Virus record (IMG/VR): IMGVR_UViG_3300024520_000327
Coordinates: 1-31,725 of that record
Length of the DNA: 31,725 bases
Source: a virus
Direction: 5' to 3' (one strand)
In this document: positions 1-31,725 of the stretch, in pieces
Layout: every line of letters begins with the position of its first letter
Numbering within the stretch: the stretch's first letter is position 1
Notes under the pieces: model-generated
What the model was told of the DNA's origin: nothing
What the model saw: the letters and a program-made list of their open reading frames with translations, nothing else
Database searches by the model: none
Translations under genes and position numbers: made by a program

Positions 1-10
1 ATTATCAAAA

Positions 11-62
11 ATAGGGGTGGGGGATCGCACATGAATATTAATTGACAGGGTATAGGGGTGGG
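11..62. repeat. short direct repeat in leader region
   Basis: The 11-mer ATAGGGGTGGG occurs twice, at 11-21 and 52-62, a 41-base period. It is G-rich against an AT-rich background, and the 262 bases before the first credible start codon otherwise hold only a promoter-like site. The region lies shortly upstream of the terminase genes, where lambda-type phages carry cos and terminase-binding sites, but nothing here proves that role. Confidence 0.45.
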
Positions 63-208
63 TTGTGGTGAGCTATAAACGTTCAGTTGATGGTCGAACA
101 CCCGTAGGTACTCCTAGAGCCTGCAAGGGTTTCCGCAAAACATGCGAAGCCGCGAAAAAAATAATGCGTGTCGATTTTGAACATTCCGTGAACTTATTTG
201 TTAACTCG

Positions 209-242
209 TATTGCATAAGTGGTTCACAAAATGCTATATTTG
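209..242 (+). promoter_or_regulatory. Bacteroidota-type promoter
   Basis: TATATTTG at 235-242 is an exact match to the Bacteroidota -7 consensus TAnnTTTG. A weak -33 element (TATTG, 209-213) sits 21 bases upstream. Transcription would begin near 249, about 14 bases before the ATG at 263. This supports 263 rather than the in-frame GTG at 65 as the start of the first gene. Confidence 0.5.
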
Positions 243-262
243 TGAACACACACACGGGAAAA

Positions 263-637
263 ATGAAATTGAATTTTAAATACTTCAAGGCTGTAAACCT
301 TGTTCTGTATTGGTTACAGGTTTTTTTTGCACTGCTATCAATTGGGCTTTTCATTGCTTATTTTTACAATGATTCTGGATACAAATTATTTTTTTCCATA
401 TTCTTCATGGGCGCATCATACCACTGTATGATGTTGATTCATCTTTACAAAAAGGAATTGATAAAGGGCATAACAGAATCATCAAATGGTGGTCCTTGGG
501 CTGGTGTCAATAGGAAACCATGCAAACAGCATTATTACAAAACAACAAATCATCGTGTTTCAATAAAAGAATCTCAGGAAATTCGTTGGTGCGTTAAATG
601 TGGTTTTTCTAGGAAATTATCTAATGAAATAAAATAA
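263..637 (+). CDS. small membrane protein with C-terminal Cys/His motif
   Basis: A 124-residue protein of unknown function. The frame stays open upstream to a GTG at 65, but the ATG at 263 follows a good promoter and the upstream peptide has no recognisable features. Two hydrophobic segments are visible (about residues 10-33 and 40-60), separated by a short polar turn, so an inner-membrane hairpin is likely. The C-terminus has a CKQH stretch and then WCVKCG, the spacing expected of a small metal-binding ribbon. It lies upstream of the terminase genes in the same direction. Function cannot be assigned; a host-interaction protein is only a guess. Confidence 0.5.
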   Translation: MKLNFKYFKAVNLVLYWLQVFFALLSIGLFIAYFYNDSGYKLFFSIFFMGASYHCMMLIHLYKKELIKGITESSNGGPWAGVNRKPCKQHYYKTTNHRVSIKESQEIRWCVKCGFSRKLSNEIK

Positions 638-639
638 TT

Positions 640-804
640 ATGCAGAGATATTTTGTAATACTGAAAAATGGAGAAATATTCAATACCGAATGGTTTGATG
701 AAGAAAATCATTGGAGTGAAGAATACTCAAAAGTTATTGATACAAACACAATAAAACAATTTGATGGGAATAGTTGGATTGATATTCAACAAGATCATTT
801 ATAA
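640..804 (+). CDS. 54-residue hypothetical protein
   Basis: An ATG two bases after the previous stop opens a 54-codon frame beginning MQRYFVILKNGEIF and ending at TAA 802-804. The product is acidic and rich in Trp, Asp and Glu, with a beta-hairpin-like start. The gap to the next gene is only 15 bases, and the frame fills an otherwise empty 180-base interval, which is why I accept it. I do not recognise a family. Confidence 0.45.
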   Translation: MQRYFVILKNGEIFNTEWFDEENHWSEEYSKVIDTNTIKQFDGNSWIDIQQDHL

Positions 805-819
805 AAACGTTCATAATCA

Positions 820-1443
820 ATGCCACTTTACGGACAAGCAGAATTTGCACGATTACTTGGAAAGAAAAATTCTTTTGTTTCCACGTACATAACGCGTGGT
901 AAAATTGTAAAGTCTGGTGATGTAATTGATTCAGAGGTTCCACAAAATAAAGCGATCATGCAAAAGTATGGCGTTTATCCTGGTGATGGAAATGCAGTTG
1001 TATCAAAAACGAAGGAAATCAAAGTTGGCAAACCAGATGTTAAAACGAAGAACAGAAAAATAGTTCCTCCACCACCTCAAGATGAAAACACTGGAGGCCA
1101 ATATCAGTTGGATCTTAACAAAAAAGAAGCTGAACTCGAATTTAAACAGGTCCAAACAAGGATAAAATTAATTGAAGAGGCACGATTGAATGGTGAATTG
1201 ATACCGGTTAAGATGGTAACGGAATTAATTTCAACGTTATCCAGATCAATAATACTTTCATACAAGGAATCGATGGACCAATTTTTGATTGAGGTAACAC
1301 ACCGAGCGAAAATATCAGATACATACGCTGCAGAACTAAAAGGTTTGATGGCAGATCAAATTAATAAATCTCATGATACTGCAATAACCAATGCGATTAA
1401 AACACTGAAAGATTTTTCACCAAATATTGAAACGGATGAATGA
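820..1443 (+). CDS. terminase small subunit, Nu1-like
   Basis: A 207-residue protein directly before the large terminase, overlapping it by 8 bases. The N-terminus (about residues 5-50, with AEFARLLGKKNSFVSTYI) looks like a winged-helix DNA-binding domain as in lambda Nu1. A Lys/Pro-rich linker follows (about 65-90), then a long charged helical region from about residue 97 (the KKEAELEFKQVQTRIKLIEE stretch) suited to oligomerisation and contact with the large subunit. In lambda-type packaging this protein recognises the cos region and loads the motor on concatemeric DNA. The assignment rests mainly on position and architecture; sequence similarity to Nu1 itself is weak by eye. Confidence 0.7.
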   Translation: MPLYGQAEFARLLGKKNSFVSTYITRGKIVKSGDVIDSEVPQNKAIMQKYGVYPGDGNAVVSKTKEIKVGKPDVKTKNRKIVPPPPQDENTGGQYQLDLNKKEAELEFKQVQTRIKLIEEARLNGELIPVKMVTELISTLSRSIILSYKESMDQFLIEVTHRAKISDTYAAELKGLMADQINKSHDTAITNAIKTLKDFSPNIETDE

Positions 1444-3445
1444 TCATGATTACAGTAAACAGATTTCCGAAATACTTGAGGCATCACGTTTTCACATTTC
1501 TGATATCTTACCTTCTGATTGGTGTGAAAAAAATCGTGTAATGACTGCTGATGTTTCACCGATACCAGGACCATTTTCATATGCAAATGCTCCATACGTT
1601 CGTGAAATTGTTGATTGTTTATCACCAACCCATCCAGCACGAAGGATAGCGGTAATGAAAGGCGCGCAAATTGGAATGTCTGTTGGACTTATTGAAGGTG
1701 GAATTGGTTGGATCATATCAGAAAACCCCGGAAACATTTTATTTTTAGTTGGTCACGAAGATTTAGTATCAAAAGCTGGAAAGAAAATCGACACAATGAT
1801 TGATAATTCTGGAATACGCCCGTTGATTAGGTCCACATCAGGACGTGCGAGAAAAACAAAATCTGGTGATACTGACAAAATGAAGGAATTCCAAGGTGGA
1901 TTTCTATCAATGGGTATTGCGAATCATAAAACATTAAGACAGGATTCAATTCAATATGGGTTCATTGATGATTTCGAAGGGATGAAAGGTGATACCAAAC
2001 AAGCTGGTTCAACTACGAAAATGATTGAACAAAGGTTTTCAGCATTCGATAAGAAAATGAAACTGTTTTACATTTCTACTCCAGAGCTCAAAGAAACTTC
2101 AAACATTGAACCGGTTTATGAATCTGGTGATCAACGAAAATATCATATCCCATGCCCATGTTGTAATGATTTAATTCCATTGGAATGGGATGTTGAATGT
2201 AAAAACGATAAGGTTGAACGAGGTGGAATGAACTGGAAATTGGATGATAACGGGCGTTTAATTGCTGAATCTGTTGGTTATATATGCCAATCGTGTGGTG
2301 AATTCTTCGATGATACATCCAAAACTGATTTCATTTCCAAAGGTCGTTGGATACCAACAGCGGAACCATCACGTCCTGGTAACTATTCGTATAAGATTTC
2401 AGCACTTTATGCACCAAATTACATGTATGGTTGGGAACATTACGTTCGTGAATACCTTGATGCCAACCCACAAAACCAACCAAGGGACGAAAAAAAGTAC
2501 AGAGCATTCCTAAATTTGGCATTAGGTGAGACATATGAAGCTGTTGGTGTTAGTGCATCAGCTAATGAGCTGCAGAAAAACATTCGTGATTACAAAATTG
2601 GAATGTTACCTGAAAAATTATCAATGGCAGATGGTAATGGAAAAATTGTATTGATAACTTTGGGATCTGATTTGAATGGATTAGAAGATGATGCTAGATT
2701 GGATTGGGAAATTGTTGCATATTCAGAAAGCGGTGCAAAGTATTCGATTAATCATGGAAGTATTGGAACATTTATTCCTGGACAATCCAAGGATCAGAAA
2801 GAGAAAACAGATCGTAAAAAGTGGACCTATCAACACGGGCATAAAAATAGTGTTTGGCCTGAACTTGATAAAATATTAAATGATACTTACGACACTGATA
2901 CAAAACGCAAAATGAAAATTTTTATTTCTGGTATTGATGCCGGTTATCAATCTATTCATGTTTATCAGTTTTTAGAAAGCACAAATAATAATTGTTTTGG
3001 ACTCAAAGGAAAAGACGTTGATAAATTCATCAACATCAATGCAGATTTAAAAACATTCCGACTATCAAAAGAACGCGGTGATTTGTTTTTAGTTGAAACA
3101 AACAACACAAAAGATCAATTAAACGAGGCAATGAATTTGAAATGGAACAAAGATTACCATGATGTTCAGCCGCAAGGGTTCATTAATTTCCCAACACCAT
3201 CTGATGGAAAGTATTTGTTCACGAATTATTTCAGTCACTTTGAAGCGGAACAGAAAATTCTGGATAAGGATAACACATATCGATGGTTAAAGAAAAATTC
3301 CAGTGTTCAGAATCACCTGTACGATTGTCATTTATATGCTGATGTTATCAAGGATATTCTGTTGGCAAAGATTTTCAAGGAAGTAAAAATACCAAATGGA
3401 GTTTGGCAAGATTACGTGAACTTGGTATTACCTAAGAAAAAATAA
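1436..3445 (+). CDS. terminase large subunit, GpA family
   Basis: The packaging ATPase-nuclease, 669 residues from the ATG at 1436 (a TTG at 1427 is in frame but the ATG is preferred). A variant Walker A, KGAQIGMS, lies at residues 75-82 and a Walker B, FIDDFE, at 176-181. A zinc-ribbon-like insertion follows, with PCPCC near 239-243 and CQSC at 284-287, as in the GpA family. The C-terminal nuclease part has acidic residues in GSDLNGLEDD and GIDAGYQ and the late motif YDCHLYADVI. Length is close to lambda gpA (641). It cuts concatemers and pumps DNA through the portal. The gene ends at 3445 and abuts the minus-strand glycosyltransferase stop at 3446 with no base between and no visible terminator. 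Confidence 0.92.
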   Translation: MNDHDYSKQISEILEASRFHISDILPSDWCEKNRVMTADVSPIPGPFSYANAPYVREIVDCLSPTHPARRIAVMKGAQIGMSVGLIEGGIGWIISENPGNILFLVGHEDLVSKAGKKIDTMIDNSGIRPLIRSTSGRARKTKSGDTDKMKEFQGGFLSMGIANHKTLRQDSIQYGFIDDFEGMKGDTKQAGSTTKMIEQRFSAFDKKMKLFYISTPELKETSNIEPVYESGDQRKYHIPCPCCNDLIPLEWDVECKNDKVERGGMNWKLDDNGRLIAESVGYICQSCGEFFDDTSKTDFISKGRWIPTAEPSRPGNYSYKISALYAPNYMYGWEHYVREYLDANPQNQPRDEKKYRAFLNLALGETYEAVGVSASANELQKNIRDYKIGMLPEKLSMADGNGKIVLITLGSDLNGLEDDARLDWEIVAYSESGAKYSINHGSIGTFIPGQSKDQKEKTDRKKWTYQHGHKNSVWPELDKILNDTYDTDTKRKMKIFISGIDAGYQSIHVYQFLESTNNNCFGLKGKDVDKFININADLKTFRLSKERGDLFLVETNNTKDQLNEAMNLKWNKDYHDVQPQGFINFPTPSDGKYLFTNYFSHFEAEQKILDKDNTYRWLKKNSSVQNHLYDCHLYADVIKDILLAKIFKEVKIPNGVWQDYVNLVLPKKK

Positions 3446-4207
3446 TCATATTCCAAAAATATTTTTCACTTCAATAATTTTCCTGTTTTGGAAATATGAA
3501 ATTTCATCACCAACTTTTGCGTTTTCATATTGATGAATAAATTTCTGAATCTGTTCTGGTTTCCATCGAATTGATGCCGCTGCATTTCTGAATTTGTTTT
3601 CAATATCTTGACGAACCATTGAATAATGATGCATCAAAATTTGATCAACAGGAAACACAAACGGGTTTTTGGCTGGTGTTATTTTTATTGATGGATCAAC
3701 TTTAACGTGGTAATCTGAAGATGAAATAACAGTTGTTGATTCGTACAACTTACAAATGAACGGCATGAAGTATTCTTCTAATGGCTCCATTCTCCAGTTT
3801 GGTTGCTTGTAATAAGTCGCCATTCTAGTGAACGTGGTTTCATATCCTTTTCTAATTATTAACTCCTTAGAGCGTTTAAATTCATCAGGAACATAATAAT
3901 GATCACACGCAGACGTAAAAAAATGAGTTGCACCAATTTGTTTTGCGTAATCGATTCGCAATTGAAGTTTTGCACGTTCATTTTGTTTGGTGTTCAATTT
4001 GAAATCAGGAACAAATTCCAACAGGTGGATTTTTGGATCATCTTTGAATCGTTCTATGAATGGTAATATTTCATTAGATATTTCACCTTTGTTTGAATAC
4101 CATTGCCAGCATAGAACTACATGATCAACATCATCATATATTTGTTCAATAGATTTTTCTAATAGTTCCAGCCCATTCCAAAGGGTATACATTGCGGCAA
4201 GTCTCAT
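3446..4207 (-). CDS. GT-A-like glycosyltransferase
   Basis: A 253-residue soluble protein and the last gene of the minus-strand glycan cassette. It starts with a GT-A-like first strand (MRLAAMYTLWNGLELLEKSI). A DxD-type site is replaced by CDHYY (residues 101-105) after the hydrophobic stretch ATHFFTSA, and FPVDQILMHHYS lies near the C-terminus, a His-rich motif seen in small GT-A-fold enzymes. No membrane segment is present, so it would act in the cytoplasm, transferring a sugar from a nucleotide donor to an unknown acceptor. It overlaps the acyltransferase upstream by 4 bases, indicating translational coupling. The family is assigned by motif only. Confidence 0.65.
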   Translation of the reverse strand: MRLAAMYTLWNGLELLEKSIEQIYDDVDHVVLCWQWYSNKGEISNEILPFIERFKDDPKIHLLEFVPDFKLNTKQNERAKLQLRIDYAKQIGATHFFTSACDHYYVPDEFKRSKELIIRKGYETTFTRMATYYKQPNWRMEPLEEYFMPFICKLYESTTVISSSDYHVKVDPSIKITPAKNPFVFPVDQILMHHYSMVRQDIENKFRNAAASIRWKPEQIQKFIHQYENAKVGDEISYFQNRKIIEVKNIFGI

Positions 4208-4692
4208 TTTCTAGGTTTTGCGGGAATTCCCATGTAATTATCATTTCCTTTTAAATCATTAACAACAACAGAACCCATTGCAATGAATGATTTATCACCA
4301 ATTGAAACACTGTTACGGATAACACAACCAATTTTTATTTTACATTCGTCACCAATTGAAACGTTACCTGGAATAATTGTTCCAGCTCCAATTTCACAAT
4401 CATTTCCAATTATTGATTCATGGCCTATATTTACACAGTTCATGATTAGGTTATTATCTCCAATTTCGGTATCACCAATGTTTACCATTATTGAACAGTG
4501 ACAACCAATTCTATTATTATCACCAATAACTACTGATCCAATAAAACATTCATTTTTCTGGTTCCTAACAAATCCATTTTGTCCAATAACCGAATAAGGC
4601 ATTATTATATTCCCTTCACCCATTGAAACATTATCACCAATAATTGCGGTTTCATGAATCAAATTTCCTTTTATTTCATTATATCCTTTCAT
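4204..4692 (-). CDS. left-handed beta-helix acyltransferase
   Basis: A 162-residue protein made almost entirely of hexapeptide repeats ([IV]Gxxxx: AIIGDNVSMGEGN, VVIGDNNRIGCH, CEIGAGTIIPGNVSIGDE), the signature of LpxA/NeuD/WbbJ-type trimeric transferases. A probable catalytic His lies in NIGHES. The C-terminus YMGIPAKPRK is the usual closing motif of sugar O- or N-acetyltransferases. It likely adds an acetyl or other acyl group to a sugar nucleotide or a transferred sugar made by its neighbours. It overlaps the genes on both sides by 4 bases. No transmembrane part is seen. Confidence 0.85.
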   Translation of the reverse strand: MKGYNEIKGNLIHETAIIGDNVSMGEGNIIMPYSVIGQNGFVRNQKNECFIGSVVIGDNNRIGCHCSIMVNIGDTEIGDNNLIMNCVNIGHESIIGNDCEIGAGTIIPGNVSIGDECKIKIGCVIRNSVSIGDKSFIAMGSVVVNDLKGNDNYMGIPAKPRK

Positions 4693-5606
4693 ACCTTCAA
4701 AAGTTTTTGATATTCAATTAATGGCAGGAATTCACCAATTTTTTTTGTATCGATCAACTCCCAATTATCCTTGTTGGGTTTGAATGAATTAATTCCTTCA
4801 CCTTTGATGTCTAGAACTAAATGTTTATCCTTGATTGTAATTCGAGCATTTGAAAAATCTGTTGATCTTAAATTGCTATTTATATTTGCGTCCGGGCTTG
4901 AATTCCTGTTCGTGGTCCATAACTTCCAATCAAATTCATTTGCTACAAACTTACTGATGCATCGAGCAACGGCCATTGGTTCGTTTAATCTTCTTCTTGA
5001 TGTATATCCTTTACAATATGCAGATTGTTTTGTGATACGATCAAAATAATACAAATCCATGACTTCAATTATGTGAACACCTTTCAACATGTGATGAATG
5101 TATTCCTTGAGTAATGAAGTTGAAATAATATCATCAGATCCAAGAAATAAAATATAGTCCGGATTAAATTGTTTAGCAAAAGTTAAACGTGCATTTGCCT
5201 TATTTCTTAATGGCAAATTTGCATGTTCCATGTAAAAAACATCATTAGAATCACATATTGATTTACTTGCTGATCCTTCACTCCCAACTGAAATTGGTAT
5301 TATTTCTATTTCGGGGCATTCCTTTTGAAGTCTTTTGATATGATCACACCACAATTGGAACAAATCAAAACGTTTCCACATCATAGTTCCAATCACTAAC
5401 TTGATTTTGTGATCAGTTTTGAATGCTATGCTTTGACCGTTTGACGCTCCAATTTTTTCAAGGAAACCAGATTGAACTAGTTTCACAGCGTTTCCACTAG
5501 TGAAATCAAATTCACTAACAATATCACCACTTTTAAAAAGTTGGCCTTTACGACCTCCAAGGCTCAGAGCTTTAACTCTATATTTTTTTGGCTGGTATCC
5601 CGACAT
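4689..5606 (-). CDS. glycosyltransferase with capsid-neighbour domain at N-terminus
   Basis: 305 residues in two parts. Residues 8-52 (KYRVKALSLGGRKGQLFKSG, then DIVSEFDF and GFLEK) closely match the N-terminus of the 147-residue protein encoded at 23317 just after the major capsid gene; about 19 of 44 positions agree by eye with one gap. Residues 67-305 form a GT-A-like domain with the metal-site motif FLGSDD at 154-159, preceded by NPDYI. The fused module may recruit the enzyme to a virion component, which is inference. It overlaps the following acyltransferase by 4 bases and the preceding one by 29. No membrane segment is present, so a cytoplasmic acceptor is likely. Confidence 0.7.
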   Translation of the reverse strand: MSGYQPKKYRVKALSLGGRKGQLFKSGDIVSEFDFTSGNAVKLVQSGFLEKIGASNGQSIAFKTDHKIKLVIGTMMWKRFDLFQLWCDHIKRLQKECPEIEIIPISVGSEGSASKSICDSNDVFYMEHANLPLRNKANARLTFAKQFNPDYILFLGSDDIISTSLLKEYIHHMLKGVHIIEVMDLYYFDRITKQSAYCKGYTSRRRLNEPMAVARCISKFVANEFDWKLWTTNRNSSPDANINSNLRSTDFSNARITIKDKHLVLDIKGEGINSFKPNKDNWELIDTKKIGEFLPLIEYQKLLKV

Positions 5607-6027
5607 ATTTTGCAGCTTCAGTTATTGATTTATTAACAAATGACATTGATCCAATCACAGTATCATCACAGATTTCAATTCCATGTTGCAAAACTGAATG
5701 TGTACCGATGAAACATTCAGTTCCAATTTTTGCGCCTCCAATTTGTTTCTCTTCAGTGTTCAGGTTATTTGTCATTACGCGAGGGCATAAGTACGAGCCA
5801 TCACCAACATCAACGCCACGTGCAATTATAGTATCATATCGCAATGTTACATTATTTCCAATCTTACATTTTCCTGAAAATTTAACACCGCTATCAATGT
5901 AGCAGTTTTTCCCAATGATTGTTCCAGAACGTATTTCAACATATGATTGAATTACTGTTCCCTCACCAATTTCAGCATCATCTGCAATTACGCAGAAACT
6001 TCCAATTTTAACTGTTTTATGTATCAT
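5578..6027 (-). CDS. left-handed beta-helix acyltransferase
   Basis: 149 residues from the ATG at 6027. An upstream in-frame ATG at 6072 would add 15 residues lying wholly inside the previous gene, so 6027 is preferred; it overlaps the upstream stop by 11 bases. The protein consists of hexapeptide repeats (VKIGSFCVIADDAEIGEG, SGTIIGKNCYIDSG, AKIGTECFIGTHSVLQHG) and ends YVGIPAKKI like the other cassette acyltransferase. A candidate catalytic His lies in GTHSVL or QHGIEI. It is a likely sugar acetyltransferase acting with the flanking glycosyltransferases. Two such enzymes in one cassette suggest a di-acylated or two-sugar product. Confidence 0.82.
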   Translation of the reverse strand: MIHKTVKIGSFCVIADDAEIGEGTVIQSYVEIRSGTIIGKNCYIDSGVKFSGKCKIGNNVTLRYDTIIARGVDVGDGSYLCPRVMTNNLNTEEKQIGGAKIGTECFIGTHSVLQHGIEICDDTVIGSMSFVNKSITEAAKYVGIPAKKI

Positions 6028-6670
6028 ATTGCTTGGTATAAAAAAAAAGTGATTCAGTATCCATATTTTCAATTAAGAATGATCCATTTGAATCATCGTT
6101 TATGTATCGGTGAAAGCTACAGTTGTGATTTCGACCACCACACAAACCAACACCATGTTTAATTCCTATTGAAATAATTTCTTCAGGTTTGAATGTATGA
6201 CCTTTCAACGTTTTCCATAAATGTAAATCAGTATATGGTTCATGGTCCACCGGCCAATTAAAATTTAAATCAGGTTTTAACAACGTATTCATTGCTGATG
6301 CCCTTAATTGATGATTCATTGTGAAGTGCTTATTGATACCAATATGGTAATAAATAGTGTAATTAGTACCAATTATTTCTGGTTTCCCTGCTTTCACCCA
6401 TTTATTCACCATTGTTTCAATGTATGTTGGTGAATACCAATCATCATTTTCCATTAAAAGGATACAATCTAATTCTTTATTTCTTAATCGATCATATCCA
6501 ATTCTATATCTCCATGTGATATCGCAACGGTCATTAATAGGTAGATCATCAACCAGTTCAATAATATCTGCTCTCATGGTTTGATTGCCAATCATTCGAA
6601 GGCAATTTTTCAGGAATTCAGGGCGATCTGATCTATCAGGAATAATTATTCCAATTTTAATTTTATTCAT
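6017..6670 (-). CDS. GT2-like glycosyltransferase, first gene of cassette
   Basis: A 217-residue GT-A-fold enzyme. The N-terminus IKIGIIIPDRSDRPEFLKNC is typical of GT2-like first strands, and MENDDWY (residues 73-79) gives the acidic nucleotide-sugar/metal site. A His/Cys-rich C-terminal loop (GVGLCGGRNHNCSFHRY) is unusual. It is the promoter-proximal gene of the minus-strand cassette: the start codon lies only 4 bases after a perfect -7 box and 20 bases from a palindromic operator, so the message may be nearly leaderless. It is compact like other phage glycosyltransferases and has no membrane anchor. Confidence 0.7.
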   Translation of the reverse strand: MNKIKIGIIIPDRSDRPEFLKNCLRMIGNQTMRADIIELVDDLPINDRCDITWRYRIGYDRLRNKELDCILLMENDDWYSPTYIETMVNKWVKAGKPEIIGTNYTIYYHIGINKHFTMNHQLRASAMNTLLKPDLNFNWPVDHEPYTDLHLWKTLKGHTFKPEEIISIGIKHGVGLCGGRNHNCSFHRYINDDSNGSFLIENMDTESLFFYTKQYDT

Positions 6671-6674
6671 GTAT

Positions 6675-6682
6675 CAAAGATA
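6675..6682 (-). promoter_or_regulatory. -7 box of glycan cassette promoter
   Basis: On the minus strand TATCTTTG matches TAnnTTTG exactly and is followed by ATACATG, the start codon of the first cassette gene. Transcription would begin at or next to the ATG, so the mRNA may be leaderless. No clear -33 TTTG is seen at the usual spacing; the palindrome at 6691-6707 sits there instead. Confidence 0.55.
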
Positions 6683-6690
6683 TAAAAAAA

Positions 6691-6707
6691 TTACATTATT
6701 AATGTAA
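6691..6707. promoter_or_regulatory. palindromic operator, glycan cassette
   Basis: TTACATTATTAATGTAA is a perfect inverted repeat (7-base arms, 3-base centre). The form TTACATnnnnnATGTAA recurs at 20503-20519 in front of the RHH gene, with the same run of T and the same TTTGATACATG on the gene side. It lies within the cassette promoter and between two divergent units, so it could also affect the sheath promoter. Confidence 0.65.
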
Positions 6708-6731
6708 GGAATCAACACGTGTTTGTTTTTT

Positions 6732-6762
6732 TTTGTCATTTTTGAAGTCGAAAATAGGTACA
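6732..6762 (+). promoter_or_regulatory. possible promoter of tail operon
   Basis: TTTG at 6732-6735 is followed after 19 bases by TAGGTACA at 6755-6762, a partial match to TAnnTTTG. The placement is right for a divergent late promoter ahead of the sheath ATG at 6780, but the -7 match is poor, so this is tentative. Confidence 0.25.
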
Positions 6763-6779
6763 AATTAAAACGTTTAATT

Positions 6780-8288
6780 ATGGCGAGTGATGCAGTAGGT
6801 TCTGAATTAGTTTCAAAAGTTGTTGGATACAAGATTACAAAAGGTAATTTTTCAAACACAACTCCGAATTTACCACAACGTGTTGCAATATTTGCTGAAG
6901 CAAATACAGCCAACCAATCAAATTTGGTTAATACTGGTGTAGAAATTACAACGGCTCAACAGGCTGGTGAACTTTACGGTTTTGGCTCTCCTGTTTATAC
7001 TATCTTTCGAATTTTACGACCGAATTCAGGTTCTGGAATTGGTGGTATCCCAACAATCGTTTATGCACAAGATGCTGCTGCTGGTTCTACGGCTCAGGTT
7101 CTAGAGGTTACACCAACAGGTGTTGCAACGGCAAACGCTGTTCATACATTGGTTGTTTCAGGGCGTAAAGGCATTGATGGTTCATCTTATGATATGTCTA
7201 TCTTAAAAGATGATACAACGGCAGACATTACAGCTAAAATTTCTGATGCAATTAATAATGTCTTAGGATGTCCATTAACGGCTGTAAATACTGATTATGA
7301 AACTACGGCAACATCTAAATGGACCGGTTTAACAGCGGCTGATATATCAATCACTGTTGATACAAATGATAATGATGCAGGGATTACATATGCAGTTGTT
7401 GAAACTGTAACGGCTGCTGGTACTCCAAGCGTACAGGCTGCACTTGATATGTTTGAAAATGATTGGGTGACTTTGGTTGTCAATTCATATGGTGCTGTTT
7501 CATCTACAATGGACACATTAGAAGCGTTCAATGGAATTCCTGATCCAAACAGTCCAACAGGGCGTTATTCTGGAATAATCATGAAGCCTTTCGTAGCATT
7601 GACAGGTTCAGTTTTGGAAGATCCATCATCATTGACTGACACAAGAAAAGACGATGTAACAATTTCAATTTGCCCTGCACCATTGAGTGCTGGATTGCCT
7701 TTTGAAGCTGCTGCAAATGTTTGTTTAATGGAAGCTAGAACGGCACAAGATACGCCACAATTAGACATTATTAATCGTTCATATCCAGATATGCCAGCAC
7801 CAGCATCAATTGGGGCTATGGCAACGTATGTGAATCGTGATTCTATTGTTAAAAAAGGATGTTCAACCGTTGAATTAATCGATGGTAAATACAGCATGGC
7901 CGATTTCGTAACAACATATCATCCAGTTGGTGAAACACCGCCACAATTCAGATATGTACGTAATTTAATGCTTGATTTCAATGTTCGTTTTGGATATTAT
8001 TTATTAGAACAAATCAATGTTGTTGGTCACGTTATATTAAATAATGGTGATTCTTCATCAGCATCAAAAACAGTTAAACCAAAACAATGGAAACAAATTG
8101 TTGATAAATATGCTGTTGATCTTACTGATCGTGCTTTGATTGCTGATACGTCATTTATGCAAGATTCAATTGAAGTTTCAATATCATCAACAAATCCTGA
8201 TAGATTTGAAACATTCTTTAGATACAAAAGAAGCGGAATTGCTAGAATAGCAAGTACAACGGCTGAAGCTGGATTTAATTTCGGATAA
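6780..8288 (+). CDS. contractile tail sheath protein
   Basis: A 502-residue sheath subunit that polymerises around the tail tube and contracts during injection. Start at ATG 6780; an in-frame TTG at 6723 lies in the promoter region and is rejected. The C-terminal half carries the conserved sheath core: ADFVTTYHPVGE, then RNLMLDFNVRFGYYLLEQIN, then a terminal strand FETFFRYKRSGIARIAST. The middle (about residues 100-240) is a Thr/Ala-rich beta insertion typical of Mu gpL-like sheaths. It is the first gene of the plus-strand tail operon, followed by tube, chaperone and tape measure in the usual myovirus order. Confidence 0.9.
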   Translation: MASDAVGSELVSKVVGYKITKGNFSNTTPNLPQRVAIFAEANTANQSNLVNTGVEITTAQQAGELYGFGSPVYTIFRILRPNSGSGIGGIPTIVYAQDAAAGSTAQVLEVTPTGVATANAVHTLVVSGRKGIDGSSYDMSILKDDTTADITAKISDAINNVLGCPLTAVNTDYETTATSKWTGLTAADISITVDTNDNDAGITYAVVETVTAAGTPSVQAALDMFENDWVTLVVNSYGAVSSTMDTLEAFNGIPDPNSPTGRYSGIIMKPFVALTGSVLEDPSSLTDTRKDDVTISICPAPLSAGLPFEAAANVCLMEARTAQDTPQLDIINRSYPDMPAPASIGAMATYVNRDSIVKKGCSTVELIDGKYSMADFVTTYHPVGETPPQFRYVRNLMLDFNVRFGYYLLEQINVVGHVILNNGDSSSASKTVKPKQWKQIVDKYAVDLTDRALIADTSFMQDSIEVSISSTNPDRFETFFRYKRSGIARIASTTAEAGFNFG

Positions 8289-8312
8289 AAATAATTTTTA
8301 AAACTTTACGAT

Positions 8313-8723
8313 ATGGCAACGGTAGCTGGACAGATTACAGAAATCACATACAATCACCCAACAATTGGAAGTGGTACATTTTTTCCTAAAGCGGGTGAAG
8401 GTAACACGTATGATCCTGGTGGAATTAGAACAGCTGATGATGCTGCAATGATTTCTGGTGGAGGTGGTGCGATTTGGCAAAAAAACCAAGTAATGGGATT
8501 TTTTGAAGTTGTAATTGCTAATGATCAAAATGTTCGAAATGATGCACAAGTTATTGCGGATTTAATGGCTGATCCTGTTGAAGCTGATTATACATTTTCA
8601 ATAATTAACGGAACTGTTTTTGGATGTTCTGGAATTCCTGTTGGTGATGTACAACCAGATGTTAATGCTGGTACTGTTACTATAAAAGTGGCTAGTACAG
8701 ACATTAAAAAAATCGTAGGATAA
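8313..8723 (+). CDS. tail tube protein
   Basis: A 136-residue beta-rich protein directly after the sheath and before the chaperone, the standard place of the tube (Mu gpM type). It has a Gly-rich loop region (MISGGGGAIWQKNQVMGFFE) and a C-terminal part of short strands (ADYTFSIINGTVFGCSG, VNAGTVTIKVAST), consistent with the two-sheet tube fold. It would form hexameric rings stacked to the length set by the tape measure. The assignment rests on size, strand pattern and context. Confidence 0.8.
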   Translation: MATVAGQITEITYNHPTIGSGTFFPKAGEGNTYDPGGIRTADDAAMISGGGGAIWQKNQVMGFFEVVIANDQNVRNDAQVIADLMADPVEADYTFSIINGTVFGCSGIPVGDVQPDVNAGTVTIKVASTDIKKIVG

Positions 8724-8750
8724 AACCTAAATCAATAAACACACACACAT

Positions 8751-9179
8751 ATGAAAAACGAGGAAAAAGATCTACCTAAAGATGTAATATCTTTGGATGC
8801 AGCAACACAAGATGTTACTGAATGGATGGACTTAAAAAGAATGAAGCCCCGACAGAGAGAATCGAACAGCGAAACAATTGATGAATTGATTCAAGATACT
8901 ATGTCAGGGCAATTAAGTTTTGATCATGATAAAATGAAGGTTGTTCAACATCTATTATTTCCTATAGGAAAAAATGAAGATGTTAAAACGATTGAATACG
9001 ATTACAGAATTAATACTGGTAAATTGAATAATCATTTAAAGCAAGTTAAAGCTGCTGATGTTGATGGTAGATTTTTAGCGCATATCACAGCGTTATCAGG
9101 TGTTAATTCTGGAATAGTTTCTAAAATGGATACTGAAGATTTATCAATTGCGAAAAACTACGCGCTTTTTTTTATCTAA
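8751..9179 (+). CDS. tail assembly chaperone, short (G-like) form
   Basis: A 142-residue product of the unshifted frame. The mature part (about residues 40-110, LIQDTMSGQLSFDHDKMKVV and the RINTGKLNNHLKQ region) resembles small tail-assembly chaperones that hold the tape measure protein before tube assembly. It ends with ALFFI just after a run of eight T, where a -1 frame opens (see the fused product at 8751-9340). Position between tube and tape measure is diagnostic. Chaperones of this kind are not normally part of the finished virion. Confidence 0.8.
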   Translation: MKNEEKDLPKDVISLDAATQDVTEWMDLKRMKPRQRESNSETIDELIQDTMSGQLSFDHDKMKVVQHLLFPIGKNEDVKTIEYDYRINTGKLNNHLKQVKAADVDGRFLAHITALSGVNSGIVSKMDTEDLSIAKNYALFFI

Positions 9180-9340
9180 CTAACGAAGAAATTGATGCGT
9201 ATATTGTTTCAGTGGTACGTGAACATCACTGGTCGCCACAAGAAATTAATGATCTGTATCTCGATGATGCAGATCATTTTGGTTTAAAGTTCTGGTATAA
9301 TGATGTAGTAGAGGTTAATAAACCTTCAGAACAAAAATAA
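8751..9340 (+). CDS. tail assembly chaperone, -1 frameshifted (GT-like) form
   Basis: Slippage at T-TTT-TTT (9167-9173) lets ribosomes continue in the -1 frame from 9173 through LTNEEIDAYIVSVVREHHW to a TAA at 9338-9340, adding 55 residues for about 196 in total. The extension has no start codon of its own near its beginning, is coding-like (acidic, with a helical EEIDAY and PQEINDLYLDDA) and ends 19 bases before the tape measure. It would otherwise leave 180 bases empty. This matches the long-known lambda G/GT and P2 E/E' arrangement, in which the extension binds the tape measure protein. Confidence 0.85.
9167..9173 (+). promoter_or_regulatory. programmed -1 frameshift slippery site
   Basis: In the zero frame the codons read CTT TTT TTT ATC TAA, giving the heptamer T-TTT-TTT, an ideal X-XXY-YYZ site on which both tRNAs re-pair perfectly after a -1 slip. 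The zero-frame stop lies only one codon later. Confidence 0.82.
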
Positions 9341-9359
9341 TATTTAATCAAAAAATAGC

Positions 9360-11537
9360 ATGGCAAAAACATTTGTTATACCTACTAAATTCACAGCCGT
9401 TGATAAGTTTTCAGCTACGGTTAAGAAAATGGGGAAGGGTATTGATAAATTTGCCAAAAAAACAGAAAGAGGATTATCAAGAGCTGAAAGAGGTTTTAGA
9501 AAAATAACACCTGGAATCGGTAAGGCCACAAAGAGAATGTTGTCATTTGCAACTGCTGCTGCATTAGGTGCTGCAGTTGTTGGTGGAATAATGTTTTCAT
9601 TTAAATCATTGGTTGATTATGAAAAGGCATTAGCATCCACTCAGGCGATAACCGGAACCACCAACGAAGAATTTGCAGCTTTCCAGAAACAAATTGAAAG
9701 TGTTGCAAAATCTACGAAAAAAAGTTCGGTAGAAGTTGCGAAAGGATTTGAAATTGTTGGATCTGCTGCGCCTGAATTATTAAAGAACTCCAAAGCCCTT
9801 GGTGAAGTAACTAAGGCATCAATAACACTTTCAAAAGCATCTGGTGATGATCTTGCAACATCTGCTGCAAATTTAACTGGTGTAATGAATCAGTTTTCAG
9901 TAACTGGTGGTGCTGCTGCTATTAAAACAATGAATATTTTGGCGGCTGGTTCCGTTGTTGGTTCTTCGAATATCACTGAGGTTGGCGAATCAATGAAAAA
10001 CTTTGGATCTGTTGCAGCTGGAGCCAATTTAACAATGGAAGAATCCGTTGCATTGATCGAAGTGATGGGGAAATTCTCATTAAAAGGTGCTGAAGCTGGT
10101 ACAAAATTACGTGGTTCAGTTCTCAAACTTCAAAAAGCTGGTTTAGGTTATACCAGTGGACAATTCAACATGAATGATGCGTTGAATGATGCAAAAAAGA
10201 AATTCGACAAGTTAGGAACAGCAAAGAAAAAGGATGCATTTTTGAATAAATTATTTGGTGCTGAAAACGTTTCAACTGGTAAAATATTATTGAATAATGT
10301 TAGTTTATTTGAGCAATATACAAAAGGTGTAACGGGGACCAGTACGGCAACTGAACAAGCTGCAATTAAATCTGATACATTATCAAATAGGTTTGAGGAA
10401 TTAAAATCTGCATGGGTTAACATGATAACCGGAAGTGCTGGTGCATCAAAGGGCATGGAAATGTTGAAGGATATGTTGGTTTTTGTTGCGAATAATTTAG
10501 ATACAATTGTTTCTGTTGGTGTTCGTCTTCTTTTGTTTCTTGCCGCTGTTAAAATAGCGTTGTTACTTGCTAGGGGCGCAATGATGGTTTATAATGTAGC
10601 TCTAAAACTTGGTGCGGCTGCATCATGGCTTTATTCTTTGGCTCAGAAATCAACGTTAATAATGATGGTCGCATCTAAGGTTGCAATGTTTGCGAGTACA
10701 GCGGCTACATATGCAGTTACTGCTGCTACATGGTTGTGGAACGCTGCATTGATGGCTAATCCTATAGGGTTGATAATAATTGGAATTATTGCAGCTGTTA
10801 CCGCTATATATTTACTGCACAAGGCTATGTGGGAATTTATTTTTGGAACAGAAAAAGCAACAATAACAGTAAGGGAATTAACTAGGGCTGAAAAACTTAA
10901 TAATGAAGTTAAAAGCAGGGCGTTAAGTGCTTCTGTTGATCAGAGAGTTGAAGTAACTATGTTATTTCAAAAATTGCGGAAATTAACTTTTGGTACTGAA
11001 GAATATAGTGATGTTCTACAGAAAATAGATAAAATTCAGCCTGGAATAACTGATAAGATCATAAAACAAGCTGGAGCATTAGAAGCTGTTAATGCTGCTG
11101 AGAAAGAACTCACAGAAAGCATTTTGAAAAGGGCGCAAGCTGAGGCACGTGCTGAAATGATGAAAGAGAAATTCAAAGCAGCTCAAATTGCTAGGGATAG
11201 AGGTCCATCAGGTGCTGATCAATTTTTGGCTAGAGCATTAGAACTTTCAAAAATAAAACCTGAAGCAACAGCGGCACAACTTGTTGAAGCTAGGGCATCA
11301 AGATTTGAACAAGATGCAGGGATATTGGCAGAACAACAAGCAAATGTTGATGCGGGTGGTCCTGCTGTTGTTGAAAAGGTTAACCCGAAGAAAACAGAAC
11401 AAAATAATCTCACTAACATTATAAATCGATTAGGCGAAACATTAACTATTGATTTCAAAAACCTTCCTCAAGGAACTGAATTATCAGGTGGTGGAACCAA
11501 GAACATTTCAACGCCTTCGCTTGGAACAACAAATTAA
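9360..11537 (+). CDS. tape measure protein
   Basis: 725 residues. After a basic N-terminus (about 1-60) there is a TP901-type tape measure core (about 70-310: DYEKALASTQAITGTTNEEF, VAKGFEIVGSAAPELLKNSK and similar helices), then a strongly hydrophobic region of several membrane-like helices (about 375-500) and a charged helical C-terminus. The protein fills the tube and sets its length, and its hydrophobic part is thought to help DNA cross the inner membrane. At about 0.15 nm per residue the tail would be near 110 nm, an inference. It is preceded by the chaperone and followed after one base by the gp46-like gene. Confidence 0.9.
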   Translation: MAKTFVIPTKFTAVDKFSATVKKMGKGIDKFAKKTERGLSRAERGFRKITPGIGKATKRMLSFATAAALGAAVVGGIMFSFKSLVDYEKALASTQAITGTTNEEFAAFQKQIESVAKSTKKSSVEVAKGFEIVGSAAPELLKNSKALGEVTKASITLSKASGDDLATSAANLTGVMNQFSVTGGAAAIKTMNILAAGSVVGSSNITEVGESMKNFGSVAAGANLTMEESVALIEVMGKFSLKGAEAGTKLRGSVLKLQKAGLGYTSGQFNMNDALNDAKKKFDKLGTAKKKDAFLNKLFGAENVSTGKILLNNVSLFEQYTKGVTGTSTATEQAAIKSDTLSNRFEELKSAWVNMITGSAGASKGMEMLKDMLVFVANNLDTIVSVGVRLLLFLAAVKIALLLARGAMMVYNVALKLGAAASWLYSLAQKSTLIMMVASKVAMFASTAATYAVTAATWLWNAALMANPIGLIIIGIIAAVTAIYLLHKAMWEFIFGTEKATITVRELTRAEKLNNEVKSRALSASVDQRVEVTMLFQKLRKLTFGTEEYSDVLQKIDKIQPGITDKIIKQAGALEAVNAAEKELTESILKRAQAEARAEMMKEKFKAAQIARDRGPSGADQFLARALELSKIKPEATAAQLVEARASRFEQDAGILAEQQANVDAGGPAVVEKVNPKKTEQNNLTNIINRLGETLTIDFKNLPQGTELSGGGTKNISTPSLGTTN

Positions 11538-11538
11538 C

Positions 11539-12006
11539 ATGTCAGATTTACAAATTATAGAAAATAGTGATGGTGGTGATGCCGTTTTAAAAGGTAATGA
11601 TTTATCAATTATTGACGGGTTTCAAAATATGCCATATCTTGGAATGTTTGGAGGTAATGTTGATGAATCAACTGAAATTGATCGTATTGATGGAAAGCAA
11701 TATTTTGATTGGTGGGGCAACAGTTTATTGATGTTATCAGATCCTTCTATTCAATTTAATTCTACTCTTGAAAAGAAGATAAAAGAAACTCCATTAAATA
11801 GTTCTGGACGTATTCAATTGCTCAATGCAGTGAAAAATGATTTGGAATTCATGAATCAATTTTCTGAAGTTGAAGTTGAAGTATCAATAGCTTCATCTGA
11901 TAGAATTGAAATTCTGATAAAAATACAAGAGCCAAACAATCTGCAATCCAATGAATTCACTTATATTTGGGACTCAACGGAAGCGGAATTAACAATGATA
12001 TCATGA
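11539..12006 (+). CDS. baseplate protein, Mu gp46-like
   Basis: 155 residues from the ATG at 11539; the frame is open back to 11449 inside the tape measure gene, but 11539 follows that stop directly. YFDWWGNSLLM is the Trp-rich motif of the gp46 family, followed by the helical LEKKIKETPLNSSGRIQLL and beta strands VEVEVSIASSDRIEILIKI. These are gp25-like wedge proteins that begin sheath assembly at the baseplate. It overlaps the gp47-like gene by 4 bases (ATGA). Confidence 0.75.
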   Translation: MSDLQIIENSDGGDAVLKGNDLSIIDGFQNMPYLGMFGGNVDESTEIDRIDGKQYFDWWGNSLLMLSDPSIQFNSTLEKKIKETPLNSSGRIQLLNAVKNDLEFMNQFSEVEVEVSIASSDRIEILIKIQEPNNLQSNEFTYIWDSTEAELTMIS

Positions 12007-13166
12007 TAAACATTCCAACTATAGCAGAATTATACAATGGAATCATAGCTGATTTGGAGGCTCAATATTCAGGGCTTTCAATTCCATTATTCGGAAAGAA
12101 TTTCTTACGTGCATTAGCTGCTGTTCAGGCTGGACAATTAAAACTTGCTTATTTGAATCTGGCTAAGGTTCAGAAAAATATATTTGCTGATACAGCTGAT
12201 TCAGAAACTATTGGCGGTACATTGGAACGTTTTGGGCGTGTTAAAATTGGCCGTGGTCCATTTGTTGCTACATCAGGAGAATATACCGTTCAATTAACCG
12301 GAACAATAGGTTCTGTTGTTCCAGCATCAACAACATTTAAAAGTAATGATGATTCATTGAATCCTGGTAAATTATTCATTTTAGATAATGAATTCATATT
12401 GGATGGAACTGATATTGTTACTTTGAGAGCATTGGAATCTGGTTTGGATTCTCAGTTATCAATTAGTGATGAACTAACTTCAACACAACCATTAGCATTG
12501 GTTGATTCATTGGGTACTGTATTAACAGAATCTATTGAACCAATTGCAGCTGAAACAATTGAGGAATACAGGGAAAAAGTATTACAATCCTATCAACTGG
12601 AACCACAAGGTGGTGCGGGTTCTGATTATCGAATCTGGGCATCTGATGCGCAAGGTGTTAATGAAACATATCCATATGCAGCATCTGGAGTTTCAAACGA
12701 AGTGAATCTATATATTGAAGCAACAATTGTTGATTCTACTGATGGGAAAGGAACTCCAACGACCGCAATTAAAGATGCTGTTGAATCTGCAATTGAAGAT
12801 CCAACAGTTGATCGACCATCTAGAAAACCATTAGCAGTTTATGCGGTTAATTATTTAGATGTTTCACCACTGGATATTGATATTGTAATTCCTTCATACT
12901 CTGGATTGACTCCAGATATACAAACATCGATTTTTAACGCAATGAAATCTGAATTGGATGATATACGTCCATTCGTTTCATCAATCGATATCCTAGCTAA
13001 TAAAAATGACATTTTCGATTTAAATAAAATTGTATCAGTAATATTGAATGCTGTTCCGGGAAGTCAATTTGGAACGGTTACAATGGATATTGATTCAAAT
13101 CCAGTTGCAACATTTACATTTGAAAACGGTGACATTCCATATTTGAATTCAATAACGTATGTTTAA
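12003..13166 (+). CDS. baseplate wedge protein, gp47/J-like
   Basis: 387 residues from the ATG at 12003, which overlaps the previous stop; the upstream in-frame start at 11967 is inside the gp46-like gene. It has the baseplate-J pattern: an N-terminal IPTIAELYNGIIADLEAQYS helix, a middle section with IAAETIEEYREKVLQSYQLE followed by GGAGSDYRIWASDAQGVNE, and a C-terminal FEFENG-like end (TFTFENGDIPYLNSI). It forms the wedge arms linking hub and fibres. It overlaps the next gene by 8 bases. Confidence 0.85.
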   Translation: MINIPTIAELYNGIIADLEAQYSGLSIPLFGKNFLRALAAVQAGQLKLAYLNLAKVQKNIFADTADSETIGGTLERFGRVKIGRGPFVATSGEYTVQLTGTIGSVVPASTTFKSNDDSLNPGKLFILDNEFILDGTDIVTLRALESGLDSQLSISDELTSTQPLALVDSLGTVLTESIEPIAAETIEEYREKVLQSYQLEPQGGAGSDYRIWASDAQGVNETYPYAASGVSNEVNLYIEATIVDSTDGKGTPTTAIKDAVESAIEDPTVDRPSRKPLAVYAVNYLDVSPLDIDIVIPSYSGLTPDIQTSIFNAMKSELDDIRPFVSSIDILANKNDIFDLNKIVSVILNAVPGSQFGTVTMDIDSNPVATFTFENGDIPYLNSITYV

Positions 13167-13920
13167 AATCAAGTTAAAGAAATTAATTAATCAGCTGTAT
13201 CCAACAGGAAGGGCGTTTAATATTCCAAAAAATGGAGTATTGGATAAACTTCATGATGGATTAACGATTAGTCAAAATCAATTGATTGAAGATTCACTAT
13301 CAATTTTTGATTCAATATTACCTGATAATGATAACTTTACGGCTGATGATGCAACACGATGGGAAGAACGTTTGGGAATGATCACAAATGAATCTGTTCT
13401 TTTGAGCGATAGAAAATCAGCTATCATCAGGAAAATGAATCATCCGGGTACAATTTTAGCGCGTCAAAGTTGGGATTATTTACAGGAACAGTTGCAATTG
13501 GCTGGATTTGATTTGTACGTTTATGAGAACATACCAGAACAAACAGTTGAACAAATATTGCAACCATTTTCTGAAACAGGACAATTGGGCGATGGTCAAT
13601 TAGATGATTTCGAATTGGGTGATGTTTTTAGCGTTTATCCAGAACTGTTTAATTGTGCTGAACTTGGAGATGGTCAATTAGGGGATTTTCAATTGGATGA
13701 ATGTGTATATAAAAACAAAATAGCAAATAATATTGATGAATTAAAGGATATTCCATTTAATATTGGTCAGAATTATAGAAGTATATTTTTTATTGGTGGT
13801 CCTGTTATTGGAGAATTTGCCAATGTAAATGAAGAGAGAAAAAACGAATTCCGACAACTCGTATTGAAAATAAAGCCAGTACAAGCAATCGGAATTTTAT
13901 TTATAAATTACACGTATTAA
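13159..13920 (+). CDS. baseplate/tail protein, Mu gp48-like (YmfQ/DUF2313 type)
   Basis: 253 residues. The N-terminus LINQLYPTGRAFNIPKNG and the motif DDATRWEERLGM (about residues 63-74) match the gp48/YmfQ type, which sits after the J-like wedge in Mu-like phages and joins it to the fibres. The central part carries an imperfect duplication, QLGDGQLDDFELGD (142-155) and ELGDGQLGDFQLDE (168-181). The C-terminus has FFIGGPVIGEFANV and a basic end. It probably forms the distal wedge and fibre attachment point. Confidence 0.72.
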   Translation: MFKIKLKKLINQLYPTGRAFNIPKNGVLDKLHDGLTISQNQLIEDSLSIFDSILPDNDNFTADDATRWEERLGMITNESVLLSDRKSAIIRKMNHPGTILARQSWDYLQEQLQLAGFDLYVYENIPEQTVEQILQPFSETGQLGDGQLDDFELGDVFSVYPELFNCAELGDGQLGDFQLDECVYKNKIANNIDELKDIPFNIGQNYRSIFFIGGPVIGEFANVNEERKNEFRQLVLKIKPVQAIGILFINYTY

Positions 13921-13930
13921 AAAAGAAAAG

Positions 13931-14446
13931 ATGATAAAATTAGAAAATTTACCAAACGTAACAGCACCAACGGCTGAATTCCCATATGGTGATGTTAAAG
14001 ATAGGGTTGGACTCATTGAAGGAACAAAGATGAATAGAGAATCATTATCTGATGTGTGGCAATTTTTCGCCAAATTAGCCGATGAAGGCGATGTGACTCC
14101 AAACGGAATTGTTGATAATGAATATGATGGTTTCCAGCTATTTGAAGCTCTTATAGCTGTTAATGGAGGGCTATCAACAATAGTGGAATTGGGCGTTTGG
14201 GATATGGATGCAACTTTGAACGTTACAATTGCACATGGTATAGTTGATCATACAAAAATACACGCTATTAATGTTGTTGTTGTTGATGATAATGGGCAAA
14301 TTTATCCGTTGGATTTTGGTGGTACTTATGTTGCTGGACCTACAAATATAATTGTCTCTAGAGATAACGGAGGGAATTTTGATAATACATCATTTAATGA
14401 TGGTGTAATTAATAGAGGACACATTTTTATAAAACATTCAATTTAA
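13931..14446 (+). CDS. baseplate-attached fibre/tip protein with GVWDMD domain
   Basis: A 171-residue protein directly after the gp48-like gene, where receptor-binding or fibre proteins usually lie. Residues 1-80 are mixed helix with an acidic middle (DVWQFFAKLADEGDV). Residues 86-171 form a compact beta-rich domain starting LGVWDMD and ending with SRDNGGNFDNTSFND and INRGHIFI. I know this domain type from virion proteins of Bacteroidota phages, but its function is not established. The next gene encodes the same domain behind a lipoprotein signal. The likely role is a tail tip or host-contact protein. Confidence 0.6.
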   Translation: MIKLENLPNVTAPTAEFPYGDVKDRVGLIEGTKMNRESLSDVWQFFAKLADEGDVTPNGIVDNEYDGFQLFEALIAVNGGLSTIVELGVWDMDATLNVTIAHGIVDHTKIHAINVVVVDDNGQIYPLDFGGTYVAGPTNIIVSRDNGGNFDNTSFNDGVINRGHIFIKHSI

Positions 14447-14451
14447 TTATG

Positions 14452-14459
14452 TATATTTA
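14452..14459 (+). promoter_or_regulatory. possible own promoter of lipoprotein gene
   Basis: TATATTTA differs from TAnnTTTG only in the last base and lies 15 bases before the lipoprotein ATG in the 28-base gap after the fibre gene. No -33 TTTG is obvious. Most neighbouring genes overlap, so a gap with a -7-like box fits an independently expressed moron. Confidence 0.35.
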
Positions 14460-14474
14460 CATAAAAAAATAAAC

Positions 14475-14843
14475 ATGAAAAATTTAACTTTATTATTATT
14501 AGTATTTACATTTTCATTGGCATCATGTAAAAAAGAAGTTCCGCAAACTGAAACTATTCCACCATCGAATTATTCTATTTTAAACATTGGCGTTTGGGAT
14601 ATGGATGAAAGTGTTGGAGTATTTGTTGATGTTTCATCAATTGATGTTTCAAAAATTATCAGTGTTGATATTGAAATAATTTCTGATAATGGGGCTAAAA
14701 CTGGTTTGTTATCTCACGGAATGTATTTAATTGAGGGTAATACTATCTATTTGATGCGTGATCATGATGGTTATTTCCATCAAACAGCATTTGATGATGA
14801 TTCAATTAATCGTGGGAATATAAGATTCACAATGACTGATTAA
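14475..14843 (+). CDS. phage-encoded lipoprotein, paralogue of fibre C-terminal domain
   Basis: 122 residues. Residues 1-18 are a signal peptide with a lipobox, LASC (Cys18), followed by KKE, so the protein should be lipidated and placed in the host envelope. Residues 37-122 repeat the domain of the preceding gene almost without gaps: GVWDMD, SDNG, MRDHDGYFHQTAFDDDSINR and GNIRF line up with GVWDMD, DDNG, SRDNGGNF and INRGHIFI; about a third of positions are identical by eye. The residues after Cys18 are not the acidic stretch typical of surface-exported Bacteroidota lipoproteins, so the side of the outer membrane is uncertain. Superinfection exclusion is the leading inference. The stop overlaps the next ATG by one base. 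Confidence 0.8.
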   Translation: MKNLTLLLLVFTFSLASCKKEVPQTETIPPSNYSILNIGVWDMDESVGVFVDVSSIDVSKIISVDIEIISDNGAKTGLLSHGMYLIEGNTIYLMRDHDGYFHQTAFDDDSINRGNIRFTMTD

Positions 14844-15568
14844 TGCCATTCATTAACGTAAATAATGATGCTGTTGTTAATCTAACAAACAAACTGGAGA
14901 AGTTACATAAATCAGCTTTTCCAGTTGCTGTTCGAACATCTTTGAATTCAGCCGCTTTTGACGTTAAGAAAAGTACAATGCCGAAATCAGCAAAACGATT
15001 TCAAAATAGAGATAAAAAATTTTTCAAGTCCAATTCTAGTGTTGATATGGCAAAGGGTTTCAATACTAAATCAATGGCATCAACTGTTGGTTTTGTTTCC
15101 CGTAGAGGTAAAAACCAAGCCGTTGATGATCTTGAACAACAAGAGCGTGGAGGAACTATAAAAGGAAGGTCATTAATTGCAATGGATTCTGCGAGATCTA
15201 GTAAAAGCAACAAGAAAAAAGTTCAAAAAAAGAACAGGATTTCAACGATGCCAAACGTGGTTAATTCTAGGAAAGTTCGTGGAGCTAATGCAAAACAAAG
15301 GTTTGTTAAATCCGTAGTTAAAGCGGGTGTTGGTGGGTTGGTTTTATCTGAATATAGAGGAAAGGAAATATTGTGGAGAGTTAGATCATTAAGCCGGTCC
15401 GGTGGAAAGTTTAAATTAACTGCATTGTATTCCTACAAAAAGGGGCGTAATGTTAGCGTTAAAGCAACGCACTTCATGGAGAAAGCATCTATAAAATCAG
15501 CTAAAAAACTTGATGATTTTTATATCATTGAGGGAGAAAAGCAAATTAAACGATTGATGAACAAATGA
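14843..15568 (+). CDS. putative tail completion protein (minor tail Z-like)
   Basis: A very basic 241-residue protein. The N-terminus (LTNKLEKLHKSAFPVAVRTS, then LNSAAFDVKK) and the following SVGFVSR-like strand recall lambda gpZ-type tail completion proteins, and the Lys/Arg-rich middle (about 115-165) and beta C-terminus also fit. In that role it would cap or complete the tail before head joining. The gene overlaps both neighbours by 1 and 4 bases, so it belongs to the tail operon. An alternative is a general virion assembly protein; the family assignment is moderate at best. Confidence 0.45.
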   Translation: MPFINVNNDAVVNLTNKLEKLHKSAFPVAVRTSLNSAAFDVKKSTMPKSAKRFQNRDKKFFKSNSSVDMAKGFNTKSMASTVGFVSRRGKNQAVDDLEQQERGGTIKGRSLIAMDSARSSKSNKKKVQKKNRISTMPNVVNSRKVRGANAKQRFVKSVVKAGVGGLVLSEYRGKEILWRVRSLSRSGGKFKLTALYSYKKGRNVSVKATHFMEKASIKSAKKLDDFYIIEGEKQIKRLMNK

Positions 15569-16797
15569 GTTGGATTGAAAGGATAAAAAACGATATTATT
15601 ATCACAACTGGTGATGGTAAAGTTTACACGCCTTTATATTCTATTGGTGGAAAAACAGTTGAATACAATATTGCTGAATTCAATTTCCCAAACATCGGTG
15701 GTACATTGGTTAAGAAAAGTGAACATAAAGGAACAACGTATTCTTTGAATATTATTTTTCAAGGTGAAGATAATATTGATGTTTCAAGTGCATTTGAATT
15801 ATCCGCACGTGATAAACGCCCGTGGAAAATATCACATCCAATATATGATGATTTAATTGTTCATCCTAAATCATTATCATTTGATAATAGTGGATTAAAC
15901 ATCACTAAAATTTCAATTGATCTTATTGAAACTATTACTGAAGATGCTCCAAAGTCATCAGTGAATCCTGAAAACAAAATAAAACAGGATGTAATAACAC
16001 AACAAGAAATTTCAGCTGAATCATTTACTAATGATGTAGTTCCTGAAGCGTCTGATTTGAATTTGATTTCAGGTAATGTTAGTGAATCATATGAAGAATC
16101 ATCAGGCATTATTTCTGATGAATCTCAATTGAATGAGTATTTCAATTTATTTACGAAGGCTAATTCATTAATATTAGAAGGTTCATCAAAAACATCATTA
16201 ATGATAACGGCTGTTCAAGATGTTTTAATATATCCATCAATTTTTAAGACTGGAGTAATGGATAGGTTAAATTTATTGAAGGATCAAATGTTGAATTTGA
16301 GTTCATCAATAGAGAATCTAATTACACCAAACGAGAAAAAGATATTTGAAAATAATGCAGGAACATTCATTACTGGAATGGTTAATGCATCAGTTAATTC
16401 ATATGATGATTTTGACGATTATGGAAATGTAAATCAGGTTTTTGAGGTTATTGATTTCATATTATTTTACTATAATTTATATCTTGAATTGCTTGATTCT
16501 CTTCAAACTCCAAACGGTGGTGAATTGGACAGTTATATTCCAGATTTCAATTCAATCAGTTCATTAACTAGTATTGTTAATTATGCCGTTTCACAGTTGT
16601 TTAATATTGCATTGGATGCAAAACAAGAGCGAACATTGTTATTATCTGAAGATTCAAACGTTATCAATTTAACGTATAGATTTTATGGGCTTGATCTTTT
16701 TGATGTAAATATTGATACATTTATGAAAAATAACAATATAGGCATCAGTGAAATGTTCCAAATTGAGAAGGGAAGAGAAATCAAATATTACGTATGA
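15565..16797 (+). CDS. tail/DNA circularisation protein, Mu gpN-like
   Basis: 410 residues. Residues 1-115 match the DNA-circularisation N-terminal domain: W at position 3, a beta segment EFNFPNIGGTLVKKSEHKG, the strand TYSLNIIFQGED, and RPWKISHPIYDDLIVHPKSL, in which the HP pairs are characteristic. The remainder is largely helical and acidic. In Mu-like phages gpN is a baseplate hub component placed before gpP, exactly as here. It overlaps both neighbours by 4 bases (ATGA), so translation is coupled. Confidence 0.75.
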   Translation: MSWIERIKNDIIITTGDGKVYTPLYSIGGKTVEYNIAEFNFPNIGGTLVKKSEHKGTTYSLNIIFQGEDNIDVSSAFELSARDKRPWKISHPIYDDLIVHPKSLSFDNSGLNITKISIDLIETITEDAPKSSVNPENKIKQDVITQQEISAESFTNDVVPEASDLNLISGNVSESYEESSGIISDESQLNEYFNLFTKANSLILEGSSKTSLMITAVQDVLIYPSIFKTGVMDRLNLLKDQMLNLSSSIENLITPNEKKIFENNAGTFITGMVNASVNSYDDFDDYGNVNQVFEVIDFILFYYNLYLELLDSLQTPNGGELDSYIPDFNSISSLTSIVNYAVSQLFNIALDAKQERTLLLSEDSNVINLTYRFYGLDLFDVNIDTFMKNNNIGISEMFQIEKGREIKYYV

Positions 16798-17891
16798 AAT
16801 TAAGTATTGATGATAGGTTCGAAAATAGGGATGTTAAATTTTTTAATAAATTTTCATTGAATCTTGTTTGGAATTCTCCCGCATCATCATTTTCATTTGA
16901 ATCTTATTTCGATCCATTTAATATTGAACATAAAGAGATTTATGCACCATCCCATTTTCATGGGTGCAAATTAGAACATAATGGGGAATTATTGTTAACA
17001 GGTACAATTTTGAGTCACAATTTTAGTCAAAAAGTTACACAAACAATGGTTTCCCTTTCTGGCTATTCACGTCCTGGTGTTTTGAATGATTGTGAAATTC
17101 CACCATCAATGTACCCACTTCAATTTGATGGTTTATCATTGGCAAGTATAGCCAGAAGATTAACGCCACGATTCAAAGTTGGGGTTGTTATTGATCCATC
17201 TGTTAGTGGTCCAATGAATAAATCATTCAAGGTAACAACAGCATCAGATTCACAAAATATTGCATCATATTTATCAGGGTTAGCAAAACAAAAGAACATT
17301 GTATTGTCCCATACTGAATTAGGTGAATTATTATTCACTGAAGCTGATACGAAATCTGAACCAATATTAAACTTTGATACTACTGATGGAACCGTTCCTG
17401 CAACTGATTTTGATTTAAATTTCAACGGTCAGAATATGCACTCTCATATTACAATGCAAAAACAAGCTGATGATGAAGGTGGAAATGCTGGAGAATCAAC
17501 AATAAGGAATCCATACGTTGTTGGTTCTTTTGCCTATAGGCCAACCGTAAAATCACAATCGTCAGGTGATGATAATGATACTCCATTAGCTGCAAAAAGA
17601 GCGTTATCAAATGAATTAAAAGATTTAAAACTTACAATTAAAATTCATGATTGGGTGGTTAATGGTAAGATAATAAAACCTAACAATACGATTACAATAA
17701 TTGCACCGCATTTGTTCATATATAATAAGGAAACTTTTTTCATTGAAAGCATTAATTTCACAGGTGATGAAACAAGTGAAACGGCTGTTTTGAATTGTGT
17801 TTTACCATCTGTTTATGATGATTCAACACCTGTTAATATTTATCGAGGGATAAACCTTCATCCACTTGTGGAATCAACTGAAGAATCATGA
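16794..17891 (+). CDS. baseplate hub protein, Mu gpP/gp44-like
   Basis: A 365-residue hub protein of the gp27/gpD class. The N-terminus (FSLNLVWNSPASSFSFESYF) and the domain around FDGLSLASIARRLTPRFKVG and SYLSGLAKQKNIVLSHTELG are the typical hub pattern, in which a short helical domain processes as in gp44. The C-terminal part (about 265-330) has KRALSNELKDLKLTIKIHDW and NGKIIKPNNTITII, which resembles the fourth hub domain. It forms the trimeric hub under the tube and seats the spike encoded next, with a 4-base overlap. Confidence 0.8.
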   Translation: MKLSIDDRFENRDVKFFNKFSLNLVWNSPASSFSFESYFDPFNIEHKEIYAPSHFHGCKLEHNGELLLTGTILSHNFSQKVTQTMVSLSGYSRPGVLNDCEIPPSMYPLQFDGLSLASIARRLTPRFKVGVVIDPSVSGPMNKSFKVTTASDSQNIASYLSGLAKQKNIVLSHTELGELLFTEADTKSEPILNFDTTDGTVPATDFDLNFNGQNMHSHITMQKQADDEGGNAGESTIRNPYVVGSFAYRPTVKSQSSGDDNDTPLAAKRALSNELKDLKLTIKIHDWVVNGKIIKPNNTITIIAPHLFIYNKETFFIESINFTGDETSETAVLNCVLPSVYDDSTPVNIYRGINLHPLVESTEES

Positions 17892-18397
17892 ATTTTGTAA
17901 AAGTAATATCAACTAGATTAAAGGAAAGCAAAGGCCGTTGGATTAAAGTTCTTAGAATGGGGAAATCTGATGTTCAAGAATGTGTTGAAGTTGGACCATT
18001 TGGAAATGATTCAAATCCATTAAAAGATTTCATTGCTGTTTATTCTCCAACTGGTGAGATTGGAAAAACTGCAATAATTGGATATATAAATAGAGAACAA
18101 TTAGCGGAACCGGGTGAAAATAGAAGCTATTCATTACAATCTGATGGTTCATTATCATTCTATACTTGGATGAAAAACAATGGAACAATGGAAATTGGTG
18201 GAGATACTGATTTTATGGTTCGTTTTTCTGAATTGGAAACTGGTTTCAATCAATTTGTTAGTGATTTTAACGCACACACACACATCACAACAGCTACAGT
18301 TGGAGCAACACCAACACCAGGAGTAATTGCACCACCAACTGCACCTTCAACTGCTGAAATTAGTGGTGCTAAAATTGAAGAAATAAAAACAATTTGA
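17888..18397 (+). CDS. baseplate central spike, Mu gp45-like
   Basis: 169 residues. The N-terminal half is an OB-like domain (EVGPFGNDSNPLKDFIAVYS) and the C-terminal half the beta-helical shaft and tip. AHTHITT places His130 and His132 as the HxH motif that binds an apical iron ion in P2 gpV/phi92-type spikes, and a Pro/Thr-rich tip (TPTPGVIAPPTAPS) follows. The protein punctures the outer membrane at contraction. It is the last gene of the tail operon and is followed by a -7-like box before the head genes. Confidence 0.82.
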   Translation: MNFVKVISTRLKESKGRWIKVLRMGKSDVQECVEVGPFGNDSNPLKDFIAVYSPTGEIGKTAIIGYINREQLAEPGENRSYSLQSDGSLSFYTWMKNNGTMEIGGDTDFMVRFSELETGFNQFVSDFNAHTHITTATVGATPTPGVIAPPTAPSTAEISGAKIEEIKTI

Positions 18398-18404
18398 ATT
18401 TTAT

Positions 18405-18412
18405 TATATTTG
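18405..18412 (+). promoter_or_regulatory. -7 box before head operon
   Basis: TATATTTG matches TAnnTTTG exactly and lies 4 bases before the ATG at 18417, in the 19-base gap between tail and head genes. Transcripts would be leaderless. The -33 region shows no TTTG at the usual distance, so a chance match in AT-rich DNA is possible. Confidence 0.35.
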
Positions 18413-18416
18413 TACT

Positions 18417-18728
18417 ATGTCAGATAATGTTATTTTTTATAAGCTGGATGCAGTTGGAAGAACTAAAGCCCAAATACAAGCTAAAATTGCACAACTCGAT
18501 GTGTTGATTGATGCATTGTTAGTTACTGCATTACCATCTGTTAACAATTCAAACATATTCCAGTACAAACTAGATACCGGACAAACCAAAACTGATATTA
18601 TATATAGAAGTGCTGGTGATGTTATGAACGATCTGAAAAAGTATGAGCATATGCGCATATATTATTTGAACATGTTAACACCTAGACAGGTTAAACTTGT
18701 TGATTCACGAAATTTTAAAAGAAGATGA
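18417..18728 (+). CDS. head-tail joining protein, lambda gpW-like
   Basis: 103 residues, larger than lambda gpW (68). The C-terminal half has the gpW pattern of a short beta pair and helix: FQYKLDTGQTKTDIIYRSAG followed by DVMNDLKKYEHMRIYYL, comparable to the VSDLKKYIAEL helix of lambda W. The N-terminal part (KLDAVGRTKAQIQAKIAQLD) looks like a diverged copy of the same motif. The gene precedes the portal with a 4-base overlap, the lambda W-B order. It would plug the portal after packaging. Confidence 0.6.
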   Translation: MSDNVIFYKLDAVGRTKAQIQAKIAQLDVLIDALLVTALPSVNNSNIFQYKLDTGQTKTDIIYRSAGDVMNDLKKYEHMRIYYLNMLTPRQVKLVDSRNFKRR

Positions 18729-20332
18729 ACGCAAAAGATATTTTTTCTGGAATTGCTTTCTGGAAAAAAACAGAGCCGACAACAACAAATAAAACGGTTG
18801 TAAATGATCCGCGCGCGGTAAGTCGCCAAGGTGGACAATGGGGACAAGCCTATTCATTACCATACAATGGTGAAAAGGATTTGGGGGAAATGGGTCCTGC
18901 TGTTAATTACTGGTTAGATTATGACAATTTGCGCACCCGATCATGGCAAGCGTATTTGGACTCTGATATTGCACACACTGTTTTAAACAAAATGACATTG
19001 TGGATGATCGATGAAGGGTTGAAACTTCAAGCGAATCCAATGGATGAATTATTAGAAACTGAAGGCTTTTCAATGGATGCTGAAAAATTCAATGATAATG
19101 TTGAAGCACGTTTCAAATTGTGGGCTGAATCAAGTTTTTCAAGTCATGATGAAATGTCAAACTTGAACAGCCTTTCAAAAGAAGCATATAAAAATGCTAA
19201 AATTGGAGGTGATGTTTTGGTTGTTCTTCGGTTAAAAGATGGTGATGTAAATGTTCAAGTAATTGATGCTGCTCATGTAAAAAACCCTTTCGTTATTCCT
19301 GCAAAATCAAAAGGCAATAAAATCAAACATGGTATTGAGAAGAATAAAAAAGGTAAACATATAGCTTATCACGTTCAAACAGACACGTTTGATTTTGAAC
19401 GCATATTGGCAACCAATCCACAATCAGGTTTAGAAGTTGCATTTTTAGTTTATGGTGGTAGGTTTAGAATTGATAACGACCGAGGGATGCCGGCAATTTC
19501 AACATCGTTGGAAACTCTTTCGAAAATTGATCGATATAAAGAAGCTGCAGTTGGATCTGCTGAAGAACGTCAGAAAATAGCGTTTGCAATTGAGCATGAA
19601 CAATTTTCAACAGGTGAATCACCATTGGTTGGAACATTGGCAAGCGCATTTGATGCAGGGAATTCAACAACATCTGATTTACCTGTTGATGAATTAGGTA
19701 ATCAATTGGCCAATACAATATCGACAACATCAAATAAGAACACATACAACATGCCGTTGGGTTCTCACTTGAAAAGTTTAGAATCAAAAAACGAATTATA
19801 TTTCAAGGAATTTTATTCAACAAATGCTGATATATTTTGTGCAACAATGAATATTCCTCCAAACGTTGCTTTTTCGTTGTATCATGATTCGTTTTCAGCA
19901 TCAAGAACAGCCACAAAGGATTGGGAACACACAATGATTGTTGAGCGTAAAGATTTTAGTTTTCAATTTTACTGCAAGATATATGTGTTTTGGTTGCATA
20001 TTGAGATTCTAAAACAGAAAGTTCAAGCACCTGGATATTTGAATGCAGTATCATCAAAAAATCGTGTTGTTTTACAAGCGTATAGAAACGCTAGATTTAC
20101 GGGCGCAATGTTCCCGCATATAGATCCAGAGAAAGAAGTACGTGCAGAACGTTTAAAACTTGGTGCAACTGGTGCGGATATAAATTTAACCACCGCTGAA
20201 CGATCAACTGAAGTTTTAAATTCTGGTGATCTTAAATCCAATCAGGAACAATATGCAAAAGAACTTGACAGAAGTAAATCTTTAGGAATTAAAACTGAAG
20301 ATGTTGCTGTTACCGAGGTTTTGGATTCTTAA
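18725..20332 (+). CDS. portal protein, lambda gpB family
   Basis: A 535-residue portal that forms the dodecameric ring at the capsid vertex. The N-terminal core includes LDYDNLRTRSWQAYLDSDIA and TVLNKMTLWMIDEGLKLQAN, the RxRS and WMIDEG-like motifs of lambda-type portals, and the helical crown follows DRYKEAAVGSAEERQKIAFA. The length matches lambda gpB (533). It is followed in lambda order by the protease/scaffold, decoration protein and capsid genes. Its last 23 bases overlap the convergent RHH gene at 20310-20480. Confidence 0.9.
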   Translation: MNAKDIFSGIAFWKKTEPTTTNKTVVNDPRAVSRQGGQWGQAYSLPYNGEKDLGEMGPAVNYWLDYDNLRTRSWQAYLDSDIAHTVLNKMTLWMIDEGLKLQANPMDELLETEGFSMDAEKFNDNVEARFKLWAESSFSSHDEMSNLNSLSKEAYKNAKIGGDVLVVLRLKDGDVNVQVIDAAHVKNPFVIPAKSKGNKIKHGIEKNKKGKHIAYHVQTDTFDFERILATNPQSGLEVAFLVYGGRFRIDNDRGMPAISTSLETLSKIDRYKEAAVGSAEERQKIAFAIEHEQFSTGESPLVGTLASAFDAGNSTTSDLPVDELGNQLANTISTTSNKNTYNMPLGSHLKSLESKNELYFKEFYSTNADIFCATMNIPPNVAFSLYHDSFSASRTATKDWEHTMIVERKDFSFQFYCKIYVFWLHIEILKQKVQAPGYLNAVSSKNRVVLQAYRNARFTGAMFPHIDPEKEVRAERLKLGATGADINLTTAERSTEVLNSGDLKSNQEQYAKELDRSKSLGIKTEDVAVTEVLDS

Positions 20333-20480
20333 TTTCTTCAGGGTAAGAATCAACTATTGCACGCAATTTGGGTTTCAAGAATTGCGTCAATGTAACACCT
20401 TCATATTTTGCTATGTTTTTCAATTCCTCTTTCACTTGTGGTGAAGGGTTTGTTATTCTGATATCTGATTCTTTTTCCAT
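20310..20480 (-). CDS. 56-residue ribbon-helix-helix regulator
   Basis: A small minus-strand gene overlapping the portal end by 23 bases. The product begins MEKESDIRITNPSPQ, a beta strand with alternating exposed residues, followed by helix VKEELKNIAKYEGVT and helix LTQFLKPKLRAIVDSY: the strand-helix-helix of Arc/MetJ-type dimeric repressors, with the GVTLTQFL turn typical of the fold. The start lies 4 bases after a -7-like box and 22 bases from a palindrome, so it probably represses itself. The same palindrome and leader stand before the glycan cassette. The gene is too short for usual ORF cut-offs. Confidence 0.8.
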   Translation of the reverse strand: MEKESDIRITNPSPQVKEELKNIAKYEGVTLTQFLKPKLRAIVDSYPEEIKNPKPR

Positions 20481-20484
20481 GTAT

Positions 20485-20492
20485 CAAATATC
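20485..20492 (-). promoter_or_regulatory. -7 box of RHH gene
   Basis: On the minus strand GATATTTG (one mismatch to TAnnTTTG) is followed by ATACATG. The promoter layout matches that of the glycan cassette. Confidence 0.45.
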
Positions 20493-20499
20493 GTTAAAA

Positions 20500-20522
20500 A
20501 AATTACATTAATGATGTAATTT
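20500..20522. promoter_or_regulatory. palindromic operator, RHH promoter
   Basis: A 23-bp palindrome with core TTACATTAATGATGTAA at 20503-20519. It shares TTACATnnnnnATGTAA with 6691-6707. It lies between the divergent RHH gene and the protease/scaffold gene, so binding could also affect head-gene transcription. RHH dimers usually bind such short symmetric sites. Confidence 0.68.
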
Positions 20523-20547
20523 CTAAATAAAAATTAATTTAACTTTC

Positions 20548-20555
20548 TACTTTAG
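20548..20555 (+). promoter_or_regulatory. possible promoter for protease/scaffold-capsid operon
   Basis: TACTTTAG differs from TAnnTTTG at one position and lies 24 bases before the ATG at 20580, in the 99-base divergent gap. No matching -33 is visible; tentative. Confidence 0.25.
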
Positions 20556-20579
20556 CACTATATAAATCGAATCATCAAG

Positions 20580-21584
20580 ATGAAGGAATTATTAATATAC
20601 GGTCAAATTTTCGCATGGTCTGCAACTGAATTTATTCAGTCATTTGTGGATATAAATGCTGATGATGATTTGGCTGTTCGTCTTAATTCTGAAGGTGGTG
20701 ATGTTTTGTATGGTTGGGGAATGATAGCCAAGTTCATGGAGCATTCAGGAAAGAAAACCGTTAAGGTTGACGGAAAAGCGTATTCAATGGGTGCTTTTTA
20801 TTGCGTTTATGCTGATGATGTTGAAGGGCTTGATGTTTCACAATACATGATCCATCGTGCAGGATACAATGAATGGTTTGAACGATCTGAGTACTTTACG
20901 GATGATATAAAAGCGAATTTAAAAAGTATAAATGATCATTTATTAAATGCATTAAAAGCAAAAATTGATATCCCTAAGTTTGAAGAAATCGCAGGACATA
21001 CATTGAAGGAAATATTTTCAATGGATAGTAGAATTGATGTGTATTTAGATGCAAAACAAGCAAAGGCCATTGGTTTAATAGATAGAATTGTAAAAATAAC
21101 ACCTAAAAAAGTAACCTCAATAAATTCAGAAATGGCAAGAATTGCGGCATCATATGGTGTTCAACATAAAATTGAACCAGTTGTTGAAGCTGTTGAAACT
21201 GAAACTGAAAAACCTAAAAACGAAGGGATTATGAATGTAGAAGAATTAAAAGCGAAATATCCAGAAGCTGTTGCACTTATTGTGGCGGCCGCAATTGCTG
21301 GTGAAAAAGATCGTGTTGGAGCATGGTTAGTTAATAACGATATTGATCCAGTGGCGGTTGCTGAAGGAATCAAAAGTGGTGAGAACTTATCCCAAACAGC
21401 AATGGCTGAATTTGGTGTTAAACGTCTTTCAAGTAATGCATTAAGTGCTATTGAAACGGAAACGGAAACGGAAGTTGAAACACAAGAGGAAACGCCAGTG
21501 GCCTCTGCTGCACAAAAAGAATTGGATAGTTTTGAATCACAGGTTAATGCATTGGCTGGAGTCAACGTTGAAGCTGCTAAATAA
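20580..21584 (+). CDS. head maturation protease fused to scaffold, lambda gpC-like
   Basis: 334 residues. Residues 1-170 are a ClpP-fold serine protease: LNSEGGD (35-41) forms the oxyanion loop, Ser69 is in GKAYSMGAF, His92 in MIHRAGYN, and Asp153 in the RIDVYLDAKQAKAIGLID stretch. After a Glu/Thr linker near 205-217, a helical scaffold-like C-terminus (218-334) follows, rich in Ala/Glu/Thr. In the lambda model the scaffold directs procapsid assembly and the protease then removes it. It is followed after 8 bases by the decoration protein. An internal ATG could give a separate scaffold (see the next entry). Confidence 0.85.
   Translation: MKELLIYGQIFAWSATEFIQSFVDINADDDLAVRLNSEGGDVLYGWGMIAKFMEHSGKKTVKVDGKAYSMGAFYCVYADDVEGLDVSQYMIHRAGYNEWFERSEYFTDDIKANLKSINDHLLNALKAKIDIPKFEEIAGHTLKEIFSMDSRIDVYLDAKQAKAIGLIDRIVKITPKKVTSINSEMARIAASYGVQHKIEPVVEAVETETEKPKNEGIMNVEELKAKYPEAVALIVAAAIAGEKDRVGAWLVNNDIDPVAVAEGIKSGENLSQTAMAEFGVKRLSSNALSAIETETETEVETQEETPVASAAQKELDSFESQVNALAGVNVEAAK
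21231..21584 (+). CDS. possible nested scaffold protein (Nu3-like)
   Basis: An in-frame ATG at codon 218 of the protease gene starts exactly at the junction between protease and helical tail (MNVEELKAKYPEAV) and would give 117 residues. AAGGG lies four bases before this ATG, one of the few Shine-Dalgarno-like stretches here. Lambda uses the same device (Nu3 within C). Internal initiation is inferred, not shown. Confidence 0.4.
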   Translation: MNVEELKAKYPEAVALIVAAAIAGEKDRVGAWLVNNDIDPVAVAEGIKSGENLSQTAMAEFGVKRLSSNALSAIETETETEVETQEETPVASAAQKELDSFESQVNALAGVNVEAAK

Positions 21585-21592
21585 TTTTTGTT

Positions 21593-22042
21593 ATGGAAAA
21601 CGGAAGTGTTAACAACGTACTGAGTACGAACAACCAATCAATCACGAATTATAATTCGGATTTTATTTTCTTACGTGATAATAAATATTCGCAAGGTGAT
21701 TATACAAATGATACATATGTTGATGAAACATTAGCTGCTGGTACATTAATGGGGCGGGTTACTGCAACGGGTGTATTGGTTGTGTTGAAATCTGCATCAT
21801 CTGATGGGTCACAAATTCCAGTTGGAATTTTAACTAGAGCAACAGATGTTGCTGCTGGTGAAACTGTAACTGTAAATATTTGTGATGGTGGTGAAGTTGC
21901 CCAGGAACTTGTCGTTCTTGATGGAACTGATACATTGGAAACAATCATTGATTCACGAAGATTGAAAGACAGAATTGGAGCTGATACAGTTGGAATCGTT
22001 TTAGTTCTTGGAACTGAATTATCTGAATTCGATAATCAATAA
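21593..22042 (+). CDS. head decoration protein, lambda gpD-like
   Basis: A 149-residue beta protein. The core pattern AAGTLMGRVTATGVLVVLKS, then DGSQIPVGILTRATDVAAGE and NICDGGEVAQELVV, is that of lambda gpD-type trimeric decoration proteins that clamp the expanded capsid at threefold sites. The length is somewhat longer than lambda D (110), with an extra N-terminal stretch likely to reach across capsomers. It lies between the protease/scaffold and major capsid genes, as in lambda. Confidence 0.85.
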   Translation: MENGSVNNVLSTNNQSITNYNSDFIFLRDNKYSQGDYTNDTYVDETLAAGTLMGRVTATGVLVVLKSASSDGSQIPVGILTRATDVAAGETVTVNICDGGEVAQELVVLDGTDTLETIIDSRRLKDRIGADTVGIVLVLGTELSEFDNQ

Positions 22043-22066
22043 TTACTTATTTTTAAAAAAGTCAAA

Positions 22067-23257
22067 ATGAAAAATTTATTTAAAATCTTAACTTTCTTGA
22101 TTGTTGCTTCTGTAACTTCATTATTGTTTGGATCATCAATTATTGGTTCTGTTTTAGGATTGGCATTTGTTGCAGTTGTTACACCAGAAACAAATCTTGG
22201 TTTTGTTAATATGGCTATACCTTTACAGGATGCCCGTAATTTGTTTACCAAGATGACAATTGCAATTTATAGAGAAAATATACCTGTTCCTGGTTTCTTT
22301 AGGTCATTTTTCCCTACAGATGAAACCAGAAGTAAAGAAATTTCAATCGAAGTTCAACGAGGTACTGAAAAAGTTGCTGTAGATGTTGAGCGCGGAACAA
22401 ATGGTAATCGTAACAAGATGACAAAATCAACTCAAAAGATTTTTGTACCACCATTTTATTGGGAATATTTAACAGCAAATGAACATGCATTGTATGATGT
22501 TGCTATTGGTATGCAAAGCCCTGAGGCATTTGCTCAGTTATCAAGAGAGACTGCTGATGAAATGATAAAATTGAGAGATAAAATTGAACGTGCATATGAA
22601 TTACAATGCGCTCAAGTTCTTGAAACTGGAGTTGTTGAATTGGCTATGGCTGTTAATATTGATTTTAAACGAAAATCAGGATCATTGGTTGATTTGACTG
22701 GTTCACCTTGGACTGTCGGAACAAATAGCCCATATGATGACTTAAATGATGCTGCTTTGTTTATCCGTCAAAAAGGGAAAACAGTTAGTACTATTTATAA
22801 TGTGATAATGGGATCTGAGGTTCATGAAGCGTTTATGAATAATGATATTGTTAAAGAACGTGCAGATATCAGAAACTTCTCATTAGATATGATTAGAGAG
22901 CCACAAAGAAATTCTACAGGAGGAACTTTGCATGGTGAGGTTTCAGCGGGATCATTCAAGTTTAGATTGTGGACATATCCAGAATTTTATGACAACGCAT
23001 CAGGAGTTTCAACACCTTATATGAATCCTAAAAAATTCATCGTACTTCCAGAAGCACCTAAATTTAAATTAGTATTTGGAGCAGTTCCACAATTAATTGG
23101 AAGCTCTAATACTAGTGGAAATGGTCAGAGTGGAGCGTATATGATTCAAAACTTTATTGATGAACGTGCGACAACTGATGAACAACATATAAAGTCAGCC
23201 GGTGTTGCTGTTCCAATTGCTGTTGATCAAATGTATACAGGTCAACCAGTAGGATAA
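22067..23257 (+). CDS. major capsid protein, lambda gpE-like, with hydrophobic N-terminus
   Basis: 396 residues. From residue 49 onward the sequence follows the lambda gpE family (LFTKMTIAIYRENIPVPGFF, then FFPTDETRSKEISIEV, VPPFYWEYLTANEHALYD), with a C-terminal EAPKFKLVFGAVPQLIGS. The first 48 residues are strongly hydrophobic, like a signal or membrane segment, which a lambda capsid lacks. Starting at the internal ATG (22211) would give 348 residues, close to lambda E (341), but the ATG at 22067 has the usual A-rich leader. The segment may be cleaved by the gpC-like protease. A strong terminator follows the stop. Confidence 0.85.
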   Translation: MKNLFKILTFLIVASVTSLLFGSSIIGSVLGLAFVAVVTPETNLGFVNMAIPLQDARNLFTKMTIAIYRENIPVPGFFRSFFPTDETRSKEISIEVQRGTEKVAVDVERGTNGNRNKMTKSTQKIFVPPFYWEYLTANEHALYDVAIGMQSPEAFAQLSRETADEMIKLRDKIERAYELQCAQVLETGVVELAMAVNIDFKRKSGSLVDLTGSPWTVGTNSPYDDLNDAALFIRQKGKTVSTIYNVIMGSEVHEAFMNNDIVKERADIRNFSLDMIREPQRNSTGGTLHGEVSAGSFKFRLWTYPEFYDNASGVSTPYMNPKKFIVLPEAPKFKLVFGAVPQLIGSSNTSGNGQSGAYMIQNFIDERATTDEQHIKSAGVAVPIAVDQMYTGQPVG

Positions 23258-23264
23258 AACATTC

Positions 23265-23296
23265 AAAAAGAGGTGTATTAATTTACACCTCTTTTT
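23265..23296. terminator. intrinsic terminator after major capsid gene
   Basis: A perfect 13-bp stem (AAAAAGAGGTGTA, 23265-23277, with TACACCTCTTTTT, 23284-23296) around a 6-base loop, ending in a T run. It has flanking A and T runs, so it could work in both directions. It limits transcription beyond the capsid gene. Confidence 0.85.
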
Positions 23297-23316
23297 ACTC
23301 ATTTAAAAAATCACAC

Positions 23317-23760
23317 ATGCAAAAGTTTAAAGTAATAGCATTATCAGTTGGTGGAATTGGAAAGGTTTTCAATGCTGGTGATATTGTGACTTCAAATAAT
23401 TTTCCAGATGGAAATGTTCAAGATTTGATTGATAAAGGTTTTATTGAGGAATCAGAATCTGAAAAACCAAATGTTATAACTGTTGATGCTGGTTTTAGTA
23501 AACCTAATTTGTTAGTTGATGAACCTGTTAAAAATTCTGATTTTACAAAAAAAGAAATTGATATTGCATTGGACCATTTAGAGATTGAATATAAACCAGC
23601 CGATAATAAAGCCATTCATTGTGCATTGTTACCTGTTTCTGATGAAGTAATTGAATTACTTGAGTCAATCAAGGCCGGAACGTATGAAGCACCAAACGAT
23701 GATTCAAACGATGATTCAAACGATGATGATTCAAACGATGATGAAGATGAAGCTATTTAA
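23317..23760 (+). CDS. capsid-proximal accessory protein sharing a domain with cassette GT
   Basis: 147 residues of unknown role. Residues 1-50 (FKVIALSVGGIGKVFNAGD, NFPDGNVQDL, KGFIEE) match the N-terminal domain of the glycosyltransferase at 4689-5606. The middle (about 70-105, FTKKEIDIALDHLEIEYKPA) resembles a small helix-extension-helix/LEM-like motif. The C-terminus is a highly acidic repeat of DDSN units. It lies between two terminators just after the capsid gene, so it is probably read by leak-through or from an unseen promoter. It may bind the capsid or its modifying enzyme. Confidence 0.5.
   Translation: MQKFKVIALSVGGIGKVFNAGDIVTSNNFPDGNVQDLIDKGFIEESESEKPNVITVDAGFSKPNLLVDEPVKNSDFTKKEIDIALDHLEIEYKPADNKAIHCALLPVSDEVIELLESIKAGTYEAPNDDSNDDSNDDDSNDDEDEAI
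23698..23736 (+). repeat. tandem 12-base coding repeat
   Basis: Three copies of GATGATTCAAAC, two adjacent and the third after one extra GAT, encode the acidic DDSN tail of the accessory protein. Codon-multiple repeats like this can change copy number by slippage without shifting the frame. Confidence 0.7.
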
Positions 23761-23782
23761 TAAGAAATAATATTTCAAATAC

Positions 23783-23815
23783 AAAACCACCTCATTTAAT
23801 GTGGTGGTTTTTTTT
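23783..23815. terminator. intrinsic terminator
   Basis: A nine-base stem (AAAACCACC, 23783-23791, with GGTGGTTTT, 23803-23811) around an 11-base loop, ending in a run of eight T (23808-23815). It follows the accessory protein and precedes the fibre gene by 11 bases. Confidence 0.75.
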
Positions 23816-23826
23816 ATACTAAAATC

Positions 23827-25281
23827 ATGAGTTTTAAAATTTACAGTTTAGGAAATCAAATCTTTGTAAAAGACAATGATAAAATCGAGGTTCCAGATCA
23901 TAAATCAAAGGTTAATGTTTGGCCTGTTAATTTGACACCAGGAAGTGAAAAATATACCATTGAATCACCTAAAATTGGTAAACAGATCGTTGAATTAGAT
24001 GATTTAGTTGATGAAAATGATGCAGCGTATACACTCTCTACATGGACCACTTTCTATACTACTGAAACGGGTTTTAAGACAACCGCGGGCGGCAGCGTGG
24101 TAATAAATCAAAATAATGCATCTTTAATTTTGGGAGGTGTTATTGATTCTTCGAAAGAATATTTTATTGATGGAATAATTGATTTAGGAACTACTGAAAT
24201 AATAGTTCCTGTTGGTGGGATTAACTTGCGTGGATTTAATTTTGATTTGAGTGGTTTAACTTCGTCTGAAGATAACTATACAATGTTTAAGTCTGAAACG
24301 GCTTTAATTGGGTCTGGTAATATGTTAATAGTTGATTTGTTTATGACTTCATCAGGAGTAGGATCAAAAGTGTATGATTTAACTGATTCTGATGGCTTCC
24401 ATGCAATAGAATTATCAAAATTAAATTATATTGATTGTACATCTTTAGGTACTATTGACGGCTACAGACAAGGTTTGGAAACGGAAACTGGTCGTTTTGG
24501 TGGTTCACCTTCGTTAACTTTACATGGTGCTTGGCTAGGCGGTTATAGGGTGACAACTTCAATTGTCAGAAACTTATCGGCATTAATGACAACATCTATT
24601 TTTGCAGAAGGTACAGCATTCACAATGCAAAGTAGATTTTTAACAGATATTAATTGTGATCTTCCTGCACTTGCATCATTTTTAGATTTCAATGATACGA
24701 ACTTCCCTAATCCTTCTACTTTAGAGCTTAGAGATACAATAATAACTAGGGATGGTTTGACTGTTCCTGAAGATACAAATCTTACCCCTAATATTTCATC
24801 ATCAAACTTGTCGTGTAGTTGGAAAGATAATAACGGAATACCTAATACTTTCGTTGGTGGAGTAGCTACAGTAACAACTGAAGTTTTAACCGTATTATCA
24901 TTTAACGTTCCTTCTGTTTTAAATGGAACATTTACTAATTCAGATTTACAGCACTTTGACTCACCTTCTAATGGTCAATTGAGGCACTTAGGAAGTAATC
25001 CCAGAGAATTCACTGTTAATTTTGACTTTGTTCTTGAGGGTGGCGCAAATGATGACTATAAGATAGAATTAGTTAAAAATGATGGTTCTGACGTTGTGGT
25101 TTATCAACAAACAAGAGTAATTAACAACCTTTCAGGAGGGCGAGATGTTGCTTATTTTACTGGATTGGCTAATGTTATTTTAGCTCAAAACGATTATGCC
25201 TTCTGGCAAGTAACGAACCTTTCAGACGGAAGTAATTGTACTTTAGAGCTTGATAGTACATATTCAATACAAGAACGTTAA
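23827..25281 (+). CDS. beta-rich fibre/tailspike-like virion protein
   Basis: 484 residues with few charges, rich in Ser, Thr and Asn and in short strands. Residues 100-330 look like a right-handed beta-helix (IILGGVIDSSKEYFIDG, VPVGGINLRGFNFDLSG and similar turns). Residues 330-484 form a jelly-roll-like C-terminal domain (FDSPSNGQLRHLG, SGGRDVAYFTG, NDYAFWQVTNLSD), a combination I associate with Bacteroidota phage structural proteins. Position after the capsid genes suggests a head fibre or a neck/tail fibre. No chaperone gene is obvious nearby. Function is inferred from architecture only. Confidence 0.5.
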   Translation: MSFKIYSLGNQIFVKDNDKIEVPDHKSKVNVWPVNLTPGSEKYTIESPKIGKQIVELDDLVDENDAAYTLSTWTTFYTTETGFKTTAGGSVVINQNNASLILGGVIDSSKEYFIDGIIDLGTTEIIVPVGGINLRGFNFDLSGLTSSEDNYTMFKSETALIGSGNMLIVDLFMTSSGVGSKVYDLTDSDGFHAIELSKLNYIDCTSLGTIDGYRQGLETETGRFGGSPSLTLHGAWLGGYRVTTSIVRNLSALMTTSIFAEGTAFTMQSRFLTDINCDLPALASFLDFNDTNFPNPSTLELRDTIITRDGLTVPEDTNLTPNISSSNLSCSWKDNNGIPNTFVGGVATVTTEVLTVLSFNVPSVLNGTFTNSDLQHFDSPSNGQLRHLGSNPREFTVNFDFVLEGGANDDYKIELVKNDGSDVVVYQQTRVINNLSGGRDVAYFTGLANVILAQNDYAFWQVTNLSDGSNCTLELDSTYSIQER

Positions 25282-25292
25282 AAAAAATAAGT

Positions 25293-25673
25293 ATGGGACT
25301 AATGAATCAGGCCAAACTAGACATTCAAGCAATCACAAGTGATTTGGATGGGTTCGGAACGGCTTTAACTTTTATTGCATTGAGTGCTGAAACTGCAAAC
25401 GTTGTTGGACTTCATGCAAAACATCATACTGGATTCAATGATATGGGTGAAGCTGTTAATTCATTAATTTCTAGTATTGCAATTTCTGAGCAATTTTTAA
25501 CTGATGCTGGTTATCCGGTACGTGATTCGAATGGTGAAGTTAGTTTGAAAAATCATAAGGTTAAAGCAATAGATTCAACTGGTGTTGAAAATACGTATGT
25601 TATTCGTGAATATTTCCCTGATGATACAGTTGGGTTAATTGTTTGTATATTGGGGACTTATAAAGCATCATAA
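25293..25673 (+). CDS. putative head-tail connector or neck protein
   Basis: 126 residues; an ATG at 25302 (MNQAKLDIQAI) is an alternative start. The N-terminal helix (LDIQAITSDLDGFG) is followed by strands, GLHAKHHTGFNDMGEAVNSL and a C-terminal beta segment (YFPDDTVGLIVCILGTY). Size, position after head proteins and before a tail-terminator-like gene point to a connector such as lambda FII, but the sequence evidence is weak. No other function is suggested. Confidence 0.35.
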   Translation: MGLMNQAKLDIQAITSDLDGFGTALTFIALSAETANVVGLHAKHHTGFNDMGEAVNSLISSIAISEQFLTDAGYPVRDSNGEVSLKNHKVKAIDSTGVENTYVIREYFPDDTVGLIVCILGTYKAS

Positions 25674-25674
25674 A

Positions 25675-27255
25675 ATGAGTGTAATTGTAAATCCTATTGG
25701 TCCACGTGCGTTTGAACTTATTCGAGATCGAGTTGGTGAAATTCTGATTGAAGAATTATCAAATCAATCTGCTATCTCTTACAATGAAAACTTAGATGCA
25801 ACAGTTTATATTGAAAGATCAATAGCATTTACTCCTGCTGAAATGCCTTGTGTTAATGTTACATTATCGCGTGGTGAATTTGATAATGCAACGATTTTAA
25901 AGAAAGTAGGAACCTACAATTATAATATCGATTGTTTTACACGTTCAGTAACAACAGATGAACAAGATGGTGACGCATTATCAATGTTTAAGCTGCACCA
26001 ATTAATGGGTGTTATTGATGCAATTTTATCTGATACTAAATATTTGACGCTTGGATTTGTACCCCCATTCATTTCGGGTGTTGCGGTTAATGAATTATCA
26101 ATTGCTGAACCTAAAAGAACTGAAGATTCTCATTCTGTTATGATGGGCCGACTATCATTAGTTGTAATGGTTCCTGAAAATGTTGAATTATTGGAAGGTG
26201 TTTTGATTGATGGATTCGATACACAAGTAAAGATTGGAGAAACTGAACAAGGATTTATTTATTCAGGTGATAATATACCCGTTCCACCTCCAACTGTTCC
26301 TGGTGGAAAAGTTTTCAATTCATTAAATGTTGAATTAGGTGAAGCACCTTCAGGTGGAATTTTCGTTGTTGATGATTCTCAGTACTTGATTAGTGATACA
26401 TATGGACAAACATTGTACAATGGAAGTTTACCGGCCACAAATTCATTAAATCAAACGATTCAAGATTCAGTTATAACAAATTCAGATGTATCATATACTA
26501 AAAATGTTTTTGCTGAAGATTCATTGATTGTTCCAGATGAAGATATTACATTGAATAGTGGTGTATTTTTAACAAAACCATCTGTAAAAGATCAGGATAT
26601 TATTCTACAAGATCAGAATTCAGATCCAATTGTTCCTGATTCAATTGCTGGAAATACTATTACTGTTAATGTTCCAGTAGGCAGTTCAGGGACAGGTGAT
26701 ACAATATTAAAAACAGGGGAAACAATATCATATGGAACGGGTTCTGATGGTGACGAACAAAGAGGCCGTGAAGTTGATTTGGATACATTGTCAAGCAATA
26801 ACCCGTTTGGTAATACTAATCGCTTTACTGATGAATTAGGACTAGGCGTATATGCAAATGATATTGCAATCGATTGGACAACATTTAACGGTGATACTGT
26901 TTTGGGTTATTATAGAAGTCCACATTTATTAACTGGAGGGGATTTTGCGTATGCATTAGATTTTTGTCTAAACACATTTACAACTGGTGGTTTTACTGGT
27001 TGGCATCAAGCAAATGAAAATGAATTAAGAAATATTCGACGTCCACTAATGGGTGCATACTTCGATTATCCACCGTTCAATATTCCTACAGGTAGATTCT
27101 TTCATACTAGCACAACAAATCCAGATGTTACAACTACATCGATGTACCACAACTATCAAAATTATAGATTTCAAACGTTCTCAAAAACATCAAATGCGGG
27201 ATTGAAGCCTGTACCAGTTAGAGTTTTTACAGTGACGGGAACAGTACTTACATAA
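25675..27255 (+). CDS. tail-terminator-like protein fused to fibre stalk and lectin-like domain
   Basis: 526 residues from the ATG at 25675; the frame opens upstream inside the previous gene. Residues 1-195 resemble tail terminator/minor tail proteins (IRDRVGEILIEELSNQSAIS, VYIERSIAFTPAEMPCVNVT). A Pro-rich hinge at about 212-217 (VPPPTV) leads to a beta stalk (about 220-360). Residues 365-526 resemble a DUF1566/Lcl-type C-type-lectin domain: NRFTDELGLGVYANDIAIDW, GGFTGWHQANENELRN and a terminal KPVPVRVFTVTG. The lectin part would let the neck or tail contact host or surface glycans. No reverse transcriptase or template repeat is present. Confidence 0.6.
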   Translation: MSVIVNPIGPRAFELIRDRVGEILIEELSNQSAISYNENLDATVYIERSIAFTPAEMPCVNVTLSRGEFDNATILKKVGTYNYNIDCFTRSVTTDEQDGDALSMFKLHQLMGVIDAILSDTKYLTLGFVPPFISGVAVNELSIAEPKRTEDSHSVMMGRLSLVVMVPENVELLEGVLIDGFDTQVKIGETEQGFIYSGDNIPVPPPTVPGGKVFNSLNVELGEAPSGGIFVVDDSQYLISDTYGQTLYNGSLPATNSLNQTIQDSVITNSDVSYTKNVFAEDSLIVPDEDITLNSGVFLTKPSVKDQDIILQDQNSDPIVPDSIAGNTITVNVPVGSSGTGDTILKTGETISYGTGSDGDEQRGREVDLDTLSSNNPFGNTNRFTDELGLGVYANDIAIDWTTFNGDTVLGYYRSPHLLTGGDFAYALDFCLNTFTTGGFTGWHQANENELRNIRRPLMGAYFDYPPFNIPTGRFFHTSTTNPDVTTTSMYHNYQNYRFQTFSKTSNAGLKPVPVRVFTVTGTVLT

Positions 27256-27284
27256 AAAAAAGTTAACCAATAAATTCAAATAAA

Positions 27285-27407
27285 ATGGAAGAAGTAAAAG
27301 TAGTATCAGAAAGTGTTGAGTATATTTTCGAATTCGACACACCGCCAACAGAAGCAGAAATAAATGAAGCAATGGATACGATTGGAGGAAGGCCAAAAAG
27401 ATCGTAA
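27285..27407 (+). CDS. 40-residue hypothetical protein
   Basis: The ATG at 27285 opens a 40-codon acidic frame (MEEVKVVSESVEYIFEFDTP, ending GGRPKRS) whose stop TAA overlaps the next ATG by one base (TAATG), supporting real translation. The A-rich leader is typical of this phage. No family is recognised. Confidence 0.5.
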   Translation: MEEVKVVSESVEYIFEFDTPPTEAEINEAMDTIGGRPKRS

Positions 27408-27742
27408 TGAGAGCGTTCAAAATATATGTAGTGTTAACTATTATAGGTTTGTTATTCCGTTTATTTTGGGATTTAAATCATTGTTATCATTGGGTAAAAG
27501 ATGGTGATTTTTACTTTGGTGTCGGTTTTGCTCTTATATTTATCGCTGGAGCAATATACATTGATAGCACAAAAACCAAAGGGTGGTCAAAAGTATTCAC
27601 TAGATTTGCATTATTTACAGCTATATCAAACCTATGTGATGAAGTCCTTTTCAATCCATTCATTCCTTCATGGCAAGAATGGGTGACGGCTTTAGCAGTT
27701 TTGATTGGTGTTTATATTTACGATAGAAAAAAGAATAAATGA
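27407..27742 (+). CDS. small membrane protein, lysis module
   Basis: 111 residues with about four hydrophobic segments (IYVVLTIIGLLFRLFW, YFGVGFALIFIAGAIYID, and two in the C-terminal half ending in DRKKNK). It overlaps the putative holin gene by 4 bases and the preceding small gene by 1, so it forms part of a lysis-type cluster. It could be an antiholin or second holin, which is inferred from context alone. Confidence 0.45.
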   Translation: MRAFKIYVVLTIIGLLFRLFWDLNHCYHWVKDGDFYFGVGFALIFIAGAIYIDSTKTKGWSKVFTRFALFTAISNLCDEVLFNPFIPSWQEWVTALAVLIGVYIYDRKKNK

Positions 27743-28035
27743 GTTGGGTTGAGGAAACGGGTTGGAAACTGGGTATATTTTTAGCGGGGTGTGCTGGTGC
27801 TGTAGCATCATTTTTGAACCCTCAAAAACTTAAATGGTACGAAAGGATGCTAACTATATTTGTGGGTGGTATTTCAGCAATGTACATAACGCCATTCACA
27901 GTGAGTGTTGTTAGTGGTTTTCATGATGTAAGTTCAAGTGCGCAATTATTCTTAGGGTTTCTAATTGGATACTCTGGATTAAAGTCTATTGAACTGGCCA
28001 TTGTAGAAGTCAAGAAACGATTTAAAAAGAAATGA
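27739..28035 (+). CDS. putative holin
   Basis: 98 residues with three hydrophobic segments (LGIFLAGCAGAVASFL, LTIFVGGISAMYITPF, AQLFLGFLIGYSGLKS) and a basic tail ending KKRFKKK, the layout of small holins. It is the last plus-strand gene before a strong terminator and directly overlaps another small membrane protein. An endolysin gene is not seen in the window, so lysis must use one encoded elsewhere. Holin sequences diverge quickly, so this is a topology call. Confidence 0.55.
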   Translation: MSWVEETGWKLGIFLAGCAGAVASFLNPQKLKWYERMLTIFVGGISAMYITPFTVSVVSGFHDVSSSAQLFLGFLIGYSGLKSIELAIVEVKKRFKKK

Positions 28036-28038
28036 TAA

Positions 28039-28068
28039 AAAAAGGGTATCCATATGGATACCCTTTTT
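28039..28068. terminator. bidirectional terminator between convergent genes
   Basis: A 30-base palindrome with core GGGTATCCATATGGATACCC, flanked by A and T runs, lies in the 48-base gap between the holin-like gene and the convergent RecT-like gene. It works as a terminator for both strands. Confidence 0.9.
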
Positions 28069-28083
28069 CATTATGAGATAATT

Positions 28084-28725
28084 CTAAATCATTTCTTCAT
28101 TCTCTTCATCAACAACAACTGCATCTGGAATTTCTTCATTCATCTCTTGAACTGCATTTGGAACTTCATGGTTTTTGATATCAACATTCTCTTCAACTGA
28201 ATGCATACCCTGCAAAATATCTGGTGCATGTAAACGTCCAAAAAATGCTGCAGCTCGATATGAAAGCATTAATTCAGGCATTGTTTTCCATTTACTCCCG
28301 GCTTTATTTACCCAACCTTCATCAATTGCCATTTTCATGGTGATCTTAGGTCCTTTCATATCAGATCCATCACTTTTATCCTTACTTGTAGCGAAGCATC
28401 CCCATCCTTGAGTTCCTTCAGTTCCAAAATACACGAATTTGATACGTTCGAAACGTCCACAACTGTTCAAAGCTGCAATTATAAACGATGAACTCCATGA
28501 TGGTTTTCCGTGGATAACGTTCATGTTCTGCATCACCATGATTGGTGATGAACCAGTTCTATTGGCCATTTCCAATGCGATCATTGTATTTGAAACATTT
28601 TTTTGATATTCCTTTGGAACCAGTGTTGATTCACTCAACATCTTCGCTACTCTTTGCGCCTCTTCAAATGATTTAGGTGTTGAAAATACACTTGATTCTG
28701 GTCGTTTTTCTAATTCGTTGTTCAT
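28084..28725 (-). CDS. RecT-like single-strand annealing protein
   Basis: 213 residues from the ATG at 28725 (MNNELEKRP); the more distant in-frame ATG at 28764 lacks the A-rich leader. The body has the pattern of phage RecT-type annealing proteins: NTMIALEMANRTGSSPIMVM, GKPSWSSSFIIAAL and WKTMPELMLSYRAAAFFGRL, with an acidic C-terminus. It would promote strand annealing in phage replication or recombination. It is encoded on the opposite strand from the late genes, consistent with the early region. The 116 bases upstream show no clear promoter; the next element is an attC-like site. Confidence 0.62.
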   Translation of the reverse strand: MNNELEKRPESSVFSTPKSFEEAQRVAKMLSESTLVPKEYQKNVSNTMIALEMANRTGSSPIMVMQNMNVIHGKPSWSSSFIIAALNSCGRFERIKFVYFGTEGTQGWGCFATSKDKSDGSDMKGPKITMKMAIDEGWVNKAGSKWKTMPELMLSYRAAAFFGRLHAPDILQGMHSVEENVDIKNHEVPNAVQEMNEEIPDAVVVDEENEEMI

Positions 28726-28841
28726 TTTATTTGTTTTAAATTGTTGATGCGAGTGTTTGCCCACTATTTAGAATAAGTTTGGTAATTGTTTTTTTACTTC
28801 TGAAAATAAAAGGGCTTGCGGAACTCCCATTGATTTAAACT

Positions 28842-28895
28842 GCTTATAACAGTTGCTAGAAAACATTGAAACGATTTCCTAGCTTTGTGTTAGGC
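28842..28895 (-). repeat. attC-like imperfect inverted repeat 1
   Basis: On the minus strand it reads GCCTAACACAAAGC, then GCTAG-type arms, and ends CAACTGTTATAAGC. GCCTAAC is a perfect R'' box (RYYYAAC) lying 2 bases after the stop of the zinc-ribbon gene. GCTAG (28855-28859) pairs with CTAGC (28879-28883), with a short loop region containing CATTGAAACG and one bulged base. Ends (TAACA/TGTTA) also pair. Confidence 0.5.
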
Positions 28896-28896
28896 G

Positions 28897-29100
28897 TTAT
28901 TTAAGCGTTACTTTAAACTCCGTCTTTTTGCATTTAACACAGCGTCTTTCTGTTGTGCTTGCGTAGTCGTGTTCCATTATCCCAAATCCTTTATTTCTCC
29001 AATCGTGGGTGCATTTGCGTTGTTTGTACCATCTAAAAACAACGCCTAACAATGTATAAAAAACATTGCTATTATTGTGTATTCTGTAAATTGCGTGCAT
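28897..29100 (-). CDS. small zinc-ribbon-like cassette protein
   Basis: Up to 67 residues. The ATG at 29100 lies inside the upstream attC-like repeat, so the true start is uncertain; a TTG at 29052 (51 residues) is an in-frame candidate at the repeat's end. The product has CTHDW and later RRCVKCKKTEF, a short Cys/His pattern like that at the C-terminus of the membrane protein at 263. It stands alone between two attC-like sites, as a one-gene cassette. Function unknown; metal binding is inferred from spacing. Confidence 0.4.
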   Translation of the reverse strand: MHAIYRIHNNSNVFYTLLGVVFRWYKQRKCTHDWRNKGFGIMEHDYASTTERRCVKCKKTEFKVTLK

Positions 29101-29171
29101 CTTTTAAAGTTTTATTTATTATTAAATATTCAGACTATCAATCGCAACGTTTCTTATACTCAACGTTACCC
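29044..29171 (-). repeat. attC-like imperfect inverted repeat 2 (long form)
   Basis: The R' box GTTAGGC (minus strand; GCCTAAC at 29044-29050 on plus) is perfect. GTATAAAAAACATTGC (29054-29069) pairs with GCAACGTTTCTTATAC (29144-29159) at 13 of 16 positions. The distal R'' (GGGTAAC, minus) is degenerate. It follows the radical-SAM-like gene's stop by 35 bases, the normal gene-then-attC order. Confidence 0.5.
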
Positions 29172-29206
29172 ACAATATTTTTAAAAAGGCCACCACTCAT
29201 ACGTTC

Positions 29207-29980
29207 TTACTCTTGTTTTATATTAATTCCACACATTTCTAAACAACTACTACATTTGCCAAAAAAAGTTTTTCTATTGTATTTACTAACATAACATTCT
29301 TTCCCTATGAATTTAGTTTTACTTATATTAATAATTCCTTTTTTAACTAATTGATTTGATTTAAAAACCCTAAAAACAGTATCTAATACTTTGTACTTTT
29401 TAAATAGTTCTTCTTGAATTAAACTTTTTTGTAAACCTATTTTGTTATCTATGTTAAAATCACACGAAACAACTCTTAAAATAGATTTGCAATAAGGCTT
29501 TATTCTTTCATATTCAGAAAGGCAACTATTTAATAAAACAGATTCATCTAAAGCACTAACCGATGTGTTTATACAAATGTTTAATTTTGAAATTCTATTT
29601 AATTGATTTAATGTTAATTTATTCCAGTGTCTTGTTATAATTACAATTTCTTTTTTTATCCCTTTTAGTTTTTCTAAAATAGTTATTGTGTGTTCCCAAT
29701 TCTCAGAAGGATCACCATTAGAGCCTATTCTAATAAATGGTAAATCTACATTATTAATATCTTTTATTATTTTAATAATATGTTTTTCGTTTTTAAAGCC
29801 TCTTAATACATTTACAGAAAAATCATACCCGTATTTTTTAGCTATTCTAGCAGAATAACAATCATTATAGCATCCTTTCTTATTATCTTTTAAACCAGTT
29901 TTACACCCAAATACGGTATCTAAAGAATAAATACCCCTACCATTTTTAGTAAGGGTAATATATTTACTGTATTCTCTCAT
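29207..29980 (-). CDS. radical-SAM-like iron-sulfur protein (DUF5131-like)
   Basis: 257 residues. The N-terminus has FGCKTGL and then GCYNDCYSARIAKKYG, so cysteines 26, 37 and 41 could hold a cluster, but the spacing is not the canonical CxxxCxxC. The core looks like a TIM-barrel of radical-SAM type: FIRIGSNGDPSENWEHT (GDPSE at 89-93), then IVIITRHWNKLT and ICINTSVSALD. The C-terminus has C229 and CSSCLEMC (243-250), as for an auxiliary cluster. It overlaps the GNAT-methyltransferase stop by one base (TAATG), so the two are co-translated and probably act together, perhaps in DNA hypermodification. Base use is more AT-rich than in the phage genes. Confidence 0.5.
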   Translation of the reverse strand: MREYSKYITLTKNGRGIYSLDTVFGCKTGLKDNKKGCYNDCYSARIAKKYGYDFSVNVLRGFKNEKHIIKIIKDINNVDLPFIRIGSNGDPSENWEHTITILEKLKGIKKEIVIITRHWNKLTLNQLNRISKLNICINTSVSALDESVLLNSCLSEYERIKPYCKSILRVVSCDFNIDNKIGLQKSLIQEELFKKYKVLDTVFRVFKSNQLVKKGIINISKTKFIGKECYVSKYNRKTFFGKCSSCLEMCGINIKQE

Positions 29981-31326
29981 TATAATCTACCAATATTAGG
30001 ATATAACTCTTTAATTTTTTTCATGTCTCCCTTGTAAAAAACTAATACTTTTTGTTCTGCTTTAGGTATTTTTCTAAAGTGTAATGTTCTTTTAGCTTGT
30101 GCAAATCTAGTAAACTCACTTTCAAGATAAACAGCCTTATTGTAAATATGTAACCCTTGTTCTTTAAAAAATATTTCATGATCTGCTTCTGCTCCTAAAT
30201 AAGCACCAGAACCATCCCTACTATCTCCAACAATAACAACAAAGAAACAATTATTGTTTAGTTTTTCAATGGTTTTTTTATAACCATTAAATAAAGATTC
30301 TCTAAAGTTTTCGTAAGAACCTAAACTATCTATATCTCCCTCTGCTTTATTACCATTTTCATCAACATAGCTTTCTATTCTATAATATGGAGGACAAGCA
30401 AAAGCTAAATCAAAATTTTGCTTAGGTACGTATTTAGAACTGTCTGCCTGAATCCATCTAGTTCTATAAAAATCAGAACATAATTTATTATTTGCATCAC
30501 ATTGATTTTGCCTTAATTCAGTAGCTAAATATTCGTAATCGTTAGCACCCGAAACAAAGCCCATTTGAACACCGCCACCAAATGGATTGTAAACTCTAAC
30601 CCCATTTTCAGGCATAAATAATCTTAAAATTAACTCGCAAGTAGTAGGGTCTAATACTGATGCGTTACCGTTTGTAGACTTTCCTGTTACCACATTAGAA
30701 AAACCGCTAGAACCCTGCCAACATCCTTTTCTAGTTGCAAATTTAGGGTCTATAACTCCATGTTTTTCTCCAGCTTCTTCTATTTTTTTATTCCATTCCC
30801 TTTTTATCTTCAACCATAAACCACTAGTAGACCTCCATATATTTGTCATTGATAAATGAGATAGCTCTTTAAGTCTAACGTCTTTTAGTTCTCCATGTAC
30901 TATGTAGTGCCAATCGTTTTTTACTAACCAAGTTTTAAAACCAAGTTTTTTAAATACTTTAGGTGTTTCTAAATGATGCTTTGTAGAAACAGTCATTATC
31001 ATAGGGTAACCAAATGTGTTACACTCTATTATTTTGTTTACCATATCAGAATATATGTCTACATCTGTTTTTTCTGGATACATAGAAGATTGTAAAAGAC
31101 AAAATTCTTTAGCATCGTGATTTATCTCGAAAGTAAAAAAACCACTAAAATCATCATTTATTTTAAGAATAATAGCAGAATGTATTTGCATATTCTTTCG
31201 AGCTGCTCTGTGTGCTATTTTGTCTATTAAAGCTAGTTTAGTAACTTCTTCTTCATAACCAGAACCAATAACAGAGTCTACTTTTATTATTTCTACTTTG
31301 TCTTTAAATAATTTTGTTTGTTTCAT
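29980..31326 (-). CDS. GNAT-like domain fused to DNA-methyltransferase-like domain
   Basis: 448 residues. Residues 1-150 have a GNAT-like layout ending in GYPMIMTVSTKHHLETPKVF, KKLGFKTWLVKNDWHY. Residues 155-448 form a methyltransferase: YNPFGGGVQMGF (246-257) is the SAM-binding motif I and FACPPYYRIE (309-318) is motif IV, with Cys in place of the usual Asp, Asn or Ser before PPY. Strand VVIVGDSRD follows. In the cassette it is the promoter-side gene, with the radical-SAM-like gene after it. It may modify a DNA base, in analogy to Mu Mom, which has a GNAT fold. An ordinary orphan methyltransferase is the alternative. Confidence 0.65.
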   Translation of the reverse strand: MKQTKLFKDKVEIIKVDSVIGSGYEEEVTKLALIDKIAHRAARKNMQIHSAIILKINDDFSGFFTFEINHDAKEFCLLQSSMYPEKTDVDIYSDMVNKIIECNTFGYPMIMTVSTKHHLETPKVFKKLGFKTWLVKNDWHYIVHGELKDVRLKELSHLSMTNIWRSTSGLWLKIKREWNKKIEEAGEKHGVIDPKFATRKGCWQGSSGFSNVVTGKSTNGNASVLDPTTCELILRLFMPENGVRVYNPFGGGVQMGFVSGANDYEYLATELRQNQCDANNKLCSDFYRTRWIQADSSKYVPKQNFDLAFACPPYYRIESYVDENGNKAEGDIDSLGSYENFRESLFNGYKKTIEKLNNNCFFVVIVGDSRDGSGAYLGAEADHEIFFKEQGLHIYNKAVYLESEFTRFAQAKRTLHFRKIPKAEQKVLVFYKGDMKKIKELYPNIGRL

Positions 31327-31399
31327 AATTCTTTAATTTTATTATTTTATTAATATTTTAGTTCGTTCCTCACTAATTGCCCTTTTTAAAAATACAGAT

Positions 31400-31451
31400 G
31401 GCTAACAACGTATAAAGTGCATTAAAACGCACCTTATACAATGCGTTTCGC
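31400..31451 (-). repeat. attC-like imperfect inverted repeat 3
   Basis: GTATAAAGTGC (31410-31420) pairs with GCACCTTATAC (31429-31439) at 10 of 11 positions around ATTAAAAC. The minus strand ends CGTTGTTAGCC, giving R' GTTAGCC, one base off GTTRRRY. The preceding gene's stop (TAA) lies within the repeat, as is common in integron cassettes. Confidence 0.5.
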
Positions 31452-31568
31452 GTGGCCTACTTCACGTATTGTTTTTAGCACTAAATATTCTGAGCAATCA
31501 GCCTGAAGACAGAGCCATTTAGGATGTGGCCCTGCTACTAAATTTTTGTTGCAATTAGTGCAAATCAT
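31434..31568 (-). CDS. 44-residue zinc-ribbon cassette protein
   Basis: Start at the ATG at 31568 (MICTNCNKNLVAG), which has an A-rich leader; the frame opens further up to 31631. Cysteines at 3, 6, 20 and 25 give a CxxC...CxxxxC ribbon, likely binding one zinc. It is flanked by attC-like sites on both sides and shares this layout with the zinc-ribbon gene at 28897. Function is unknown. Confidence 0.45.
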   Translation of the reverse strand: MICTNCNKNLVAGPHPKWLCLQADCSEYLVLKTIREVGHAKRIV

Positions 31569-31668
31569 TGTATTTGTTTTAGTCGGATTTATCCGAAGGG
31601 TTTTCTGAACTATCATTGTCGGGTAGTTCAATCCCGATGAAGTTTAAATTTCTATTTGTCTTAACTTA

Positions 31669-31720
31669 TTATAACAGTTGCTAAAAGGCATTAAAACGAC
31701 CTTTTAGCTTTGTGTTATGG
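31669..31720 (-). repeat. attC-like imperfect inverted repeat 4
   Basis: GCTAAAAGG (31680-31688) pairs perfectly with CCTTTTAGC (31700-31708) around CATTAAAACGA, and ATAACA (31671-31676) pairs with TGTTAT (31713-31718), separated by unpaired GTT and TTTG. The minus strand carries CATAACACAAAGC, as in repeat 1 (CCTAACACAAAGC). Its gene lies beyond the window end. Confidence 0.5.
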
Positions 31721-31725
31721 TTAAT

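Follow-up and report, generated by a model that had tools for sequence, protein, structure and literature searches.

Why should a phage carry, in the middle of its tail module and directly behind a tail fibre gene, a lipoprotein whose mature part resembles the tip of that same fibre? The locus that raises this question lies in a linear IMG/VR record of 31.7 kb (the window, by which we mean the whole stretch of 31,725 nucleotides that was analysed), from a contractile-tailed phage that infects Bacteroidota-type bacteria. Its genes run in the order terminase, sheath, tube, tape measure, baseplate J, Mu gp48-like baseplate protein, fibre, lipoprotein, minor tail protein, hubs, portal, protease and major head protein. 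The module is bordered on the left by the Mu gp48-like baseplate gene (phrog_4920; 13159..13920, plus strand), and the lipoprotein slot on the right by the minor tail protein gene (phrog_4688; 14843..15568, plus strand). The tail module is syntenic with that of Flavobacterium columnare phage FCV-1 (Ficleduovirus), in which two fibres are encoded and the matching place holds no lipoprotein gene, and phage FCL-2 shows the same tail-module match. Between terminase and sheath, a minus-strand cassette (3446-6670) holds hexapeptide acyltransferase genes (4204-4692 and 5578-6072; PF00132, E 8.5e-22 and 2.6e-26) and glycosyltransferase-2-like genes (4689-5606 and, as a weak match, 6017-6670); it is likely a surface-glycan modifying unit and could also alter a receptor.

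FCL-2 is described as having neither integrase nor repressor, and lysogeny was not seen with it (PMC4541368). Likewise, we detected no integrase in the window or in the records of 13 relatives, 14 records in total, of which four relatives' records span 45-48 kb and the fragments weigh less. A prophage immunity gene was rejected on the basis of these 14 records, which, together with FCL-2, fit a device of lytic phages such as Llp of phage T5. Family searches say little about the lipoprotein itself, as Pfam gave no useful family for it and no PADLOC model of anti-phage defence matched it at E 0.01 or better.

The lipoprotein carries a copy of the tip of the neighbouring fibre

The fibre gene (13931..14446, plus strand) encodes a fibre-type tail protein of 171 aa, in which profile matches delimit an N-terminal head domain (residues 1-82; 13931..14176, plus strand), and BLASTP and profile searches a C-terminal tip domain that we call type A (residues 83-171; 14177..14443, plus strand). 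The N-terminal part matches phrog_5194, phrog_5221 and the tail-fibre family phrog_26525. The head domain is common to phages with different tips, and its profile matches at least 181 open reading frames in related loci. The lipoprotein gene (122 aa; 14475..14843, plus strand) follows the fibre gene after 28 bp. Its product begins with MKNLTLLLLVFTFSLASC, a clear type II signal consisting of a signal peptide (residues 1-17, MKNLTLLLLVFTFSLAS; 14475..14525, plus strand) and the lipid-attachment cysteine at residue 18 (14526..14528, plus strand), which is followed by KKEVPQTETIPPSNY; the lipobox LAS-C (residues 15-18) was called by our own heuristic rather than by SignalP. The first-pass annotation had read the N-terminus as a lipobox signal peptide, and that reading stands. 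The remainder contains a type A tip domain (residues 34-118; 14574..14828, plus strand), delimited by BLASTP, profile and AlphaFold2. A profile search did not find the fibre head domain in the 122-aa lipoprotein, the signal peptide and a short linker standing in its place.

BLASTP aligns residues 83-165 of the fibre with residues 34-116 of the lipoprotein without a gap, with 30 of 83 positions identical (36%), 50 of 83 positive and an E value of 9e-16, confirming the nearly gap-free match to the fibre C-terminus that had been noticed at first pass. In a Smith-Waterman shuffle test the pair reached z = 19, the top score among the 100 fibre sequences tested, and chance similarity is thereby ruled out. 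The lipoprotein also matches the type A tip profile (domain E 1.1e-22), and a search of the whole record found only two places that match the fibre, namely the fibre itself and the lipoprotein.

The AlphaFold2 model of the lipoprotein is nearly all beta, with a mean pLDDT of 88 that rises to ~95 over most of residues 31-122, and the model of a second tip type found in relatives (type B, see below) is likewise nearly all beta, with a pLDDT of 94. Foldseek gave no PDB match under E 0.001 for the tip models. With VIA-align, the best match of the type B tip was the C-terminal part of the phiAB6 tailspike (Z 6.9), followed by the Pam1 tailspike and the AP22 fibre gp53 (Z ~4.5), and the best match of the type A tip was a P1 baseplate chain (Z 6.0), where both best scores are too low to name a fold relative. 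A single BFVD match (E 8e-4) is to an uncharacterised Delftia phage protein. These structural matches are consistent with a tail-tip beta-sandwich but fall short of proof.

The fibre-proximal slot of relatives is a hotspot for exported proteins

With the lipoprotein as query we obtained no match in viral contigs or known phages, and a single type B copy retrieved only itself; the tip A and tip B alignments proved too variable for scanning contigs with patterns, and relatives were reached only by profile or neighbour-gene searches. The related loci described here (L-numbers) were reached through neighbouring genes and are the closest matches listed, not a random sample, and most of them are metagenomic contigs of unknown host. 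We defined the slot as the interval from the last fibre to the minor tail protein, and 95 distinct slots were readable among the matches listed. The flanking genes abut, with a gap of at most 150 bp and no slot gene, in 58 of the 95. In the other 37 the gap mostly encodes an exported protein, on either the plus or the minus strand. Counting both strands alike, and calling export signals with our own simple rules instead of SignalP, we found a lipobox in 26 of 43 slot genes as opposed to 9 of 940 genes outside the slot (Fisher p 2e-32, a value inflated by relatedness), and another export signal in 5 more of the 43 as opposed to 27 of the 940. At least one exported product, on either strand, is present in 31 of 35 occupied slots. 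In these 95 related loci, exported proteins concentrate in the interval between the fibre gene and the tail gene that follows it.

The slot genes include tip copies, zincin-like lipoproteins and other small lipoproteins, and since 31 of 35 occupied slots encode an exported product while the lipobox frequency elsewhere is about 1%, these families look like alternative occupants of one place. The zincin-like family has weak Pfam metallopeptidase matches and members on both strands. Slot lipoproteins on the plus strand occur at L072:6163-6636, L078:5761-6186, L089:6035-6445, L155:4060-4500 and L169:1008-1463, several with weak zincin metallopeptidase matches, and the minus-strand lipoproteins of L013, L091, L139, L153, L157 and L178 are clearly one family by BLASTP; it is possible that these are lipid-anchored proteases encoded beside the fibre gene. 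Another minus-strand family, of ~115-aa lipoproteins (KINSGCW...), is found in L105, L107, L110 and L111, all with one fibre type. At L027:5285-6984 three tandem full fibres, ~49% alike, stand where the lipoprotein would sit. One locus, L184 (JAESRA010000092.1), is on a contig binned as a Phycisphaerales genome, in which the phage module has 65% identity; it is probably a phage contig that was wrongly binned.

The occupancy of the slot also bears on whether the lipoprotein could serve in lysis, as an outer-membrane spanin or a similar envelope protein. It is a small phage lipoprotein and has a weak match to phrog_456 (Rz-like spanin; E 0.46), which lies over the signal peptide. Against this, more than half of the relatives' slots hold no gene at all, the model predicts a folded all-beta tip domain, and a holin-like gene is present elsewhere in the window (27739-28035). 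On account of the folded tip domain and this holin-like gene we rejected a spanin, and a lysis role of any kind strikes us as the least credible of the explanations considered here.

Exported tip copies match the tip type of their own fibre

Among the loci listed, a tip domain is present in ten slot genes. Three are of type A (the window, L033 and L025), five of type B (L026, L032, L036, L039 and L024) and two of type C (L047 and L022, the latter weak with z 7.9; L022 and L023 are identical and were counted as one). The three tip families have no members in common in iterated profile searches. With the exception of L024, the copies score z = 8 to 36 against their own fibre in shuffle tests. 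The L025 contig ends short of the fibre, and in 8 of the 9 loci with a readable fibre the exported copy is of the same type as the tip of its own fibre, a match that extends over tips A, B and C (p 1.5e-5 with fibres drawn from the 95 slots and 0.004 with types shuffled among the nine, relatedness being ignored in both). The co-variation of the pair across relatives, which the first-pass annotation had suggested examining, is thus found. Such co-inheritance of a copy with the matching tip type would be expected of a blocker that must recognise the receptor of the fibre. The one mismatch, L024:6602-6985, is a type B copy with a membrane helix anchor and no lipobox, adjoining a type C fibre, and looks like either the remaining blocker of a fibre whose tip has since been exchanged or a blocker aimed at another phage.

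Each of the nine stand-alone tips that the profiles detected bears an export signal (the membrane anchor of L024 was entered by hand in this count), as opposed to none of 59 fibre-attached tips. These figures are difficult to reconcile with a virion or assembly role, in which the lipoprotein would join the tail as, for example, a second tip or an assembly partner. The gene does lie inside the tail module, and the relative with tandem full fibres could be taken to point the same way. However, none of the stand-alone tips has a fibre head domain, the slot lipoprotein genes of relatives are often on the opposite strand, and an exported protein leaves the cytoplasm, where tails are built. With stand-alone tips always exported, we rejected a virion component as a highly improbable explanation.

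A single clade for the five type B copies is rejected (AU p 0.0039), and in the type B tree the L026 copy is the sister of its own fibre (support 100/96). For type A, the tree can neither establish nor dismiss a single origin of the copies (p 0.34), and by BLAST the window copy resembles the L033 copy (43%) more closely than its own fibre (36%). Identities within copy/fibre pairs of 22-44% indicate that the pairs are old and not recent duplications. As judged from these sequences the tip copies arose more than once; the type B tree together with types A and C implies at least three separate origins, and probably there were four.

Type B tips are also found outside the slot. In isolated phages they form the C-terminal end of proteins annotated as structural or belonging to the tail module, as in gp46 of the Flavobacterium phage pippi8-1, the tail fibre of the Flavobacterium phage elemo and gp13 of the Olleya phage Harreka_1, where the tip is C-terminal as here but belongs to a large structural protein instead of a small exported one. 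In Bacteroidia genomes they end exported proteins (L196, L197, L198 and L201), some apparently outside phage modules, and the L198 protein is a 180-aa lipoprotein. The tip B domain is hence not purely viral, and these bacterial proteins may be captured decoys or, alternatively, a general binding module. The second alternative could be carried over to the phage lipoprotein, which would then be an adhesion or lysogenic-conversion factor built on a general Bacteroidota module for sticking or glycan uptake, its likeness to the fibre reflecting shared ancestry. The bacterial type B proteins speak for such a factor. Against it, a search of 395 Bacteroidia genomes, run without a positive control, turned up no type A domain, the type of the copy follows that of the adjacent fibre tip and in L026 the copy groups with that very fibre, and there is no sign of lysogeny in these phages. 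We consider an adhesion factor rather unlikely.

Expression and predicted location of the copy

The lipoprotein gene had been credited with a -7-like box of its own, fitting expression outside the late program. A box is indeed present, TATATTTA (14452..14459, plus strand), one mismatch from the Bacteroidota TAnnTTTG and lacking a good -33 element, and since TAnnTTTG is not commoner in the window than in shuffles, the window box is weak evidence. Better promoters, again judged by simple rules, are found in relatives. L022 and L025 have good host-type promoters in the gap before the copy (TTTG...TATATTTG, ~25 bp from the start), L036 has a fair one in the same gap (TTTG...TATCTTTA), and L026 has a -7 box there. 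Independent expression of the copy is therefore weakly supported in the window and better in relatives, as far as promoter-like motifs can tell.

In Bacteroidota, lipoproteins are exported to the surface by motifs after the cysteine, described as K-(D/E)2, Q-A-(D/E)2 and S(D/E)2-3, and in SusG a change of both acidic residues (CSAA, CAAA, CAKK) reduced vesicle packing to ~15% of wild type (PMC6222051). The window lipoprotein reads CKKEVPQ from its lipid cysteine, with one acidic residue, and fits no surface-export motif. Similarly, all seven lipidated tip copies read C(K/S)K(E/D/N) from the lipid cysteine, with one acidic residue in positions +2 to +6. Given this misfit with the published motifs (PMC6222051), surface display is not indicated, and the lipoprotein may face the periplasm if the motif rules hold in this host. 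In L026 and L032 the signal of the copy is of the SPase I type, which predicts a soluble periplasmic protein. The earlier proposal that a tip domain had been moved to the host envelope is well supported, and the arrangement recurs with different tips in relatives.

A periplasmic location would suit a role confined to the time after lysis, in which the copies cover receptors on debris and thereby keep progeny from being bound, any exclusion at live cells being incidental. The phages of this group appear lytic, the two copies with SPase I-type signals would be freed at lysis, and the lipidated copies do not have the surface-export motif. On the other hand, the host-type promoters in L022, L025, L026 and L036 suggest pre-late expression, which anti-trapping would not need. 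We regard anti-trapping as the sole role as unlikely, albeit less so than an adhesion factor.

Discussion

Taken together, we lean slightly towards a receptor-occupancy device linked to the receptor-binding protein (RBP), acting in superinfection exclusion and/or against trapping on debris. This interpretation builds on features that can be read directly from the sequence, namely a copied tip that bears an export signal and lies beside the fibre, its recurrence with other tips and a slot that also holds other exported proteins. The gene would be an RBP-linked accessory gene ('moron') whose product duplicates the fibre tip of the same phage and is exported to the envelope. The tip is the presumed receptor-binding part, given its C-terminal place in fibres, and the exported copy would keep its binding specificity. 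The copy could then occupy the receptor in the periplasm or outer membrane of the infected cell, or on lysis fragments. An occupied receptor would make kin phages fail to adsorb to the infected cell and/or, on debris, would spare the progeny from being trapped. More tentatively, the interval may be a dedicated slot for receptor-linked exported blockers that has repeatedly been filled with a duplicate of the resident fibre tip, which would act as a self-decoy occupying the receptor. Several observations weigh against the receptor-occupancy interpretation. A copy that faces the periplasm could encounter the receptor only in the course of export or once the cell has lysed, the C-terminal domains of tailspikes resemble the tips only weakly (Z 6.9 and below), and there are the L024 type B copy beside a type C fibre and the type B tips of bacterial genomes.

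The closest known parallel is Llp of phage T5. The first-pass annotation had cited Llp as blocking 'by another route', and the parallel is closer than that, as llp too lies directly downstream of the gene for the receptor-binding protein, pb5 (PMC9586334). Llp acts from the periplasm, where it binds FhuA and alters its outer loops by allostery (PMC9586334). Like Llp, which stops adsorption, and like Cor of T1/phi80-like phages, the window protein is a small phage lipoprotein with a lipobox, and its gene adjoins that of the fibre, the putative receptor-binding protein here. Llp, however, is not derived from the receptor-binding protein, whereas the mature domain of the window lipoprotein is a relative of its own fibre tip. 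Moreover, mature Llp and Cor contain an intramolecular disulphide (PMC9586334), which is not possible in the window lipoprotein, as Cys18 is its sole cysteine. Without a second cysteine and with a different domain it is not a member of the Llp family, although by analogy its mode of action may resemble that of Llp. Cells to which purified pb5 has been added are protected from T5 infection (PMC9586334), an instance of the receptor-binding part itself acting as the blocker, there by addition in the laboratory and here, as we propose, as an exported version encoded by the phage. For the Drexlerviridae, RBP loci have been proposed to pair with cognate exclusion genes, an idea cited by the BASEL authors (PMC8594841). 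Receptor-binding and exclusion genes would travel together there as well, but the exclusion genes are not described as RBP copies.

A different comparison is offered by the Ltp/Sie2009-type lipoproteins, which block DNA entry and whose mature part consists of helix-turn-helix repeats; these repeats are absent from the window lipoprotein, the modelled mature part of which is nearly all beta. In retroviral Env-derived interference, as with Fv4 and Refrex-1, an entry protein or a receptor-binding fragment of it is made in the cell and blocks the same receptor. Fv4 and Refrex-1 are encoded by the animal genome and not by an active virus, and have no sequence relation to the window lipoprotein. Phage exclusion lipoproteins as such are already known. 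One that is repeatedly built from the phage's own fibre tip is what would be new, as we found no exported fibre-tip copy described in the literature searched, where absence is not proof.

The exclusion proteins known so far, Llp among them, bear no relation to the receptor-binding protein and are consequently hard to recognise by sequence, and to our knowledge the receptors of most Bacteroidota phages are unknown. A match between an exported copy and a fibre tip points at once to a likely receptor-binding domain and to a candidate blocker, and it turns the occupation of receptors by a phage's own tip into a natural mechanism that can be put to the test. Candidate exclusion proteins can be drawn directly from the several lipoprotein families found in the slot. 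If true, the self-decoy would be an analogue of receptor interference by viral entry proteins, in this case as an exclusion or anti-trapping gene of the phage itself.
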